Positions 1 through 64,000 of a DNA stretch of 64,000 nucleotides are shown here, in pieces. The position numbers and the translations under genes were made by a program. The notes under the pieces were generated by a model. It was not told the DNA's origin. It saw nothing but the letters and a program-made list of their open reading frames with translations, and made no database searches. The stretch lies in the NCBI RefSeq assembly GCF_030646155.1, contig NZ_JAUTDN010000001.1:124001-188000 (forward strand), in the 5' to 3' direction. Numbering within the stretch: the stretch's first letter is position 1; every line of letters starts with the position of its first letter. This stretch comes from Conexibacter sp. CPCC 205762. GTDB lineage: Bacteria > Actinomycetota > Thermoleophilia > Solirubrobacterales > Solirubrobacteraceae.

Positions 1-1752
<1,752 letters not shown>

Positions 1753-1835
1753 AGGCGGGGCGGGCCACGTCGCGCGCCTGGGGCGCCGCGCCCCGCGCGG
1801 AAGCGAGCGGCCCGCGAGCGTGATGCGGCCGGCGC

Positions 1836-2510
1836 CTAGCGCGCCGGCTTCAGCGCGGTCGCGATCGCGGCGGAGATCTCGCGCAGGCGGGCGGGGTTGC
1901 CGTCGAACCGTCTCAGCGGGGTGCCGCGGCGGCCGATAGCGAGCGCCGGCGTGCCGCTGACGCCGAGCTGGCGGCTGCTGCGTCTCGCCAGCCGCAGCGG
2001 GTCGAGCGTCGCGTCGGCGCGGGCGCGGGCGAGCGCCGCGTCGGCGTCGAGGCCGGGGATCGCGGCGGCGATCGCGGCGAGGAAGTCGTCGGTCGCGTAG
2101 CCGCTCGCCTCCTCGCCCTGCGCGTCCAGCAGCCGCGCGGTCGTCGGCCACAGCAGGTTCTGCTCGCCGGCGGCGACCGCGAGCCGCGCGGTCCGCACCG
2201 AGTCGCGGCCGATGAACGTCAGGAAGCGCTGGCGGATCCGCAGCGTGCCGTCGGCGACCCAGCGTCTGACGACACGCGGCAGCGTCTCCGCCTCGAAATC
2301 GCGGCAGTACGGGCATTGCAGGTCGCTGTAGACCTCCATCACGACCGGCGCGTCCGGCTTGCCGAGCCACGGCCCGCGCTGCGGCAGCCCGGCGATCGCC
2401 TGCTCCAGCGGCGTCGTCGTGTCGAGCGGGGCGGCCGCTGCCACCCCCGAAGAGGCTCCGATCACGACACAGAGCAGGAGCGGAAGGAGGATGCGACGGC
2501 GACCGAACAT
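1836..2510 (-). CDS. Secreted DsbA-family thiol-disulfide oxidoreductase
   Basis: A 224-residue thioredoxin-fold protein of the DsbA/Thioredoxin_4 type, expected to oxidise or isomerise disulfides outside the membrane. An N-terminal Arg cluster and hydrophobic segment (MFGRRRILLPLLLCVV...) ending near AAAA form a signal peptide or anchor. The active site is CPYC at about residues 66-69 within YSDLQCPYCRDFEAETL. A cis-proline candidate lies in GVSGTPALAIG near the C-terminus, followed by a redox-fold helix. The start chosen is ATG 2510, just before the signal sequence; the frame stays open further upstream but runs antisense to the divergent acyltransferase. No partner such as DsbB is adjacent. 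Confidence 0.88.
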   Translation of the reverse strand: MFGRRRILLPLLLCVVIGASSGVAAAAPLDTTTPLEQAIAGLPQRGPWLGKPDAPVVMEVYSDLQCPYCRDFEAETLPRVVRRWVADGTLRIRQRFLTFIGRDSVRTARLAVAAGEQNLLWPTTARLLDAQGEEASGYATDDFLAAIAAAIPGLDADAALARARADATLDPLRLARRSSRQLGVSGTPALAIGRRGTPLRRFDGNPARLREISAAIATALKPAR

Positions 2511-2555
2511 GCGCCCATGATCGCCGATGCGCACGCGAATCGATAGCGTGCCCGG

Positions 2556-3158
2556 ATGACCGAATCCTCGGAGCTGCGGCGGCAGGCGACCCTGTGGGCG
2601 CAGAAGTGGCGCTGGTATCAGCGCAACGAGCTGCCGTGGAACCGGGGCCGCATCCACTGGGAGCTGATGCGGCGGGAGGCGTTCGCGCGCTGGCCGCTGC
2701 ACGGCAACGTGCTGGAGGCGCTGCAGCAGGGCCGGCTGGAGCTGGGCGCCGGCGTCCTGTTCGAGCCCGGCGTCTGGCTGACGGCGCCCGACCAGGCGCG
2801 CATCCGCATCGGCGCCGGCAGCTTCCTCAACATGGGCGTGATGGTCGCGGCGATGGAGCTGGTCGAGATCGGCGAGCACTGCATGTTCGCCAACGGCTGC
2901 CTGATCAGCGACGCCAACCACCGCTTCGACGACCCGCAGAAGCCGGTCCCGTGGCAGGGCTTCACGAGCAAGGGCCCGACGCGGATCGGCGACAACGTCT
3001 GGTGCGGCGCCAACGTCGTCGTCACCAGCGGTGTGACGATCGGCGAGCGCGCGGTGATCGGCGCCAACAGCGTCGTCACGAGCGACATCCCGCCGTTCAC
3101 GATCGCCGCCGGCGCGCCCGCGAAGCCGCTGACGCAGATCGAGTACCCCGCCGGGTAG
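2556..3158 (+). CDS. Hexapeptide-repeat acyltransferase (maa/lacA-like)
   Basis: A 200-residue left-handed beta-helix acyltransferase, probably transferring an acetyl group from acetyl-CoA to a sugar or envelope precursor. The first 70 residues are helical and Trp-rich; then come isoleucine-patch hexapeptides (IRIGAGSF, VEIGEHCMF, TRIGDNVWCGANVVV, VTIGERAVIGANSVV) and the typical exit TSDIPPFTIAAGAPAK. The likely catalytic His is in ISDANHRF. Divergent from the DsbA-like gene with a 45-bp gap; convergent with the membrane protein at 3195. The acceptor cannot be read from the sequence. Confidence 0.9.
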   Translation: MTESSELRRQATLWAQKWRWYQRNELPWNRGRIHWELMRREAFARWPLHGNVLEALQQGRLELGAGVLFEPGVWLTAPDQARIRIGAGSFLNMGVMVAAMELVEIGEHCMFANGCLISDANHRFDDPQKPVPWQGFTSKGPTRIGDNVWCGANVVVTSGVTIGERAVIGANSVVTSDIPPFTIAAGAPAKPLTQIEYPAG

Positions 3159-3194
3159 GCGCCCGCGCGGGGCGAAGGGCGGCGCGGACGCGCG

Positions 3195-4787
3195 TCAGGA
3201 CGGCTCGTCGCAGGCGCGCGCCGGGTCGCCGAGGGCGGCGCCGACGCTCCAGTCCGCTCTCACCTCCCACGACCCCGGTCCGGGCACGCCCAGCAGCGTG
3301 AAGCCTCTCGCCGAGCGCTCGACGCAGGCGCCGGGCGGCGGGGTCCAGAAGGGCGTCCAGCGGATCCGCACCAGCACCCTGCCCGGATGGGTCGTCGCGA
3401 CGGTGAAGCTGTCGCCGTCGAGCCGCGTCAGCCTGCCGCCGCTCGCCAGCGGCTGCGGATCGGTGAGCGCGAACAGGCGCCAGTGGTCGGAGCGCCAGAC
3501 CTCGCGCAGGTACGGCGGCGGGTCGGCCAGCAGCCGCTCCTCGAGCTGGCCCCAGCGCTCCTTCGGCGCGTCGCTGACCGCCACGTGGGTGATCCCGAGT
3601 CTGCGCAGCCACGCCTCGTACTCGCCCGCGTCCAGCTCGTCTCTGTAGAAGAGCGCGTTGTAGCGCGCGTCGAGCTGCGTCTGCCAGCCGCGCGCGAGCG
3701 CGACGTGGGGCGCGACGTAGACCGACTCCCAGCGCGTCGAGGTCGGTACCACCTCGACGCGGCCGTGCGGCTCGGCCTTGAGGCGATCGAGCAGCGGCTG
3801 GAAGTAGGAGGCGGTCGTCGCCGGGCTCGTGTCGGCCTTGATCAGCTCGGTCACCGGCGCCCATAGCTGCCAGCCGACGATCAGCAGGCAGGTCGCCGCC
3901 GTCAGCAGCCGCGAGCGGCCGGAGCGGGCGCCCAGCAGCAGCACCGGCCCCGCGACCAGCACGCCCAGCCGCGCGACGTTGCTGCCCATCGGCGACGGCA
4001 CGGCGAACGCTCCGGCGACCGCGACCGCGTACAGCAGCGCGCCGGTCCGCAGCTCCTTCTCGCGCGGGTCGAGCCCGGCCCAGACGCCCAGCGCGATGAT
4101 GATCGCGAGCGCCGCGCCGCCGGCGCCGTACGGCTGCGCGCCGCCCTCCGGGAACAGCACCGCCGTCGCGACCGGCACGACCAGCGGCCCGCCCAGCACC
4201 AGCGGCCGCCAGCGCGGCGCGACCGCGCGGATCCCGGCCGGCAGCACGACCACCAGCAGCAGCGCCGTCACGGGGCTGGCGGCCGCCGTCGCGACGCCGA
4301 GCGCGACCGCCAGCGGCCAGCGGCGGTGCGACAGCGCGACGACGCAGCCGAGCGCGAAGGTGACGCCGAGCGCGAACGTCAGCCGCCCGATGAAGAGGTC
4401 GCCGACGGCGGCGAGCGCGAACCAGGCGACCGCGAGCCGCACCTCGCGCCCGGGCCAGTGCAGCCGCACGAGGTGGGCGAACAGCAGCGCCGAGACGAGC
4501 ACGGAGCCGACGCCGACGGTGCGCGGCCCGAAGGCGGCCGCCAGCGGCGGGAACAGCAGGCTGTAGCCGGGCAGGTGGTGGCCGGCGAACCAGCCGTTGT
4601 CCCACAGCGCGAAGCCCTCGCGGCCGAACAGGTTCGCGCGGTAGACCTGCGCGGCGAGGTCGGCGGTGCGCGGGTCGAGCGCGACCCACAATGCGATCAG
4701 TGTGCCGGCGCAGAGCAGCGCCTGCAGCAACGTCCAGCCGCCCGCGCGGGAGACGGCGGCGGCGTGCGGGCGCGGCGGATCGACCAT
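3195..4787 (-). CDS. Large polytopic membrane protein with C-terminal soluble domain
   Basis: A 530-residue protein. The first ~300 residues alternate hydrophobic helices with short loops, including the conserved-looking NLFGREGFALWDNGWFAGHHLPGYSLLFPPLAA after the first helix. Residues ~330-520 are soluble and presumably exposed (HGRVEVVPTSTRWESVYVAPH..., WLRRLGITHVAVSD). That layout resembles YfhO/GT-C membrane glycosyltransferase relatives, where the acidic loop after TM1 is catalytic, but I see no unambiguous DxD or DxE, so the enzyme call is only a suggestion. The sequence just upstream of the ATG can fold a GGGAGG/CCTCCC stem (minus strand, within 4788-4825), which could modulate initiation. 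Confidence 0.72.
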   Translation of the reverse strand: MVDPPRPHAAAVSRAGGWTLLQALLCAGTLIALWVALDPRTADLAAQVYRANLFGREGFALWDNGWFAGHHLPGYSLLFPPLAAAFGPRTVGVGSVLVSALLFAHLVRLHWPGREVRLAVAWFALAAVGDLFIGRLTFALGVTFALGCVVALSHRRWPLAVALGVATAAASPVTALLLVVVLPAGIRAVAPRWRPLVLGGPLVVPVATAVLFPEGGAQPYGAGGAALAIIIALGVWAGLDPREKELRTGALLYAVAVAGAFAVPSPMGSNVARLGVLVAGPVLLLGARSGRSRLLTAATCLLIVGWQLWAPVTELIKADTSPATTASYFQPLLDRLKAEPHGRVEVVPTSTRWESVYVAPHVALARGWQTQLDARYNALFYRDELDAGEYEAWLRRLGITHVAVSDAPKERWGQLEERLLADPPPYLREVWRSDHWRLFALTDPQPLASGGRLTRLDGDSFTVATTHPGRVLVRIRWTPFWTPPPGACVERSARGFTLLGVPGPGSWEVRADWSVGAALGDPARACDEPS

Positions 4788-4848
4788 TCCGGCCGGGAGG
4801 ATCGCCGCCGCGGCGCCTCCCAGTGGTGTCGAATCGGTGAAGGCGTCG

Positions 4849-5094
4849 TTACTTGCTCAGCATCGTGCTGATGCCAAAGACGATCGCGCCGATGCAGACG
4901 GCCAGCCCGATCAGCGCGACGGCGCCGTAGCCGGCCATCGCGGCCGGCCGCGACTGCTGCTGCGCCTCGCCGGCGCGCACCGCGCCGAGCAGCACGAGCG
5001 AGAAGGCGATGCTGATGCCGGTGCCGGCCAGCAGCCCGACCAGGACGACCTCCAGCAGCTGGCCCCAGTCGACGATCTCCGCGAACGGCAGCAT
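4849..5094 (-). CDS. Small membrane protein at the end of the pit operon
   Basis: An 81-residue protein with two hydrophobic segments (LLEVVLVGLLAGTGISIAFSLVLLGAV and YGAVALIGLAVCIGAIVFGI) separated by a short charged loop (RAGEAQQQSRPAAMA). Its ATG overlaps the stop of the PiT permease by one base (TGATG), so the two are translationally coupled. I do not recognise the family with certainty. The constant position beside the phosphate permease suggests an accessory subunit or assembly factor. Too short for a transporter by itself. Confidence 0.8.
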   Translation of the reverse strand: MLPFAEIVDWGQLLEVVLVGLLAGTGISIAFSLVLLGAVRAGEAQQQSRPAAMAGYGAVALIGLAVCIGAIVFGISTMLSK

Positions 5095-6206
5095 CAGCTC
5101 GACTCGGTCGCGGTCGTCGTGATCGAGCCGCCCTGCTGCAGCCGCCGCGCGAATATGAAGACGACCAGCGCGACGCCCGCCAGGGCGACGATCACCGGGC
5201 CGGCCGCGCCGTCGCCGAACAGGTGCGTGATCGCGTAGACGAGGCCGCCGACGAACGCCGACGCCGGCAGCGTCAGCACCCAGGCGATCATGATGTTGTA
5301 CGCGACGCCCCAGCGCACGGCCGAGAGCCGCTTGGCGGCGCCGGCGCCCATGATCGCGCCGGAGATCGTGTGCGTCGTCGAGAGCGGGTAGCCGAAGTGG
5401 GTCGCAGCGAGGATCGCGGCAGAGCCGGCGCCCTGCGCGGCGAAGCCCTGCGCCGGATCCATCTTGATGATCCGGCTGCCCATCGTCTTGATGATTCTCC
5501 AGCCGCCGAGGTAGGTGCCGAGCGCGATCGCGGTCGCGGCCGAGACGACGACCCAGGAGGGCACCGAGGCGTCCTGATGGAGGTGGCCGCTGGAGATCAG
5601 CGCGAGCGTGATGATGCCCATCGTCTTCTGCGCGTCGTTGGTGCCGTGCGCGAGCGCCAGCAGGCCGCCGGAGAAGATCTGGCCGACGCGGAAGCCGCGG
5701 CTGACCGGGCCTGGCGCCAGCCGCCCGACGATCCGGTAGCAGCAGAGGATCGCCAGCCCCGCGGCCGAGAACGCCAGCAGCGGCGCGATCAGCGCGGGCA
5801 CGAGCACCTTCGCGATGATCCCGTCGCCGTTGATCGCGCTCGTGCCGACGGCGACGAACATCGCGCCGACGACGCCGCCGATCAGCGCATGCGAGCTGCT
5901 CGACGGCAGCCCGAAGTACCACGTCACGAGGTTCCAGACGATCGCCCCGACCAGGCCGGCGAAGACGATCGTCGTCGTCACCTGGCCCTGGTCGACGATG
6001 TTGTTGGCGATCGTCGAGGCGACCTCCAGCGACAGGAAGGCGCCGACGAAGTTCAGCACCGCCGCCAGCGCGACCGCGACGCGCGGGTTCAGCGCCCGCG
6101 TCGAGATCGAGGTGGCGACGACGTTGGCGGTGTCGTGGAAGCCGTTGGTGAAGTCGAACGCGAGCGCGGTCGCGACGACGATGAAGAGGATGATGTCCTG
6201 ATCCAT
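5094..6206 (-). CDS. pit: PiT-family inorganic phosphate transporter
   Basis: A 370-residue low-affinity phosphate:cation symporter. The two inverted PiT signature copies are visible: DFTNGFHDTANVVATSIS near residue 20 and ALAHGTNDAQKTMGIITLAL around residue 180, each with the G-F/T-x-D-x-A/N core that lines the phosphate site. About ten hydrophobic helices; the length is typical of the short bacterial/archaeal PiT type. It follows the DUF47 gene by 16 bp and is coupled to a small membrane protein downstream. The operon carries PHO-box-like repeats in front (6851-6883), so control by extracellular phosphate is likely. Confidence 0.95.
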   Translation of the reverse strand: MDQDIILFIVVATALAFDFTNGFHDTANVVATSISTRALNPRVAVALAAVLNFVGAFLSLEVASTIANNIVDQGQVTTTIVFAGLVGAIVWNLVTWYFGLPSSSSHALIGGVVGAMFVAVGTSAINGDGIIAKVLVPALIAPLLAFSAAGLAILCCYRIVGRLAPGPVSRGFRVGQIFSGGLLALAHGTNDAQKTMGIITLALISSGHLHQDASVPSWVVVSAATAIALGTYLGGWRIIKTMGSRIIKMDPAQGFAAQGAGSAAILAATHFGYPLSTTHTISGAIMGAGAAKRLSAVRWGVAYNIMIAWVLTLPASAFVGGLVYAITHLFGDGAAGPVIVALAGVALVVFIFARRLQQGGSITTTATESS

Positions 6207-6222
6207 CGGAGCGGTCCGGGCG

Positions 6223-6849
6223 TCAGGAGTTCTTGATGACGATGCCCTCGAGCACGTTGGCGACGTGCTCGGTGGCGTCGATCGCGTCCTCCAGCCGCTC
6301 GAACAGGTCCTTCCAGCGGATCACGACCATCGGGTCGATGCCGGTGTCGAACAGCGAGGCGATCGCCTCGCGCACGACCCGGTCGCCCTCGTTCTCGAGC
6401 CGGTTGACCTCGACGGTGTAGTGCGAGATGTCCTTGAAGTCGCGCATCCGCGGGATCGCCTCGACGATCTGGCGCGTCGACTGGAAGAGGATGTGGGCCA
6501 GCCGCTGCGCCTGCTCCATCGGCGCCTCGATCTTGTAGAGCCCGAGGTAGTCGGCGACTTCTTCGGTGAAGTCGACGATGTCGTCGATTCTCGACGCCAG
6601 CTCGAGGATGTCCTCGCGGTCGATCGGCGTCACGAAGGTGTTGTTGAGCCGCTGGATCACGTCGTGCGTGATGCGGTCGCCCTCCTGCTCGCAGATCAGG
6701 ATGTCGCGGGCGAGGTTCTTCGTGTCGGGGAAGCCCCGCAGCATCTGGTCGAGCAGGTCGGCCGCCTGGTGCGCATTGCGGCCCGCCTCCTCGAACAGGT
6801 CGAAGAACTCGCGATCACGGGGGGAGAAGATCTGGGAGAGGCGCGCCAT
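6223..6849 (-). CDS. DUF47/PhoU-like phosphate transport regulator
   Basis: A 208-residue all-helical cytosolic protein of the DUF47 (PhoU-related) family, usually encoded beside PiT permeases and thought to gate them or bind metal-phosphate clusters. Visible are acidic helix patterns such as LICEQEGDRITHDVIQRLNN and EVNRLENEGDRVVREAIASLF, the E-x-x-x-D metal-binding repeats of PhoU-like proteins. I chose ATG 6849 (MARLSQIFSPRDREFF), which matches the usual family N-terminus; an in-frame TTG at 6885 lies further upstream but would place coding sequence over the direct-repeat operator. First gene of the operon. Confidence 0.93.
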   Translation of the reverse strand: MARLSQIFSPRDREFFDLFEEAGRNAHQAADLLDQMLRGFPDTKNLARDILICEQEGDRITHDVIQRLNNTFVTPIDREDILELASRIDDIVDFTEEVADYLGLYKIEAPMEQAQRLAHILFQSTRQIVEAIPRMRDFKDISHYTVEVNRLENEGDRVVREAIASLFDTGIDPMVVIRWKDLFERLEDAIDATEHVANVLEGIVIKNS

Positions 6850-6850
6850 G

Positions 6851-6883
6851 TCTTTGTGAACGATCCGTGTACGGAATGTGAAC
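6851..6883 (-). promoter_or_regulatory. PHO-box-like triple 11-bp direct repeat
   Basis: Read on the minus strand the bases just upstream of the DUF47 start form three contiguous 11-nt units, GTTCACATTCC, GTACACGGATC and GTTCACAAAGA. Units one and three share GTTCACA; the middle one keeps GTaCACg. Contiguous 11-nt direct repeats with a GTTCAC core are the established form of the actinobacterial PhoP box (PhoR-PhoP phosphate-starvation system). The array ends one base before the ATG, so a bound regulator would cover the promoter of a leaderless or short-leader mRNA. No phoPR genes are in the window. Confidence 0.65.
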
Positions 6884-6912
6884 AACGAACGCGCGCCAGT
6901 GTAGAGACTGAG

Positions 6913-6942
6913 CCGGCAGGGCGCCCCTGGGCGCCCTGCCGG
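6913..6942 (-). terminator. Perfect 14-bp GC hairpin after panB
   Basis: The arms ccggcagggcgccc and gggcgccctgccgg pair perfectly around a 2-nt loop, starting 13 bp after the panB stop on the minus strand. There is no T-tract, which is common for actinobacterial hairpin terminators. It separates the pantothenate operon from the phosphate operon. Confidence 0.7.
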
Positions 6943-6955
6943 ACCCTGCTCAGAG

Positions 6956-7840
6956 CTACCCGAGCTCGGCGCGGAAGCGCTCGAACTCGGCGGGATCGAT
7001 CGAGTACGTGTGGTCTGCCTCGGGGTAGCGCTGCGTGCGCACGTCCTCGGTGTAGGCGCGCACGCCCGCGACCATCTCGTCGTGCAGCGAGGCGTAGCGC
7101 TTGACGAAGCGCGCGCCGACGCCCTCGCGGATCCCGAGCAGGTCGTGGAAGACCAGCACCTGGCCGTCGGTCGCGCCGCCGGCGCCGATCCCGATCACGG
7201 GGATCTCCATCCGCTCCATCAGCACGGCCGCGACCTGCGCCGGGATCGCCTCGAAGACGATCGAGAAGCAGCCGGCCTCCTGCAGCGCGAGCGCGTCGCG
7301 CGCGACGTCGAGCGCGCGCTCGGCCGTGCGGCCCTGGGCGCGGTAGCCGCCGAGCGCGGTCGCCGTCTGCGGCGTCAGGCCGACGTGGCCCATCACCGGG
7401 ATGCCGGCGTTCACGAGCGCGCGGGCGCGCTCCGCAGCGACGCCGTTGGCCTCCAGCTTGACGGCGTCGGCGCCGGCCTCCTTGATGAAGCGGCGGGCGG
7501 TCTCGATCGCCTGCTGGTCGGAGGCCTCGAACGAGCCGAACGGCAGGTCGGCGACCAGCAGCGGCGTGCGCAGTCCGCGCCGCACGGCGCTGGCGAGCAT
7601 CAGCATCTCCTCGACCGAGACGGGCACGGTCGAGGGGTAGCCGAGCACGGTCATCGCGCCCGAGTCGCCGACCAGCACGACGTCGACGCCGGCCTGCTCG
7701 GCGACGACGGCGGACGGGTAGTCGTAGGCGGTGACCATTGCGATCGGCTCGCCGAGGCGCTTCTTCTCCTGCAGCTGCGGGAGCGAGACCGGCAGCCGGT
7801 CGATCGCACCGGCATTGGTCGGAACGGGTGCAGCGGACAT
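6956..7840 (-). CDS. panB: 3-methyl-2-oxobutanoate hydroxymethyltransferase
   Basis: A 294-residue TIM-barrel enzyme, first committed step of pantothenate synthesis: ketoisovalerate plus methylene-tetrahydrofolate to ketopantoate. Visible: the Mg-binding VLVGDSGAMTVLGYPSTVPVSVEEM, catalytic EANG in VKLEANGVAAERARAL, PVMGHVGLTPQTATALGGYRAQGR, IVFEAIPAQVAA and IGIGAGGATDGQVLVFHDLLGI. A good ribosome site (AAGGAG) precedes the ATG. Last gene of the run DUF2520-panC-panD-panB and followed by a strong hairpin. Confidence 0.97.
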   Translation of the reverse strand: MSAAPVPTNAGAIDRLPVSLPQLQEKKRLGEPIAMVTAYDYPSAVVAEQAGVDVVLVGDSGAMTVLGYPSTVPVSVEEMLMLASAVRRGLRTPLLVADLPFGSFEASDQQAIETARRFIKEAGADAVKLEANGVAAERARALVNAGIPVMGHVGLTPQTATALGGYRAQGRTAERALDVARDALALQEAGCFSIVFEAIPAQVAAVLMERMEIPVIGIGAGGATDGQVLVFHDLLGIREGVGARFVKRYASLHDEMVAGVRAYTEDVRTQRYPEADHTYSIDPAEFERFRAELG

Positions 7841-7854
7841 GGCGTAACTCCTTG

Positions 7855-8250
7855 TCAGGCGGGGTTGGCGCCCGTCAAGAGGGTCGCCACCTCGCTGTCG
7901 ACGTGGATGATGCGGTTGTCGGAATCGACGTGCACGACAGTCGGGACGTAGTGCTCCATCTCCGTCTTGTCGTACTGGGCGTAAGAGATGACGATGACCG
8001 TGTCGCCGTGGTGGACGAGCCGGGCCGCCGCGCCGTTGACCTTGATCTCGCCCGAGCCGCGCTCGCCGGCGATCGTGTAGGTCTCGAAGCGGGCGCCGTT
8101 GTCGACGTCGACGACGGCGACCTGCTCGTGCTCGAGGATGTCGGAGGCCTCCAGCAGGTCCGGGTCGATCGTGATCGAGCCGACGTAGTGGAGGTCGGAC
8201 GCGGTCACCGTCGCTCGGTGGATCTTCGACTTCAGCATCGTGCGGATCAT
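7855..8250 (-). CDS. panD: Aspartate 1-decarboxylase proenzyme
   Basis: A 131-residue pyruvoyl enzyme making beta-alanine from aspartate for pantothenate. The self-cleavage site Gly-Ser is visible in [14 protein letters not shown] at about residues 24-25, where Ser becomes the pyruvoyl group. Lys9 ([11 protein letters not shown]), the conserved [21 protein letters not shown] and [12 protein letters not shown] complete the family pattern. The ATG overlaps the panC stop by four bases (ATGA). Normal length for the family. Confidence 0.97.
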
Positions 8251-9122
8251 GCGGCGGGCTCCGGGGTCGCGTCAGGGGCGGACAGGATCGTGTTGTCGAT
8301 CAGACGGGCGGGGCCGACGCGCGCTGCCAGCGCCATCAGCACCTCGCCGTCGACGCGCTGGACCGGCGTCAGTGTCTCCGGGCCGACGAGCGCGACGTAC
8401 TCGGGCTCGATCGCGTGCTCGGCGAGCACGGCGCGGGCGGCCGCCGAGACCTGCTCGGCGTCGCGCTCGCCCCGCTCGACCACCCGCTCGGCGGCGTCGA
8501 GCGCCCGCCGCAGCGCGACCGCCTGTATGCGGTCGTGGTCGTCGAGGTAGGCGTTGCGGCTCGACATCGCCAGCCCGTCGGCCTCGCGCACCGTCGGGCA
8601 GATCTCGACCCGCACCGGGATGTCGAGATCACGCACGAGCTTGCGGATCACGAGCGCCTGCTGGGCGTCCTTCTGGCCGAAGTAGGCGACGTCCGGCTGG
8701 ACCATGTTGAACAGCTTCGCGACGACGGTCGCGACGCCGTCGAAGTGGCCGGGACGATGCGCGCCCTCCAGCGAATCGGTCACGCCGCCGACGCTGATCG
8801 AGGTCGCGTGGCCGTCCGGGTAGACCTCCTCGACCGGCGGCGCGAACAGCACGTCGACACCCGCCGCCTCGGCGATCGCGGCGTCGCGGGCCTCGTTGCG
8901 CGGGTACTTCGACAGGTCCTCGTCTCTGCCGAACTGCGTCGGGTTGACGAACAGCGAGACGACGACGAGGTCGTTGCACTCGGCCGCCCGCTGCATCAGC
9001 GAACGGTGGCCGTCGTGAAACGCCCCCATCGTCGGGACGAGGCCGATCGAGCGCTCGGAGAGGCGCACGGGACGCAACACGGCGCGCAGCTCGGCGACGC
9101 TGCGGACGATCTGCAGACTCAT
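8247..9122 (-). CDS. panC: Pantothenate synthetase
   Basis: A 291-residue ATP-dependent ligase condensing pantoate and beta-alanine. HIGH-type motif [15 protein letters not shown] near the N-terminus, then [57 protein letters not shown], and the KMSKS-equivalent [14 protein letters not shown]. The start is ATG 9122 because it overlaps the upstream stop (ATGA) and gives the family-like [13 protein letters not shown]. It is translationally coupled both upstream (DUF2520) and downstream (panD). Confidence 0.96.
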
Positions 9123-9946
9123 GGGGCTCCGCCTTGCGAGTTCCACTCCAGCGCGGGACCTGCGCTGCGCCCCGGGAACTCGCGGTCGAGGGTTGAAGTG
9201 CCCGCGAGCGCGCGGGTTGCATCGGCAAGCGTGTCGAACAGCTCCAGCAGCTCGGGCGTGCGCTCGGCGACCGCCTCGCGCTGCCGCGCGACGGTCGCCT
9301 CGTCGCCGCGCACGAGCGGCCCGGTCAGCGCGCGCTCGGCTCCGAGCGCGGCCCAGTTCTCCAGCGTCGCCCGCACGAGCGGGACGAGCGCGTCGCGGTC
9401 GAGGCCGGCGCTGGCGCCGATCCGCTCGGCGGCGGCCTCGAGCGTGACGAGGAAGTTGGAGGCGATCGAGGCGGCCGCGTGGTAGGCGGCGCGGTCCTCG
9501 TCGGCGACCGCGACCGGCGTCAGGCCCAGCCGGAAGGCGAGCGCGGTCGCGAGCGCGTGCGCGGCCGGCGTCTCGCCGGCGACGGCGGCGGCCGCGCCGG
9601 CCAGGCGCGAGGCGCCGTCGAGCGGGACGCTCATCAGCGGGTGCAGCGAGAAGCCCGTGTGCGGGGCGAGCGGCTCCAGCGTCGTCGCGCCCGAGCAGTG
9701 GCCGACGTAGCGGCCGGGGCGGGGCGCGATCGCGGCCGCGGCGCCGGCGATCTCGGCGTCGGGGACGCAGAGGATCACGACGTCGGCGTCGCCGCCGTCG
9801 GCTCCGCGTCCGAGCGGCCCGCTCGTCGCGATGCCGGCGTCGAGCAGCGCAGGCGCGAGCGCTCGGCCGAGACGGCCGGCTCCGACGATCGCGCAGCGAA
9901 GGCGCGTGAGATCAGGAAGATCCGATTCCCGTTCCAGTTCCCACAT
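9119..9946 (-). CDS. Rossmann-like/DUF2520 protein (ketopantoate-reductase-like)
   Basis: A 275-residue protein with an N-terminal NAD(P)-binding Rossmann domain (CAIVGAGRLGRALAPALLDAG) and a C-terminal helical DUF2520 domain (YHAAASIASNFLVTLEAAAERIGASAGLD...). Such proteins are typical companions of panC and panB and have been proposed to supply the ketopantoate reductase step; no panE is present here, which fits. First gene of the pantothenate operon; start ATG 9946 (MWELERESD) gives about 20 residues before the Rossmann beta strand. Confidence 0.88.
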   Translation of the reverse strand: MWELERESDLPDLTRLRCAIVGAGRLGRALAPALLDAGIATSGPLGRGADGGDADVVILCVPDAEIAGAAAAIAPRPGRYVGHCSGATTLEPLAPHTGFSLHPLMSVPLDGASRLAGAAAAVAGETPAAHALATALAFRLGLTPVAVADEDRAAYHAAASIASNFLVTLEAAAERIGASAGLDRDALVPLVRATLENWAALGAERALTGPLVRGDEATVARQREAVAERTPELLELFDTLADATRALAGTSTLDREFPGRSAGPALEWNSQGGAP

Positions 9947-10070
9947 GGGAGATACCGGTCGAGTTGCAGGTTGGCGCTGCGGGTGCGACACGAACAGTCC
10001 GCCCCCTTCGGGTGACGGCTTGGCGCAATGGTAGTACAGCTGTCGGGCGACGTGAATACCATCGTGTCCG
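9947..10070. other. Divergent intergenic region, pantothenate operon / UDG
   Basis: 124 bp between two divergent start codons, so both promoters must lie here. It contains the phrase ggcgcaatggtagtac, which resembles a tRNA D-arm, but no anticodon arm or T-loop follows. A cccccttcggg stem (about 10001-10014) could form a small hairpin. I see no convincing -35/-10 pair. Confidence 0.5.
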
Positions 10071-10829
10071 ATGACGTCAGCAGTCGAGCGCCGCGAGCAG
10101 CTGAAGGAGGTCTGGCAGGAGGCCCGGACCTGCACCAAGTGCCCCCTGTCGGAGACCCGCCAGACGGTCGTCTTCGGGGCCGGCAACGCCGACGCCGACC
10201 TGATGTTCGTCGGCGAGGCGCCCGGCGCCAACGAGGATCGCGGCGGCCTGCCGTTCATCGGTCAGGCCGGCAGACTGCTCGACCGGCTGCTGGAGGAGGT
10301 CGGGCTGGAGCGCGGCGACGTCTTCATCGCCAACGTGCTCAAGTGCCGGCCGCCGAACAACCGCGACCCGCGCCCGACCGAGATCGAGACCTGCCGCGAC
10401 TACCTCCACCGCCAGGTGGAGCTGATCGAGCCGAAGGTGATCTGCACGCTCGGCAACTTCTCGACCAAGCTGCTGCGCGACGACCCGACCGGGATCTCGA
10501 AGGTCCACGGCAACCCGGAGGTCGTCGTGCTCGGGCGCCGCGCCGTCACGATCCTGCCGATCTACCACCCGGCCGCCGCGCTCTACACGCCCAGCATGCT
10601 CGACACGCTGCGGGCCGACTTCGCCCAGCTGCCGGACCTGCTGGCGGCGCCGCTGCCGCCGCAGCCGGCGCCCGAGGTGTTCGAGCCAGTGCCGGAGGTC
10701 GAGCCGGAGCCCGAGCCGGAGGCGGAGGACTCGCCGGAAGTCGCGCACACGCCGGAGGAGCCGCCGGCCGCCGCGGCGGCCGAGGAGCCGGAGCCCGACG
10801 TCCACCAGGATCAGCTCGGCCTCTTCTGA
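10071..10829 (+). CDS. Family 4 uracil-DNA glycosylase with clamp-binding-type tail
   Basis: A 252-residue Fe-S uracil-DNA glycosylase that removes uracil from deaminated DNA. Cluster cysteines: C21 and C24 (RTCTKCPL), then LKCRPPNN and IETCRDYL. Catalytic motifs: GEAPGANEDRGGLPF (motif A) and YHPAAAL (motif B). The enzyme domain ends near residue 190; the remaining ~60 residues are a Pro/Glu-rich, presumably disordered linker (EPEPEPEAEDSPE) ending in the very last residues QDQLGLF. QLGLF fits the bacterial sliding-clamp consensus QL[S/D]LF, so this repair enzyme is probably tethered to the replication clamp. Most family members lack this tail. Confidence 0.95.
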   Translation: MTSAVERREQLKEVWQEARTCTKCPLSETRQTVVFGAGNADADLMFVGEAPGANEDRGGLPFIGQAGRLLDRLLEEVGLERGDVFIANVLKCRPPNNRDPRPTEIETCRDYLHRQVELIEPKVICTLGNFSTKLLRDDPTGISKVHGNPEVVVLGRRAVTILPIYHPAAALYTPSMLDTLRADFAQLPDLLAAPLPPQPAPEVFEPVPEVEPEPEPEAEDSPEVAHTPEEPPAAAAAEEPEPDVHQDQLGLF

Positions 10830-10881
10830 GGCCCCGCCGCAGCCGCCCGTTCGTCCAGATCTTCGAAGCCTGGGGTGGAGG

Positions 10882-12930
10882 ATGGCGCACGCGCGCCGTA
10901 ATGTCCGGCCCATGGCGACGATCGGAGCCCGTCTCGCCGAGCGGGACCGGCGCAGATTCGTGGGACGCAGCAGCGAGCTGGCGTTCCTCGAGCGCTGTCT
11001 CGGCGGCGACGGCGACGCCAGCGTCGTCCTGATCCACGGCCCCGGCGGGATCGGCAAGTCGACGCTGCTGCGCGAGCTGGCGCGGCGCGCCGGCGCGGAC
11101 GGGCGCCGCGCCCATTTCGTCGAGGGGCGCGAGCTGGCGCCGGCACCGCGGGCGCTCGACGCCGCCCTCGCCGCCGCGCGCGAGGAGACCGCGCCGCTCG
11201 TCCTGATCGACACCTACGAGCGGATGACCGCGCTCGACGGCTATCTGCGCGGGACGGTCGTGCCGAGCCTGCCGGAGCGGGCGCTGGTCGTCATCGCCGG
11301 CCGCGAGCGGCCCAGCCGCGGCTGGCTGGAGGGCGGCTGGGAGTCGCTCGCGGTGCAGCTGGAGCTGAGCGGGCTGTCGGCCGACGAGGCGCAGGAGCTG
11401 CTGGCGCTGCACGGGGTCGACGACGCCGGCCGGATCGACGAGCTGGTCGGCTGGGCGAAGGGATCGCCGCTGGCGCTCGCGCTCGCCGGCGACGACGCGC
11501 TCGGCGCGGTGCCGGGCGACGGCGACGCGGCCGGGCGCGCCGAGGAGATCGACCGCCCGGAGCTGATGCGGGCGCTGATCCGCCGGCTCGCCGAGGCCGA
11601 GATCGACGGGCCGCACCTGGGGCCGCTCGCGGTCGCCGCGATCGCGCGCGTGACGACGATCGACATGCTGCGCGAGGTGCTGCCCGACTCCGATGCTGTA
11701 CAGGCGTACATGTGGCTGCGCGAGCGCACGTTCGCTGGTCCGTTGGGGGATGGGATCGCGCTCCACGAGCTGGTCCGCAAGGCGCTCCACGGCGACCTCC
11801 GCCACCGTGACCGCGAGCGCGAGCGGGACCTGCGCCGGCGGATCGCCGACCACCTCCACGCGAAGGCCGTCGCCGGCCATCAGCTGCTGTCGATCGACCT
11901 CTCGCACCTGGTCGAGAACGAGGCGATCCGCTGGGGCTTCTCATGGGACGCGGCCGGCGAGCACCGGCTCGACGAGGTCCGGCCGGGCGACGCCGAGGCG
12001 GTCCTACGGCTGCTGAGAGAGCGCCGCGCGCCGGAGCGCTGGAGCGTGCTGGAGCCGTACTTCGAGCGGGCGCCGGAGCGGATCGCGATCGTGCGCGACC
12101 TCGGCGACCGCATCCGCGGCTTCGAGCTGTCGGTCACGAGCGCGAACGCCCCGCCGATGGTCGCCGGCGATCCGCAGCTCGGCCCGTGGCTGGAGCACGC
12201 GCGCGCGACCGGGGGCGAGGGCCGCGCGGTGCTGTGGCAGTCGGCGGTCGACTTCACCGCCGACCCGCGCACGGGCGTGCAGGCGATGCTCGGGATGTCG
12301 GGGATCCTCCGCTCGGGGCTGGAGAACCCGCGCTACGCCTACCTGCCGATCGACCCGCGGCTCGACGGCGCGGTCCGCTTCGCACAGGCGGCCGGCGGTC
12401 GCCACGTGCCCGAGCTGGACGTGACGCTCGACGGCCGGCTGACGCAGTGCTACCTGCTCGACTACGGCCCCGGCGGCCTGCTGGGAGCGCAGCGGGCGCT
12501 GATCTACGCCGAGCTGGGCCTCGTCCCGCCGCAGGCGCCGGCCGAGGAGGAGGCGGTGCGGGCGGTCGCGGGCGACCGGGAGGGGGACCTCGACCTCGCC
12601 GAGGCGGTCCGCGACGCGCTGCGCAACCTCGGCGTGCCGCACAAGCTCGCCGACAGCCCGCTCGCCAGCGGCGCGACGCAGGAGCAGCGGGCGGCGTCGG
12701 TGCGGACGCTGCTGGAGCAGGCGGCCGCGCGCGCCTTCGGCGAGACCGCCAACGAGCAACTGCTGCGGCGCGTGCTCGAACGCGGCTACCTCGACCCGGC
12801 GCCGAGCCACGAGCAGGCGGCCGACGAGCTCGCGCTCAGCCGCGCGGCGTACTTCCGGCGGCTGCGCGCGGCGGCCGAGCGGGTCGCCGCGCTGCTGGCT
12901 GCTGACGAGCGCCTGCGCGCGGGCGGGTGA
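10882..12930 (+). CDS. STAND-like ATPase with C-terminal HTH-like region
   Basis: A 682-residue multidomain NTPase of the AAA/STAND type. After FVGRSSELAFLERCL comes Walker A GPGGIGKST (about residues 53-61) and a Walker B-like LVLIDTYERM near residue 110. A winged-helix/NB-ARC-like segment follows, then a degenerate mid-domain. Residues ~430-540 (YAYLPIDPRLDGAVRFAQAAG...) look like a folded sensor domain of GNAT type, but this is unsure. The C-terminus (ADELALSRAAYFRRLRAAAERV) is HTH-like. Function unknown; signalling or regulated transcription is plausible. An alternative in-frame start is ATG 10912; GGAGG sits too close to 10882. Its 3' end overlaps the convergent flippase gene by ~95 bp. 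Confidence 0.85.
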   Translation: MAHARRNVRPMATIGARLAERDRRRFVGRSSELAFLERCLGGDGDASVVLIHGPGGIGKSTLLRELARRAGADGRRAHFVEGRELAPAPRALDAALAAAREETAPLVLIDTYERMTALDGYLRGTVVPSLPERALVVIAGRERPSRGWLEGGWESLAVQLELSGLSADEAQELLALHGVDDAGRIDELVGWAKGSPLALALAGDDALGAVPGDGDAAGRAEEIDRPELMRALIRRLAEAEIDGPHLGPLAVAAIARVTTIDMLREVLPDSDAVQAYMWLRERTFAGPLGDGIALHELVRKALHGDLRHRDRERERDLRRRIADHLHAKAVAGHQLLSIDLSHLVENEAIRWGFSWDAAGEHRLDEVRPGDAEAVLRLLRERRAPERWSVLEPYFERAPERIAIVRDLGDRIRGFELSVTSANAPPMVAGDPQLGPWLEHARATGGEGRAVLWQSAVDFTADPRTGVQAMLGMSGILRSGLENPRYAYLPIDPRLDGAVRFAQAAGGRHVPELDVTLDGRLTQCYLLDYGPGGLLGAQRALIYAELGLVPPQAPAEEEAVRAVAGDREGDLDLAEAVRDALRNLGVPHKLADSPLASGATQEQRAASVRTLLEQAAARAFGETANEQLLRRVLERGYLDPAPSHEQAADELALSRAAYFRRLRAAAERVAALLAADERLRAGG

Positions 12931-14212
12931 AGGCGAGCGCGAGCGCGACGGCGCAGGCGAGCGCCTGGATCGCCAGCACCAGCAGCGCGAAGTCGCGCGG
13001 GTCGGCGGGCGCCGCCGCGAGCAGCAGGATCGGCTCCAGCGCGGCGACCGCGCTGAGCGGCAGCAGGAACCAGACGGCGCGCAGCGCGAGCAGGTACTGG
13101 ATCGCAAGATAGGTCAGCGCCAGCAGCGTGAAGGCGACCCCGAGCGGCAGCAGCGCGTCGACGGCGAGCAGGCGGTCGGCGCCGAAGGCCAGTCTCAGCA
13201 GCAGTCTCGGCACCAGCGCGAAGATCGCCAGCGCCGGAACCGCGCACAGCAGCAGGAGCGATAGGGAGCGCAGCAGCACCGGGCGCGTCGGCTCGCCTGC
13301 GGAGAAACGCCGTGAGGTCTCGGGCACGAGGTAGAAGCCGATCCCGATCGCGACCCAGATCAGCATCTTGGCGGCGACCGTCGTCGCGCCGTAGGAGCTG
13401 GCGAGATCCTGGTCGAGGCGGTGCTGGGCGGCGATCACATCGATGTTCTGCAGCACAGCGACGATCACGAGCCCGCCGATTGGCACCCACGCGCCCGCGA
13501 TGTGGTCGCGCAGCCGCAGCGCCGGTGCGGGCGGCGGATGCTCGGCGCCGGGCGGGAGCAGGTGGTCGCGCAGCGCCGTCCCGCACCACAGCGCGATCAC
13601 GCCCATCGCGACCGGCGTGCCGAGGAAGGCGCCGGTGACGTCGAGCCCGACGGCGGCCAGCAGGACCCCGAAGACGAGCCGGGCGCCCTGCTCGCCGACG
13701 AGGCTGACGCCGACCGCGCGGTAGTCGCCGATCCCCTGCAGCGCGCCGCGCAGGATCGCCAGCAGCAGCCACAGCACCCCGGCCGGCAGCCCGCAGGCGG
13801 CGGCCCATTGCTCGTCGACGCCGACGGCGGCTGCGATCGGCTCCCGCAGCAGCGCCGAGACGACGCCGAGCACGACCGTGACGACGAGCAGCGTGCGGGT
13901 CCACGAGCGCAGCGTCGCGGCGAGGTCGGGGCCGCGACCGAGCGTGCCGAGGACCGCCTCGCGCGCGGTCGCGACCTGCAGCGCCTGGCCGATCACCGAC
14001 AGGATCAGCACGTACGCGAGCAGCGCGGCGAGCGCGCCGTAGTCGTCGAGCTGGCGTGCGAAGACGACGGTCGCGGCGAGCGCGACGACGTTGTTGGCGA
14101 TCATCGCGATCGCCAGGCCGCCGGCCTTGGCGAAATCGGAGTGGCGCAGCGTGGCGAGGCGGGCCGACAGCCAGCCCGCGCCTCCCGCGGGTGGGGTCGG
14201 TCGCTCTGACAC
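12836..14212 (-). CDS. Polysaccharide flippase-like membrane protein
   Basis: A 458-residue, roughly 12-14-helix protein of the MOP (MATE/Wzx) type. The N-terminus TLRHSDFAKAGGLAIAMIANNVVALAATVVFARQLDDYGALAAL is typical of lipid-linked oligosaccharide flippases, and the mid-region AGAWVPIGGLVIVAVLQNIDVIAAQHRLDQDLASSYGATTVAAKMLIW matches the second repeat. The chosen start is GTG 14212 (VSERPTPPAGG); another GTG at 14278 is possible. The basic Pro/Ala-rich tail overlaps the STAND ATPase gene by ~95 bp antisense. No glycan genes are adjacent. Confidence 0.85.
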   Translation of the reverse strand: MSERPTPPAGGAGWLSARLATLRHSDFAKAGGLAIAMIANNVVALAATVVFARQLDDYGALAALLAYVLILSVIGQALQVATAREAVLGTLGRGPDLAATLRSWTRTLLVVTVVLGVVSALLREPIAAAVGVDEQWAAACGLPAGVLWLLLAILRGALQGIGDYRAVGVSLVGEQGARLVFGVLLAAVGLDVTGAFLGTPVAMGVIALWCGTALRDHLLPPGAEHPPPAPALRLRDHIAGAWVPIGGLVIVAVLQNIDVIAAQHRLDQDLASSYGATTVAAKMLIWVAIGIGFYLVPETSRRFSAGEPTRPVLLRSLSLLLLCAVPALAIFALVPRLLLRLAFGADRLLAVDALLPLGVAFTLLALTYLAIQYLLALRAVWFLLPLSAVAALEPILLLAAAPADPRDFALLVLAIQALACAVALALAFTRPRAGARQQPAARRPARPPRAAAGSTPRG

Positions 14213-14319
14213 CGTCCATCTACCGTAACCCGGTCCGTCAAGGGTGGCGCGAAATCTCCGCACGTTGCAGGAATTCACAGCGCCGTCGCGACGCGTGCGC
14301 GGTTATGGTTCCCCGCCCG

Positions 14320-14715
14320 ATGCGCCGAAGCTCCCAGATCGCAGTCCTCGCCGTTGCCACCGCCGCCGCGCTCCCCGCGGCCGCCGATGCGCGCCAGACC
14401 CCGGCGGAGCTGATCGCCCAGGCGGCGCCCGTGACGGACGCGCCGGTGCCGCGCGCGGACGGCGCGAGAGTGACGCAGACGCCGCTGGCCGCGCGCGACA
14501 CGACGCTGATGGCCGACGCCGGAGACGCCGAGCAGCTGCTCGCGCAGGCGCCGTCCGCTACTGCCACGCCGCCGACGAGCACGCTGCCGCGCACCGGCCC
14601 CGAGCTGCTGCTGACGCTGCTGGCCGGCGGCGGGATGCTGCTGGCGGGCGTCGGGCTGCGGATGCACCTGCGCGACGGCGAGACGGTCGTCGTCGAGCCG
14701 GTCGCCGCGCGATGA
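14320..14715 (+). CDS. Exported protein with LPRTG wall-anchor signal
   Basis: A 131-residue small surface protein. A signal peptide ([24 protein letters not shown]) is followed by a ~70-residue Ala/Thr/Pro-rich linker and a C-terminal sorting region: LPRTG, a hydrophobic helix ([18 protein letters not shown]) and a basic residue pair, then a longer-than-usual tail [23 protein letters not shown] plus helix plus basic tail is the established sortase substrate layout. No sortase gene is in the window. The stop overlaps the tsaE start (ATGA), an unexpected pairing with a tRNA-modification gene. Confidence 0.82.
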
Positions 14716-15167
14716 GCGAGCGGCGCGAGCCGCTTCCCACGGGCGTCCACCGGACGTCGAGCGCCGCCGAGACGGAGGCGCTGGCGGCGCGGGTCGCCGC
14801 CGCGCTGGCGCCGGGCGACGTGGTGCTGCTGAGCGGCGACCTCGGCGCCGGCAAGACGACCTTCGTGCGCGGCGCCGCGCGGGCGCTCGGCGTGACCGGC
14901 AACGTCACCAGCCCGACCTTCACGATCGGCCGCCGCTACGAGGGGCGCGTCGGCGTCTCGCACCTCGACCTCTACCGCCTCGGCGGCCTCGACGACGAGG
15001 ATCCCGCGCTGCTGGCCGACTATCTCGGGCCGGAGCGGGTCGCGTTCGTCGAATGGCCGGCGATCGCGGAGGAGGCGCTCGCCGACGCGGGCGTCGTCGT
15101 CGCCGCCCGCGTGGCGCTCGCGCACGCCGGCGCCGACGCGCGCGAGATCACCGTCACGCCGGGATAG
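14712..15167 (+). CDS. tsaE: tRNA t6A biosynthesis ATPase TsaE
   Basis: A 151-residue P-loop ATPase that works with TsaB and TsaD to make N6-threonylcarbamoyladenosine at position 37 of ANN-decoding tRNAs. Walker [26 protein letters not shown], the acidic HLDLYRLG and FVEWP are all in place. The start overlaps the LPRTG gene stop by four bases. tsaB, rimI and tsaD lie 770 bp further on, interrupted by a CAP-protein gene on the other strand. Confidence 0.96.
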
Positions 15168-15249
15168 GCGGGCGCGGCCGCGAGGCGTCGCGCGGGGACG
15201 GCGGCGTCGGGCGGGGCGGCGGCGCGGGCGGCGCAGCGCGGATGTGCCG

Positions 15250-15846
15250 TCAGCGCCGGCAGCGGCCGGGGGCGCGGGCGCCGAACTCGGCGACGACCGT
15301 CACGCGCGCGACGCGGGCGCGGGCGCCGCGCGGCAGCCGCACCGGGGCGCCGTGGACGACCGCGATGCCGACGTCGCGGAACCTGCTCGTGAAGACGTTG
15401 CGGCGGTGCGGCGGGCTGCGCAGCCAGCCGCGCACGGTCGCCGCGGCGGTCGCGCGTCTGCCGGCGCCCCAGGCGAGGTTCTCGCCCAGCGACCAGCGCC
15501 CGTTGCGCGGGACGTAGCCGGTGGCGCGCGCCCGCTGCACGAGCGTGCGCCCGCCGAGCGAGGCGTGGGCGAAGTAGCGGCGGCGGACCATGTCGCGCGC
15601 GTGACGCTCGGCGGCGCGGTCGAGGCAGCGGTCCCAGCGCAGCGGCCGCATCCCGGTCCGCGCCCGGCGCGCGTTCAGCAGGCAGCGGATCCGCCGCTCC
15701 GCCCGCGCGGTCCCGTGCGCGGCGCGGATGCCGGCCGGCGAGCAGCGCTTCTCGCTTCTGTGATGTGCGGGCGCGGCAACGGACGGTTGCGCCGCCAGAG
15801 CGAGCGCTGCGATCCCTGCGAGCGAGGCGGCGCGGATGTTCCACAT
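15250..15846 (-). CDS. Secreted CAP (SCP/PR1-like) domain protein
   Basis: A 198-residue exported protein with a signal peptide (IRAASLAGIAALALAAQPSVAA) and a CAP domain. Diagnostic pieces: LNARRARTGMRPLRWDRCLDRAAERHARDMVRRRYFAHAS, LGENLAWGAG and RGWLRSPPHRRNVF, carrying the His and Glu residues of the CAP cavity. Bacterial members are extracellular and of mostly unknown function. Four scattered cysteines could form disulfides. Start ATG 15846 (MWNIRAA) fits the signal peptide; an in-frame start lies at 15870. Confidence 0.9.
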   Translation of the reverse strand: MWNIRAASLAGIAALALAAQPSVAAPAHHRSEKRCSPAGIRAAHGTARAERRIRCLLNARRARTGMRPLRWDRCLDRAAERHARDMVRRRYFAHASLGGRTLVQRARATGYVPRNGRWSLGENLAWGAGRRATAAATVRGWLRSPPHRRNVFTSRFRDVGIAVVHGAPVRLPRGARARVARVTVVAEFGARAPGRCRR

Positions 15847-15935
15847 CCCGCAGCGCACGGTACGCGCCAAGGCGGTCGGAACGCGCCGGCAGGCCCCGCG
15901 CGACGCCCCGCCGCCGCGTGCGCGACGATCCCGGG

Positions 15936-16721
15936 GTGAAGATCCTCGCGTTCGACACCGCGACGCCCGCCACCAGCGTCGCGCTCGCGCCGGGCGACGG
16001 GCGGATGCTGACGCGGCGCCACGATCCCGCGCAGGGCGAGCGGCCCGGCCACCAGGCGCTGCTGCTGACCTACGCGGTCGAGCTGCTGGACGAGGCGGGG
16101 CTTTCCTTCAAGGACCTCGACCGGCTCGCCGTCGGCGTCGGGCCGGGCACCTTCACCGGCCTGCGGATCGGTGTCGCGACCGCCCGCGCGCTCGCGCAGG
16201 CGCACGCGCTGGACCTCGTCGGCATCTCGACGCTGCACGCGCTCGCGGCCGCGCACGCGCTCACCGCAGCCACTCGCGACGCCGCCGACGCCCACGCCGC
16301 GCCTCGCGACGAGGCCGCCGCGCCCGCTGCCGCCACGATCCTGCCCGTGATCGACGCCCGCCGCGGCGAGGCGTTCGCCGCCGCCTGGGACGCCGCCGGC
16401 GTGACCGACCCGGCCGCGACCCCGCTGCTGGCGCCGGCCGCGCTGACGCCGGATGCGCTCGTCGCCGCCGTGCAGGAGCTGCCGTCGGCCCCCGTGGGAA
16501 TCGGCGACGGGGCGCTACGCTTTCGGGAACAGCTGGAACTGGCCGGGGTCCTCGTCCCGGCGGGCGATTCGCCGTCACACCAGGTCGACGCGGCAGCGCA
16601 CTGCCGGCTCGCCGGAGCGGCGCGGCCGCACGCGCGCGACGAGGTGCTGCCGGCCTATCTGCGACTGCCCGACGCCGAGCTGGCACTGCGCCGGCGGGCT
16701 GCTGGAATCCACAGATCGTGA
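15936..16721 (+). CDS. tsaB: tRNA t6A biosynthesis protein TsaB
   Basis: A 261-residue ASKHA-fold pseudo-enzyme that scaffolds TsaD. N-terminal ILAFDTATPATSVAL and the hallmark VGVGPGTFTGLRIGVATARALAQA identify it. An Ala/Asp-rich insertion (TAATRDAADAHAAPRDEAAAPAAA) around residues 105-130 lengthens it relative to short homologues. GTG start at 15936; its stop overlaps the next GTG (rimI), so tsaB-rimI-tsaD form a coupled unit. Confidence 0.95.
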   Translation: MKILAFDTATPATSVALAPGDGRMLTRRHDPAQGERPGHQALLLTYAVELLDEAGLSFKDLDRLAVGVGPGTFTGLRIGVATARALAQAHALDLVGISTLHALAAAHALTAATRDAADAHAAPRDEAAAPAAATILPVIDARRGEAFAAAWDAAGVTDPAATPLLAPAALTPDALVAAVQELPSAPVGIGDGALRFREQLELAGVLVPAGDSPSHQVDAAAHCRLAGAARPHARDEVLPAYLRLPDAELALRRRAAGIHRS

Positions 16722-17212
16722 CCGCGACGTCGACGCCCCTGAAGATCCGCCGGCTCACCTACGCCGACCTCCCGCACGTGATCGCGCTCGAACGGCGCGC
16801 CTTCCCGACGCCGTGGTCGCTGGCGATGTTCGTGCTGGAGCTGTCGAAGGCGTCGGGGATCTGCCTCGCGGCGCTGCGCGACGGCGAGCTGGTCGGCCAT
16901 CTGATCTGCTCCCGCTACGACACCGTCTGGCACATCATGAACGTCGCCGTCGACCCCTCCGCGCGCCGCCAGGGCGTCGCCAGCGCGCTGCTGAGAGAGC
17001 TGGTCGAGCGGGTCGGCGAGGGCGCCCAGATCACGCTCGAGGTGCGCCCCTCCAACGACGGCGCGATCGTCCTCTACGAGCGCTTCGGCTTCCTCTCCGC
17101 CGGTCGCCGGCGCCGCTACTACCAGGACAACGGCGAGGACGCGCTCGTGATGTGGCGCACGCCCGCGACGCTGGAGGGCCGCATGGACGACATCCCGAAC
17201 GTGGCGCTGTGA
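16718..17212 (+). CDS. rimI: Ribosomal protein S18 alanine N-acetyltransferase
   Basis: A 164-residue GNAT acetyltransferase. The acetyl-CoA pyrophosphate loop is visible as VAVDPSARRQGVASALL (R-x-x-G-x-A) and the C-terminal strand as VRPSNDGAIVLYERFGFLSAGRRRRYYQDNGEDALVM, typical of RimI. Position between tsaB and tsaD with GTGA overlaps on both sides is the classical arrangement. The short N-terminal extension TATSTPLKIRRLT is unremarkable. Confidence 0.93.
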   Translation: MTATSTPLKIRRLTYADLPHVIALERRAFPTPWSLAMFVLELSKASGICLAALRDGELVGHLICSRYDTVWHIMNVAVDPSARRQGVASALLRELVERVGEGAQITLEVRPSNDGAIVLYERFGFLSAGRRRRYYQDNGEDALVMWRTPATLEGRMDDIPNVAL

Positions 17213-18216
17213 TCCTCGCGATCGAGACGAGCTGCGACGACACCTGCGCGGCGGTCGTCACGCGCGACGGCGAGATCCGCAGCAACGTGATCTCCTCGCA
17301 GGGCGTCCACGACCGCTACGGCGGCGTCGTCCCCGAGATCGCCTCGCGCCACCATCTGGAGCTGGTCGAGGCGGTCGTCGAGGATGCGCTGCAGCAGGCC
17401 GGCACGACGCTGCCGCAGGTCGACGCCGTCGCCGTCACGCAGGGGCCCGGCCTCGTCGGCGCGCTGCTCGTCGGGGTCGCGACCGGCAAGGCGCTGGCGG
17501 CCGCGCACGGCCTTCCGCTGATCCCCGTCGACCATCTCCACGGCCACGTCGCCGCCTCGTTCCTGAGACCGGACCCGATCGAGCCGCCGTTCCTGATCCT
17601 GATCGCCAGCGGCGGCCACACGCTGCTGGCGCACGTCAAGGACCACGGCGCGAGCTGGGGCAGCGAGGGCTCGATCGAGGTGCTCGGCTCCACGCGCGAC
17701 GACGCCGCCGGCGAGGCGTTCGACAAGGGGGCCCGCCTGCTCGGCCTCGGCTACCCGGGCGGCCCGGCGCTGTCGAAGCTGGCCGAGGAGGGCGACGCGG
17801 AGGCGTTCGCCTTCCCGGTCGCGGCGCAGGTCCCCGGCCTCGACTTCTCCTTCTCCGGTCTCAAGACCGCGCTGCTCTACAAGACGCAGGAGCTGGGGGA
17901 GGAGGAGACGACGCGCCGCCGCGCCGACCTCGCCGCCTCCTACCAGCGCGCGATCGTCGAGACGCTCGCGCGCCGCGTCGAGCGGGCGCGCAGACAGACC
18001 GGGATCGAGCGGCTGGCGCTCGGCGGCGGCGTCGCCGCCAACGGCCCGCTGCGCGAGCGGATGCGCGCGCTCGCGCCCGACCTGCACGTGCCGCCGCGCG
18101 AGCTGTGCACCGACAACGCGGCGATGATCGCCTCCGCGGCGCGCTACCTCGAACCGCTGCCGTTCCCGCAGTACCTCGGCCTCGACGCCTTCGCGACGGG
18201 CGAGCGCGGGATCTAG
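17209..18216 (+). CDS. tsaD: tRNA N6-adenosine threonylcarbamoyltransferase
   Basis: The 335-residue catalytic subunit of t6A synthesis. It begins with the canonical ILAIETSCDDTCAAVV, carries the metal site HLHGHVAASFL, ASGGHTLL, the nucleotide loop GGVAANGPLRERM and the C-terminal CTDNAAMIA. It transfers threonylcarbamoyl from the adenylate made by TsaC to A37. The GTG start overlaps the rimI stop. Full length with all motifs intact. Confidence 0.97.
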   Translation: MILAIETSCDDTCAAVVTRDGEIRSNVISSQGVHDRYGGVVPEIASRHHLELVEAVVEDALQQAGTTLPQVDAVAVTQGPGLVGALLVGVATGKALAAAHGLPLIPVDHLHGHVAASFLRPDPIEPPFLILIASGGHTLLAHVKDHGASWGSEGSIEVLGSTRDDAAGEAFDKGARLLGLGYPGGPALSKLAEEGDAEAFAFPVAAQVPGLDFSFSGLKTALLYKTQELGEEETTRRRADLAASYQRAIVETLARRVERARRQTGIERLALGGGVAANGPLRERMRALAPDLHVPPRELCTDNAAMIASAARYLEPLPFPQYLGLDAFATGERGI

Positions 18217-18222
18217 ACGACG

Positions 18223-18459
18223 ATGCGCGAGGTCGTCCTCTACGGCCGGCCCGGCTGCCATCTCTGCGACGACGCGCGCGCGATCGTCGAGCGCGTGCGG
18301 GCGGAGCTGCCGTTCGCGCTGGTCGAGCTCGACATCGAGCAGGACGACGCGCTCCACACCGAATATCTGGAGCGCATTCCGGTCCTGGCGCTCGACGGCG
18401 AGGAGCTGTTCGAGTTCTTCGTCGACGAGGAGGAGCTGCGCCGCCGGCTGGCGGCGTGA
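18223..18459 (+). CDS. Glutaredoxin-like (DUF836) protein
   Basis: A 78-residue mini-thioredoxin-fold protein: strand VVLYGRPGCHLC with the redox motif CHLC, a helix, VELDIEQDDALHTEYLERIPVLALDGEELFEF with the cis-Pro in RIPVL, and a short acidic helix. It lies 6 bp after tsaD and just before rex, so it may be read through from the t6A operon. Likely a cytosolic thiol reductase. Confidence 0.88.
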   Translation: MREVVLYGRPGCHLCDDARAIVERVRAELPFALVELDIEQDDALHTEYLERIPVLALDGEELFEFFVDEEELRRRLAA

Positions 18460-18505
18460 GCGCCAGCCGGCGGGTCCGGGGGCCGCGCCGGTACAGTGGG
18501 GGTCG

Positions 18506-19171
18506 ATGAGCCACTTGATCGAGAACGACGCCGAGACCCCGTTCGGGAAGGTCGGGGACAAGCTGACGCTCGGCGTCGCGGCTCGACTGTCGCGTTACCT
18601 GCAGGTGCTGACGCAGGCGAAGAAGATGGGCAAGGAGACGATCTCCTCCCAGGAGCTGTCGGACTACACGCACGTCAACTCGACGCAGATCCGCCGCGAC
18701 CTGTCCGGCTTCGGCAAGTTCGGCAAGCGCGGCGTCGGCTACAACGTCGACTCGCTCGTCTCGCAGATCCGCAAGATCCTGCGCACCTCCGGCCAGCACA
18801 ACATCGCGCTCTTCGGCGCCGGCCACCTCGGCCGCGCGATCGCCAGCTCGGACATCTTCGCCGACCACGGCTTCAAGGTCGTCGCGATCTTCGACAACGA
18901 CCCGGCCAAGATCGGCGAGGCGGTCGGCAACCACCACGTCCGCTCGGCGATCGACCTGAAGGCGATAGTCGACGAGGAGGACATCGTCGTCGCCGTCCTC
19001 GCGGTCCCGACGAAGGCCGCCCAGCCGCTTGCCGACGAGCTCGTCACGGCCGGCGTGAAGATCATCTTCAACTACTCCGAGGCGCTGCTGCAGGTCCCGC
19101 CGGAGGTGACCGTGCACACTTCCAGTCCCGCGGTCGACCTGCTCTACGCGCTGTACTTCTATCTGACCTAG
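18506..19171 (+). CDS. rex: Redox-sensing transcriptional repressor Rex
   Basis: A 221-residue NADH/NAD+ sensor. N-terminal winged helix: ARLSRYLQVLTQAKKMGKETISSQELSDYTHVNSTQIRRDLSGFGKFGKRGVGYNV; Rossmann domain: IALFGAGHLGRAIASS with IFDNDPAKIG; the C-terminal swapped helix LLYALYFYLT. In actinobacteria Rex controls respiratory genes when NADH rises. I find no full TTGTGAA-N4-TTCACAA operator at its own start (18460-18505), so its targets lie elsewhere. Confidence 0.97.
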   Translation: MSHLIENDAETPFGKVGDKLTLGVAARLSRYLQVLTQAKKMGKETISSQELSDYTHVNSTQIRRDLSGFGKFGKRGVGYNVDSLVSQIRKILRTSGQHNIALFGAGHLGRAIASSDIFADHGFKVVAIFDNDPAKIGEAVGNHHVRSAIDLKAIVDEEDIVVAVLAVPTKAAQPLADELVTAGVKIIFNYSEALLQVPPEVTVHTSSPAVDLLYALYFYLT

Positions 19172-19190
19172 CCCGCGGTCAGCCGCTCTG

Positions 19191-20336
19191 ATGACCATCG
19201 ACTTCGACCACGCCCAGCGGGCCTTCGAGGACTCGACCGACTTCACCGTCGGGCTCGAGGAGGAGTTCGCCATCCTCGACCCAGGCACGCTCGCGCTGGC
19301 GCCGCGCTTCGAGGAGCTGCGCGACGGCGCCCAGGACGATCCCGTGCTGGCGACCTCGATAGCGGGCGAGCTGATCTCGTCCGAGATCGAGATCCGCTCC
19401 GGCCGCGGCGCCGACCTCGCCGACGCGCTCGTCAGACAGCGCGACCACCGCCGCCGCCTGTTCGCGCTCGCGCAGAAGCACGGGATCGCGCTCGGGTCGA
19501 CCGGCACCCATCCCTTCTCCGACTACCGCGACCAGCACATCATCGACACCGAGCACTACCACCGGGTCGAGGACGGGCTGAAGTACGTCGCCTGGCGCAA
19601 CAACACCTTCTCGCTGCACGTCCACGTCGGCGTCCAGGGCGCCGACCGCGCCGTCCAGGTCTGCGACCGGCTCCGCCCGGTGCTGCCGCTGCTGCTGGCG
19701 ATCTCGGCCAACTCGCCGTACGTCGACGGGCGCGACTCCGGCCTCCACACGGCCCGCACACAGACGTTCACGAAGTCGTTCCCGCGCTGCGGCGTGCCGG
19801 ACGCGTTCGGCTCCTGGAGCGGCTTCCGCGACTACCTCGACTTCCTCCTCCGCACGAACTCGATCGTCGAGTACACGCAGGTCTGGTGGTCGGTCCGGCC
19901 GCACCTCTCCTACGGCACCGTCGAGGTGCGCATCTGCGACGCGCAGTCGACCGCCGGCGAGTCGGAGGGACTGGCGGCGCTGATCGTCGCCTGCGTCGCC
20001 CAGGCCGCGCGCGACGTCGAGGAGGGCGTGCCGTTCACGGACCCGGCGCCGCGGCTGGTCGAGGAGAACATGTGGCGCGCGATCCGCCGCGGCCTCGACG
20101 GCCCGCTGATCGACCTCGAGCGCGCCGTCGAGTATCCCGCCCAGGCCGCGCTCGAGCGCCTGCTGACCTGGACCGCGCCGCTGCGCGCGGAGCTGGGGAT
20201 CGAGGTCGCGCTGCCCGAGCTGAACGGTTCGCAGCGCCAACGGCGCATGATCGACGCCGGAGCGGGAATCGGAGAGGTCTACGCCGCCACCGTCCGCGAG
20301 ACTCGCGAGACATACGCCCAGGAGGTCATCGCATGA
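19191..20336 (+). CDS. Carboxylate-amine ligase (GCS2/YbdK family)
   Basis: A 381-residue member of the glutamate-cysteine ligase family 2, ATP-dependent joining of a carboxylate to an amine. Family motifs: VGLEEEFAILDP, SGRGADLADAL, GTHPFSDYRDQHI, FSLHVHVGVQGADRAV, SANSPYVDGRDSGLHTARTQ and LSYGTVEVRICDAQST. The true substrate may be glutamate plus cysteine or another amine. It lies 19 bp after rex and overlaps the next gene by ATGA. Confidence 0.92.
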   Translation: MTIDFDHAQRAFEDSTDFTVGLEEEFAILDPGTLALAPRFEELRDGAQDDPVLATSIAGELISSEIEIRSGRGADLADALVRQRDHRRRLFALAQKHGIALGSTGTHPFSDYRDQHIIDTEHYHRVEDGLKYVAWRNNTFSLHVHVGVQGADRAVQVCDRLRPVLPLLLAISANSPYVDGRDSGLHTARTQTFTKSFPRCGVPDAFGSWSGFRDYLDFLLRTNSIVEYTQVWWSVRPHLSYGTVEVRICDAQSTAGESEGLAALIVACVAQAARDVEEGVPFTDPAPRLVEENMWRAIRRGLDGPLIDLERAVEYPAQAALERLLTWTAPLRAELGIEVALPELNGSQRQRRMIDAGAGIGEVYAATVRETRETYAQEVIA

Positions 20337-20776
20337 GCAGCGACGAGCCGCAGCGCCAGCCGACAGAGGCCGAGATGCAGGCCGCGCTCCAGGAGGAGCT
20401 GCGCAGAGTCCGAATCGAGCAGATGGTCGTCGAGTCGGCCCTCTCGATCCTCAACATCGCGATCATGCGCGCCGGCCTGATGCCCGGCACCGAGGGCGAC
20501 AAGGACCTGCAGCAGGTGCAGGTCGGGATCGAGGCCGTGCGCGCGCTGCTGCCGCAGGTCGAGGCGCTCGCCGGGCCGGAGCAGACGAGACCGATCCGCG
20601 ACGCGCTGTCGCAGCTGCAGCTCGTCTACGCGCAGGGCGCGGGCGGCGGCGAGCCGGCCCCCGGCGGCGATCCCGAGGCGACGCCCGGCGCTGGCGCCGG
20701 TGCCGCGCCGCAGCCCCCGAGAGAGGGCCCCGGCCCCGCTCAGGGCAGCGGCCGCCTGTGGGTCCCCGGCCAGTAG
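20333..20776 (+). CDS. Small cytosolic protein, possibly DUF1844-like
   Basis: A 147-residue protein. The acidic N-terminus is followed by a helical core (MVVESALSILNIAIMRAGLMPG...DLQQVQVGIEAVRALLPQVEALAG...IRDALSQLQLVYAQ) that resembles the DUF1844 helix pattern, then a 45-residue Gly/Pro/Ala-rich tail ending RLWVPGQ. Overlap with the ligase stop (ATGA) indicates coupled translation and a shared role. Function unknown; the domain call is tentative. Confidence 0.8.
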   Translation: MSSDEPQRQPTEAEMQAALQEELRRVRIEQMVVESALSILNIAIMRAGLMPGTEGDKDLQQVQVGIEAVRALLPQVEALAGPEQTRPIRDALSQLQLVYAQGAGGGEPAPGGDPEATPGAGAGAAPQPPREGPGPAQGSGRLWVPGQ

Positions 20777-20822
20777 ACGGGCCAAACCGCAGCGCGTCCC
20801 GCGCTGACAAAACGCCAGAACC

Positions 20823-20851
20823 TTGACGGCGCGTCCCCGCGTTCGTATAGG
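20823..20851 (+). promoter_or_regulatory. Sigma70-type promoter of the pyrophosphatase gene
   Basis: TTGACG (20823-20828) and TATAGG (20846-20851) are separated by exactly 17 bp, the best vegetative promoter match in the window. The start site would fall near 20858, giving a leader of about 110 nt before the TTG start codon of hppA. Confidence 0.8.
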
Positions 20852-20914
20852 CTCGCGTCGCTTCAATTGAGGACCGTGGAGAGCCTCATGCAGCCGCGGC
20901 CCCATCGCTGGTGC

Positions 20915-20936
20915 CGGCGCGCCCGAAGGCGCGCCG
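20915..20936 (+). other. Stable leader hairpin (CGAA tetraloop) before hppA
   Basis: Arms cggcgcgcc and ggcgcgccg pair perfectly around CGAA in the 5' leader, 20 bp before the GGAGG ribosome site at 20956-20960. Could stabilise the mRNA or affect translation. No known riboswitch class recognised. Confidence 0.6.
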
Positions 20937-20969
20937 ACGTCGTTCAACGGAATCTGGAGGATCGAAGTC

Positions 20970-23042
20970 TTGTCCAGCTTTCTGACCGACCACGGCGTCC
21001 TCGTCGCGCTCGTCTGCGCTGCCGCGGCGCTCGTCTACGGCGCCGTGACCGTGAGATCGCTGCTCGCGCTCTCGCCTGGCAACGAGCGAATGCAGTCGAT
21101 CTCGGCCGCCGTGCAGGAGGGCGCTCGCGCGTACCTCAACCGCCAGTACTCGACGATCGCCGCCGTCGGCATCCTGCTGTTCGTCGCGCTGATCTTCATC
21201 CAGGACATCTGGGTCGCGATCGGCTTCGCGATCGGCGGCGCCTCCTCGGCGGCCGCCGGCTACATCGGCATGAACGTCTCGGTGCGCGCCAACGCGCGCG
21301 TCGCCGAGGCCGCCCGTGACGGCGTCCCGACCGCGCTGCGGGTCGCCTTCAGAGGCGGCGCCGTCACCGGCATGCTCGTCGTCGGGCTCGCGCTCGTCGG
21401 CGTCTCCGCGTACTACGGGATCCTCACCTCGTGGGTCGACAAGACGCCGAAGGAGGCGGTCGACGCGCTGATCGGCCTCGGCTTCGGCGGCTCGCTGATC
21501 TCCGTCTTCGCGCGCCTCGGCGGCGGCATCTTCACGAAGGGCGCCGACGTCGGCGCCGACCTCGTCGGCAAGATCGAGGCCGGCATCCCCGAGGACGATC
21601 CGCGCAACCCGGCCGTGATCGCCGACAACGTCGGTGACAACGTCGGCGACTGCGCCGGCATGGCGGCCGACCTGTTCGAGACGTACGCCGTCTCGGCCGT
21701 CGCAGTGATGCTGCTCGGGGTGCTGACGTTCCAGGAGTCGAGCGCGGTCGCGGTCTATCCGCTCGTGCTCGGCGGCGTCTCGATCATCGCCTCGATCATC
21801 GGCACGTACTTCGTCCGCTCGGCCAGCGGCAACGTCGAGAACGCGCTCTACAAGGGGCTGATCGTCTCGGCCGTGCTGGCGGCGATCGCCTTCTACCCGA
21901 TCACCCACTGGCTGATGGACGACGTCACGCCGCGCGGCGCGATCGCGCCGGGCGCAGGCCCCAGCGTCGGCGACTTCTACATCTGCTCGCTGATCGGGCT
22001 GGCGATCACCGGCCTGCTGTTCGTCATCACCGACTACTACACGTCGACGCGCTTCGCACCGGTCAAGTCGACCGCGAAGGCGTCGGAGACCGGCCACGCG
22101 ACGAACATCATCCAAGGGCTCGCGCAGGGCTTCCAGTCGACCGCGGCGCCGGCGCTCGTGATCGCGCTCGGGATCCTGTGGGCGAACGACCTCGCCGGCA
22201 TCTACGGGATCGGCATCGCGGTGATGGCGATGCTGTCGCTGACCGGCCTGATCGTCGCGCTCGACGCCTTCGGGCCGATCACCGACAACGCCGGCGGCAT
22301 CGCCGAGATGGCGGAGCTGCCGGAGGAGGTCCGCAACGTCACCGATCCGCTCGACGCGGTCGGCAACACGACGAAGGCGGTCACGAAGGGCTACGCGATC
22401 GGCTCGGCCGCGCTCGCGGCGCTCGTGCTGTTCCGCGCCTTCGAGTACGAGCTGAACATCGAGCTGTTGAAGGACCACAAGGATCCGGTCTCGTTCATCC
22501 TCGGCGACCCGGCCGTGCTGATCGGGCTGCTGATCGGCGGCATGATGGTCTACCTGTTCGTCGCGCTCTCGATGGAGGCGGTCGGCCGTGCCGGCGGCGC
22601 CGTCGTCGAGGAGGTGCGGCGCCAGTTCCGCGAGAAGCCGGGGATCATGGACGGCTCGCAGGAGCCCGAGTACGGCACCTGCGTCGACATCGTCACGAGA
22701 TCGGCGCAGCGGGAGATGATCCTGCCGTCGCTGATCCCGATCGTCGTCACGACGATCGTCGGCGTGCTGTCGGTCGAGGCGCTCGGCGGGCTGCTGATCG
22801 GCGTGATCGTCGTCGGCCTCTTCATGGCGATCTCGATGACCTCGGGCGGCGGCGCGTGGGACAACGCGAAGAAGCTGATCGAGGACGGCGCCTTCGGCGG
22901 CAAGGGCTCGCAGGCGCACGAGGCGGCGATCACCGGCGACACGGTCGGCGATCCCTACAAGGACACCGCCGGCCCGGCGATCAACCCGATGATCAAGGTC
23001 GCCAACATCGTCGCGATCTTGATCATCCCGTTGATTGTGTAA
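20970..23042 (+). CDS. hppA: Membrane-bound proton-translocating pyrophosphatase
   Basis: A 690-residue ion-pumping pyrophosphatase, about 16 helices, coupling PPi hydrolysis to proton export. The PPi site is intact: [54 protein letters not shown], with a second acidic cluster [15 protein letters not shown] and the C-terminal [22 protein letters not shown]. The stretch [16 protein letters not shown] has Lys and Thr where K+-dependent enzymes carry Ala and Gly/Ala, so it belongs to the K+-independent class. Translation starts at TTG 20970, with GGAGG nine bases upstream. Own promoter and terminator; a monocistronic unit. Confidence 0.97.
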
Positions 23043-23085
23043 GATCCATCACACAGACGTCGGAGGAGAGAACGACGCGTGGAGT

Positions 23086-23108
23086 ACGGGCGGCCCTCGG
23101 CCGCCCGT
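23086..23108 (+). terminator. Hairpin terminator after hppA
   Basis: Arms acgggcggcc and ggccgcccgt with loop ctc, followed by tctgcgttctg, start 44 bp after the hppA stop. The stem is perfect; the downstream tract is only partly T-rich. Confidence 0.78.
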
Positions 23109-23212
23109 TCTGCGTTCTGGGGCGGTTTTCGCGCGTGGTGGGGCTGGCCGCACCACGGCGCGGGGGCGGGCCGGGCTTGGCGCTCGAGCGCCGGTCGGAT
23201 AGACATCAGGCC

Positions 23213-24982
23213 ATGAAGCCCCGCCACTGGCTGGTGATCGCCGCAGCAGGTCTCGTGCTCGCCGACGCGTCGATCGTGACGCTCGCCCTGCCCGAGCTGC
23301 TGACCGCGCTCGACACGACCGTCGAGGGCGTCGCGGCGGTGATCGCTGTCTACACGCTCGTGCTGGCGTTCGCGCTGCTGCCGGCCGAGCGGCTGATGCG
23401 GCGGGTCGGTGCCTCGACGCTCGGCGCCGCCGGCTTCGTCCTCTTCGGCCTCGCCTCGGCCGTCTGCGCCGGCGCCGACTCGCTGACGCCGCTGCTCGTC
23501 GCCCGCGGCGTGCAGGCGCTCGGCGGCGCGGCCGGTCTCGTCGCCGCCTTCACGCTGATAGACGGCGGCGGCAGAGGCGGCCGGCGCCACTGGCTCGGCG
23601 CGGCGGTGCTGTCGAGCGCGATCGGGCCCGCCTTGGGCGGCGCGTTGACGGAGGCGTTCGACTGGCGCGCGATCTTCATCGTCCAGATCCCCGTCGCCGC
23701 AGTCGCTGCGCTGGCGGCGCTGCGGGATCCGGCCGACGCTGCCGCCGCTCGTGCCGCCGACGCCGCCGCGTCCGCCGAGCAGGCTCGCCGCGGCCTGCAC
23801 GCGTCGCCATCTGGCGCCGACCCGGATCTGCTCGGCCCGCACGGGACGGCCGTCCATGGCGCGGTCGGCGACGTCCACGTCACGGCGCCGATCCGGCTGC
23901 TGCCGGCGATCGCGCTGGCGCTGCTGTCGGCCGCGCTGACGGCGGTGCTGTTCCTGCTCGTGCTGCTGCTCGTCGCCGGCTGGGCGATCTCGCCGCTGGC
24001 GGCCGCGGCGACGGTGACGGTGCTGCCGCTGGCGGCGGTCGCGGGCGATCGGCTCGGCGGGCCGCCGCGGCAGCGGGCCGCGGCCGGCTCGGTGCTCGTC
24101 GGCGGCGGCGTGCTCGCGCTCGCCTGGCTGCCGGACGCCAACGTCGCCTGGACCCTCCTGCCGCAGGCGCTCGCGGGGCTCGGGATGGGGATGGCGCTGC
24201 CGGCGTTCGCGGGCGAGCTGCTGCCCGAGCGCACGCCGCACGACGCCGCCTGGCTGCTGACGATCCGCCATGCCGGGATCGCGCTGGTGCTGATCGCCGT
24301 CGCACCGCTGATCGCCCACCAGCTCGACACGACGACCGAGCGCGCGAAGGAGCGCGGCGTCGCGCTCGTGCTCGACGCCAAGCTGCCGCCGCAGGACAAG
24401 ATCGAGCTGGCGCCGAAGCTGCTCTCCGGCGTCGAGGCCGAGCAGCCCCGCGCCGGCCTGGAGAAGGCGCTCGCCGCCAACGCGGGCATGTTCGACGGCG
24501 AGGACCGTGTCGTCTACGACCAGCTCTCCGAGCGGGCCGACGAGACGATCGTGACCGCGGTGGGGGAGGCGTTCAAGTGGGCGTTCGTGATCGCCGGCGC
24601 CTGCGCCCTGCTGGCCGCGCTCGCGCTCGTCCTCGACAGAGGGAGATTGGGGCGCGGCGCCAGCCCCCTGCTCGCGCTGACACTGCTCGCGCTCGCCGCG
24701 CCGCCGGTCTACGCCGTCGCGCACGGCTCGATCGCGCCGGAGCCGGTCAAGATCCAGAATCCCTGCGACGACCGCGACCTGCCCGACTCCGGCGGCATCA
24801 CCGGCTTCCTGCAGGATCGCGCGCTGGAGGTGATCGACGCCGGCGCCTGCCGTCTCAGAGTCAGCCGCGAGGAGCTGGTGATGGCGCTCGCCGACGAGGA
24901 TGCGGCGAAGCAGTTCGAGCGCAAGCATGGCGTCGACCCGCGCTCGGTCACCAGCCTGCTCGGCGGCCTGCTGAACCCGTGA
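23213..24982 (+). CDS. MFS transporter with extra C-terminal domain
   Basis: A 589-residue major facilitator, DHA2-like. The start of the fold (LADASIVTLALPELLTALDTT, AVYTLVLAFALLPAERLMRRVGAST, ARGVQALGGAAGLVAAF) is typical of drug/proton antiporters. A hydrophilic Ala/His-rich loop interrupts the middle, and an ~100-residue charged loop (DTTTERAKERGVALVLDAKLPP...) precedes the last main helix. After two final hydrophobic segments comes an ~85-residue soluble tail with two cysteines (IQNPCDDRD, DAGACRL) that I cannot assign. Substrate unknown. Confidence 0.85.
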   Translation: MKPRHWLVIAAAGLVLADASIVTLALPELLTALDTTVEGVAAVIAVYTLVLAFALLPAERLMRRVGASTLGAAGFVLFGLASAVCAGADSLTPLLVARGVQALGGAAGLVAAFTLIDGGGRGGRRHWLGAAVLSSAIGPALGGALTEAFDWRAIFIVQIPVAAVAALAALRDPADAAAARAADAAASAEQARRGLHASPSGADPDLLGPHGTAVHGAVGDVHVTAPIRLLPAIALALLSAALTAVLFLLVLLLVAGWAISPLAAAATVTVLPLAAVAGDRLGGPPRQRAAAGSVLVGGGVLALAWLPDANVAWTLLPQALAGLGMGMALPAFAGELLPERTPHDAAWLLTIRHAGIALVLIAVAPLIAHQLDTTTERAKERGVALVLDAKLPPQDKIELAPKLLSGVEAEQPRAGLEKALAANAGMFDGEDRVVYDQLSERADETIVTAVGEAFKWAFVIAGACALLAALALVLDRGRLGRGASPLLALTLLALAAPPVYAVAHGSIAPEPVKIQNPCDDRDLPDSGGITGFLQDRALEVIDAGACRLRVSREELVMALADEDAAKQFERKHGVDPRSVTSLLGGLLNP

Positions 24983-25025
24983 GCGGGCCGCCGCGCCGGG
25001 CGCGGCGCTACGCTGGCCAGCCGCT

Positions 25026-25934
25026 GTGAGCCTCTCCGTCCAACTCGGCCTGCTGCTCTCTCTCGCCACCGCCCTGGCGAGCGTCGTCGGCTTCCTCTAC
25101 AAGCATCGCGGCGCGCAGCAGGCGCCCGAGGTCGACTGGAAGCGCCCGCTGCACAGCACGATCGTGCTGTTCAGATCGGGCTGGTACACGCTCGGGATCC
25201 TCGTCGCGCTCGGCGGCTGGTTCTTCCACGTCGGCGCGCTCGCGCTGGCGCCGATCACGCTCGTGCAGTCGGTGATCGCCGGCGGGCTCGTCTTCCTGAC
25301 CGTCGTCGCCGACAAGCTGTTCGGCCACCGCGTCAGCCGCCGCGAGTGGATCGGCGTCGCGCTGATGGCCGCCGGCCTCGCCTTCCTCGCCGCGACGATG
25401 GAGGGCGCCGGCGACGACGCCCACTCCGACTACGCGACCGCGACGCTGCTGATCTACGTCGGCGGGCTGTCGCTCGCCGGCACGCTGGCGGCGGTCGTCG
25501 GCGGGCGGCTCGGCGGCGGCAGCCGCGGCGCGAGCGCCTACGCGCTCTCCGCCGGCCTGCTGTGGGCCGCGTCGGACACGTCGATCAAGGCCGTCTCCAA
25601 CCACCTCGACGACGACGGCTTCCTGCTGACCGTCCTGCACCCGCTCAGCCTCGTGATCCTGGTCGCCTCGCTCGCCGGCCTGCTGGTGTCGGCGAAGTCG
25701 CTCCAGCTCGGCGACGCGGTGCCGGTGATCGCCGTCACCAGCGCGGCGGCCAACCTCACGACGATCGCCGCCGGGCCGATCGTCTTCGGCGAGCCGATGC
25801 CCGGCAGCCCGCTCGGGATCGCCGTCCGGCTGCTCGCCTTCGGCCTCGTCGTGGTCGCCGCCGCGCTCACGCCGCCGCCCGCCGCCGCACCCGCTCTGGA
25901 GCCCACTGTCACAGAGGCGTCCGCGCGGGTCTAA
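25026..25934 (+). CDS. DMT-superfamily (EamA/NIPA-like) transporter
   Basis: A 302-residue protein with about nine to ten helices in two repeated halves: LLSLATALASVVGFLYKHRGA, TLGILVALGGWFFHVGALALAPITLVQSVIAGGLVFLTVVADKLFGHRVSRREWIG, then AYALSAGLLWAASDTSIKAVSNHL. The motif ALAPITLVQSVIAGGLVF resembles NIPA magnesium transporters and EamA exporters. GTG start. It precedes the permease/TrkA cassette by 46 bp and could be its first gene. Confidence 0.85.
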   Translation: MSLSVQLGLLLSLATALASVVGFLYKHRGAQQAPEVDWKRPLHSTIVLFRSGWYTLGILVALGGWFFHVGALALAPITLVQSVIAGGLVFLTVVADKLFGHRVSRREWIGVALMAAGLAFLAATMEGAGDDAHSDYATATLLIYVGGLSLAGTLAAVVGGRLGGGSRGASAYALSAGLLWAASDTSIKAVSNHLDDDGFLLTVLHPLSLVILVASLAGLLVSAKSLQLGDAVPVIAVTSAAANLTTIAAGPIVFGEPMPGSPLGIAVRLLAFGLVVVAAALTPPPAAAPALEPTVTEASARV

Positions 25935-25980
25935 CCTCCGTCCCGGCAGGGAACGCTCCGCCTCTCTCCAACCGACACCG

Positions 25981-27894
25981 ATGGCCAAACGCCGCCTTCA
26001 CGGTCTCGAGCGCGTGCTCGGGGTCAACGCACTCTTCTCGACCGCCTACGGCAACGTCGGCTCGTCGATCTATTACGCGCTCGGCCTCGTCGCCTCGTTC
26101 GCGCTCGGCCTCACGCCGGTCGTCTTCATCATCGCCGGGATCATCTTCTACCTGACCGCCTCGACCTACGCCGAGGCGACCGCGATGTACCCGGAGGCGG
26201 GCGGCTCGTCGAGCTTCGCGCGCCACGCCTTCAACGAGTTCTGGTCCTTCTTCGCCGCCTGGGGCCAGATGCTCAACTACACGATCACGATCTCGATCTC
26301 GGCCTTCTTCGTGCCGCACTACATCGGGTCGCTGTTCTGGCCGGCGCTGCAGCACGCGCCGGGCGACGTGATCGCCGGCTGCATCTGCGTCGCGGCGCTG
26401 GCTGCGCTGAACGTCTTCGGCGCGAAGGAGACCGCCGGGCTCAACATCACGCTCGCGGTCGCCGACTTCGCGACCCAGCTGCTGCTGGTCGCGCTCGGCC
26501 TCGTGCTCGTCTTCAGCCCCGACGTGCTGATCGACAACGTCAGATGGGGCATCGCGCCGAGCTGGGGCGACTTCATCGTCGCGATCCCGGTCGCGATGAT
26601 CGCCTACACCGGCATCGAGACGATCTCGAACATGGCCGAGGAGGCGAAGGACGAGACGAGATCTATCCCGAAGGCGATCAACCGCGTCGTGATCGCCGTC
26701 TTCGCGATCTACGCGCTGCTGCCGGCGATCGCGCTCTCCGCGCTGCCGGTCAAGTGCGACGCCGGCGGCGAGTGCAAGACGCTGCTCGGCCTGCCGGAGG
26801 ACAAGGGAGGCTTCGCGGGCGACCCGGTGCTCGGCATCGTCGAGCACCTCAACCTCGGCCCGCTCCAGCACGCCGGCGAGATCTACGTCGGCCTGCTGGC
26901 CGCGACGATCCTCTTCCTCGCGACCAACGCCGGCATCATCGGCGTCTCGCGGCTGACGTACTCGATGGGCGTCCATCGCCAGCTGCCCGACCAGCTGCGC
27001 CAGCTGCACCCGAAGTACCGCACGCCGTGGATCGGGATCATCTTGTTCTCCGCGATCGCCTGCGTCGCGATGATCCCCGGCAAGGCCGGCTTCCTCGGCA
27101 ACCTCTACGCCTTCGGCGCGATGCTGTCGTTCACGATCGCGCATGCGGCGGTGGTGCGGCTGCGGCTGAAACAGCCGGACGCGAGACGACCGTACCGTGG
27201 CCCCTTCAACCTCAGCTGGAGAGGGCGCGACATCCCGCTGTTCGCCGTCTTCGGCGGGATCTTCACGGCGCTCGCGTGGGGCGTCGTGACCGCGCTCTAC
27301 ATCGACGTCGCGATCACCGGCCTGACGTGGCTGGTGCTCGGCATCGGCGTCTTCGTCGTCTACCGCAGGCGGCAGGGGCTCGACCTCGTCACGACGACGC
27401 GCGTCGCGGTGCCGAAGCCGGTGATCGACCACGAGGCCGAGTACGAGTCGGTGCTGGTCGCCTTCGACGAGCGCGAGTACGTCCCCGACGTGCTCGCGAC
27501 CGCGATCAAGCTCGCCGCCCGCAAGCACCGCGGCATCCACGTCATCGTCACGATCACCGTCCCCGCCACCTCGCCGATCAACGCCGCGATGCCGGAGCAG
27601 GAGCTGGCGGCGCAGTCGCTGATCGAGCAGGCGAAGGTGCACGGCGGGCGGCGCGTCACCGGCCACTGGGAGAAGGTCCGCCCGGGCCAGGCCGGCCGCC
27701 GCATCGTCGACGAGGCGAAGGTGATCCAGGCGCGCGCGATCGTGATGCCGCTGCCGGTGCGGACCGGCGGCGGGTCGATCTTCGGCCGCACGCTGGAGAC
27801 CGTGCTGGCCGAGCGGCCCTGCCGCGTGATCATCGAGTCCGGCCGCGGCAGACGCCGCGCCGCCGAGCGCGCCGCCGCGGCGGAGGTGGCCTGA
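25981..27894 (+). CDS. APC permease fused to C-terminal USP domain (KimA-like), copy 1
   Basis: A 637-residue fusion. Residues 1-~450 are an APC-fold permease of about twelve helices: FSTAYGNVGSSIYYALGLVASFALGLTPVVFIIAGI with the unwound GxG region of TM1, YPEAGGSSSFARHAFNEF, and AMIAYTGIETISNMAEEAKDETRSIPKAI. Residues ~465-620 form a universal-stress-like domain (YESVLVAFDEREYVPDVLATAIKLAA ... GRTLETVLAERPCRVII). APC permease plus cytosolic USP-fold domain is the architecture of the KimA potassium transporters; amino-acid transport is the alternative. Followed by a 63-residue membrane protein and a paralogue. Confidence 0.9.
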   Translation: MAKRRLHGLERVLGVNALFSTAYGNVGSSIYYALGLVASFALGLTPVVFIIAGIIFYLTASTYAEATAMYPEAGGSSSFARHAFNEFWSFFAAWGQMLNYTITISISAFFVPHYIGSLFWPALQHAPGDVIAGCICVAALAALNVFGAKETAGLNITLAVADFATQLLLVALGLVLVFSPDVLIDNVRWGIAPSWGDFIVAIPVAMIAYTGIETISNMAEEAKDETRSIPKAINRVVIAVFAIYALLPAIALSALPVKCDAGGECKTLLGLPEDKGGFAGDPVLGIVEHLNLGPLQHAGEIYVGLLAATILFLATNAGIIGVSRLTYSMGVHRQLPDQLRQLHPKYRTPWIGIILFSAIACVAMIPGKAGFLGNLYAFGAMLSFTIAHAAVVRLRLKQPDARRPYRGPFNLSWRGRDIPLFAVFGGIFTALAWGVVTALYIDVAITGLTWLVLGIGVFVVYRRRQGLDLVTTTRVAVPKPVIDHEAEYESVLVAFDEREYVPDVLATAIKLAARKHRGIHVIVTITVPATSPINAAMPEQELAAQSLIEQAKVHGGRRVTGHWEKVRPGQAGRRIVDEAKVIQARAIVMPLPVRTGGGSIFGRTLETVLAERPCRVIIESGRGRRRAAERAAAAEVA

Positions 27895-27897
27895 CCG

Positions 27898-28089
27898 ATG
27901 CCCGCTCCGCGTGACGTCCACCGCTACACGACGATGACGATGTCGGCGCTGATGTTCGCGATCGGCGTCGTGCTGCTGGTGCTGACCTTCGCCAAGGGCG
28001 GCGGCGTCGCCTCGACCGGCACGATCGTCGGCGTGCTGTTCCTGCTCGCCGGCGGCGGCCGCTTCCTGCTCGCGCGGAGAGTGCGCTGA
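27898..28089 (+). CDS. 63-residue two-helix membrane protein
   Basis: A very small protein: basic N-terminus (MPAPRDVHRYTTM), helix 1 (SALMFAIGVVLLVLTFA), a Gly-rich turn (KGGGVASTG), helix 2 (TIVGVLFLLAGGGRFLLA), basic end RRVR. It starts 3 bp after permease 1 and its stop overlaps the ATG of permease 2 (TGATG). Conserved placement between two transporters suggests a small accessory subunit. No family recognised. Confidence 0.78.
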   Translation: MPAPRDVHRYTTMTMSALMFAIGVVLLVLTFAKGGGVASTGTIVGVLFLLAGGGRFLLARRVR

Positions 28090-30083
28090 TGGGCCAGCCC
28101 GGCCACGCCGGCGGCGCGCCGCAGCGCAGCCTCAGCGCTCGCGCGCTGTTCGCGCTCGTCTACACGACCTCGGTCAGCTCGGTCTACTTCGCGCTCGGCG
28201 TCGTCGCGCATCGGGCGCTCGGGCTGACGCCGCTCGTCTTCCTCGTCGCCGGCCTCTTCTTCGCGCTCAGCTCGATGACCTACGTCGAGGGCGCGGCGCT
28301 CCACCGCGAGCGCGGTGGCTCGTCGGTCTTCGCCCGCTACGCCTTCAACGAGCTGATCAGCTTCATAGCCGGCTGGTCGATCCTGCTCGACTACTCGATC
28401 CTGATCGCCGTCACGGCCTTCACGACGACCAACTACCTGGCCGAGTTCTGGGATCCGCTCGGCTCGGGCGTGCCGGAGGTCGTCGTCGCGATCGCGATCA
28501 TCGCCGCGGTCGCGGTCTGGAACGTCAGCGGCGTCACCGTCCGCCAACTGCAGCGGCAGGTGCTGGTCGCGATCGTCGACCTCGGCGTGCAGCTGCTGGT
28601 GATCGTGCTCGGCCTGGTCCTGATCGTCCATCCGGGCGCGATCGTCGACACGATCGACCTCGGCGTGCAGCCGGCCTGGGACGACGTCGTCTTCGCGCTC
28701 ACGATCGCGACGATCGCCTTCACCGGCCTGGAGGCGGCGGCGAGCCTCGCCGGCGAGTCCAGCGGCGTCACGCGCAAGGGGCTGAAGTCGCTCGTCGGGC
28801 CCGGCTCGGCGTCGATCGTGCTCGTCTACGTCGGGATCGCGGTCGTCGCCGTCAACGCGCTGCCGGTCGCCGACGGCGCGAGCGCCTTCACGACACGCGA
28901 CATCGAGGCGCCGCTGCTCGGCGTCGCCGACGGCTTCACGCCGACGTGGCTGTCCGACGTGCTGCAGCCGCTCGTCGCGCTCGCCGCCGTGACCGCGCTG
29001 GTCGCGGCCTGCAACGGCGCGATGCTCGGCACCTCGCGGCTCTCCTACGCGCTCGCCACCAACCGCCAGATCCCCAGCGCGCTCGGCCGGCTGCATTCGA
29101 GGTTCGGCACGCCGTACGTGCTGATCGCGCTCGCCGCCTTGATCGCCTCGGCGCTCGTGATCCCGGCCGACCTCGACTTCCTCGTCGGCATCTACGCCGT
29201 CGGCGCGCTGATCGCCTTCACGATCGCCCACCTCGCGATCATCAAGCTGCGCTTCAAGGAGCCCGACCGGCCGCGGCCGTACAGCGTCCCGCTCAACATC
29301 CGCTGGCGCGGGCGGCCGGTGCCGCTGCCGGCGGTCCTCGGCGCGCTGCTGTCCGCCGCCGGCTGGCTCAGCGTGCTGGTGCTGCACACCGGCGCGCGCT
29401 GGGTCGGGCTCGCCTGGCTGGTCGGCGGCATCGCGCTGTACGTGATCTACCGCCGCATCGACGGCAACTCGCTGTTCACGCGCGTGACGGTGCCGGAGAA
29501 GGCGCTGATGCACGAGAAGCGCGACCCGGACGAGTTCGGCTCGATCCTCGTGCCGATCTTCGGCAAGCCGCTCGACGACGACATCGTCCAGACCGCCGGC
29601 CGCCTCGCCGGCACCGTCTCCGACGAGCTGGAGGAGGAGGGCGCGGTGATCGAGGCGATCTGGGTCTTCGAGATCCCGATGGCGCTGCCGATCGACGCGC
29701 GCCTGCCGGAGGCGCAGATCAGACGCGCGCAGGAGGCGCTGCGGCGCGCGAAGGCGGTCGGCGAGGAGTACGAGGGCGTGCACGTGCAGACGGCGATGGT
29801 GCGCGCCCGACGCGCCGGGCAGGGGATCGTCAACGAGGCGAAGCGGCGCGGGGTGGAGGCGATCGTGCTCGCCGCCGAGGAGCCCTCGCGTGTCCGCGGC
29901 GGCGCGCTGCTGGGCGGATCGGGCGGCCCGCTCGACAACTTCGTCGGCGAGGCGACCAAGTACGTGCTGCGCAAGGCCGAGTGCCGCGTGATCCTGACCG
30001 CCCCCGCGGCGGACGCCGTCGAGCCGCGAGCGAAGCTGCCGGAGGCGCCGGGGGCGGAGGAACCGGAGAGAGCGCAGCGCTAA
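28089..30083 (+). CDS. APC permease fused to C-terminal USP domain (KimA-like), copy 2
   Basis: A 664-residue paralogue of the permease at 25981. The permease half has LVYTTSVSSVYFALGVVAHRALGLTPLVFLVAGLFFALSSMTYVEGAA, RGGSSVFARYAFNELISF and TIAFTGLEAAASLAGESSG; the C-terminal half is USP-like (FGSILVPIFGKPLDDDIVQTAGRLAG ... EATKYVLRKAECRVIL). Compared with copy 1 the TM1 loop GNVGSSIYYALG becomes TSVSSVYFALG, so the substrate or coupling ion may differ. An acidic/Pro tail follows the USP fold. Coupled to the upstream small protein; TrkA genes follow in 10 bp. Confidence 0.9.
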   Translation: MGQPGHAGGAPQRSLSARALFALVYTTSVSSVYFALGVVAHRALGLTPLVFLVAGLFFALSSMTYVEGAALHRERGGSSVFARYAFNELISFIAGWSILLDYSILIAVTAFTTTNYLAEFWDPLGSGVPEVVVAIAIIAAVAVWNVSGVTVRQLQRQVLVAIVDLGVQLLVIVLGLVLIVHPGAIVDTIDLGVQPAWDDVVFALTIATIAFTGLEAAASLAGESSGVTRKGLKSLVGPGSASIVLVYVGIAVVAVNALPVADGASAFTTRDIEAPLLGVADGFTPTWLSDVLQPLVALAAVTALVAACNGAMLGTSRLSYALATNRQIPSALGRLHSRFGTPYVLIALAALIASALVIPADLDFLVGIYAVGALIAFTIAHLAIIKLRFKEPDRPRPYSVPLNIRWRGRPVPLPAVLGALLSAAGWLSVLVLHTGARWVGLAWLVGGIALYVIYRRIDGNSLFTRVTVPEKALMHEKRDPDEFGSILVPIFGKPLDDDIVQTAGRLAGTVSDELEEEGAVIEAIWVFEIPMALPIDARLPEAQIRRAQEALRRAKAVGEEYEGVHVQTAMVRARRAGQGIVNEAKRRGVEAIVLAAEEPSRVRGGALLGGSGGPLDNFVGEATKYVLRKAECRVILTAPAADAVEPRAKLPEAPGAEEPERAQR

Positions 30084-30093
30084 TCTTCCGCTC

Positions 30094-30519
30094 ATGCTGA
30101 TCCTGATCGTCGGTGCGGGGCGTGTCGGCTCCGCCGTCGCCAAACAAGCGCTCGAGGCCGGTCACGAGGTCTCGGTGCTCGACCAGGACCCGCTCTCGCA
30201 CGAGCAGCTCGACAAGGACCTGGTCGACACGTGGGAGGACGCCGGCGGCCGCTTCACCGTCGGCACCGCGCTGGAGGTCGACGCGCTCGTCGAGGCCGGC
30301 ATCGAGCAGGCCGACGTCTTCATCGCCGCCACCCGCGGTGACAACACCAATCTGGTGGTCGCGCAGATCGCGCAGAAGCGCTTCAACGTCCCGCGCGTGA
30401 TCGTGCGCGTCGCCGACCCGGCCCGCGCGGCCTGGTACGCCGAGCAGGGGCTGCAGACGATCTGCCCGACCCAGCACGCCATCGACCTCGTGGCGAAGGC
30501 CGCGCTGACGCCGGCGTAA
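30094..30519 (+). CDS. Single-domain TrkA-N (RCK) protein
   Basis: A 141-residue NAD-binding RCK domain: LILIVGAGRVGSAVAKQALEAGHEVSVLDQDPL, an acidic partner loop, VGTALEVDALVEAGIEQADVFIAATRGDNTNLVVAQIAQKRFNVPRVIVRVADPARAAWY. It lacks the C-terminal RCK_C domain, so it probably pairs with the next protein. RCK proteins gate potassium channels and transporters in response to nucleotides. Located 10 bp after the second permease. Confidence 0.92.
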   Translation: MLILIVGAGRVGSAVAKQALEAGHEVSVLDQDPLSHEQLDKDLVDTWEDAGGRFTVGTALEVDALVEAGIEQADVFIAATRGDNTNLVVAQIAQKRFNVPRVIVRVADPARAAWYAEQGLQTICPTQHAIDLVAKAALTPA

Positions 30520-30531
30520 GGGGAAGCTGCC

Positions 30532-31203
30532 GTGTACGTGATCATCGCCGGAGCCGGCAAGGTCGGCTGGAACCTCGCCCGCGAGCTGCTCTCCAAGGAC
30601 CACGAGGTGACGCTGATCGAGGACGATCGTCGTCGCTACCTCGTCGTCGAGCAGGAGCTGGAGCACGCCGTCCAGTACGGCGACGCGACCGAGCTGTGGG
30701 TGCTGGAGCGCGCCGGCATCCAGCGCGCCGACCTCGTCATCGCCGTCACCGGCGACGACGAGGACAACATGCTGATCTGCCAGATGGCGAAGGAGAAGTA
30801 CCTGACGCAGCGGATCGTCGCGCGCGTCAACAACCCCCGCAACCTGCAGCACTTCAAGCTGCTGGGGATCCAGCCGGCCGTCTCCGCGACCGACCTGATC
30901 CTGCGCCTGATCGAGCACGAGGTGCCGCAGTACGGCCTCGTCCAGCTGCTGGCGCTGGAGGGCGAGCGGCTGGAGATCATCGAGCTGGAGGTCGTCCAGG
31001 GCGCGGCCGCCGCGGGCCTGCGCGTCGAGGAGGTCCCGCTGCCGGACGGCTGCCTGATCATCTCCGTGCTGCGCGACGGCGGCGGCTTCGTGCCGAAGTC
31101 CGACACCGTCATCGAGGCCGGCGACGAGGTCCTGCTGATCCTCGACCCGGGCCTCGAGTCGGCGATCACGCCGCAGTTCACGCAGAGCACGGCGGCGGCC
31201 TGA
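30532..31203 (+). CDS. trkA: TrkA-like protein, RCK_N plus RCK_C
   Basis: A 223-residue regulator with an N-terminal Rossmann domain (YVIIAGAGKVGWNLARELLSKDHEVTLIEDDRRR, GDATELWVLERAGIQRADLVIAVTGDDEDNMLICQMAK) and a C-terminal RCK_C domain (LEIIELEVVQGAAAAGLRVEEVPLPDGCLIISVLRDGGGFVPKSDTVIEAGDEVLLIL). RCK_C domains bind ligands, in several lineages c-di-AMP. No TrkH/KtrB channel is nearby, so its membrane partners are probably the two APC-USP permeases. GTG start with an AAGGGGAAG ribosome site; TGATG overlap into the flavoprotein gene. Confidence 0.93.
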   Translation: MYVIIAGAGKVGWNLARELLSKDHEVTLIEDDRRRYLVVEQELEHAVQYGDATELWVLERAGIQRADLVIAVTGDDEDNMLICQMAKEKYLTQRIVARVNNPRNLQHFKLLGIQPAVSATDLILRLIEHEVPQYGLVQLLALEGERLEIIELEVVQGAAAAGLRVEEVPLPDGCLIISVLRDGGGFVPKSDTVIEAGDEVLLILDPGLESAITPQFTQSTAAA

Positions 31204-32459
31204 TGGCCGATCGTCATGTCGCGCACCTGCTGATCGGCGGCGGGCTCGCCTCCGCCTCCTGCGCGCGCTGGCTGCGCGAGGGCGGGGCTTCCGGGGACAT
31301 CCTGCTGGTCGGCCGCGAGCCCGACCTGCCGTACGAGCGGCCGCCGCTGTCGAAGGAGTACCTCAGCGGCGCCGGGTCGCGCGAGGACGCGCTCTGGAGA
31401 CCGGCCTCGTGGTACGACGAGCAGCGGATCGAGGTGCTGCAGCGCACCTCGGTGATGAAGCTGAACACGGAGGAGCAGGTCGCGACGCTCTCCACGAAGG
31501 AGACCGTCTCCTTCGACACCGCGCTCGTCGCGACCGGCGCGAACGTGCGGCGGCTGCCGGTCGACGGCGCGCAGCTGGAGGGGATCTCCTACTTGCGCGC
31601 GTTCGGCAACGCCGAGCAGATCAGAGCCGAGGGCGCGGGCAAGCGCGTCGTGCTGATCGGCGGCTCCTACATCGGCTGCGAGGTCGCGGCGACGCTGACC
31701 GGGCTGGGCGCGCAGTGCACGATCGTGATGCAGGAGGACGTGGCGCTGTCGCGGACCTTCGGCGCGGAGGCCGGGCGCTTCTTCCAGTCGCAGCTGGAGC
31801 AGCACGGGATCGCGTTCGTCGCCGGCGACGCGCTGGAGCGGTTCGAGGGCTCCGGCGATGCGGTCGAGCGGGTCGTGACCGCGGCGGGCGTGACGCTGGA
31901 CGCCGACGCGGTCGTGATCGGCGCGGGCGTCGCTCCTGATGTGATGCTGGCGCGCTCGGCAGGCTTGGAGCTGGACGCCGATCTCGGCGGGATCGCCTGC
32001 GACGCGCGCCTGCGCACGTCGGCGCGCGGGATCTGGGCGGCCGGCGACATCGCCGCCTACGACAGCGTCATCCACGGCCGGCGGATCCGCGTCGAGCACT
32101 GGGATGCGGCGCTGCAGCAGGGCAAGACGGCGGCGCGCTCGATGCTCGGCGAGGACGTCGTCCACGACGTCGTGCCGTACTTCTTCTCCGACCTCGCCGA
32201 CTGGGCCTCGCTGGAGTACGTCGGGCCGGCGCGCGAGTGGGACAGAGAGGTCGTGCGCGGCTCGTACGAGAGCGGCGAGTTCAGCACCTGGTACGTGTCC
32301 GGCGGCCGGGTCGCCGGCTGTCTCTCCGTCGGCCGCTCCGACGACCTCGATCATGCCCGTCGTCTGATCACCGCCGGCGAGGCGCTCGAGCCGGCCGACG
32401 TGGTCCGCCTCGGCGACGCCTCCACCGACCTCGCCACGATCGGCCCGGCGGCGGCGTAG
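31203..32459 (+). CDS. FAD-dependent NAD(P)H oxidoreductase (ferredoxin-reductase/AIF type)
   Basis: A 418-residue two-dinucleotide-fold flavoprotein. FAD site: HLLIGGGLASASCARWLREGG and the late GIWAAGDIAAYDS; NAD(P)H site: RVVLIGGSYIGCEVAATLTGLGAQ. PYERPPLSKEYL is typical of rubredoxin/ferredoxin reductases. The C-terminal domain (SLEYVGPAREWDREVVRGSYESGEFSTWYVSGGRVAGC) matches the AIF/reductase C-domain. There are no CxxC redox residues. Coupled by TGATG to trkA, which is unusual: it may link the transport cassette to NAD(P)H state. Confidence 0.9.
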   Translation: MADRHVAHLLIGGGLASASCARWLREGGASGDILLVGREPDLPYERPPLSKEYLSGAGSREDALWRPASWYDEQRIEVLQRTSVMKLNTEEQVATLSTKETVSFDTALVATGANVRRLPVDGAQLEGISYLRAFGNAEQIRAEGAGKRVVLIGGSYIGCEVAATLTGLGAQCTIVMQEDVALSRTFGAEAGRFFQSQLEQHGIAFVAGDALERFEGSGDAVERVVTAAGVTLDADAVVIGAGVAPDVMLARSAGLELDADLGGIACDARLRTSARGIWAAGDIAAYDSVIHGRRIRVEHWDAALQQGKTAARSMLGEDVVHDVVPYFFSDLADWASLEYVGPAREWDREVVRGSYESGEFSTWYVSGGRVAGCLSVGRSDDLDHARRLITAGEALEPADVVRLGDASTDLATIGPAAA

Positions 32460-32505
32460 CGGCGCCGGCCGACGGCGCGCGGATGCAGCGGCGGGGGAGG
32501 ATCGG

Positions 32506-33300
32506 ATGACGCGGCGACGGCAGGAGCATCGGCCGGGCAGAGGCGACGCCGGCGGCGTCCGCGGCGAGCGGCGCGGCTGGAACGAGGCGACCCGCCGGCG
32601 GCTGGGCGGCGGCGCCGGGCAGGGGACGGCGCCGAGCGCCTTCCGCGTCGCGCTCGGCGACGACGAGCACCACGGCGGCGACGACGGCACTGGCGCCGGC
32701 GAGACGCGCGAGCGGATCGCGACGATCGCGGTGACGCTGCGCGCCTTCGCCCGCGCCAGCGGCGCCGATGCCGCGATGCTGCTGCTCGACCGCGGCGAGA
32801 ACGGCCACCCGTTCGTCGTCGAGTGCCCCGCCGACGGACCGGTCGTGCTGGCCGAGGGCGAGCAGGCGGTCGAGCTCGACCCCGACCGCCTCGCCGCCGA
32901 CCCGCTCCCGCTGCCCGCGATCCCCGCCCCGCCCGACGCCAGCTTCACCGCCGAGGCGCTGCGCCCGGCGCTCGCGGCATCGGCTGGCGCGCCTTCGCTG
33001 CGCGACCCGGTCGCGCCGCCGGCCGCCGATGCCGCTGCGCCCGCCGATGCCTCGGGTGACGCCGCCGCGCCGCTCGCCCCGCGCGACGTGGCCGGCCCCG
33101 CCGCGCTCGCGACGGCGGCTGCGCTGGCGAGCGCGATGCGGGCGCTGATCGCGCTCTTCCCCGGTCGCAGCGTCCTGACCGCGACCTTCCCGACGGCGGA
33201 CGAGGCGACGCCGTTCCACCTCGCCGTCCGCACCGGCGACCCGATCGTCGCCGCGCTCGGCAAGCAGCAGTTCGAGATGCCGCCCGGCTGGCCGGCCTAG
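32506..33300 (+). CDS. Hypothetical protein with GAF/sensor-like core
   Basis: A 264-residue protein that I do not recognise. It begins with a highly charged disordered region (Arg/Gly, then DDEHHGGDDGTGAGETR), followed by a compact segment (RIATIAVTLRAFARASGADAAMLLLDRGENGHPFVVECPADGPVVLAEGEQAVEL) that reads like the first strands of a GAF-type sensor, an Ala/Pro-rich linker, and a last segment (ALIALFPGRSVLTATFPTADEATPFHLAVRTGDPIVAAL). A strong ribosome site (gggggagg) lies 7 bases before the ATG, supporting expression. It is 46 bp after the flavoprotein. Confidence 0.68.
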   Translation: MTRRRQEHRPGRGDAGGVRGERRGWNEATRRRLGGGAGQGTAPSAFRVALGDDEHHGGDDGTGAGETRERIATIAVTLRAFARASGADAAMLLLDRGENGHPFVVECPADGPVVLAEGEQAVELDPDRLAADPLPLPAIPAPPDASFTAEALRPALAASAGAPSLRDPVAPPAADAAAPADASGDAAAPLAPRDVAGPAALATAAALASAMRALIALFPGRSVLTATFPTADEATPFHLAVRTGDPIVAALGKQQFEMPPGWPA

Positions 33301-33386
33301 CCGCAGATACAAGACGACGGCCGTAGACGCGCCAACGCGCCGATGAGAGCCTGACTGAGTGGTCAGCGCCTGATTTCGGTGCGGCT

Positions 33387-33418
33387 CCTCCAGAACTGCT
33401 GGAGGCTCCAACCTCCAG
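33387..33418 (+). promoter_or_regulatory. Mutually exclusive hairpin pair (attenuator-like)
   Basis: The arm ctggagg (33399-33405) can pair either with cctccag upstream (33387-33393, 5-nt loop) or with cctccag downstream (33412-33418, 6-nt loop). Either outer arm could also pair with the GGAGG ribosome-site sequence at 33441-33445. This is the geometry of a translational or transcriptional switch. A function has not been shown. Confidence 0.5.
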
Positions 33419-33444
33419 CCGGGACTCCGGTCCTGAGAACGGAG

Positions 33445-33516
33445 GTGACGCGCATAGAGATCATCGCGCTGACGATGGCGTTGCTGTGGCTCATCGATCG
33501 GATGAACCGCAACTGA
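33445..33516 (+). CDS. Possible 23-residue hydrophobic micropeptide
   Basis: Reading from GTG 33445 gives VTRIEIIALTMALLWLIDRM and NRN then TGA: one short hydrophobic segment with charged ends, like leader peptides or type I toxins. The start is uncertain: GGAGG touches the GTG, so initiation at the ATA 33454 (8-nt spacing) or an in-frame upstream GTG (33379) is also possible. Evidence is only the ribosome-site sequence, the frame and the structured leader in front. Confidence 0.3.
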   Translation: MTRIEIIALTMALLWLIDRMNRN

Positions 33517-33555
33517 TCGCCGGCCCGGCGTCGTCACGAGGCGCCGGGCCAAAAA

Positions 33556-33584
33556 GAAAGCCCGGGGTCACGACCCGGGCTTTC
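33556..33584. terminator. Bidirectional intrinsic terminator
   Basis: Arms gaaagcccggggtc and gacccgggctttc (one bulged base). On the minus strand the stem is followed by an excellent T-run (TTTCTTTTT); on the plus strand it ends in CTTTC. It terminates the micro-ORF unit and anything arriving from the tRNA side on the other strand. Confidence 0.85.
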
Positions 33585-33731
33585 AAAAGGAGGCGGGATC
33601 GAGATCCTCGCTCTGACCGATAGACACGATAGGCGGCGGCGTCGCGGGGTTCAACAGCAGCTATGTTGGAGGGGCGACGGGGAGGAGACATCTCGTGAGC
33701 GAAATGTCTATTCTCTTTCGCCGCACCGCGT

Positions 33732-33802
33732 TGCGGGATCGTCTAATGGCAAGACACTCGGCTCTGGACCGAGTAATCGGGGTTCGAATCCCTGTCCCGC
33801 AG
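33732..33802 (+). tRNA. tRNA-Gln (anticodon CTG)
   Basis: A full cloverleaf: acceptor TGCGGGA/TCCCGCA, D-arm GTCTAATGGCAAGAC, anticodon arm CTCGG-CTCTGGA-CCGAG with anticodon CTG (reads CAG, glutamine), and T-arm GGGGTTCGAATCCCT. The discriminator is G at 33802 and CCA is not encoded. 71 nt. A terminator follows within 5 bp. Confidence 0.96.
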
Positions 33803-33806
33803 TAGT

Positions 33807-33832
33807 GAAAGCCCCGTGAATGCGGGGCTTTC
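33807..33832 (+). terminator. Intrinsic terminator after tRNA-Gln
   Basis: Perfect 10-bp stem gaaagccccg/cggggctttc with loop tgaatg, then gccgtttt. It shares the GAAAGCCC...GGGCTTTC style of the terminator at 33556 and is likely usable in both directions. Confidence 0.85.
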
Positions 33833-33872
33833 GCCGTTTTGGAGCATCGTTGGCGCGGATACGTTTGCGGGC

Positions 33873-34310
33873 GTGACCGCACAGCTTTCCGACGCACTCC
33901 ACGCACGCATCAGCGACCTGTCCGAGGCGGGCAACGAGCTCGCTGACGACGGCGATCTGGCCGGCGCCGAGCGGACCTGGCTGGGGGCCGTTCCGCTGCT
34001 GCCCGAGCCGGCCGTCCAGTGGGAGGCGTACACCTGGCTGTGGGCGTCGATCGGCGACGTCCGCTACGACCAGGACGACTTCGCCGGCGCCGCCGACGCC
34101 TTCTTCAACGCGCTCAACGGCGCCGGCGGGATCGAGAACCCGTTCGTGCACTTCATGCTCGGCAAGGCGCTCCTGCGCACCGATCGCCGGCCGCGCGCGA
34201 TCGACGAGCTGCTGCGGGCGTACCTGCTCGACGACGAGCTGTTCGAGATCGACGACGAGGGCGAGGAGCTGCTGCAGGCGATGCGCGACTTCGGCGTGCG
34301 CGACATCTGA
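33873..34310 (+). CDS. Tetratricopeptide-repeat-like protein
   Basis: A 145-residue acidic helical protein. Helix pairs of TPR spacing are visible: AGNELADDGDLAGAERTWLGAVPLLPE, YTWLWASIGDVRYDQDDFAGAADAFFNALN and ENPFVHFMLGKALLRTDRRPRAIDELLRAYLLDDELFEIDDEGEELLQAM. The last pattern (NPF-H-LGKALL...A-ELLRAYL) recurs in widespread small TPR proteins of unknown function. GTG start at 33873 chosen to exclude the terminator-derived upstream reading. A scaffold or adaptor role is likely. Confidence 0.82.
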   Translation: MTAQLSDALHARISDLSEAGNELADDGDLAGAERTWLGAVPLLPEPAVQWEAYTWLWASIGDVRYDQDDFAGAADAFFNALNGAGGIENPFVHFMLGKALLRTDRRPRAIDELLRAYLLDDELFEIDDEGEELLQAMRDFGVRDI

Positions 34311-34321
34311 GGCGCCGCGAC

Positions 34322-34337
34322 TGTCGCGCAGTTGACA
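34322..34337. promoter_or_regulatory. TGTC-N8-GACA palindrome upstream of exported-protein gene
   Basis: TGTCGCGCAGTTGACA is near-palindromic and contains a consensus -35 element, TTGACA (34332-34337). It matches 14 of 16 bases of a site at the cyclase start (36923-36938). A longer two-tier hairpin (about 34316-34353) surrounds it. It could be an operator of the Crp/Fnr protein encoded at 38897. Confidence 0.45.
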
Positions 34338-34446
34338 CTGCGCACGTCGCGGAATGAGCGGAAGGGGAGGGCGGCGGGGAGCAGTCTTGGGTCCATCGAA
34401 AGCGGCGGGCACCGGGCTCGCCGACAGGGACTCCAGGAGGATCACC

Positions 34447-35133
34447 ATGCGCTCCATCGCCCTCACCCGCACCGCCGTCTCCGCCGCCATCGCCGCCGCT
34501 GCGCTCGCCGGCGCCGTGTCGGTCGCCGACGCCGCGCCGCGCGTCAGCGGCGCTTCGCTCAAGCAGGGCAGCCTGCCGGGCAACCGGCTCAAGGCGAACT
34601 CGCTGACCGGCGTGCAGATCAACGAGTCGAAGCTCGGGATCGTGCCGGTCGCGAGACTGACCAACTTCGCCGAGCTGGCGAGAGAGGCGCAGCATGCCAG
34701 GGAGGCCGACCACGCCGTCAACGCCGACCACGCGACCAGCGCCGACAGCGCCAGAACCGCTGACAGCGCCAGAACGGCCGAGACGGCGAGAAGCGCCGAC
34801 GACGCGAAGAAGCTCGGCGGCCGCGAGCCGTCCGCGTACATGGGCAGCTCGGTCCGCACCGTCTTCGTCGCCAGCGGCACGATCTCCGGCGCCGACGGCT
34901 CGACCAGCGTCACCGCCTCCTGCAACCCCGACGAGATCGCGATCGGCGGCGGTGGCGGCTGGTTCCAGGTCGCCAGCGACACGCCGACGCAGCTCGACGC
35001 GAAGGTGACCGCCTCGGTGCCGTCGCCGACGACCGGCGGCGCGATGGACGGCTGGACCGTCGCCGGCCGCAACAGCAGCGGCACCAACCGCGTCCTGCGC
35101 GCCTACGCCGTCTGCACCCCGCGCTTCAGCTGA
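34447..35133 (+). CDS. Exported protein with Ala-rich AD-x-A repeats
   Basis: A 228-residue secreted protein: signal peptide (MRSIALTRTAVSAAIAAAALAGAVSVADA), a segment GASLKQGSLPGNRLKANSLTGVQINESKLG of the kind found in bacterial repeat proteins that build beta-solenoid or stalk structures, then residues ~78-120 of seven- to eight-residue repeats (AREADHAVNADHATSADSARTAD...). The C-terminal ~100 residues form a globular domain with two cysteines (VTASCNPDEIAIGGGGGW ... YAVCTP). A GGAGG lies 6 bases before ATG 34447. Function unknown; surface adhesion or stalk is a guess. Confidence 0.78.
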   Translation: MRSIALTRTAVSAAIAAAALAGAVSVADAAPRVSGASLKQGSLPGNRLKANSLTGVQINESKLGIVPVARLTNFAELAREAQHAREADHAVNADHATSADSARTADSARTAETARSADDAKKLGGREPSAYMGSSVRTVFVASGTISGADGSTSVTASCNPDEIAIGGGGGWFQVASDTPTQLDAKVTASVPSPTTGGAMDGWTVAGRNSSGTNRVLRAYAVCTPRFS

Positions 35134-35195
35134 CCCCGGTGCGGTGGGCTCGCCGCGGCTCCGCCGCCCGCCCCGCGCCCGCTCGCGGTCCGCGC

Positions 35196-36914
35196 CTAGC
35201 GGCCGACCCAGACCGCGACCGGCACGCGCCGGCCCTTCAGCCCGACCTCGCCGTGCCGTTCCAGGCGCTCGGCGGCCTCTGCGCCGCCGAGCGCCTTCAC
35301 CGTCGCCTCGGCGGCGAACAGCCGCGCCGGCGGCTCCAGCGCCAGCTCGCGGCCGAGCGCCTGCAGCCGCGCCGCGACGTTCGTGACGTCGCCGATCGCG
35401 GCGTACTCGACCCGTCGCTCCGAGCCGATCACGCCGGCCATCAGCTCACCGCTGTTGAGCCCGACGCCGATCCCCAGGAGCGCGTCCTGCTCCAGCAGCC
35501 CGCGCTCGGAGGCCCAGCGGTTCAGCGCCGGCAGCACGTCGTCGACCAGCGCGAAGCCGGCGGCGACCGCCCGCGCGGCGTGGTCGGCGAGCGGCAGCGG
35601 CGCGCCGAAGACCGCCATCACGCCGTCACCCTGGTAGGAGACGACCGTCCCACCGCGGTCGAGCACCGCCGCCGTCACCAGCTCCAGGTAGCGGTTCAAC
35701 AGCGCGATCGTGCGCTCGGCGCCGAGCCGCTCCGACAGCGTCGTGAAGCCGCGCAGGTCGCAGAAGAGGACCGTGCCGACGACTCTGCGGCTCTCCAGCG
35801 GCTCGTCGCGCGCGAGCAGCTCGGTCGCGACCGCCGGCGCGACGAACCGCTCCAGCTCCACGCGCAGCCGCCGCTGCGCCCGCAGCTCGACCGCATACGT
35901 CAGCGCGACGGCGCCCGCCGTCCCGAACAGCAGCGCCAGCAGCGGCGCGACGAGCGGCACGATCGCCCCGCCGTCGAACGCCAGCTGCGCGCCGCCGAGC
36001 AGCACGACGACGCCGCTCGCGCCGACCGCGAACGCCCGCACGAGCGCCCGCGACGGCGAGCCCGGCAGCGCGGTCGCCAGCGGCGCCAGCAGGCCGCAGG
36101 CGAGCACGAGCAGCACCGCGACGGCCGGCGGCGCGTCGCGCAGCGGGTAGCCGTCGAGGATCGTCTGGACCGCGTTGGCGTTGATCTCGACGCCGCTCAT
36201 CTCGTGGCCGTACGGCGTCGGGTGGAAGTCCAGCAGCGACGGTGCCGTCGCGCCGACGAGCACGATCCGGCCGCGCACCAGGTCGCGGTCGAATCTGCCG
36301 TCGAGCAGATCGCTGAAGGAGAGGTGCGCGACCGTGTCCTGCGGGCCGGCGAAGTCGATCGGCCGCTCGGGCGCATCGGGCGAGCCGTCGGCGGCGAGCG
36401 CGCTGAGGTGTGGCACGCCGTGGTTGGAGCCGGCGAAGCGGCGCCAGGTGCCGTCGGTGTCGACCGGGAAGAACGCCACGCCGACGCGCGCGCCGGCCTG
36501 GCGCAGACGCGGGAGGATCCGCGCTCTGCCGTCGAGCCCGATCTCGGAGGTGCCGAGCACGACGCGCGGGTCGGCGGCGGCGCGGGCGAGCGCGGCGTCG
36601 TCGGCCGGGTCGCTCGCCTCGGTGAACTGGACGTCGTAGGCGACGGCGCGGGCGCCGGCCGCCAGCAGCGCGTCGATCGCCTGCGCGTGCAGCCGCCGGG
36701 GGAAGGGGAAGCGGATGCCGAGGTCTCTGATGGCGTCGTCGTCGATCTCCACGATCGACACGCCGGCGGGCGGGCCCTGCGATCCGCGCACGCGGAAGCG
36801 CTCGTCGACCGAGGCCGACTCGAGCTGCTGGAGCGCGCCGGTCCAGGCGATGCCGGCGGCAAGCGCGGCCGCCAGCAGGCCTGTGATCAGCGCACGCACC
36901 GGCCGGCTCAGCAT
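35196..36914 (-). CDS. CHASE2-domain class III adenylate/guanylate cyclase
   Basis: A 572-residue membrane enzyme. An N-terminal helix is followed by an extracytoplasmic CHASE2 sensor (VDERFRVRGSQGPPAGVSIVEIDDDAIRDLGIRFPFPRRLHAQAIDALLAAGARAVAYDVQFTE ... IVLVGATAPSLLDFHPTPYG), three helices, and the cyclase domain. Catalytic residues are intact: metal Asp in FCDLRGFTTLSERL and YQGDGVMAVFGAP, transition-state Asn/Arg in AIGDVTNVAARLQ. It should make cAMP (or cGMP) in response to an outside signal. The start ATG 36914 is preferred because ATG 36932 lies inside a palindromic operator candidate. The Crp-like gene 2 kb away is the obvious effector. Confidence 0.93.
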   Translation of the reverse strand: MLSRPVRALITGLLAAALAAGIAWTGALQQLESASVDERFRVRGSQGPPAGVSIVEIDDDAIRDLGIRFPFPRRLHAQAIDALLAAGARAVAYDVQFTEASDPADDAALARAAADPRVVLGTSEIGLDGRARILPRLRQAGARVGVAFFPVDTDGTWRRFAGSNHGVPHLSALAADGSPDAPERPIDFAGPQDTVAHLSFSDLLDGRFDRDLVRGRIVLVGATAPSLLDFHPTPYGHEMSGVEINANAVQTILDGYPLRDAPPAVAVLLVLACGLLAPLATALPGSPSRALVRAFAVGASGVVVLLGGAQLAFDGGAIVPLVAPLLALLFGTAGAVALTYAVELRAQRRLRVELERFVAPAVATELLARDEPLESRRVVGTVLFCDLRGFTTLSERLGAERTIALLNRYLELVTAAVLDRGGTVVSYQGDGVMAVFGAPLPLADHAARAVAAGFALVDDVLPALNRWASERGLLEQDALLGIGVGLNSGELMAGVIGSERRVEYAAIGDVTNVAARLQALGRELALEPPARLFAAEATVKALGGAEAAERLERHGEVGLKGRRVPVAVWVGR

Positions 36915-36922
36915 CGGCGCAG

Positions 36923-36938
36923 TGTCGCGCATTCGACA
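36923..36938. promoter_or_regulatory. TGTCG-N6-CGACA palindrome at cyclase start / NHL promoter
   Basis: TGTCGCGCATTCGACA, perfect 5-bp half-sites with N6 spacing, lies 9 bp upstream of the cyclase start and 58 bp upstream of the divergent NHL gene. The spacing is that of Crp-family sites (TGTGA-N6-TCACA) with altered outer bases. Second occurrence at 34322. Confidence 0.5.
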
Positions 36939-36995
36939 CGGACGGTGCGTGGTCTGCGACAGTTGCGGCGGGCGCCACGCGCCAGGATCTGGTCC

Positions 36996-38840
36996 ATGAA
37001 CCGCCGGAATCGCCTCCAACGCATCCTCTTCGCGCTCGTCGTCGTGCTCGCGGCGAGCGCCTCCGCCGCGGGCGCCGCCGACCGCATCGACACCGTCGCC
37101 GGCAGCGGCACCGGGGGCTTCGCGGGCGATGGCGGCTTCGCCGTCAGAGCGCTGCTGACCTCGCCGTCGGCGCTGGCGCCGTTCTCCGGCGGCGAGGGCT
37201 ACCTGATCGCCGACACCTCCAACAACCGCATCCGCCGCGTCGATCCGGCCGGCGTGATCACGACCGTCGCCGGCGCCGGCCCCTGCTGCGGCACGAGCGA
37301 CCCGTTCGCCGGCAACGGCGTCGCCGCGACCGACGCGAGCGTCCGCCTCAACCAGCCGCGCGGCGTCGCGATCGCCGCCGACGGCTCGGTCCTGATCGCC
37401 GACAGCGGCAACCATCGCATCCGCCGCGTCGGCGCGGTCGCCGGCGTGGGACCGAACGCGATCACGACCGTCGCCGGCAACGGGATCCAGGGCAACGGCA
37501 GCAACGACAACGCCACCACCGTCAGCCTCAACACGCCCGGCGACGTCGCGCCGCTGCCCGACGGCGGCTTCCTGATCGCCGACACCGGCAACAACCGCAT
37601 CGCGCGCGTGCTGCCGGGCGGGATCAGACTGATCACCGTCGCCGGCGGGGGCGGCGAGGGGCTCGGCGACGGCGGTCCGGCGACCTCCGCCGAGCTGAAC
37701 GCGCCCGCGCGCGTCGTGCCGCTGACCGGCGGCGGCTATCTGATCGCGGACACCGGCAACAACCGCATCCGCCGCGTCGGCGCCGACGGCACGATCACGA
37801 CCGTCGCCGGCTCCGGCACGGTCGGCGGCTTCTCCGGCGACGGCGGCCCGGCGACGCAGGCGGTCCTGAACGGCCCCGAGGGCGTCGCCGTCCGCGACGA
37901 CGGCTCGATCGTGATCGCCGACAGCACCAACGAGCGGATCCGGCTCGTCACCGCCGACGGCAGGATCTCGACGATCGCCGGCACCGCCACGCTCGGCTTC
38001 TCCGGCGACGGCGGCGATCCGCTCGCCGCGCGGCTGTCGCATCCGCGCGCGGTCGCCGCCTCCGGCACGACCCTGCGGATCGCCGACTCCTTCAACCACC
38101 GCGTGCGCGCGATCACGCCGGTGACGCCGAGAGCGAACCCGCCGGGCACGACGCAGACGCCGCCGAGAACGGTCCCGCCGGGCGTCGCCCCGCCCGTGCT
38201 CGCGACCTCGACCGTCGTCGCGCCCGTCAGCGGGACGGTGCTGATCAGGCTGAAGGGGAGACGCGGCTTCGTGCCGCTGTCGAGCGTCGCCAACATCCCG
38301 CTCGGCAGCGAGCTGGACGCCAACGGCGGCCGCGTCTCGCTCCAGTTCACGACGACGGCGGCCGGCCGCCGCGCCAGCGCGGTCGTCGGCGGCGGGCGGT
38401 TCGTCGTCAACCAGGACGCCGCCGTCGAGCGCGGTCAGCTGCCCGGCAACCTGCTGCTGTCCGGGCCGCTGGAGGGCTGCCAGGCCGTGCGGCGCGGCGC
38501 GACGGCGCGGCCGCGCGGCCACGGCGCCTCACCCGCGACGCCGCGCGCGCAGTCGTCGAAGAAGAAGAAGCGCGCGCGCAAGGGCCGCAAGGGCCGCCGC
38601 GTCGACGTCCACGCCGACGGCGTGATCCGCACGCAGGGCAGATACGGCGCCGCGATCGTGCGCGGCACGCGCTGGACGATCGTCGACCGCTGCCCGCGCG
38701 ACCCGCACCCGGGCAGCTACGTGACCGTGCGCAAGGGCAAGGTCGCCGTGACCGCGTTCGCGCTGCGCAGAACGGTGCTGGTGCCGGCGGGGAGACACTT
38801 CCTCGCGCCGGTCAGAAGAACCCGCGCGCGCCGGCGCTAG
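36996..38840 (+). CDS. Exported NHL-repeat protein with FecR-like C-terminal domain
   Basis: A 614-residue secreted protein. After a signal peptide (LFALVVVLAASASAAGAA) come about six NHL repeats, each ending in a variant of GYLIADTSNNRIRRV...ITTVAGSG...GDGGPA: a beta-propeller of ~370 residues. A Pro/Thr linker follows, then a FecR-like beta domain (VSGTVLIRLKGRRGFVPLSSVANIPLGSELDANGGRVSL), a strongly basic stretch (SSKKKKRARKGRKGRR) and a further beta segment. The propeller probably binds protein or glycan outside the cell. Divergent from the cyclase with 81 bp between starts. Confidence 0.9.
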   Translation: MNRRNRLQRILFALVVVLAASASAAGAADRIDTVAGSGTGGFAGDGGFAVRALLTSPSALAPFSGGEGYLIADTSNNRIRRVDPAGVITTVAGAGPCCGTSDPFAGNGVAATDASVRLNQPRGVAIAADGSVLIADSGNHRIRRVGAVAGVGPNAITTVAGNGIQGNGSNDNATTVSLNTPGDVAPLPDGGFLIADTGNNRIARVLPGGIRLITVAGGGGEGLGDGGPATSAELNAPARVVPLTGGGYLIADTGNNRIRRVGADGTITTVAGSGTVGGFSGDGGPATQAVLNGPEGVAVRDDGSIVIADSTNERIRLVTADGRISTIAGTATLGFSGDGGDPLAARLSHPRAVAASGTTLRIADSFNHRVRAITPVTPRANPPGTTQTPPRTVPPGVAPPVLATSTVVAPVSGTVLIRLKGRRGFVPLSSVANIPLGSELDANGGRVSLQFTTTAAGRRASAVVGGGRFVVNQDAAVERGQLPGNLLLSGPLEGCQAVRRGATARPRGHGASPATPRAQSSKKKKRARKGRKGRRVDVHADGVIRTQGRYGAAIVRGTRWTIVDRCPRDPHPGSYVTVRKGKVAVTAFALRRTVLVPAGRHFLAPVRRTRARRR

Positions 38841-38850
38841 GCGTCCTCGC

Positions 38851-38886
38851 GCGTGGGGCGGGGCGTCCGCGTGGGGCGGAGCGTCG
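38851..38886. repeat. 18-bp tandem direct repeat
   Basis: Two adjacent copies, gcgtggggcggggcgtcc and gcgtggggcggagcgtcg, differing at two positions, in the gap between the convergent NHL and Crp genes. Probably a local duplication without function. Confidence 0.7.
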
Positions 38887-38896
38887 GCCGCGCGCC

Positions 38897-39586
38897 TCAG
38901 CCGAACCCGCGTGCACGCCGTTCCAGCGCCGCCGCGTCCCGCACCGTCGTGCGGCCGCGGCCGAGCTCGATCGTGCCCTGCTCCTGCTCCTCGCGCAGCA
39001 CCTTGTTGACGGTCGCGCGCGAGGTGCCGGCGAGCGACGCCAGCTCCTCCTGCGTCAGCGGCACCTGCGCGCCGTCGGCCAGACCGTCCGCGCCGTCCGC
39101 GCCCGCGTACGCCCGCGCGACGTCGAGCAGCCGCCGCCGCACGCGCGTCTCGGCCGGCAGGTAGAGCGCGTCGACGAGCTGCTCGGACAGCCTCCGCACG
39201 CGCGCCGCCAGCATCTGCGTCAGCAGCGCATCGGTCTGCGGGCGGCTCGCGCGCAGACGGCGGAAGTCGATCTCGTGGACCGACAGCGTCTCGCCTCGCT
39301 CCAGCGCGGCGACGGTCGCGCTGCGGGGCGCGTCGGGCGTCAGCAGGGCGAGCTCGCCGAAGGCGTCGCCGGGGCCGACGACGTTGAGCGTCGCGACGTC
39401 GCCGAACTCGGTCGTGATCCGCACCGCGAAGCGGCCGCCGCGGACGAAGTGGACGCAGTCGGCCGGGTCGCCCGCGTGGAAGACGACCTCGCCCGCGGAG
39501 AAGGTCCGCCGCCGCCCGTGCGACAGCAGCTCCTGCACCTCCTCGGGCGCGGCTCCTGCGAGCAGTGCGAAGTCGTCGCGCGGCAC
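38897..39586 (-). CDS. Crp/Fnr-family transcriptional regulator
   Basis: A 229-residue regulator. Cyclic-nucleotide-binding fold with the phosphate cassette FGELALLTPDAPRSATVAALE (Glu and Arg-Ser of true cNMP binders are kept), a dimerisation helix, then an HTH (PLTQEELASLAGTSRATVNKVLREEQEQGTIEL). In the recognition helix the Glu of CRP's SRETVGR is replaced by Ala (SRATVNK), so a binding site other than classical TGTGA is expected. GTG start. Lying 2 kb from a class III cyclase makes cAMP the likely ligand. Confidence 0.92.
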   Translation of the reverse strand: MPRDDFALLAGAAPEEVQELLSHGRRRTFSAGEVVFHAGDPADCVHFVRGGRFAVRITTEFGDVATLNVVGPGDAFGELALLTPDAPRSATVAALERGETLSVHEIDFRRLRASRPQTDALLTQMLAARVRRLSEQLVDALYLPAETRVRRRLLDVARAYAGADGADGLADGAQVPLTQEELASLAGTSRATVNKVLREEQEQGTIELGRGRTTVRDAAALERRARGFG

Positions 39587-39631
39587 GGCCGCAACCGTAC
39601 CGCGCGGCGAAGACGCGAGACGACGGTCAGG

Positions 39632-40852
39632 TCACGCGGCGATCAGCTCGTGCGGGTCGAGCACGTACTTTCTCGCGGCGCCCTTGTCGAAGTCTCTGTA
39701 GCCCTGCGGCGCGTCCTCCAGCGTGATCACGGTCGCGTTGACCGCTCTGGCGATCTGCGCGCGATCGTTGAGGATCGCCTCCATCAATTCACGGTGGTAC
39801 ATCATCACCGGGCACTGGCCGGTCGTGAACACGTGCGACTTGGCCCAGCCGAGGCCGATGCGGATCGACAGCGAGCCCTCCTGCGCGGCGGCGTCGGAGG
39901 CGCCCGGGTCGCCGGTCACGTAGAGGCCCGGGATGCCGAGCGCGCCGCCGGCGCGGGTCGTCGTCATCAGCGCGTTGAGCACGGTCGCGGGCGCCTCTCT
40001 GCCGGCGTCGGAGCCGTGGCCGTGGGCCTCGAAGCCGACCGCGTCGACGCCGCAGTCGACCTCCGGCGTGCCGAGGATCTCGGCGATCTGGTCGCCGAGG
40101 TCTCCTCTGGAGACGTCGATCGTCTCGCAGCCGAAGCTGCGCGCCTGCGCCAGCCGCTCCGGCTGCAGGTCGCCGACGATCACGACGCCGGCGCCGAGCA
40201 CCTGCGCGGCGTGGGCGGCGGCGAGGCCGACCGGGCCGGCACCGGCGACGTAGACGCTGGAGCCGGTCGTGACGCCGGCGGTGACGGCGCCGTGGTAGCC
40301 GGTCGGGAAGATGTCCGACAGCATCGTCAGGTCGAGGATCTTCTCCATCGCCTGCTCCTTGTCGGGGAATCTGAGCAGGTTGAAGTCGGCGTAGGGGACC
40401 ATCACGTAGCGCGCCTGCCCGCCCGGCCAGCCGCCCATGTCGACGTAGCCGTAGGCCGCGCCGGGACGCGCCGGGTTGGTGTTGAGGCAGATGCCGGTCT
40501 TGCGCTCCTTGCAGTTGCGACAGCGGCCGCAGGCGATGTTGAACGGCGTCGAGACGAGGTCGCCTCTTCTGATGAACTCGACATCGCGGCCGACCTCGAT
40601 CACCTCGCCGGTGATCTCGTGGCCGAGGATCAGCCCTCTCGGCGCGGTCGTGCGGCCGCGGACCATGTGCTGGTCGGAGCCGCAGATGTTGGTCGAGACG
40701 ACCTTCAGGATCACCCCGTGGTGGCACTCGCGCCCGACGCTGTCGGGGTGGACGCCGGGCCCGTCTCTCAGCTCGAACGTCGGATAGGGCGTCTCCTGGA
40801 CCTCGACGGTGCCCGGCCCGAGATAGACGACGCCTTTGTTGCTGTCGGCCAT
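39632..40852 (-). CDS. fdhA: Glutathione-independent formaldehyde dehydrogenase
   Basis: A 406-residue zinc alcohol dehydrogenase of the Pseudomonas putida FDH type, oxidising free formaldehyde to formate with NAD. Catalytic zinc: STNICGSDQHMVRGRTTAPRGLILGHEITGEV; structural zinc: GRCRNCKERKTGICLN; Rossmann: VYVAGAGPVGLAAAHAAQVLGAG. The long insertion (NPARPGAAYGYVDMGGWPGGQARYVMVPYADFNLLRF) that encloses NAD in this subgroup is present. Strong ribosome site AGAGGAGAG. It probably serves detoxification; no C1 pathway genes are adjacent. Confidence 0.94.
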   Translation of the reverse strand: MADSNKGVVYLGPGTVEVQETPYPTFELRDGPGVHPDSVGRECHHGVILKVVSTNICGSDQHMVRGRTTAPRGLILGHEITGEVIEVGRDVEFIRRGDLVSTPFNIACGRCRNCKERKTGICLNTNPARPGAAYGYVDMGGWPGGQARYVMVPYADFNLLRFPDKEQAMEKILDLTMLSDIFPTGYHGAVTAGVTTGSSVYVAGAGPVGLAAAHAAQVLGAGVVIVGDLQPERLAQARSFGCETIDVSRGDLGDQIAEILGTPEVDCGVDAVGFEAHGHGSDAGREAPATVLNALMTTTRAGGALGIPGLYVTGDPGASDAAAQEGSLSIRIGLGWAKSHVFTTGQCPVMMYHRELMEAILNDRAQIARAVNATVITLEDAPQGYRDFDKGAARKYVLDPHELIAA

Positions 40853-40904
40853 GGCGATCTCTCCTCTGCTCGCTTGCAGAGTGGCTGCCCACTCGGGCCG
40901 CTTC

Positions 40905-42827
40905 TCACGCTGCTTGTGACGCCCAGTCGCGGTAGAGCGTCCAGTAGCGGCCCTCGGCCGCGAGCAGCTCGTCGTGCGTGCCGCGCTCGACGATCCTGCC
41001 GTGCTCCAGCACGACGATCAGGCCGGCGTGCTGGATCGTCGAGAGGCGGTGGGCGATCACGACCGCCGTGCGGCCCGCCAGCAGCCGCCGCATCCCCTGC
41101 TCGATCCGCGTCTCGGTGTGGATGTCGACGTTCGAGGTCGCCTCGTCGAGCACGAGGATCCGCGGGTCGGCGATCAGCGCGCGGGCGAACGCGATCAGCT
41201 GCCGCTGGCCGGCCGACAGCTGCGCGCCGCGCTCGCCGACCTCGGTGTCGTAGCCGTGCTCGAGCTGCTCGATGAAGACGTCGGCGCCGACCGCGCCGGC
41301 GGCCGCCTCGATCTCCTCGTCGCTGGCGCCGGGCCGGCCGAAGGCGATGTTGTCGGCGATCGTGCCGCTGAACAGGAAGCCCTCCTGCGGGACGATCCCG
41401 AGCTGCTCGCGCAGCGACTGGGCGGTCACGTCGCGGAGGTCGTGGCCGTCGATCCGGATCGCGCCGGCGGTCGGGTCGTAGAAGCGCGCGACGAGCTTCG
41501 CGAAGGTCGACTTGCCGGCGCCGGTCTCGCCGACGAGCGCGACCGTCTGACCCGGCGGCACGCGCAGGTCGATCCCCTCCAGCGCCCACGCGCCGTCGTC
41601 TTCTCTGCCGCCGTATCTGAAGGCGACGTCGTCGAACACCAGCTCGCCTCTGATCGGCGGCAGGTCGGGCGCGCCGGGCTTGTCGCGCAGCTCCGGCTCC
41701 TCGTCGAGCAGCTCGAAGATCTTGTCGAGCGCGGCCATGCCGGACTGGTAGGTGGTGTAGAGCTGCGACAGCTGCTGGATCGGGTCGAAGAAGTTGTTGA
41801 GCGCGGCGACGAAGCCGAAGACGACGCCGGTCGAGGTGTTGCCGTTGATCACCTCGATGCCGCCGATCACGAGGATCGTCGTCGTCACCAGCGCCGACAG
41901 CAGCTCGACCGCGGGGAAGTAGGCGGCGTTGAGGTAGACCGTCGTCATGTTCGCCTGGCGGTTGGCCTCGTTCAGCTCCGCGAAACGGTCGAGGTGGCGG
42001 CGCTCCTGCCCGAAGCTGCGCACGATCCGGATCCCCGACAGCGTCTCCTGCAGGTAGCCGGTGATCGCCGCGATCCGTTCGCGCGTGCGGCGGAAGGCGT
42101 CGGCGGAGGCGATCCGGAAGGCGAGCGCGGCGAGCGCCAGCAGGGGGATCGAGAGGAAGGTCCAGAGCGCCAGCTCGGCGTCGAAGATCAGCAGCGTGAC
42201 GATCACGCCGAGCAGCATCAGCGTCGACTGGAAGAGCGTCGTGACGCCGTCGGTGACGAGCTGGTCGAGCGCCTGCACGTCGTTGGTCAGGCGCGAGATC
42301 ACGACGCCGGCGCGGTTGCGCGAGTAGAAGCCGAGCGACAGCGACTGGAGGTGCTGGAACAGCTGGATCCGCAAGTCCTGCAGCGCGCGCTGGCCGACCC
42401 AGCCGGTCATGTACGTCTGCAGGTAGGTCGCGCCCCAGTAGACGAGCGCGGAGACGACGAAGGCGACGACGATCAGGTCGAGCTGGCCGACGTCTCTGTT
42501 CTTGATCCCGTCGTCGATCGCCAGCTTCGCCAGCGGGGCCGGCGCGAGTGCGGCCGCCGTCGCGGCGATCAGCGCCGCGAACATCAGGATCACGCGGCCG
42601 CGGTAGGGGCGCAGCAGCACCAGCAGGCCGCGCAGGCGTCTGCCGCGGCCCGAGGTCTGGCGCAGGCGGCGGCGCAGGTCGGCGAGGCGGGCGGCCTCGC
42701 TGCCGGCGGTCGTCTCGGCGCCGATCGCGCCGGTCGCCAGCGCGGAGGCGCCCTCGGCGTAGCGGCGCTCGTCGGTCGCTCTGGACGCGGCGCGGTCGCT
42801 GCCGTCGCGTGGCGGCGTCGCGCTCAC
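40905..42827 (-). CDS. ABC exporter half-transporter, consensus-Walker-B subunit
   Basis: A 640-residue type IV ABC exporter: a 70-residue charged N-terminus, six helices, then the ATPase. Walker A GETGAGKST, Q-loop IVPQEGFLFSGT, signature QLSAGQRQL, Walker B ILVLDEATSNVD with catalytic Glu, and H-loop AHRLST. The signature has Ala in place of the first Gly (LSAGQ), so the ATP site it completes on the partner is weakened. GTG start overlapping the partner's stop (GTGA). With the upstream gene it forms a heterodimeric lipid or multidrug exporter. Confidence 0.94.
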   Translation of the reverse strand: MSATPPRDGSDRAASRATDERRYAEGASALATGAIGAETTAGSEAARLADLRRRLRQTSGRGRRLRGLLVLLRPYRGRVILMFAALIAATAAALAPAPLAKLAIDDGIKNRDVGQLDLIVVAFVVSALVYWGATYLQTYMTGWVGQRALQDLRIQLFQHLQSLSLGFYSRNRAGVVISRLTNDVQALDQLVTDGVTTLFQSTLMLLGVIVTLLIFDAELALWTFLSIPLLALAALAFRIASADAFRRTRERIAAITGYLQETLSGIRIVRSFGQERRHLDRFAELNEANRQANMTTVYLNAAYFPAVELLSALVTTTILVIGGIEVINGNTSTGVVFGFVAALNNFFDPIQQLSQLYTTYQSGMAALDKIFELLDEEPELRDKPGAPDLPPIRGELVFDDVAFRYGGREDDGAWALEGIDLRVPPGQTVALVGETGAGKSTFAKLVARFYDPTAGAIRIDGHDLRDVTAQSLREQLGIVPQEGFLFSGTIADNIAFGRPGASDEEIEAAAGAVGADVFIEQLEHGYDTEVGERGAQLSAGQRQLIAFARALIADPRILVLDEATSNVDIHTETRIEQGMRRLLAGRTAVVIAHRLSTIQHAGLIVVLEHGRIVERGTHDELLAAEGRYWTLYRDWASQAA

Positions 42828-44584
42828 AGGCCCGCCACCTCGCGCTGCTCGTCGTGGCGTATCCGGTTCGGCAGGCCCTTCGCCGCGACCTCGGCGTAGA
42901 AGTCGTCGCTGTCGAGCAGCTGCTCGTGCGTGCCGCGCGCGGCGATCCGGCCGTGGTCGAGCACGACGATCTCGTCGGCGAGCGCGATCGTCGAGAGGCG
43001 GTGGGCGATCACGAACGTCGTGCGGCCCTCCATCACCTCCGCCAGCGCCTGCTTGATCTCCTGCTCGGTCGAGGCGTCGACCGCCGAGGTCGCGTCGTCG
43101 AGCACGAGGATGCGCGGGTTGGCGAGCAGCGCGCGGGCGATCGCGATCCGCTGCCGCTGGCCGCCGGAGAGCGTCAGGCCGCGCTCGCCGATCATCGTGT
43201 CGTAGCTCTGCGGCAGCGCGCCGACGAACTCGGCCGCCTGCGCGCGCCGCGCCGCCGTCTCGACCTCCTCGCGGGTCGCGTCGGGGCGGGCGTAGGCGAT
43301 GTTGTCGTGGACGGTCGCGGAGAACAGGAACGGGTCGTCGGTGACGACGGCGATCTCGCGCCGCAGCTTGCCCGGGTCGAGATCGCGCACGTCGGCGCCG
43401 TCGATCAGGACCGCGCCGGTCGTGACGTCGTAGAGGCGGGGCAGGAGCGAGACGAGCGCGGTCTTGCCGGAGCCGGTCGGGCCGACGAGCGCGATCGTCG
43501 AGCCGGCCTCGACGGTCAGGTCGATCTCGCTCAGCGCCGGCTGCGTGCTGCCCTCGAAGGTGAGCGACACGTCGCGCAGCTCGACGCGGCCGCTGCCCTG
43601 CGGCAGCGCCGGCACGTCGTTGCGGATCGCCATCGCCGGCGCGCGGTCCAGCAGCTGGAAGATGCGCGCACCGGAGGCGGTCGCGCGCTGGGCGCTGCCG
43701 AGCATGTAGCCGAGCATCCGCATCGGCGAGATCAGCATCAGCAGGTAGGCGTAGAAGGCGGTGAACTCGCCGACCGTCAGCGTCCCGTCGATCACCTCGC
43801 GACCGCCGACGAAGAGGATCGCGGCGAGGCCGAGGTTCGGCAGGAAGCCGATGAACGGCGCGTAGAACGCCTGCAGCCGGGTCGCGACCATCGACTGCTC
43901 GAAGACGCGCGCGACGCGATGGTCGAAGCGGGCGAGCTGGCGCGGCTCGCGCGCGAACGCCTTCACGACGCGGACGCCGGAGACGTTCTCCTCGGCCTCC
44001 GCCGTCAGCTCGGCGACGCGCTGCTGGACCTCCTGGTTGGCCGGCCGCGAGCGGCGGCCGAAGCGGAACGCGATCGCGACCACGAACGGCACCGGCACGA
44101 GCGCGATCGCCGCCAGCTCGGGCCGCAGGATGAACATCGCGATCGCGGCCAGGACGATCGTGAAGAGCGCCTGGCCGATGAAGATCAGGCCGTAGCCGAG
44201 GAAGAAGCGGACCGCCTGCAGGTCGACGGTCACGCGCGACATCAGCTGGCCGGTCTGCTGGTGGTCGAAGAAGCCCAGCTCGAGCTTCTGCAGGTGGCCG
44301 TAGAGACGCGCGCGCAGGTCGTACTCGACGCCGAGCGAGACGTTGCCGGCGACGAGCCGCCGGCCGACGCTGAAGGCGAGCCGCAGCAGGCCCGCTCCGG
44401 CGACCGCGACCGCCAGCCAGATCAGCCGCGATCTGTCGCCGTCGCGCGTCGCGTCGATCGCCTCGCCGGTCAGCCACGGGATCGCGACGGTCGCGACCAT
44501 CGCCGCGGCGGCGAGCGCGAATGAGACGGTGACGCCCCGTCTGTACGGGGAGAGGAAACCGAGGAGTCGACGGAACGTGGGCAA
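42824..44584 (-). CDS. ABC exporter half-transporter, degenerate-Walker-B subunit
   Basis: A 586-residue partner of the previous protein. Six helices, Walker A GPTGSGKTA, canonical signature LSGGQRQRIAIA, and Walker B ILVLDDATSAVD, where the catalytic Glu is replaced by Asp. That is the established mark of the non-hydrolysing half of heterodimeric exporters such as TM287/288 and LmrCD. TTG start at 44584; a TATACT -10 (44598-44593 on the minus strand) leaves almost no leader. First gene of the two-gene operon. Confidence 0.93.
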   Translation of the reverse strand: MPTFRRLLGFLSPYRRGVTVSFALAAAAMVATVAIPWLTGEAIDATRDGDRSRLIWLAVAVAGAGLLRLAFSVGRRLVAGNVSLGVEYDLRARLYGHLQKLELGFFDHQQTGQLMSRVTVDLQAVRFFLGYGLIFIGQALFTIVLAAIAMFILRPELAAIALVPVPFVVAIAFRFGRRSRPANQEVQQRVAELTAEAEENVSGVRVVKAFAREPRQLARFDHRVARVFEQSMVATRLQAFYAPFIGFLPNLGLAAILFVGGREVIDGTLTVGEFTAFYAYLLMLISPMRMLGYMLGSAQRATASGARIFQLLDRAPAMAIRNDVPALPQGSGRVELRDVSLTFEGSTQPALSEIDLTVEAGSTIALVGPTGSGKTALVSLLPRLYDVTTGAVLIDGADVRDLDPGKLRREIAVVTDDPFLFSATVHDNIAYARPDATREEVETAARRAQAAEFVGALPQSYDTMIGERGLTLSGGQRQRIAIARALLANPRILVLDDATSAVDASTEQEIKQALAEVMEGRTTFVIAHRLSTIALADEIVVLDHGRIAARGTHEQLLDSDDFYAEVAAKGLPNRIRHDEQREVAGL

Positions 44585-44592
44585 ACTTCAGA

Positions 44593-44601
44593 AAGTATAG
44601 T
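44593..44601. promoter_or_regulatory. Overlapping divergent -10 elements
   Basis: agtatagt contains TATAGT reading right (44596-44601) and TATACT reading left (44598-44593). Each would start transcription within a few bases of the respective start codon (ATG 44609; TTG 44584). The two promoters share bases and so should compete for polymerase. Confidence 0.55.
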
Positions 44602-44608
44602 GGCGTGG

Positions 44609-44809
44609 ATGGGAGCAGCTCCGGCCGTCGGGCTGTGCGTCGCCTGTCGCCACCAGAGAGTGGTCCGCAACACGCGCGGCTCCGTCTTCTCGCTCTGCAT
44701 GCGCTCGCGCGAGGACCCCGCGTACCCACGCTACCCGCGTCTGCCGGTGCTGACGTGCAAGGGCTTCGAAGAGGGCCGCGGGGAGCATGCCGAGCAGCCT
44801 ACGAGTTGA
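44609..44809 (+). CDS. Small Cys-containing actinobacterial protein
   Basis: A 66-residue protein with a CxxC pair and two further Cys: GLCVACRHQRVVRNTRGSVF, then LCMRSREDPAYPRYPRLPVLTCKGFE. I recall this pattern (C-x2-C ... RGS-F-LC ... DPxYPRYPxLPV-xC-GFE) from small conserved actinobacterial proteins of unknown function. Four cysteines could bind zinc. ATG 44609 would be leaderless behind the TATAGT box; GTG 44600 is an alternative. Divergent from the ABC exporter. Confidence 0.72.
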   Translation: MGAAPAVGLCVACRHQRVVRNTRGSVFSLCMRSREDPAYPRYPRLPVLTCKGFEEGRGEHAEQPTS

Positions 44810-44850
44810 AGTGGGCTTGAAGTCAAGCCCACACCCGAATGCGAGGGACG

Positions 44851-46137
44851 TCAGCGCTTGGCGGACCAGCGCACGGTGCCGCTGTCGCAGCGGCCGGCCG
44901 TGCGGTCGCGCCAGCTGACGCGGAGCGTGCCGCGCAGGCCGGCGCCGCTGTTCTTGCCGGCCAGCTTGACGCGGCGGCCGCCGCCGTCGCGGCTGCTGAC
45001 GGCGAAGGCGCTGCGGCCCGAGCGGGTCGCGATCCGCGGCTGTATGCCGCGTGCGAGCTTGAAGCTGCCGGCGCGGCTGCCGCGGGTGCACTGCGCGCGC
45101 CAGGTGAAGTCGGCCGCGGTCACGCGCGCCCCGGCGACGCGCACCGCGAGCGCGCGCCGCTGGCTCGTGCGGCCGCGGTAGCGGGCGGTCGCGACGCCGG
45201 CCCGGCGGGTCGCGCTCGCCGGCGCGCCGGAGGTCGCCAGGCCGGCGTCGCCGATCCCGCCGGGGGAGGTCGCGCCGGCGGCGGGCGCGTCGGCGAGCTG
45301 CGAGGAGATCCACGGCGCGATCGCGCTGACGCGCGTGAACGCCTGCGGCACGCGCGTGTTGCAGCCGAGGCTGCCCCAGCTCGTGATGCCGAGCTGCACC
45401 CAGGCGCCGTCGCCGCGCTGCGTCAGCAGCGGGCCGCCGCTGTCGCCGCGGCAGGTCGAGACGGCGAAGCGGCCGGCGTCGACCGCGCAGAGTGTCACGG
45501 CCGCGACGAAGTTGGCGCCCAGCAGCCGCTGGCAGACATCGTCGGCGAGCACGGTCGTCGCCGCCGTGAGCAGGCGTGTCGACGCCTCGGTCGAGGTGCC
45601 GGAGGTCGCGCCGAAGCCGGCGAAGGTCGCGGCGGTTCCGGGCGCCGCGAGCGCGGCGTCGCCGCCGTCGGCGAGCGTCACCGGCGCGAGCGCCAGCGGG
45701 GAGGAGAGGCGGATCACGGCGGCGTCGGAGCTGAGCGCGCCGGGGTCGTAGTCGGGATGGACGGCGATCCGCGCCGCGCCGACCTCTGTCGCCGCGCCGC
45801 TGGTGCGGTCGAGGCTGCCGGCAGTGACGACGATCGCGCTCGTCGGCCGGACCGTGTGCGTCGCCTCGTCGACGACGCAGTGAGCGGCGGTCAGCACGAC
45901 CGTGGGGGCGATCACGGTCCCGCTGCAGGCCGTCGCCCTCGCGGCGCTCGTCTGGGCGGTGATGAAGACGACCGAGGAGAACACCCCCGCCTGTGCGGTC
46001 GTGCCGCCGACGACGCTCGCCTGCGCTCTCGGCCGGCTCGCCGCCTGTGCGGCGCCGCCCAAGAACGGCGTTGCGCTGCCGATCACGAGGAGCGTGAGCA
46101 GGGCGAGGAGGAGTGTGGGGCGGAGTGTCCGGTTCAT
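44851..46137 (-). CDS. Secreted trypsin-like serine protease (S1)
   Basis: A 428-residue exported protease. Signal peptide (MNRTLRPTLLLALLTLLVIGSATPFLGGAAQA), short propeptide, mature start VVGGTTAQAG. Triad: His in LTAAHC, Asp in SSDAAVIRL, Ser in STCRGDSGGPLL. Relative to chymotrypsin numbering the S1 base residue 189 is Ser, not trypsin's Asp, and residue 226 appears to be Gln (CNTRVPQAFTRV), so cleavage preference should differ from trypsin. A ~150-residue basic C-terminal beta domain with two cysteines follows an Ala/Gly linker. Start ATG 46137. Confidence 0.92.
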   Translation of the reverse strand: MNRTLRPTLLLALLTLLVIGSATPFLGGAAQAASRPRAQASVVGGTTAQAGVFSSVVFITAQTSAARATACSGTVIAPTVVLTAAHCVVDEATHTVRPTSAIVVTAGSLDRTSGAATEVGAARIAVHPDYDPGALSSDAAVIRLSSPLALAPVTLADGGDAALAAPGTAATFAGFGATSGTSTEASTRLLTAATTVLADDVCQRLLGANFVAAVTLCAVDAGRFAVSTCRGDSGGPLLTQRGDGAWVQLGITSWGSLGCNTRVPQAFTRVSAIAPWISSQLADAPAAGATSPGGIGDAGLATSGAPASATRRAGVATARYRGRTSQRRALAVRVAGARVTAADFTWRAQCTRGSRAGSFKLARGIQPRIATRSGRSAFAVSSRDGGGRRVKLAGKNSGAGLRGTLRVSWRDRTAGRCDSGTVRWSAKR

Positions 46138-46217
46138 GGGCGACGTTCGGTCGGCGATGACCGGGTACATCGACAGAATGCCGGAAAAACGCTAAATCTT
46201 CATCATTCTGGCGCGTT

Positions 46218-46242
46218 GACCATGGACAAATGGTCGGTTTTT
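46218..46242 (+). promoter_or_regulatory. GACCAT-N6-ATGGTC inverted repeat with T-run
   Basis: A 6-bp perfect inverted repeat followed two bases later by TTTTT. On the plus strand it looks like a weak intrinsic terminator, but no plus-strand gene ends here; as a palindrome upstream of the protease gene it may equally be an operator. Confidence 0.4.
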
Positions 46243-46316
46243 GAGCCAATCGCGTCCGAGCTGGCGCTTTGGCAGTCGAAAAGCGGACAGAAACGCGCAG
46301 TGGGAGAGGGGTGAAT

Positions 46317-46460
46317 GGCGTCAGCGAGGGGCGCGGGGGAGTGGGCGCGAGCGAGCGAGCGGCGTCTGCGCGAGGGTCGCGGGCGCCAGCGGGCAGCCGG
46401 CGTCTGCGAGAGGGTCGCGGACGCGAGCGGGCAGGCGGCGTCAGCGCGAGACGCGTGGTC
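46317..46460. repeat. Degenerate 38-44-bp tandem repeats
   Basis: The phrase ggcgtc(a/t)gcg recurs at 46317, 46361, 46399 and 46437, each followed by similar gagggtcgcgg...gcgagcggg(ca) text, so about three and a half imperfect units (spacings 44, 38, 38). Strand asymmetry is high (G on the plus strand). Possibly a decayed minisatellite. Confidence 0.6.
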
Positions 46461-46551
46461 AGCGGCGGCCGGCGTAGCGCACGAGGCCGGTAGAGAAGGG
46501 CAGCGCGAGCGCGACGACGAGCACGGCGAGAGCGAGTGCTGCGCGAGGCAT
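46459..46551 (-). CDS. Possible 30-residue single-helix membrane peptide
   Basis: The minus-strand frame MPRAALALAVLVVALALPFS followed by TGLVRYAGRR and a stop gives a basic N-terminus, one transmembrane segment and a basic C-terminus. It sits alone in a long gap. No clear ribosome site precedes it, so this rests on frame and composition only. Confidence 0.3.
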   Translation of the reverse strand: MPRAALALAVLVVALALPFSTGLVRYAGRR

Positions 46552-46638
46552 GTCCGGGCGATCGGCCGCCTCGCCTCACTCTCGACCGGTGCGCCGCCCG
46601 CAGGTCAGCGCACCGGAGCGAACCGGTCTGATTTCAGG

Positions 46639-48114
46639 TCAGTCGAGGTTGATCGCGACGTACTTCGTGTCGAGGTACTCGTCGATCCCCTCGCGACCGC
46701 CCTCGCGGCCGAAGCCGGAGTGCTTCACGCCGCCGAACGGCGCGGCCGCGTTGGAGACGATCCCCTGGTTGAGGCCGACCATGCCGGTCTCCAGCCCCTC
46801 GACGACCCGCAGCGCGCGCTTGACGTCCTTCGTGAAGACGTAGGCGACGAGCCCGTACTGCGTTCTGTTGGCGGCCGCGACGGCCGCCTCCTCGTCGCCG
46901 AACGACAGCACCGGCGCGACCGGGCCGAAGATCTCCTCGCGCAGCAGCTCGGCGTCCTCGGTCACGCCGGCGAGCACGGTCGGCTTGTAGAAGTAGCCGG
47001 CGCCGTCGGCGTCCTGGCCTCCGACGACCGCGGTCGCGCCCTTCGCGAGCGCGTCGTCGACGAGGCCGCGGACGGTGTCGCGCTGCTTGCCGTCGACGAG
47101 CGGGCCGACCTGGATGCCGTCCTCGGTGCCGCGGCCGACCTTCATCGCGCCGATCCGCTCGGCCAGCTTGGTCGTGAACTCGTCGGCGACCTTGTCGCTG
47201 ACGTGGAAGCGGTTGGCGGCGGTGCAGGCCTCGCCCATGTTGCGCATCTTCGCCAGCAGCGCGCCCTCGACCGCGTCGTCGATGTCGGCGTCGTCGAAGA
47301 CGAGGAAGGGCGCATTGCCCCCCAGCTCCATCGAGACGCGCAGCAGCTGCTCGGAGGCCTGCTGCATCAGCTTCTGGCCGACCGGGGTCGAGCCGGTGAA
47401 GGAGAGCTTGCGGGCGCGCGGGTCGCTGATCAGCGGCGCCATCAGCGAGCCCGACGATCTCGACGTGACGACGTTGAGGACGCCCTTCGGCAGGCCGGCC
47501 TCCTCGAGGATCTGCGCGAGCGCGAGCATCGACAGCGGCGTCTGCTGCGCCGGCTTGACGACCATCGTGCAGCCGGCCGCGATCGCGGGGCCGATCTTGC
47601 GCGTGCCCATCGCGAGCGGGAAGTTCCACGGCGTGATGAAGAGGCAGGGGCCGACCGGCTGCTTCATCGTCAGCATCCGGCCTCTGCCGTTGGGCGCGGT
47701 CCCGTAGCGCCCCTCGATCCGCACCGCCTCCTCCGAGAACCAGCGGAAGAACTCGTTCGCGTACGTGATCTCGGCCTTCGACTCGGAGATCGGCTTGCCC
47801 ATCTCCAGCGTCATCAGCAGCGCCAGCTCGTCGGTGCGCGCAGCGATCAGCTCGAACGCGCGGCGGAGGATCTCGCCGCGCTCGCGCGGGGGATGGGCGG
47901 CCCACGACTTCTGCGTCTCGTGCGCGGCGGTCAGCGCCGCGAGCGCGTCCTCGGGCGTGCCGTCGGCGATCTCGGTCAGCGTCTGCGTCGTCGACGGGTC
48001 CTCGACGCCGAGCGTGCCGCCCCCGCTCGCGTCACGCCACTCGCCGCCGATGAACAGGCCCTTCGGGACGCGCTCGAGGACGGCCTGCTCCTGCGTGGGG
48101 GTGATCGTGCTCAT
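46639..48114 (-). CDS. NAD(P)-dependent aldehyde dehydrogenase (succinate-semialdehyde type)
   Basis: A 491-residue aldehyde dehydrogenase, closest in feel to GabD-like succinate-semialdehyde dehydrogenases. Visible: FITPWNFPLAMGTRKIGPAIAAGCTMVVKPA, SFTGSTPVGQKLM, the catalytic Glu in SMELGGNAPFLVF, the catalytic Cys in GEACTAANRF, and EIFGPVAPVLSF...KHSGFGREGGREGIDEYLDTKYVAI at the C-terminus. Full length. The natural aldehyde cannot be fixed from sequence; no GABA transaminase is adjacent. Confidence 0.92.
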   Translation of the reverse strand: MSTITPTQEQAVLERVPKGLFIGGEWRDASGGGTLGVEDPSTTQTLTEIADGTPEDALAALTAAHETQKSWAAHPPRERGEILRRAFELIAARTDELALLMTLEMGKPISESKAEITYANEFFRWFSEEAVRIEGRYGTAPNGRGRMLTMKQPVGPCLFITPWNFPLAMGTRKIGPAIAAGCTMVVKPAQQTPLSMLALAQILEEAGLPKGVLNVVTSRSSGSLMAPLISDPRARKLSFTGSTPVGQKLMQQASEQLLRVSMELGGNAPFLVFDDADIDDAVEGALLAKMRNMGEACTAANRFHVSDKVADEFTTKLAERIGAMKVGRGTEDGIQVGPLVDGKQRDTVRGLVDDALAKGATAVVGGQDADGAGYFYKPTVLAGVTEDAELLREEIFGPVAPVLSFGDEEAAVAAANRTQYGLVAYVFTKDVKRALRVVEGLETGMVGLNQGIVSNAAAPFGGVKHSGFGREGGREGIDEYLDTKYVAINLD

Positions 48115-48271
48115 CCGGTCTGCTCTCTCCGCGGTTGTCCGACAAAAAGGGTCTCAGCGTGGAAAGTACCGCTGAACGGCCTGACGAAACGTCCAGCCTC
48201 CCCGTCCTCCCGTGCTCCATCGCGGAGCAGGCGCAACCATCCGTAAACAGCCTTTCAACAATTGACGCGAA

Positions 48272-48298
48272 ATCGTTCAGCGATGATCGCTGAACGAT
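48272..48298. promoter_or_regulatory. Perfect 12-bp palindrome overlapping a start codon
   Basis: atcgttcagcga - tga - tcgctgaacgat. The last two bases are the A and T of the glycosyltransferase ATG (48297). A -35-like TTGACG (48262-48267) precedes it, which would place the -10 inside the palindrome. Either an operator that silences transcription, or a hairpin that hides the start of the mRNA. Confidence 0.7.
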
Positions 48299-49349
48299 GA
48301 GAATTGCCGCCGTCGCCGACTTCTCGATAGCCAACAGCAATTATCGTGCGCGCCCGCTTGCCGATCTCAAGCAGCGCGGGCACTCGGTCTCGTTGATCCA
48401 CATCGACAACTTCGACTTCCGCCCGCTGCTGGAGTACGACGTCGTCTACTTCTATCGCGTCCGCGACCAGATAGCGCGCCAGGCGATGCAGGAGGTGCGC
48501 GACGCGGGGATCGGCGTCGTCTGGGACGACGACGACAACCACTCGCTCGTGCTGGCGCACGATCCGCGCGAGGCGCGCAAGGTGACGCGCGGAGCTGGCA
48601 AAGGCTCCGGTGACCGCCATCGCGACGTCTCGCGCGCGCTCAAGCTGGCCGACGTGGTCACGACGACGAGCGCCCCGATCGCCGCCTACTTCGAGCAGGC
48701 CGGAGCCGAGCGCGTCGAGGTGATCGAGAACTACCTGCCGCCGCTCTACACGGCGGCGGTGCCTGCGATCGGGCTCGGCGTCGTCGTGGTCGGCTGGGTC
48801 GGCGGTTCCGAGCACCAGGCTGACGTCGAGCGGCTCGGGCTCGCCGGCGTGGCGACGCGCCTGCTCGACCGTCATCCGCGCATCTACTTCACGACGGTCG
48901 GCGTCGATCTCGGCATCAGATCCGACCGCTACGAGTACGAGCGCCATGTCAGATACGACCTGCTCGGCAACTACGTCGCCGACTTCGACATCGGCTTGGC
49001 GCCGCTCACGGACTCCGCCTTCAACCGCGCGCGCTCGGACGTGAAGGTCAAGGAATACGCCTACGCGCGGGTGCCGTGGCTCGCCTCGCCGGTCGGTCCG
49101 TATCTCGGGCTCGGCGAGCGCGAGGGTGGGCGGCTGGTGCCCGACGACGGCTGGGAGCAGGCGATCGAGGAGCTGTTCCTCGACGAGTACCGCCGCAGAG
49201 TGCTGGCGCTGCGGGGTCGTCGCTGGGCCGAGACGAAGACGGCGCTCAGCAACCTCCACGTCTGGGAAGCGGTGATCCTCGAGGCGGCCGAGCGGGCGAG
49301 AGCGCGCAAGGCGGCAGCCAGCGGCACGGCAGCGGCGCCGGCCCGCTAG
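48297..49349 (+). CDS. GT-B-fold glycosyltransferase-like protein
   Basis: A 350-residue protein resembling group-1 glycosyltransferases: N-terminal RIAAVADFSIANSNYRARPLADLKQRGHSVSLIHI, FYRVRDQIARQAMQEVRDAGIGVVWDDDDN, linker region with VEVIENYLPP, then VVVGWVGGSEHQADVERL and the C-terminal donor-site block YVADFDIGLAPLTDSAFNRARSDVKVKEYAYARVPWLAS with the EYA motif. Donor and acceptor unknown. Stand-alone, with no other glycan genes around it. The start codon lies inside a perfect palindrome, pointing to tight control. Confidence 0.85.
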   Translation: MRIAAVADFSIANSNYRARPLADLKQRGHSVSLIHIDNFDFRPLLEYDVVYFYRVRDQIARQAMQEVRDAGIGVVWDDDDNHSLVLAHDPREARKVTRGAGKGSGDRHRDVSRALKLADVVTTTSAPIAAYFEQAGAERVEVIENYLPPLYTAAVPAIGLGVVVVGWVGGSEHQADVERLGLAGVATRLLDRHPRIYFTTVGVDLGIRSDRYEYERHVRYDLLGNYVADFDIGLAPLTDSAFNRARSDVKVKEYAYARVPWLASPVGPYLGLGEREGGRLVPDDGWEQAIEELFLDEYRRRVLALRGRRWAETKTALSNLHVWEAVILEAAERARARKAAASGTAAAPAR

Positions 49350-49380
49350 GCCGGCGCCGCCTCTCCCCACGAGAGCCTGC

Positions 49381-51666
<2,286 letters not shown>

Positions 51667-51710
51667 GTCGCTGCGTCACTTCCTGTCGAAGGACTTACCA
51701 TGCGTAAGCG

Positions 51711-51741
51711 AGTATAGCCCCTGTCACGTGATGTGAGTCAA
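51711..51741 (-). promoter_or_regulatory. lon promoter
   Basis: On the minus strand TTGACT (complement of 51736-51741) and TATACT (complement of 51711-51716) with a 19-bp spacer lead to lon, leaving a leader of about 40 nt. Its -35 overlaps the HAIR-like element. Confidence 0.65.
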
Positions 51742-51752
51742 GCCCCCTCAAG
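51732..51752. promoter_or_regulatory. HAIR-like inverted repeat (HspR operator candidate)
   Basis: tgtgagt-N7-cctcaag matches the HspR-associated inverted repeat CTTGAGT-N7-ACTCAAG at 11 of 14 positions with the exact 7-bp spacing. HspR control of lon through HAIR is known in Streptomyces. The element covers the -35 of the lon promoter, the position expected for repression. Confidence 0.65.
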
Positions 51753-51833
51753 TTTTGCACGGCGACCCGTGTGGGGGAGAGTTTTCGGAAGCGTTGATTG
51801 CGGCGCTTCCGATCTGGAAAGATCAGGAACACG

Positions 51834-52220
51834 ATGAGCGACCACGAGCAGCCCCAGATCCCCGAGCGGCCGGACGACTCCGGCGAGCCGCACGACGTGC
51901 TCGCCGCCGAGGAGTTCCCCGGCCCGTCGCCCGAGGCGGCGATCCACGAGCAGGGCCCGATCGAGCTGCCGCCGGAGCCCGACGGCGCCGCCGAGCCCCA
52001 CGACGTGCTCGCGGCCGAGGAGTTCGCGATGCCGGCGCCGCGCCATCACGGCGACACGAGCGTCCAGCTGGCCGCGCCGACGACGAGCGGTCCCTCGCGC
52101 GCGCCGCTGCTGGCCGGCCTCGCCGCCTTCGCCGCCGGCGCGCTCGCCTTCTCGCTCAAGCGCCGCGCCCGCAGGCGCTCCAAGCTCGCGCAGCTGCGCG
52201 ACCGGCTCCCCGGCTCGTGA
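51834..52220 (+). CDS. Membrane protein with duplicated EPHDVLAAEEF motif
   Basis: A 128-residue protein with an acidic Pro-rich N-terminal region that contains the 11-residue sequence EPHDVLAAEEF twice (about residues 18-28 and 53-63), then APLLAGLAAFAAGALAFSLKRRARRR, one helix with a basic stop. The N-terminus (~90 residues) would face one side of the membrane and the 20-residue basic tail the other. The exact duplication of a His/Asp/Glu motif suggests a short binding or recognition peptide. GTGA overlap with the amidohydrolase. Confidence 0.78.
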   Translation: MSDHEQPQIPERPDDSGEPHDVLAAEEFPGPSPEAAIHEQGPIELPPEPDGAAEPHDVLAAEEFAMPAPRHHGDTSVQLAAPTTSGPSRAPLLAGLAAFAAGALAFSLKRRARRRSKLAQLRDRLPGS

Positions 52221-53407
52221 GCGGTCCCGACGGCGGCGCGCGCCCCGACCTGAACGTCGCGCCGCAGCTCGTCGACTGGTGGCGCGCCGCCCGCGGCGAG
52301 CTGAACGGCGGCGACGCGGCCGCCGTCCACGTCGTCGACGCGCACACGCACATCGGCGAGCACGACCCCGACACGATGCGCTGCTCGGCCGCCGAGCTGA
52401 TCGCGCACCTCGAGCAGTCGGAGGCCGACGGCGTCGTCTTCCCGCTGAGAGAGCCGGACGGCTACCCGCACTACAACGACCTCGCGATCGCCGCCGCGGC
52501 CGAGTCGGGCGGCCGCCTGACCGCGCTCGGCCGCGTCGACCCGGCCAGATCGCCGGCGCAGGAGGCGCGGCGCGTGCTCGACGCCGGCGCCCGTGGCCTC
52601 AAGCTGCACCCGCGCGGTGAGGAGTTCCAGCTCGACGACGCGCGCCTGGAGGAGACCTGGGCGATCGCGCACGAGCGGCAGGTGCCGGTGATAGTCCACG
52701 CCGGCCGCGGGATCCCGTCGCTCGGCGCGCACGCCGTCCAGGTCGCGACCCGCTACCCGGGCGTGCGGCTGATCCTCGCGCACGCGGGCATCAGCGACCT
52801 CTCCTGGATCGGCCGGCAGGCGCAGGAGCTGCCGAACCTCTACTTCGACACCTCGTGGTGGTCGCCGGCCGACCTGCTGACGCTGTTCGCGACCGTCCCG
52901 GCCGGGCAGATCCTGTTCGCCAGCGACGCGCCCTACGGCCGCACCTCGACGACGGCGCTCGGGATGGTCCGCCTCGCCCGCCAGGCCGGGCTCGACGACG
53001 CCCGCATCCGGCTCGTGATGGGCGAGCAGATGCAGCGCCTGCTCGACGGTGAGGAGCCGCTCGACGGCGGCCAGCCCTCGGGCGTGACGAAGATCGCGGT
53101 CGACGTGCTGCTGGATCGCGTGAGCGGATACATCTCCGCGGCGTTCGGCCAGCTGACGGCCGGCGCGCAGAACCCGGAGATGCTGAGCCTCGCGCGGCTC
53201 TCCTGCGCCGTCCCGGCCGACTCCGAGCAGGCGGCCCACTGCCGCGTGATCGTCGAGCTGCTGGACGAGTACGACCGCGTCGTCGCAGCCGCCGCGGAGC
53301 ACGAGCGCGCCGGGATGATGCCGCCCGGCGTCTACCTGCTCGGGCTGGCGGGCTGGATCGCGCGCACGCCCGACGTGCCGGTGCCGGAGACGCTCGGGCT
53401 GAGCTGA
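52217..53407 (+). CDS. Amidohydrolase-2 family metal-dependent hydrolase
   Basis: A 396-residue TIM-barrel hydrolase or decarboxylase. Metal ligands: VVDAHTHIGEHD, KLHPRGEEF, VIVHAGRG, LILAHAGISD and the Asp in FASDAPYGRTS. The N-terminal ~30 residues resemble the extension of DUF-type amidohydrolases. After the barrel (residue ~300) is a ~100-residue helical extension (GVTKIAVDVLLDRVSGYISAAFG...) that I cannot assign. GTG start, coupled to the PHDVLAAEEF protein. Substrate unknown. Confidence 0.88.
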   Translation: MSGPDGGARPDLNVAPQLVDWWRAARGELNGGDAAAVHVVDAHTHIGEHDPDTMRCSAAELIAHLEQSEADGVVFPLREPDGYPHYNDLAIAAAAESGGRLTALGRVDPARSPAQEARRVLDAGARGLKLHPRGEEFQLDDARLEETWAIAHERQVPVIVHAGRGIPSLGAHAVQVATRYPGVRLILAHAGISDLSWIGRQAQELPNLYFDTSWWSPADLLTLFATVPAGQILFASDAPYGRTSTTALGMVRLARQAGLDDARIRLVMGEQMQRLLDGEEPLDGGQPSGVTKIAVDVLLDRVSGYISAAFGQLTAGAQNPEMLSLARLSCAVPADSEQAAHCRVIVELLDEYDRVVAAAAEHERAGMMPPGVYLLGLAGWIARTPDVPVPETLGLS

Positions 53408-53419
53408 GGAAAGGCTCTG

Positions 53420-53473
53420 CCCGGCGCTCCAGCCGTCCCGGCCGAGGGTGCGCGGGACGCCAGGAGCGCCGGG
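53420..53473 (+). terminator. Two-tier GC hairpin after the amidohydrolase
   Basis: Outer arms cccggcgctcc (53420-53430) and ggagcgccggg (53463-53473) and inner arms cgtcccg (53434-53440) and cgggacg (53453-53459) form one long stem starting 13 bp after the stop. No T-tract. Confidence 0.7.
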
Positions 53474-53509
53474 TGAGCTTCGAGGGACCGCGGACTGCTT
53501 GGGTCGCGG

Positions 53510-53677
53510 CTACTCGGCGCGCGCGCCCTGCGGCCGAGGGCGCGGCGCGGCCACCGGCGCGGCTGCCGTCTCGCGCGCAGCGGGAGCGACACGCTCCATG
53601 CTCCAGCGCGAGGCCGACGAGCCGTGATCACGGTGACGCACGATCACGTAGCGGCGGATGGGTGAAGTGGTCTGCAT
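53510..53677 (-). CDS. Possible small basic protein
   Basis: The minus-strand frame from ATG 53677 gives 55 residues (MQTTSPIRRYVIVRHRDHGS ... RPQGARAE), with a strand-like first part and an Ala/Pro/Arg-rich tail; ATG 53686 is an alternative. It lies alone in a 344-bp gap (53474-53817). No ribosome site is evident, and the composition may be chance in GC-rich DNA. Confidence 0.3.
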   Translation of the reverse strand: MQTTSPIRRYVIVRHRDHGSSASRWSMERVAPAARETAAAPVAAPRPRPQGARAE

Positions 53678-53765
53678 GGACAGCATGATGCGCTCGTGAG
53701 GGGAAAGTTCCCTGGGCCAGGCGTCCAAGCTTCCTGAGACGCGCTTGCTCCCGATGGCGCATCAG

Positions 53766-53793
53766 GCGGCGGCCTCCTGGCCGAGGCCGCCGC
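53766..53793 (-). terminator. Perfect 11-bp hairpin after the SGNH hydrolase
   Basis: gcggcggcctc and gaggccgccgc around a 6-nt loop, starting 25 bp downstream of the hydrolase stop on the minus strand. Without a T-tract. Confidence 0.65.
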
Positions 53794-53817
53794 GAAAGCG
53801 CTGCTCAGAGACCGGTT

Positions 53818-54675
53818 CTAGTACCCCGCTCTGACGATCGCCGCGAGCACGACGGCGCCCGTGTTGGCCATCCCGTTCTGGTTCGGGTGGACCGGCGCCG
53901 CGGTGTTGACGGGGACGATTCCCTCGACCCACTTGACGCTCGCGCTCTTGCAGAAGTCGTGGCCGACGCTGGAGCTCGCCGTGTCGACGTAGATGTCGCC
54001 GCGGGAGGCGGCGGAGGCGGCCAGCATCGCGTTCAGCTGCGCGACCTTCGTGCGCAGGTACGAGGTGTCGGTCGGCAAGACGGGCACGGTCGGCCAGCAG
54101 CCGTTGCCGGTCGCCGGCAGCACCGTCGGGTAGCCGACGACGAACACCTTCGCGCTCGGCGCGCGCGCCGCGATCCCGTCGAGCACGGCGTCGACCTTCG
54201 GCCGCGCCGCCGCGATTCTGTTCGCGATCAGGTCGGTCGACCCTATGACGTAGTCGTCCTTGCAGGGGTCGAAGGGATTCAGTCTGGCGCAGTTCTGGAC
54301 GATCGAGCTGAAGCCTATGTCGTTGCCGCCGATGCCGAGCGTGACGACGCGCGTGTCGGTCGTGAGGCTGTTGAACTGCGGCGGGTTGGGCCCCGGCGTG
54401 ACGCCCTGGCTGTTGGCCATGTCGTCGGTCGTCGCGCCCGAGCAGCTCGGATCGCGGAAGGTCGCGATGTCGGTCAGCCCAGGTCGCACGACGTGCGGGT
54501 AGTTGCGGTCCGAGCGCAGGCAGCCGAGCGGCGACAGGCTCTGGTTCGGGATCAGCGGCCCGGCGGTGTACGAGTCGCCGAGCGAGACGTAGGCGCCGCT
54601 GGCCGCGAACGACGGCGCGGACGCGGCCAGGACGACGAGCGCTGCGGCGAGCAGCGCGGACAGGCGTGACGGCAT
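53818..54675 (-). CDS. Secreted SGNH/GDSL hydrolase
   Basis: A 285-residue lipase/esterase. Signal peptide (MPSRLSALLAAALVVLAASAPSFA), block I YVSLGDSYTAG with the nucleophile Ser, block III TLGIGGNDIGFSS, and block V with catalytic Asp/His in APVHPNQNGMANTG. Six or more cysteines (LGCLRSD, DPSCSGA, QNCARLNPFDPCK, GNGCWP, HDFCKS) suggest disulfides, as in the Streptomyces secreted lipase group. ATG 54675 has GGGAGAG just upstream. Confidence 0.92.
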   Translation of the reverse strand: MPSRLSALLAAALVVLAASAPSFAASGAYVSLGDSYTAGPLIPNQSLSPLGCLRSDRNYPHVVRPGLTDIATFRDPSCSGATTDDMANSQGVTPGPNPPQFNSLTTDTRVVTLGIGGNDIGFSSIVQNCARLNPFDPCKDDYVIGSTDLIANRIAAARPKVDAVLDGIAARAPSAKVFVVGYPTVLPATGNGCWPTVPVLPTDTSYLRTKVAQLNAMLAASAASRGDIYVDTASSSVGHDFCKSASVKWVEGIVPVNTAAPVHPNQNGMANTGAVVLAAIVRAGY

Positions 54676-54760
54676 TGCATCTCTCCCCATGACGGATACG
54701 GAATCCGGCCCCGCGTCCATCAGACTGGAAAGTCGACGGGCTGTCAACCGCGGTGTCTGG

Positions 54761-55291
54761 CTACGCGGCCAGACGGCCGAACTGCTCGGCCAGCACGCGC
54801 AGCTCGTCCTGCGAGAAGAGCGTCAGGAAGCGCCGGCGCACGCCCGCGAGGTGGGTCGCGGAGGCGGCGTGGACGAGCGCGCGGCCGTCCTCGGTGAGGC
54901 TCGCCTCGGTGCCGCGCGCGTCGTCGGGGCAGGGGCGCCGCTCGACGAGGCCGAGCCGCTCCAGCCGCTCGACCAGCCGCGTGAGGCCCGAGCGCGTCAG
55001 CCGCACCGGCTTGGCGAGGTCGTGCATGCGCAGGCTGCCGCCGTCGGCCTTCTCGAGCGCGAGCAGCGCGAAGTAGTCGCTGAAGGAGAGGCCGTGGGCG
55101 GTCTGCAGCTCGTGTTCCAGCTCGACCTGGATCTCCGCGTGCGCCTGCAGGAAGCCGTGCCAGGCGCCGCTCTCGTGGTCGGAGAGCCGCTGCCAGTCGC
55201 TCGCGCCGCAGACGGACCCCTCGGCCTCTTCCAGCGACCCGAGGTCTGCCGGCAGCGGCAGCGGGGTGGTGGGTGAGGGGGTGAGTGCCAT
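54761..55291 (-). CDS. MarR-family transcriptional regulator
   Basis: A 176-residue winged-helix repressor: HAEIQVELEHELQTAHGLSFSDYFALLALEKADGGSLRMHDLAKPVRLTRSGLTRLVERLERLGLVERRPCPDDARGTEASLTEDGRALV, i.e. dimer helix, recognition helix (LTRSGLTRLVERL) and wing (DARGTEASLT). The start ATG 55291 follows the operator region. Divergent from yceI with nested inverted repeats between them, the usual arrangement for a repressor of itself and its neighbour. Confidence 0.92.
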   Translation of the reverse strand: MALTPSPTTPLPLPADLGSLEEAEGSVCGASDWQRLSDHESGAWHGFLQAHAEIQVELEHELQTAHGLSFSDYFALLALEKADGGSLRMHDLAKPVRLTRSGLTRLVERLERLGLVERRPCPDDARGTEASLTEDGRALVHAASATHLAGVRRRFLTLFSQDELRVLAEQFGRLAA

Positions 55292-55308
55292 GTGAAGCAG
55301 GATAACAG

Positions 55309-55349
55309 TTGCGTGCACAATCACTTGTGATACGTTGTTGATCACGCAA
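55309..55349. promoter_or_regulatory. Nested inverted repeats between marR and yceI
   Basis: Three inverted pairs: TTGCGTG (55309-55315) with CACGCAA (55343-55349); CACAA (55316-55320) with TTGTG (55325-55329), 4-bp spacer; GTGAT (55327-55331) with ATCAC (55341-55345). The CACAA-N4-TTGTG core is of MarR-operator size. The region lies 18 bp from the marR start and 42 bp from the yceI start. Confidence 0.6.
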
Positions 55350-55390
55350 TCAGTTCGACCCCGTCACTGAAGCAAGGAAGGAACCATCAC

Positions 55391-55936
55391 ATGTCCGCCA
55401 CCGCTCTCTCCGTCCCCACCGGCACGTGGAACGTCGACCCTTCTCACTCGGAGGTCGGCTTCCAGGTCAAGCACATGGGCATCGCCACCGTGAAGGGCAA
55501 GTTCAAGGAGTTCCAGGGCAGCCTCACGATCGGCGAGGACGGCACGGCGACCGCGACCGGCACCGTTCAGGTCGCCTCCGTCGACACGAACGAGGCGCAG
55601 CGTGACGAGCACCTCCGCTCGCCCGACTTCTTCGACGCCGCCACGCACGAGCAGATCGCCTTCACGTCGACCTCGATCGAGGCCGTCGACGAGGAGACCT
55701 TCAAGATCCACGGCGACATCACGATCCACGGCATCACGAAGCCGATAACGCTGGAGGCCGTGCTCGAGGGCTCCGACGTCGACCCGTGGGGCAACACCCG
55801 CGTCGGCCTCACCGTCACCGGTCAGATCAACCGCAGCGACTTCGAGATGAAGTTCAACCAGGCGCTCGGCTCCGGCAACATGCTCGTCAGCGACAAGGTC
55901 AAGCTCGCGCTCGACATCTCCGCCGTCAAGGCGTAG
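55391..55936 (+). CDS. YceI-family protein
   Basis: A 181-residue lipocalin-like beta-barrel that binds isoprenoid or amide lipids: TGTWNVDPSHSEVGFQVKHMGIATVKGKFKEFQGSLTIGEDG, VDTNEAQRDEHLRSPDFFDAATHEQIAFTS, FKIHGDITIHGITKPITLEAVLEG, GLTVTGQINRSDFEMKFNQ. No signal peptide, so it is cytosolic, unlike E. coli YceI. Strong RBS (aaggaaggaacc). Probably repressed by the divergent MarR protein. Its end overlaps the convergent GGDEF gene by 11 bp. Confidence 0.94.
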   Translation: MSATALSVPTGTWNVDPSHSEVGFQVKHMGIATVKGKFKEFQGSLTIGEDGTATATGTVQVASVDTNEAQRDEHLRSPDFFDAATHEQIAFTSTSIEAVDEETFKIHGDITIHGITKPITLEAVLEGSDVDPWGNTRVGLTVTGQINRSDFEMKFNQALGSGNMLVSDKVKLALDISAVKA

Positions 55937-57926
55937 TCAGCACCTCTGGCCTGGTGGAGGCGATCGTCGCGACGAACGCCTCCACCACGCGCGGGTCGAA
56001 CTGCGACCCCGCGCACCGCTTCAGCTCTGCGAGCGCGTCGAGATGCGGCAGCGAGCCCTGGTACGGCCGCTCGCTGACCATCGCGTCGTAGGCGTCGCAG
56101 ACCGCGACGATCCGCGCGCCGAGCGGGATCTGCTCGCCGCGCAGCCTGTCGGGATAGCCGCCGCCGTCCCAGCGCTCGTGGCTTGAGCGGACGATCGCCG
56201 CGACCGGCCGCATCGCCGCCGCCGCGCCGAGGATCCGGTCGCCGATCACCGTGTGCTCGTGCATCAGCCTCCACTCGCCCGCGTCGAGCGGGCCGGGCTT
56301 GTGCAGGATCGCGTCAGGGATCGCGATCTTGCCGATGTCGTGCAGCTCCGCCGCGCGCGCGACCTCGTCGACCTGCTCGGCCGTCAGCCCCAGCCGCCTG
56401 GCGACGCCGACCACCAGCGCCGCGACGCCCTCCAGATGCTCGTGCAGGTCGGGCTCGCGCTCGCGCAGCACCTGCAGCAGCACGTCGCAGGTCTGGCGCC
56501 GGCTCGACTGGCGCGAATCGTCCTTGGCCGCGTACATGCGCTGGTCGGCGAGCTGCAGCGCGTGGGTCGCCGAGTCGGCCTCGCCGGGGATCTCGACCAG
56601 GCCGCAGGAGGCGCCGACGTCGAAGCCCTCGCCCTGCTCGCGCAGCGCCTCGGCCGCCGCCTGCACGATCGGCGCGTCGGTCGTCGCGGCCTCGTCGAGC
56701 AGGATGCAGAACTCGTCGCCGCCGAGCCGGTAGGCGCGGCCGTGGCCGTCGATCGCCTGCGCGAGGCGGGTCGCGAGGCGGTCCAGCAGCATGTCGCCGG
56801 CCGCATGGCCGAAGCCGTCGTTGTAGCCCTTGAAGCCGTCGAGGTCGAAGAAGGCGAGCGTCTGCCGGCGGCGCGCGTCGGCGGCGCAGAGGGCGACGGC
56901 GCGGTCGAGGTCGGCCATCAGCGCGCGGCGGTTGGGGAGCCCGGTGAGGCCGTCGGTGAGCGCCTCTCTGCGGGTCGTGCGCAGCAGCCGCGTGTACTCG
57001 CGGAAGGTCCAGCCGGCGCGACCGGTCGCGACCAGCAGCGCGCTCGTCGCGAGCACGATCGCGGCTGTCGGCAGGTCGTTGAACTGGCCGAAGCAGAGCA
57101 GCGCGACCGACAGGCAGGCGAACGCCGACGGGATCGCGAACGCCTGCGAGCCGAAGCTGCTCTCGACCTCGCGCGGGCGCCACGGCTGCCACGCCGCCCA
57201 GCCCCACGTGACGAGCGCGAACGGCCACAGCGCCGAGACGATCGAGTCGTCGTCGAAGCTGCCGCGCGCGCTCTGGTACGCGAACAGCATGTCGGCCGAG
57301 AAGAAGATCGCTATGCCGACGCCGAGCAGGATCCAGACGCCGCCCGGCCGCCACGCCTGCGTCGCGAAGGCGGTCAGCACGAAGCCGATCAGCAGCAGGT
57401 CGGCGAGCGGGAAGCCGAGGTAGAGGGCGGTCTCCGCCGAGCTGACCGACTTCGCCGACAGCACCGGCTCGTACAGGAACGCGAGCGCGTAGGCGCCGAC
57501 CGCGAGGCCGCCGATCAGGCCGTCGACCCACAGCCGCGCGGCGACGCGGTCGCGGCCGTCGGCCAGCAGCAGCGCCATCCCGGCGAGGCTGAACGGATAG
57601 AAGAGGATGTAGCTGAGGTTGGCCGTCCACGGCATGTGGTCCCTCTCGAACGCGATCCCCCAGATCGCGTCGCCGGCCGAATAGATCAGGATCGCGATGC
57701 CGATGCAGATCCACGCCGGCCGCCGGTCGCGCACGAGCGCGGCGCGCACGAGGCAGGCGACAGCGCCGCCCAGCTCGAGCGCGAAGTAGACGCCGTCGTC
57801 GATCGAGAGGTCCGCCCAGGAGCCGCCGAAGTCGGTCAGCGCCTGCACGAACAGCAGCGCGAGCCCGGCGAGCGTCACGACGGCCAGCAGCTGCCGCAGC
57901 GGTGCCCCCGTGATGTTGTGCCGCAA
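55926..57926 (-). CDS. Membrane GGDEF / HD-GYP hybrid protein
   Basis: A 666-residue c-di-GMP enzyme. About nine to ten helices (residues ~10-320), a GGDEF domain (REALTDGLTGLPNRRAL ... RLGGDEFCILL, catalytic motif intact) and an HD-GYP domain (ELHDIGKIAIPDAILHKPG ... HERWDGGGYPDRLRGEQIPL). The inhibitory RxxD I-site before GGDEF is missing. In HD-GYP the usual His-His before ERWDG is Ser-His, so one metal ligand is lost. It may make c-di-GMP and degrade it poorly. I chose TTG 57926 because GGAAGG lies 6 bases upstream; TTG 57959 is possible. Confidence 0.92.
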   Translation of the reverse strand: MRHNITGAPLRQLLAVVTLAGLALLFVQALTDFGGSWADLSIDDGVYFALELGGAVACLVRAALVRDRRPAWICIGIAILIYSAGDAIWGIAFERDHMPWTANLSYILFYPFSLAGMALLLADGRDRVAARLWVDGLIGGLAVGAYALAFLYEPVLSAKSVSSAETALYLGFPLADLLLIGFVLTAFATQAWRPGGVWILLGVGIAIFFSADMLFAYQSARGSFDDDSIVSALWPFALVTWGWAAWQPWRPREVESSFGSQAFAIPSAFACLSVALLCFGQFNDLPTAAIVLATSALLVATGRAGWTFREYTRLLRTTRREALTDGLTGLPNRRALMADLDRAVALCAADARRRQTLAFFDLDGFKGYNDGFGHAAGDMLLDRLATRLAQAIDGHGRAYRLGGDEFCILLDEAATTDAPIVQAAAEALREQGEGFDVGASCGLVEIPGEADSATHALQLADQRMYAAKDDSRQSSRRQTCDVLLQVLREREPDLHEHLEGVAALVVGVARRLGLTAEQVDEVARAAELHDIGKIAIPDAILHKPGPLDAGEWRLMHEHTVIGDRILGAAAAMRPVAAIVRSSHERWDGGGYPDRLRGEQIPLGARIVAVCDAYDAMVSERPYQGSLPHLDALAELKRCAGSQFDPRVVEAFVATIASTRPEVLTTP

Positions 57927-58088
57927 GTCGGTCCTTCCGTGGAAGCTGCCCCTTTGCAAGATCGGCCGGGGCGGGCCGTTGCTTGAAGCGGGCGTCCCGA
58001 AGCTGACAGGGCGGCGCTCGCTCGAATCGAGCGTAAGCCGTGCTCGTCAGCGGCGTCGGGCGACCGAGCTGTGCCACTGTGAGCGGCG

Positions 58089-59285
58089 ATGGACACGCAA
58101 CGCCCGCGTCTGGCGACGGCGGTGATGTTCTTCGTCAGCGGCGCCGTGATCGGCGTCTGGGCGGCGAACGTGCCGTTCGTGCGCGACCGCCTCGACGCCT
58201 CCACCACCACGCTCGGCCTCTGCCTGCTGGCGATGGCCGCCGGCTCGGTCCTGACGATGCCGCTCGCCGGGCGCGAGCTGCAGCGGCGGCCGAGCCGGGC
58301 GATGACGCGGCTCGGGGCGCTGCTGGTGCCGCCGGCGGCCGTGCTGCCGCTGCTGGCCTCGACGGTCTGGCAGCTGGCGCTGGCGCTGTTCCTGTTCGGC
58401 TGTTGCGTCGGGCTGATCGACGTCTCGATGAACGCGCACGGCGTCGCGGTCGAGCGGGCGATGGGGACGGCGGTGATGTCCTCGCTGCACGCCGGCTGGT
58501 CATTCGGCGGGCTCGCCGGTGCCGGCGCGACCGCTGTGGGCCACGCGCTCGGCGCCGATCCGCGCGCGACGGCGGCGGTCTTCATGGTCGTGCTGCTCGT
58601 GCTGGGGCTGGTGGCGGGGCCGCGGATGGGGGAGATGTCGGCGGCGGACGCTGCCGCGTCGGGCGATCCCGCCGCCGGCGCGCCCGCTTCTGCCGGTGCG
58701 CCCGCCGCCGCGGGTGCGGGCGCGGGGGCGCGCGGGCGGGTGCGGCCGTCGCGGGCGGTCGTCGTGATCGGGGCGCTCGTCTTCGCGCTCTTCATGTGCG
58801 AGGGCGCGCTGACCGACTGGTCGGCGCTCTACCTCGACCGCGACCTCGGCACGAGCGCCTCGCTGGCGGCGATCGGCTACGGCGCCTTCGCCGGCGGGAT
58901 GGCGTGCGGGCGGACCTTCGGCGACGCGCTCAAGCGGCGCGTCGGCGGCGTCACGCTGCTGCGCTTCGGCGCGCTGACGGCCTCCGTCGCGGTCGCCGCG
59001 ATGCTGCTCGTCGGCGCGCCCGGCTTCGCGCTCGTCGCGCTGCTGCTGGCCGGGCTCGGCGCCGCCAACGGCGTGCCGCTGCTGTTCAGCGCCGCCGGGC
59101 ACGCGCGCGACATGGACGCCGGGCCGGCGATCGCGGCCGTCTCGGCGGCCGGCTACTTCGGGCTGCTGGCCGGGCCGCCGCTGCTCGGCTTCGTCGCCGA
59201 CGCGACGACGCTGCCGTGGGCGCTGGCGATCGTCGCGCTGCTGACCGCGGTCGTCGCTGCGAACGCGCGGCGCGCGGAGGGGTGA
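58089..59285 (+). CDS. MFS transporter (YbjJ-like)
   Basis: A 398-residue 12-helix major facilitator. VMFFVSGAVIGVWAANVPFVRDRLDASTTTLGLCLLAMAAGSVLTMPLAGR, CCVGLIDVSMNAHGVAVERAMGTAVMSSLHAGWSFGGLAGA and the second-half ALTDWSALYLDRDLGTSASLAAIGYGAFAGGMACGRTFGD are characteristic of the YbjJ/FucP-like group of small-molecule transporters. The central loop is Ala/Gly/Pro-rich (PAAGAPASAGAPAAAGAGAGARG). Substrate unknown. Confidence 0.9.
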   Translation: MDTQRPRLATAVMFFVSGAVIGVWAANVPFVRDRLDASTTTLGLCLLAMAAGSVLTMPLAGRELQRRPSRAMTRLGALLVPPAAVLPLLASTVWQLALALFLFGCCVGLIDVSMNAHGVAVERAMGTAVMSSLHAGWSFGGLAGAGATAVGHALGADPRATAAVFMVVLLVLGLVAGPRMGEMSAADAAASGDPAAGAPASAGAPAAAGAGAGARGRVRPSRAVVVIGALVFALFMCEGALTDWSALYLDRDLGTSASLAAIGYGAFAGGMACGRTFGDALKRRVGGVTLLRFGALTASVAVAAMLLVGAPGFALVALLLAGLGAANGVPLLFSAAGHARDMDAGPAIAAVSAAGYFGLLAGPPLLGFVADATTLPWALAIVALLTAVVAANARRAEG

Positions 59286-59399
59286 GGCGGCGCCGCTCAC
59301 GTTCGGCGGGCGGCGGGGCGGGCTGGGCTCGGCCGTTCGCGGTCGGTCGGCCGGCGGCGGGGCGGGGCGGGCCCGGGGGCTCGGGCCCTGCGGGGAGGG

Positions 59400-59735
59400 T
59401 CAGACCTCGGGGTGCTGCTCGGCGAGCTGCTTGCGCAGGATCAGGTCGCCGATGATCGAGCCGGGAGGGCCGGTCGTCACGAGCGTGATCGCCGGGAACC
59501 ACCAGCCCCAGCGGCCGTCGACGGCGCCCTTGGCGGTGAGGCCGAGGAGGGCGACGAAGCCGATGCCGTGGATCGGGCCGATCGCGCTGACGGCGCTGTC
59601 GCTGCGATCGATGAAGGCGACGTAGATCAGCACCAGGAAGAGGATCAGATCGGCGATGCCGACGGCGAGCACGATGTTGAGGAGCTTCTTCGTGCCGGCG
59701 ATGTCAGGCGCGGTGGTGGCAGAGGCGGGTGGCAT
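59400..59735 (-). CDS. DUF3817-like small integral membrane protein
   Basis: A 111-residue, four-helix protein: LLNIVLAVGIADLILFLVLIYVAFI, AIGPIHGIGFVALLGLTAKGAV, GWWFPAITLVTTGPPGSIIGDLILRKQL. The GPIHG motif in the second helix is characteristic of DUF3817 membrane proteins. Function unknown. Divergent from the methyltransferase with 56 bp between starts. Confidence 0.85.
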   Translation of the reverse strand: MPPASATTAPDIAGTKKLLNIVLAVGIADLILFLVLIYVAFIDRSDSAVSAIGPIHGIGFVALLGLTAKGAVDGRWGWWFPAITLVTTGPPGSIIGDLILRKQLAEQHPEV

Positions 59736-59791
59736 GAGCGGAGACGATACCTCCTCTTCAATCTGTTTGTGATCGTGTACAATTGTCAGTT

Positions 59792-60598
59792 ATGACGAAC
59801 AGAGCGACGTCCTTTACGAGCGCCGTCTTCGAGTCGCACGCCGGCAGCTACGCCGACGCGCTGCGCCAGCGCCTCATCCCGCCGTTCGACGCCTTCTACG
59901 GCACGGCCGTCGGCGCGCTGTCCGAGCTCGACACCCCGCCGCGCGCGGTGCTCGACCTCGGCGCCGGCACAGGGCTGCTGTCGGGCTTCGTCCTGCAGGC
60001 GTTCCCCGACGCGGCGCTGACGTTGGTCGACGGCGCCCCGGCGATGCTCGACCAGGCGCGCTCGCGGCTCGCTGCGGCGGGCGCAGAGGCCACGTTCGTC
60101 ATCGGCGACCTGGCCGATCCGCTGCCGGGCGCGGATGCTGCAAAGCGCGGCTCGTCTGTCGCAGATGGCGGCGCGGATGACGCAGATCGCGGCGCGGATG
60201 ATGCAGACGGCGGCGCGGATGACGCAGATCGCGGCGCGGGTTGGGACGCGATCGTCTCCGCGCTGGCGATCCACCACCTCGACGACGCCGGCAAGGAGGC
60301 GCTGTTCGCGCGGATCCTCGCCGCGCTGCGGCCGGGCGGGATCTTCGTCAACGCCGAGCAGGTGCTCGGCCGCACGCCGGCGATCCAGGCCCGCTATCGC
60401 GCCTGGCACAGAGCCGAGAGCGCCCGGCTCGGCACGACGGCCGAGGAATGGGCCGCCTCCGAGGAGCGGATGAAGGTCGACCAGTGGGCGACGGTCGCCG
60501 ACCAGATCGCCTGGCTCGAGCAGGCCGGCTTCGCCGACGCCGACGCGCCGTTCGGCGACCACTGCTTCGCGGTGCTGGTCGCGCGGAAGCCGGGCTGA
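59792..60598 (+). CDS. SAM-dependent methyltransferase with internal heptad repeat
   Basis: A 268-residue class I methyltransferase: motif I VLDLGAGTGLLSGFV, acidic loop LTLVDGAPAMLDQAR, motif II FVIGDLADPL, motif IV WDAIVSALAIHHLDD and LRPGGIFVNAEQVLG. Between motifs II and IV lies an unusual 26-residue insertion with three copies of a seven-residue Ala/Asp/Gly repeat. ATG 59792 is nearly leaderless behind TACAAT (59778-59783). Substrate unknown; the fold is close to UbiE/TrmB-like enzymes. Confidence 0.88.
   Translation: MTNRATSFTSAVFESHAGSYADALRQRLIPPFDAFYGTAVGALSELDTPPRAVLDLGAGTGLLSGFVLQAFPDAALTLVDGAPAMLDQARSRLAAAGAEATFVIGDLADPLPGADAAKRGSSVADGGADDADRGADDADGGADDADRGAGWDAIVSALAIHHLDDAGKEALFARILAALRPGGIFVNAEQVLGRTPAIQARYRAWHRAESARLGTTAEEWAASEERMKVDQWATVADQIAWLEQAGFADADAPFGDHCFAVLVARKPG
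60161..60240 (+). repeat. 21-bp tandem repeat inside the methyltransferase gene
   Basis: Three full units and one partial one (60161, 60182, 60203, 60224), each beginning gcaga and containing ggcgcggatga, encode the heptads of the insertion. The period keeps the frame, so copy number can change without breaking the gene. Confidence 0.85.
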
Positions 60599-60619
60599 GG
60601 GCGGAGCTGCGGTCGTTCG

Positions 60620-60636
60620 CTGTCGATAAACGACAG
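60620..60636. terminator. Small hairpin between convergent genes
   Basis: ctgtcg-ataaa-cgacag, 22 bp after the methyltransferase stop and 15 bp before the convergent von Willebrand gene end. It may end either transcript; the sequence also reads TGTCG-N5-CGACA. Confidence 0.5.
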
Positions 60637-60650
60637 TGATCGACCGGGGT

Positions 60651-63284
60651 TCAGCGGCGGCGGGATCGCGCCTGGGCCCGGCGCGGGAGGCGCGGGGCGG
60701 CGACGGCGGCGATCAGCAGCGCGATCGCGGCGGCGACGAGCCAGCGCCAGGCTGGCGCGCCGGGGTCGGGCGCGAGCGCGGTGTGCGGGTCGGCGGGGTC
60801 GAGCAGGCTCCCGCCGCCCGCGCTCGCCAGCTCGCCGAGCTGCGAGGCGTCGGCCGGCTGCGGCGCCAGCTCGGCGGCGTACTGGACGGGGAGGTAGGCG
60901 TCGGCGGCCTGGGAGCCGTCGCCGGTGGCGACGGCGTAGACGCCGGGCGCGGGGTGCGCGTCCTCGCCGGAGGCCGCGCCGTCCTCCGCGGAGGACTCGC
61001 TGTCTCCCGCGGAGGTCGTGCCGTCCCCGGCGGAGGTCGCGCCGTCTCCCGCGGACGCGGCGCCGGCGGCCGCCAGCGGCGCGGCGTAGCGGCTCGGGGC
61101 GACCTGGGGGAGCGTGAGCGTGCGGGTGGAGCCGTCCGGCGCGCGGACCGTTGCGGTCACGGTCGCGAGGTCGAGTGGCTCGCCGCTCGTCGCAAGCGGG
61201 TCGACGACGAGCCGGTCGCCGTCGAGCAGCGGCGTCAGCGGCGGCGTCGCGACCGGCTTCGCGCTCCAGCGGGCGGCGTCGGGCAGCAGCCGCGGCGCGG
61301 TCGCCGGCCAGTCGCCGGCCCAGGCGCCCGCGCCGGGGGTCCAGACGACGACGCGGCCGAGGCCGGCCTGGCCCTGCGCCAGCAGCGGCGCCGTCACGCC
61401 GTTGACGGTCGCGCTCAGCGGGGCGAGCGCGTCGGGGCGCAGTCTCGTCAGGACGGTGCCGCGCACGGGCGGCGGGGTCGCGCCCTGCTGCAGGCTGGCC
61501 AGCAGCGGGCTCGCCGCCGTCTCGCGCACCGGCAGCTCGCCGCGCGCCGCGACCGACGGCGCGCTGCGGCGGGCCTCCTGCGCGAACACCTGCGGCAGTC
61601 TGCGGGCGTCGGGGACCGCGTGGAAGCGGCCGCCGGCCGATCGCGCGAGTCTGCGCATCAGCTCGGCGTCGGCGTCCTGCCCGAGCGCGACCGTCGAGAG
61701 CGTGATTCTGTCGGCACGCATCCGTCTCAGCAGCGGCGCGTAGTCGGCCGGCTCCGAGACGCCGTCGCTGAGCAGCAGCAGGTGCTTGACCGGCGCGGAG
61801 CTGCGTTCCAGCTGGGCGACGCCGCGCTCCAGCCCGCGCAGGACGTTCGTGCCGCCGTCCGCGTCGAGCCTGTCGACCAGCTCGCCGATCGCGCCGGCGT
61901 TCGCGGTCGTCGTGCGCTGGAGCGGGACGAGGTCGCGCGCGGCGGCGTCGAAGGTGACGATCCCCAGCTCGTTCTCGTCTCTCGCGGTCAGCCGCAGGGC
62001 GGAGCGGGCCGCCGCGCGTGCCATCGCGATCTTCGGCTGGTCGCCGCCGGCGAGGTCGTTCATCGAGCTGGAGCGGTCGAGCACGAGCTGCAGCGCCAAT
62101 CTGCGTCTGCGCACGCCGCCCGGTCTGAGGCTGGCGACCGGCAGCAGCGCGTCGAGCGGGGTGCCGGCCCAGCCGCCGAGCGAGAGGCTGTGCTCGCCGC
62201 CGAGCACGAGCAGGCCGAGCCCGTCGTCGCGGACGGCATCTGCGAGCGCCTGCTGCTGGGCGCCGCTGAGCGCTCTCGCCGGCAGGTCGGCGAGCACGAC
62301 GAGGTCGCTTGCGGCGAGTGTCGCGGCGTTGATGTCCTGCGGCGCGGCGGCGGTCGACGCGATGCCGGCGTTCTGCAGCTGGGTGGGGAGCGCGCCGGCG
62401 CTGCCGACGATCAGCGCCCGTGGGGCGGGCGCGATCCGCGTCGTCGCGTAGGCGGTGTCGTTGGCGGGGACGGCGTCGCCGGGCAGGTCGACCGTGAGCC
62501 GGTAGGCGTGCCAGCCCTCGGGCGGCGCGTCGTACGTCAGCACGAGCGGGTTGTCGCCGCGTCTGAGCGTGAGCGGCTCGCTGCCGGCGGCGGCGCCGTC
62601 GCGTGCGAGCCGGATCGTCGCTCTGCCCGCGACCGTGCTGCGGACCGTCGCCTGGATCGTCAGCGCGTCGCCCGCGCGCAGCGGCGACGGCACGGCGAGA
62701 CGGGTGACGGCGGCGTCGGGGCGGGCGGTCGCGCCAGGGGCGGCGCCGGCGAGCGGGACGCCGTCCACGTGGACCTTCGCGGCACGCGCTCGTGCGGCCG
62801 CCGCGGGCGCGTCGCCGTCGGTGGCAAAGCCGTCGGAGAGCACGATCGCGCGGCCGCCGTCTGGCAGGGCACCGGTCGCGAGCCGGAGCGCGGCGGCGAG
62901 GTCGGTGGCGTCGGGTGCGGGGGTGGTGGCGTCGGGCGCGGGGATGGCGGCGTCAGGCGCGGCGGGGGCTCTGTCGGTCGCGTCGGGCGTCGTCGCGCCT
63001 GGGCGGCCGGCGGCCGCCGTCGCATCGACGCCCTCGAACTCGGCATCGCCGCCGAACGCGATCACGCGGCACGGTCTGCCGCAGCGGCCTTCGTCGATCG
63101 CGGCGCGGACCCACGCCTGCTGGCGGGCGACGGCGGCAGGGTCGCTCGCGACGCTCTCGGAACGGTCGAGCAGCAGCAGCGTCGGCGTCTCGTCGCTTGT
63201 GTCGCCGAACGACAGCGCCAGCGCCGCGACGAGCGCGAGCACGGCGGCGAGGCGCAGGATCCCGGCGAGCCGGGAGCGGGTCAC
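60651..63284 (-). CDS. Von Willebrand A-domain membrane protein with glutamine-amidotransferase-like module
   Basis: An 877-residue protein with a helix at each end. After the N-terminal helix, a VWA-like fold (PTLLLLDRSESVASDPAAV...VIAFGG ... RAIVLSDGFATDGD), an Ig-like beta region, a Rossmann-like module (ALIVGSAGALPTQLQNAG ... LLVLGGEHSLSLGGWAG), and then a full VWA with MIDAS DRSSSM, GIVTFD and LLLLSDGVSEP. Downstream are more beta segments and a repetitive acidic linker (SAGDGATSAGDG...). This layout matches BatA/BatB-like and YfbK-like 'VWA domain-containing protein' pairs next to MoxR ATPases. GTG start, coupled to the next upstream gene. Confidence 0.88.
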   Translation of the reverse strand: MTRSRLAGILRLAAVLALVAALALSFGDTSDETPTLLLLDRSESVASDPAAVARQQAWVRAAIDEGRCGRPCRVIAFGGDAEFEGVDATAAAGRPGATTPDATDRAPAAPDAAIPAPDATTPAPDATDLAAALRLATGALPDGGRAIVLSDGFATDGDAPAAAARARAAKVHVDGVPLAGAAPGATARPDAAVTRLAVPSPLRAGDALTIQATVRSTVAGRATIRLARDGAAAGSEPLTLRRGDNPLVLTYDAPPEGWHAYRLTVDLPGDAVPANDTAYATTRIAPAPRALIVGSAGALPTQLQNAGIASTAAAPQDINAATLAASDLVVLADLPARALSGAQQQALADAVRDDGLGLLVLGGEHSLSLGGWAGTPLDALLPVASLRPGGVRRRRLALQLVLDRSSSMNDLAGGDQPKIAMARAAARSALRLTARDENELGIVTFDAAARDLVPLQRTTTANAGAIGELVDRLDADGGTNVLRGLERGVAQLERSSAPVKHLLLLSDGVSEPADYAPLLRRMRADRITLSTVALGQDADAELMRRLARSAGGRFHAVPDARRLPQVFAQEARRSAPSVAARGELPVRETAASPLLASLQQGATPPPVRGTVLTRLRPDALAPLSATVNGVTAPLLAQGQAGLGRVVVWTPGAGAWAGDWPATAPRLLPDAARWSAKPVATPPLTPLLDGDRLVVDPLATSGEPLDLATVTATVRAPDGSTRTLTLPQVAPSRYAAPLAAAGAASAGDGATSAGDGTTSAGDSESSAEDGAASGEDAHPAPGVYAVATGDGSQAADAYLPVQYAAELAPQPADASQLGELASAGGGSLLDPADPHTALAPDPGAPAWRWLVAAAIALLIAAVAAPRLPRRAQARSRRR

Positions 63285-64000
63285 GTGGCGACCTCCTCGC
63301 GGCGGCGCGACCAGCGCGGGTACGACCACTCGGCCAGCAGCAGGAGCAGACCGGCGGCGACGAGCCACGGCCACCACGCGTGCGGCGGCGCCGGCAGCGG
63401 CCCGCCGCCGTCGGAGGCGCGGATCGTCAGCGGTCGCGCGGCGCCGGCGGGCGAGGCGGCGCCGGCGGCGTCCGGCGCGGGCGCGGCGCTGCCGGCGAGA
63501 CCGTCCGCGTTGGGCGCGGCGCTGCCGCCAGGGGCGCCCGCGTTGAGCGCGTCCGCGGGCGAGGGACCCGCGCCGGGGGCGGCGGGCGTGGCGGCGGCGG
63601 GTTGCGCGGCCGCGACGACGTTCGCGAGCAGTGCTGGGAACGCGGCCAGCTGGGGCAGGGTCGAGGCGGCTGGGTCGAACGTCATCAGCGTCGTCTGCGC
63701 GGGCCGTTCGCCGGGCTCCGCTCCGGTTGCGAGCAGGGGACCGCCCGGCGCCCAGGCGATCGCGCGCAGCGACTGCGGCAGGACGGTGCCGCGGGCGGCG
63801 CCGGCGGCGAGCGCGAGGCCGTCGAGGTCGACGCCGGCCAGCAGCGGGTCGGCTCCGTCCAGGCCGCTGAGGACCGGATCGGCGAGCGGCGCGCCGACGC
63901 TCCCGCCGGGCAGCCGCGGCGGCGCGACCAGAAGCAGCGCCTGCGCGTCCGGCAGCCCTCCGTCAGGCAGCCAGCGGTCGAAGACGACGAGGTCGGCGCG
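63281..64000 (-). CDS. BatA/VWA-associated membrane protein, C-terminal part (5' end outside window)
   Basis: The frame is open from the window edge: 239 residues of a larger protein. The first visible residues (RADLVVFDRWLPDGGLPDAQALLLVAPPRLPGG) look like a Rossmann/amidotransferase-type strand-helix, then a Pro/Ala-rich linker (~70 residues, PAAATPAAPGAGPSPADA...), a hydrophobic helix (WWPWLVAAGLLLLLAEWSYPRW) and a basic tail. Its stop overlaps the GTG of the VWA gene (GTGA). Together they resemble the BatA-type membrane protein pair common next to MoxR AAA ATPases; those partners would be just beyond the window. Confidence 0.8.
   Translation of the reverse strand, partial: RADLVVFDRWLPDGGLPDAQALLLVAPPRLPGGSVGAPLADPVLSGLDGADPLLAGVDLDGLALAAGAARGTVLPQSLRAIAWAPGGPLLATGAEPGERPAQTTLMTFDPAASTLPQLAAFPALLANVVAAAQPAAATPAAPGAGPSPADALNAGAPGGSAAPNADGLAGSAAPAPDAAGAASPAGAARPLTIRASDGGGPLPAPPHAWWPWLVAAGLLLLLAEWSYPRWSRRREEVAT

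What the first reader, a model, noticed from the sequence alone, without database searches (positions are those of the whole stretch)
6851..6883. Triple 11-bp PHO-box-like repeat abutting the start of the DUF47-pit operon
Minus strand: GTTCACATTCC-GTACACGGATC-GTTCACAAAGA, three in-phase 11-mers with the GTTCAC core of actinobacterial PhoP boxes, in front of phosphate-transport genes. The array ends one base from the ATG, so PhoP would cover the whole core promoter. This predicts repression of the low-affinity system when phosphate is scarce. I see the repeats; the regulator identity is inferred.
Basis: partly seen in the sequence, partly recalled or inferred. Interest (0 to 1): 0.7.

Follow-up and report, generated by a model that had tools for sequence, protein, structure and literature searches.

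The report
Phosphate-starvation operator before phosphate importer genes
Just before a low-affinity phosphate importer operon in a Conexibacter bacterium lie three copies of the DNA box that this bacterial group also carries in front of its high-affinity phosphate genes; here they sit just after the likely transcription start, so they probably switch the importer off when phosphate is scarce, as already known in Sinorhizobium but not described for actinobacteria in the papers read.

Summary
In detail: three in-register 11-mers at 6883-6851 (-), ending one base before the ATG of a DUF47-pit operon. They are not chance. A matrix trained only on pstS promoters of other genera ranks this site first of 127,936 window positions (23.1 bits; next 5.4). 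Triple arrays (at most one mismatch) occur at only 13 places in seven Conexibacter genomes (0 in the reversed control), four of them before this gene; a fifth genome has a weaker copy. The same box stands before pstS and the phoU operon in this genome and across the order.

The mechanism needs one correction. The array does not cover the core promoter. A conserved TACACT (-10) lies upstream of it in all five, and in three the ribosome site lies behind or at its end, so the array is in the first transcribed bases: an operator or roadblock. In seven other loci of the order the -10 instead overlaps or follows the array. Repression in phosphate starvation is therefore the best reading (about 0.7). 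The regulator is inferred: an orphan response regulator linked to pst/phoU is likelier than a Streptomyces-like PhoP. S. meliloti orfA-pit is a close precedent; Streptomyces pap-pitH1 has no PHO box.

The parts
6873..6883 (-). PHO unit 1, GTTCACATTCC
6862..6872 (-). PHO unit 2, GTACACGGATC (weakest unit)
6851..6861 (-). PHO unit 3, GTTCACAAAGA, one base before the ATG
6898..6903 (-). Predicted -10 element TACACT, within TCTACACT 6905-6898; transcription start expected near 6891
   Evidence: TCTA[CG]ACT in 7 of 7 Conexibacter genomes, 10-15 nt before the first TTCAC in the 5 with the array; no -35 match by consensus scan
6915..6940 (-). Perfect 11-bp G+C-rich hairpin (loop CAGG) between panB and the promoter; possible terminator of panB without a T run
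   Evidence: read from the sequence; not called by the terminator scan
6223..6849 (-). DUF47 / PhoU_div (Pit accessory protein, pap), 208 aa
   Evidence: PF01865; start MARLSQIF conserved in relatives
5094..6206 (-). pit, low-affinity phosphate transporter, 370 aa
   Evidence: PF01384
6956..7840 (-). panB, upstream neighbour on the same strand
   Evidence: PF02548

Best explanation
The array is a genuine PHO box of the Solirubrobacterales type (tandem TTCACA-N5 units). An OmpR/PhoB-family response regulator, activated when phosphate is scarce, binds the three units head to tail. The promoter's -10 (TACACT) lies just upstream, so the bound protein sits on the first transcribed bases (about +9 to +41 here, about +4 to +36 in relatives). 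It blocks promoter clearance or elongation and lowers DUF47-pit expression while pst is induced from PHO arrays in front of its own promoter. Shown: the array, its match to the pst/phoU boxes, its conservation, its order relative to the conserved -10 and, in three relatives, to the ribosome site. Inferred: binding, the identity of the regulator (most likely the orphan response regulator encoded with phoU/pst; alternatives are the RegX3-like regulator with its kinase, or the receiver-less DNA-binding protein beside pstS), and the direction of control.
For: Independent matrix ranks the site first in the window. Arrays of the same box before pstS and the phoU operon of this genome and before pst genes of relatives. 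Conserved in 5 of 7 genomes of the genus while spacers and flanks differ, and rare genome-wide. -10 upstream of the array in 5 of 5; ribosome site at or behind the array in L040, L041, L045. No -10-like TANNNT behind the array in these five. Regulator candidates present. Precedent: S. meliloti orfA-pit repressed in starvation, PHO box just upstream of the translation start (PMC3131613; PMC8829014).
Against: No start-site, binding or expression data. Two of seven Conexibacter genomes lack the array (L043, L044). In other genera the -10 overlaps or follows the array, so the sign may differ there. In Streptomyces the PhoP-controlled pit gene (pitH2) is activated, not repressed, and pap-pitH1 has no PHO box (PMC7866108). 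No -35 is recognisable. The five Conexibacter cases are one clade, not five independent ones.
Confidence: 0.68

Rival explanations
1. The array is a PHO box but activates: an unrecognised promoter at or behind the array uses it in place of a -35, and DUF47-pit is induced in starvation like Streptomyces pitH2.
For: In Paraconexibacter, Solirubrobacter and others the -10 overlaps or follows the array; S. coelicolor pitH2 is PhoP-activated.
Against: No TANNNT behind the array in any of the five Conexibacter promoters, whereas TACACT in front of it is kept in all. In L045 the third unit runs into the ribosome site and in the window it abuts the ATG, leaving no room for a downstream promoter.
Confidence: 0.15
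2. The array is read by another OmpR-type or SARP regulator with a similar box (for example an MtrA-like or AfsR-like protein), and phosphate is not the signal.
For: Streptomyces AfsR binds PHO boxes and OmpR-type factors share overlapping sites (PMC6988585). The genome has 15 full-length OmpR-type regulators.
Against: The matrix was learnt from pstS promoters alone, and strong matches lie before pstS, phoU and pst-linked regulator genes.
Confidence: 0.12
3. The repeats are coding sequence: translation starts at the TTG at 6885 and the 33 bases encode an N-terminal extension (MFTFRTRIVHKD).
For: The frame is open through the array; 33 is a multiple of three.
Against: In L042 the array is in another frame relative to the gene, and in L040/L041 it lies about 80 nt before an ATG with its own AGGAGG. 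Matrix score and genome-wide rarity.
Confidence: 0.03
4. The array is a chance repeat or a relic without function.
For: Two of seven genomes of the genus lack it and most other genera have none; the middle unit is imperfect.
Against: First of 127,936 positions with an independent matrix, 0.01 expected, conserved cores in five genomes with differing spacers.
Confidence: 0.02

Closest known systems
Sinorhizobium meliloti orfA-pit (pit operon repressed in phosphate starvation)
   Same: Same gene pair (Pit accessory protein plus Pit); PHO box just upstream of the translation start, unlike most PhoB targets; reciprocal logic to pst (PMC3131613, PMC8829014).
   Different: Different phylum, box sequence and regulator; repression is measured there and only inferred here.
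Streptomyces PHO boxes bound by PhoP (GTTCACC direct repeat units of 11 nt)
   Same: 11-nt tandem units, GTTCAC core, several units per promoter, present at pst and phoU (PMC7866108, PMC6988585).
   Different: Consensus here is TTCACA-N5; binding by a PhoP orthologue not tested; the pst/phoU-linked regulator here is an orphan without an adjacent kinase gene.
Streptomyces pap-pitH1
   Same: Same gene pair (Pit accessory protein plus Pit).
   Different: No PHO box and no phosphate control reported there (PMC7866108).
Streptomyces pitH2
   Same: A pit gene with several PHO units in its promoter.
   Different: PhoP-activated in starvation, no accessory gene in front (PMC7866108); here the array lies behind the -10.

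Membership tests
PHO box (tandem 11-nt direct repeat units) | At least two in-phase 11-nt direct repeats with a conserved core | tested here: met
   three units in phase, GTTCAC/GTACAC/GTTCAC
PHO box (tandem 11-nt direct repeat units) | Same box at pst and phoU genes of the same lineage | tested here: met
PHO box (tandem 11-nt direct repeat units) | Bound by the phosphorylated Pho response regulator | not testable with these tools
   candidate regulators found; no binding data
Streptomyces-type PhoP box | Core GTTCACC in the seven conserved positions | tested here: inconclusive
   six of seven positions in units 1 and 3 (GTTCACA); the lineage consensus has A, not C, at the seventh
   a RegX3-like regulator followed by a histidine kinase exists, but the pst/phoU-linked regulator has no kinase gene beside it
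Pho-repressed pap-pit operon (S. meliloti orfA-pit type) | DUF47-type accessory gene followed by pit | tested here: met
Pho-repressed pap-pit operon (S. meliloti orfA-pit type) | PHO box just upstream of the translation start, not upstream of the promoter | tested here: met
   array ends one base before the ATG and lies behind a conserved -10
Pho-repressed pap-pit operon (S. meliloti orfA-pit type) | Expression falls in phosphate starvation, dependent on the Pho regulator | not testable with these tools
   no expression data at hand

The most novel reading that the evidence does not exclude
Within one order the same PHO array has changed side: at the -10 or upstream of it in other genera (an activating or occluding position), but inside the transcribed leader in Conexibacter, so the sign of phosphate control of the same operon may have been reversed by moving the box or the start site. 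The box would be read by a pst-linked orphan response regulator and/or a receiver-less DNA-binding protein whose own gene carries the box.
Probability: 0.25. Interest if true: 0.55.

Novelty: new member of a known kind. Interest (0 to 1): 0.4.

Why it matters
[quoted passage not shown] It supplies a PHO-box matrix for Solirubrobacterales. It also offers a natural series of promoters in which the same box stands on either side of the -10 of the same gene, a direct way to test how box position sets activation or repression.

Tried and rejected
Rfam around the leader: only one match below the gathering score, on the other strand inside DUF47, so no riboswitch. Consensus sigma-70 and terminator scans: nothing; the -10 was inferred by comparison. 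Coding origin of the repeats: rejected, because the frame is not kept between relatives. PhoB family model TIGR02154: no regulator over the curated cut-off, so it could not name PhoP; comparison with solved structures gave a RegX3-like regulator. Literature on a Pho regulon in Thermoleophilia: none of the 12 papers listed held the class name. The original Bardin 1998 paper is not held; its result is cited through PMC3131613. Several of the looser GTTCAC pair matches fall inside coding sequence (for example L004) and were not followed.

Full report
What is there. On the minus strand, 6883-6851 reads GTTCACATTCC GTACACGGATC GTTCACAAAGA, followed by C and the ATG (6849) of a 208-aa DUF47 protein and then pit. 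The upstream neighbour is panB. The genome has one other pit gene (C87); no array was found in the 9 kb around it. The host is a Conexibacter (Solirubrobacterales): the closest named match is C. arvalis at 95% protein identity, and seven genomes of the genus are held.

More than chance. The triple motif with up to three mismatches occurs once in the window where 0.01 is expected. For an independent test I took the pstS promoters of relatives. They share tandem units TTCACA-N5, TTCACA-N5, then a GCCACA-like unit and GTAACAG. A matrix made from 24 units of 12 pstS promoters outside Conexibacter ranks the finding first of 127,936 window positions, 23.1 bits against 5.4 for the next. Over seven Conexibacter genomes the triple TTCAC pattern with at most one mismatch has 13 matches, against none for the reversed control. 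Four of the 13 are in front of this gene (own genome, G003, G005, G006), and a fifth genome, G004, carries a weaker array there.

It is the box of the local phosphate regulon. In the own genome arrays stand before pstS (TTACCAAGCGG TTCACAATGTT TAAACAG) and before the TIM-barrel-phoU operon (TTCGCGACACG TTCACCGTGCC GTCACGAGTTG GTCACATCGGT AACACACG). One also stands before a secreted protein with SdiA-regulated and phytase-like matches. In other genera arrays precede pstS and the receiver-less regulator genes, and an array in reverse orientation lies just before the pst-linked response regulator gene.

Where the promoter is. In this order the DUF47 gene is usually leaderless: TANNNT lies 4-12 nt before the start codon in 54 of 82 orthologues, against 9 of 410 control offsets. 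In Conexibacter the motif TCTA[CG]ACT is present in 7 of 7 genomes, including the two without the array. In the five with the array, TACACT lies 10-15 nt in front of the first TTCAC and no TANNNT follows the array. In L040, L041 and L045 the ribosome site AGGAGG lies behind or at the end of the array, so the array must be inside the transcript. In the window the start would be near 6891 and the array at about +9 to +41; this is an estimate from -10 spacing, not a measured start. In seven other loci (L099, L102, L110, L135, L139, L145, L158) the -10 instead overlaps or follows the 3' end of the array. On the DUF47 tree the five array-bearing Conexibacter rows fall in one clade (support 97/76) with the two array-less rows. 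The change of side is therefore probably one event plus a loss, and the counts 5 against 7 are not independent. One distant locus (L149) also has TAGAGT in front of its array.

Which regulator. The genome has 15 full-length OmpR-type regulators. Three proteins are candidates. First, a response regulator (receiver and PF00486) encoded behind phoU. It has a strong match (E 1e-81 or better) in 39 of the 41 genomes searched, in most of them (about 29 by my count of coordinates) within about 6 kb of the pstS match, and no kinase gene lies beside it in the loci inspected. Second, a RegX3-like regulator followed by a histidine kinase. Third, a receiver-less PF00486 protein encoded beside pstS. I favour the first because of linkage. 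This is inference.

How it most likely works. In phosphate scarcity the regulator occupies the three units and blocks transcription of DUF47-pit while it activates pst. The sign is inferred from geometry and from S. meliloti, where orfA-pit is repressed in starvation and its PHO box lies just upstream of the translation start, unlike most PhoB targets (PMC3131613; pit down-regulated also in PMC8829014). Streptomyces differs: pap-pitH1 has no PHO box, and pitH2 is PhoP-activated (PMC7866108).

Verdict. Observation confirmed, interpretation partly supported. It is a new member of a known kind. The change of box position between genera and the receiver-less regulator beside pstS are the parts that a specialist would want to follow.

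Noticed in passing
L078:10301-10705 (own genome C48); L237:3714-4073; L241:3315-3674; L238:10086-10442: A receiver-less OmpR/PhoB-type DNA-binding protein (PF00486 only, about 120-134 aa) is encoded divergently from pstS or directly upstream of it. In L237, L238 and L241 its own promoter carries a PHO array and the pstS array overlaps its 3' end. It could be a feed-forward booster or a competitor at PHO boxes.
   Followed up: partly
L025:1396-2247 (own genome C41:25777-26628) and orthologues L204-L233: Orphan response regulator at the 3' end of phoU or pst-phoU operons, conserved across Solirubrobacterales, with no adjacent kinase gene in the loci inspected; likely Pho regulator of the order.
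   Followed up: partly
82 DUF47 orthologue promoters (L039-L045, L099-L173): Leaderless start architecture: TANNNT 4-12 nt before the start codon in 54 of 82, against 9 of 410 control offsets.
   Followed up: yes
L237:2953-3606, L241:2567-3208, L238:11231-11908: A second DUF47 paralogue lies next to pst, divergent from it, in other genera; Conexibacter genomes have only one DUF47 match each.
   Followed up: partly
own genome C27:9042-9068, C39:58630-58662, C75:142896-142912: Further PHO-like arrays before a putative lipoprotein, before a secreted SdiA-regulated/phytase-like lamin-tail protein, and (reverse orientation) before a secreted protein without a Pfam match.
   Followed up: partly
window 33788-33820 (-): Second-best array-like site of the window (5.4 bits, TTCACGGGGCT TTCACTACTGC GGGACAGGGAT); probably chance.
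   Followed up: no

Follow-up and report, generated by a model that had tools for sequence, protein, structure and literature searches.

A conserved cluster of LeuT-fold permeases and RCK proteins in the Thermoleophilia suggests a regulated potassium uptake system

What does a pair of RCK proteins regulate when its genes lie next to LeuT-fold permeases and the cluster holds no TrkH channel? In textbooks, bacterial RCK rings gate channels, and those of the TrkA type control channels and CPA antiporters. The question arises from a stretch of 64,000 nucleotides of Conexibacter sp. CPCC 205762 (the window), in which six genes occupy positions 25981–32459. These encode permease A (P0002; 25981–27894; 637 aa), with an APC/LeuT fold and a C-terminal USP domain; a 63-aa two-helix membrane hairpin without known family (P0003; 27898–28089); permease B (P0004; 28089–30083; 664 aa), a diverged paralogue of A with degenerate site residues; a short RCK protein consisting of a TrkA_N domain only (P0005; 30094–30519; 141 aa); an RCK_N-RCK_C protein with a GTG start (P0006; 30532–31203; 223 aa); and a ferredoxin-reductase-like FAD protein with Pyr_redox_2 and Reductase_C domains (P0001; 31203–32459). 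The sequence-only reading had proposed this gene set, and its outline was borne out. All six frames are on the plus strand, with junctions, in order, of 3 bp, a 1-base overlap, 10 bp, 12 bp and a 1-base overlap. Pfam finds AA_permease_2 and Usp in each permease (Usp at E=1.7e-9 and 1.7e-6 in the two), TrkA_N alone in the first RCK protein and TrkA_N plus TrkA_C in the second, and A and B, described as diverged paralogues, share 38% identity. The cluster probably extends upstream past permease A. A DMT-like permease gene (25026–25934, plus strand) stops 46 bp 5' of it; this gene accompanies the cluster elsewhere only in the same-genus locus L049 and is not core. A membrane H+-pyrophosphatase (20970–23042, plus strand), whose family name is taken from the PF03030 assignment of the L066 homologue, carries the motif GNTTKA, presumably that of the K+-independent type.

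An APC permease joined to a USP-like domain had been read as the layout of KimA. Bacillus subtilis KimA, a K+/H+ symporter of the KUP family (PDB 6s3k, 8b70, 8b71), and permease A do share a LeuT-fold permease followed by a C-terminal cytosolic domain, but by sequence the permeases fall outside the KimA family. The PDB sequence search gave no significant match between the two, and KimA is absent from the 26 distinct PDB sequences that match P0002 at E≤0.001. These are nearly all named amino-acid transporters, for example GkApcT (which we take to be PDB 6f2g) and LAT and CAT types, with no K+ transporter among them. No match to Pfam K_trans appeared up to E=0.1, and the best NCBIfam matches were amino-acid permease subfamilies, all far under cut-off. 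On sequence, membership of the KimA family is thus rejected, while profile and site similarity persists: a profile-profile comparison of P0002 with KimA gave 99.2% in hhalign (E=2e-19).

The site residues bear this similarity out. Seven of nine KimA functional positions are kept in permease A, and these seven (Y43, Y118, T121, S125, T230, E233 and Y377) are invariant in 32 of 32 rows, including the H+-coupling Glu of TM6 (E233) and the Tyr of TM10 (Y377). Three amino-acid permeases of the host genome keep only one or two of the seven. Permease B has the Glu in 22 of 25 rows and the Tyr in 18 of 25. In TM1 the motif of permease A reads AYGNVGSSIYYALG, and its pattern YGN-V-GSS-IYY resembles the VFGD/IYGD motif of E. 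coli Kup (KUP family), the likeness being drawn with what we take to be the fuller form of that motif. The placement of TM1 differs between MAFFT on the mixed set, hhalign and a motif-based register; we favour the last on three grounds, namely the invariance of Asn25, the fit to the KUP motif and the Asp that two copies carry at this site. Under this preferred register the essential TM1 Asp of KimA (D36) and Kup (D23) is Asn in 32 of 32 rows of permease A and Thr in the permease B of the window, with Asp found in two standalone copies of A (L243 and L244). The accessible part of PMC6994465, which names the KUP VFGD/IYGD motif, gives D36 of KimA as essential and D36N as inactive. A structure model of P0002 built from a two-row alignment reached a pLDDT of 37 and was set aside.

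Direct control by c-di-AMP through a KimA-type Arg337 can be set aside, since this residue is kept in none of the 32 permease A rows, against 19 of 21 KimA-like rows (L069 being counted twice in the 21). A strict Arg337 pattern was too narrow for the mycobacterial permeases (LAQDRYLPRQ in L147), and its count of 0 of 61 is void. The host genome does contain a diadenylate cyclase domain, so control by c-di-AMP through RCK_C is a possibility.

The RCK pair has the make-up of a two-subunit TrkA, in that an RCK_N-only and an RCK_N-RCK_C protein, both with nucleotide loops (GAGRVG in P0005), are encoded by adjacent genes. The short protein is like TM1088A and its partner like TM1088B in the two-subunit TrkA of Thermotoga maritima (PDB 3l4b; PMC4380455), likewise products of adjacent genes with about 140 and about 220 residues. 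The partner of TM1088 is TrkH (TM1089), whereas the window cluster has no TrkH. The absence of such a channel had been noted from the letters, and it holds at the cluster but not genome-wide: the proposed search for trkH and kdp found one TrkH (contig C97, E=9e-64), which adjoins a full-length two-RCK TrkA frame, and KdpA as well.

Gene order in relatives had been suggested as a check, and five of the six genes passed it: within the taxonomic order of the host, 14 of 15 loci retain A-hairpin-B-RCK_N-RCK_NC. The 63-aa protein gave no match in the Pfam search; a related hairpin is present in 33 of 40 class regions, which were mostly picked among the highest-ranking RCK matches (93 genomes had one) and are not a random draw. 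The flavoprotein lies 3' of the cluster in 9 of the 15 loci of the order and in 0 of the 25 other class loci, and is therefore not core, although it is probably co-transcribed with the cluster here. With it the proposed redox coupling through an NAD(P)H reductase is rejected as a core feature. Among the matches listed, from which weaker RCK rows and partial second segments were excluded, 71 class genomes have the permease together with a free RCK gene, one has the permease only and three have the RCK gene only. In 56 of the 71, again among the matches listed, the two genes are at most 6 kb apart; in the remaining 15 permease A lies apart from the RCK pair, in some through contig breaks.

Two of the three RCK-only genomes are instructive, in that a true homologue of the K+/H+ symporter KimA takes the place of the permease. 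The protein in this slot at L069 matches KimA (PDB 6s3k) at E=8e-126, that at L073 scores 995 bits against the L069 protein, and the RCK genes of both loci nest within the APC-USP clade (support at the joining fork 100/90). The same association extends beyond the class. Among the matches listed, no more than 9 kb separate KimA from the RCK gene in 53 of the 69 outside-class genomes that have both. In the long mycobacterial loci the RCK pair stands beside a KimA homologue in 65 of 65 cases, with no TrkH in any of these 65 loci; the permease of M. szulgai matches KimA at E=4e-105. Both the K+ role and the RCK-permease link that had been guessed from the window thus gain comparative support, as the permease slot next to this RCK pair is filled by KimA homologues in mycobacteria and in two genomes of the class.

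Taken together, the data suggest a regulated K+ uptake system of a kind so far undescribed, and we think it probable that the cluster encodes an RCK-regulated LeuT-fold uptake system for K+ or a similar monovalent cation. Permeases A and B would be the secondary transporters, with H+ coupling probably through the conserved TM6 Glu. They may act as a heterodimer, proposed because A keeps the ion-site residues and B has lost several, with the hairpin as a putative small membrane subunit. The two RCK proteins would form a nucleotide-sensing ring of the TM1088A/B type that may open and close the permease via its membrane-side or USP parts, a role on a symporter parallel to that of TrkA on TrkH.

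Other explanations have to be weighed. Permeases A and B might transport amino acids or other organic solutes, their activity being tuned by the RCK pair according to K+ or energy status. The amino-acid transporters among the PDB matches of P0002, the sub-threshold NCBIfam subfamilies and the Asn in place of the required Asp of KimA all speak for this. We nevertheless hold it to be unlikely, since KimA homologues are seen in their place with the same RCK pair, the seven invariant ion-site positions are not shared by the amino-acid permeases of the genome, and the TM1 position is Asp in the two standalone copies. K+ islands, with TrkA and TrkH adjoining in L072, L074, L080, L081, L082 and L086, argue in the same direction.

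Alternatively, the RCK pair could serve the distant TrkH, the permeases being merely co-expressed K+ or osmolyte genes. Such a TrkH exists in the host, but it adjoins its own full TrkA, and 71 of the 75 class genomes with either gene have both, among the matches listed. Outside the class, TrkH accompanies the RCK pair in 12 of 39 loci that have no homologue of KimA (the 39 regions being mostly high-ranking hits of an RCK search with matches in 155 of 198 genomes, and not a random sample), and in G051 the pair is convergent with TrkH-TrkA in the absence of a permease; against this, the long mycobacterial loci keep the permease throughout with no TrkH nearby. On balance this explanation appears quite improbable. 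We give still less credence, as very improbable, to mere neighbourhood, in which K+ uptake, H+-pyrophosphatase and stress genes would share an operon for joint expression with no physical partnership. The H+-pyrophosphatase is indeed within the fetched stretch of 22 of the 40 class loci, it is the immediate neighbour of the RCK pair in three g29 loci where there is no permease, and permease A can stand alone. Yet the junctions of at most 12 bp, and the replacement of the permease by KimA while the RCK pair stays, favour a specific partnership.

The best reading of these comparisons is that the cluster would be the class counterpart of an arrangement of CeoBC with a KimA-type permease in Actinomycetota. 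More tentatively, and with somewhat less than even confidence, a CeoB/CeoC ring may gate a KimA-type or APC-USP permease across the phylum, with the hairpin as an additional subunit in the host class. A literature search on RCK and the APC superfamily, combined with four further terms, returned no records, another found, in the literature searched, no publication treating KimA, ceoB and Mycobacterium together, and the accessible parts of two KimA papers (PMC6994465 among them) name no RCK partner. If true, an RCK ring on a LeuT-fold secondary symporter would widen the range of RCK regulators and would provide the mycobacterial 'Trk' system with the membrane subunit that it lacks. CeoB and CeoC are named a K+ transporter, though both resemble cytosolic regulators; the permease encoded next to them (Rv2690c of M. 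tuberculosis) is predicted to be the actual transporter. According to the accessible parts of PMC6375644 and PMC12216072, ceoBC serves K+ uptake in M. tuberculosis, and transposon insertions in ceoB have a phenotype in common with those in Rv2690. The cluster and the mycobacterial locus both place an RCK pair next to a LeuT-fold permease and have no TrkH close by. In mycobacteria the permease is homologous to KimA and its gene is transcribed in the direction leading away from the RCK genes, whereas here an APC-USP pair and a hairpin share the strand of the RCK genes; a further difference is that the first RCK protein of the cluster has no RCK_C.

The six genes at window positions 25981–32459 (plus strand), which the sequence-only reading had presented as a close-packed cluster, are all real and tightly spaced, and the individual genes are of known kinds. 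Pfam assigns APC permease and Usp domains to both large proteins (P0002, permease A; P0004, permease B), TrkA_N to the 141-residue RCK_N protein P0005, TrkA_N plus TrkA_C to the 223-residue RCK_NC protein P0006, and a ferredoxin-reductase-type FAD protein to the flavoprotein P0001. The 63-residue P0003, called the hairpin below, gave zero matches in Pfam and NCBIfam. No terminator-like sites were found from permease A to the flavoprotein. Upstream, the same strand encodes an H+-pyrophosphatase, a protein that by eye alone looks MFS-like and probably starts at 23213, and a DMT-like permease. Long frames overlap on opposite strands at 35196–38522 and 35139–38840; by eye, the end of the minus-strand frame resembles a CHASE2-type adenylate cyclase and that of the plus-strand frame an NHL-repeat protein.

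P0006 has matches in 93 of 119 genomes of the class (E ≤ 1e-10), and 40 class regions, chosen mostly from the top of the RCK match list, were fetched. Conservation of order, a check named in the earlier proposal, was borne out: permease A, hairpin, permease B, RCK_N and RCK_NC are kept in sequence in 14 of 15 same-order loci. In most remaining class loci the RCK pair is accompanied by one or two APC-USP genes, at least one being present in 32/40. Among the matches listed, permease and free RCK gene occur together in 71 class genomes, within 6 kb of each other in 56 (contig breaks affect some of the other 15); one genome (G078) has the permease without a free RCK gene and three (G021, G096, G051) the reverse. 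Genomes of group g29, within the class, carry the permease alone, at a separate site from the RCK pair. In three of them (L066, L071, L087) an H+-pyrophosphatase and a hairpin gene are followed directly by the RCK pair, the APC-USP permease being on a different contig; given these loci, the pyrophosphatase may be directly linked to the RCK proteins. At L076 (2576–4042) and L080 an antiporter-like frame, of CPA type by eye and with an RCK_C-like C-terminal stretch, is convergent with the RCK pair.

A two-helix hairpin lies between the permease genes in 21 of 23 two-permease loci, in most cases bearing a GGG turn and a conserved G-x-x-R end. At each of these 21 loci the most hydrophobic small frame had been chosen, so the evidence is the alignment of the frames, not the choice. 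A profile made from the window protein and these 21 detected another 12 copies in class loci, all but one at E ≤ 7e-6 and the last, weak, at 0.004; nine lie immediately upstream of a permease and three between H+-pyrophosphatase and RCK pair. Hairpins thereby total 33/40 class loci and 30/32 with an APC-USP gene; the profile had zero matches in 39 other actinobacterial and 80 mycobacterial loci.

At L069 and L073 a KimA homologue and a tandem-USP protein take the place of A and B ahead of the same RCK pair. KimA is the sole PDB match of the L069 permease (E = 8e-126), and in a maximum-likelihood tree of RCK_NC both loci fall within the clade of APC-USP loci; thus two different LeuT-fold permeases pair with the same RCK pair. 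Of 39 loci outside the class, likewise mostly top RCK matches, 16 hold a KimA homologue, 12 TrkH without one and three an H+-pyrophosphatase; all three genes are absent from the fetched stretch in eight. Across a 198-genome phylum sample, among the matches listed, KimA is within 9 kb of an RCK gene in 53 of 69 genomes with both, and 46 KimA genes are within 1.9 kb. L112, L123 and L136, from other actinobacterial families, have arrays of at least four RCK-matching genes with TrkH and other, unassigned genes.

All 65 mycobacterial loci longer than 12 kb contain a KimA homologue, about 100 bp upstream of the RCK pair and transcribed away from it, and TrkH is absent from the fetched stretch in all 65. 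For the permease of M. szulgai, the match to KimA has E = 4e-105. In M. tuberculosis the RCK pair would be CeoB/CeoC and the permease Rv2690c, going by the orientation of these genes and by their adjacency. PMC12216072 states the adjacency.

The lack of a channel beside the RCK genes, stressed in the sequence-only reading, does not extend to the host. Its assembly (6.1 Mb, 116 contigs) encodes a single TrkH adjoining a full TrkA, and also KdpA and one diadenylate cyclase domain; since TrkH has its own TrkA elsewhere, the cluster pair is a second RCK set. Both A/B-type permeases of the assembly are in the cluster, three further matches being weak, confined to the permease part and without the C-terminal part.

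Mutation-tested KimA residues were taken from PMC6994465. In 32 permease A rows, seven positions (KimA numbering) are invariant: Y43, Y118, T121, S125, T230, E233 and Y377. At D117, 17 of the rows have Asn. Of the seven invariant positions, three amino-acid permeases encoded by the host share one or two. In the 25 rows of permease B, D117 is retained, as are E233 and Y377 for the most part, but neither Y43 nor T121 is. The TM3, TM6 and TM10 positions are the same in an unsupervised hhalign alignment. The D36 position is Asn in 32/32 permease A rows, in a TM1 register that differs from the hhalign alignment and is the weak point of the comparison. KCC4 (PMC7200160) coordinates K+ with a TM3 Tyr and with the backbone carbonyls of two residues, Asn in TM1 and Thr in TM6. 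Because the TM1 Asn carbonyl serves there, Asn in permease A, should it occupy a comparable position, need not exclude K+. The lone permease A copies L243 and L244 carry YGDVGSSIYYALG, a nearly KUP-like TM1 motif, with Asp at the position that is Asn in cluster copies.

We conclude that the cluster is a conserved actinobacterial K+-linked module in which RCK proteins are joined to LeuT-fold permeases. The assignment to the phylum rests on G154, a genome from the same phylum, with an RCK gene that shares 98–99% identity with named Mycolicibacterium records. An A/B dimer would take up K+, driven by H+ and perhaps energised by the neighbouring H+-pyrophosphatase. A ring resembling TM1088A/B, the two-subunit TrkA of Thermotoga maritima, would be its nucleotide-sensing gate; we infer that the ring assembles, that it docks on the permease, and what role the hairpin plays. 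To our knowledge, an RCK pair combined with APC-USP permeases and a hairpin has no earlier description, and the wider CeoBC–KimA link did not turn up in the literature searched. A two-gene ring is known from T. maritima, with TrkH (PMC4380455). Whereas that ring partners TrkH, the ring of the cluster is proposed to partner A/B instead.
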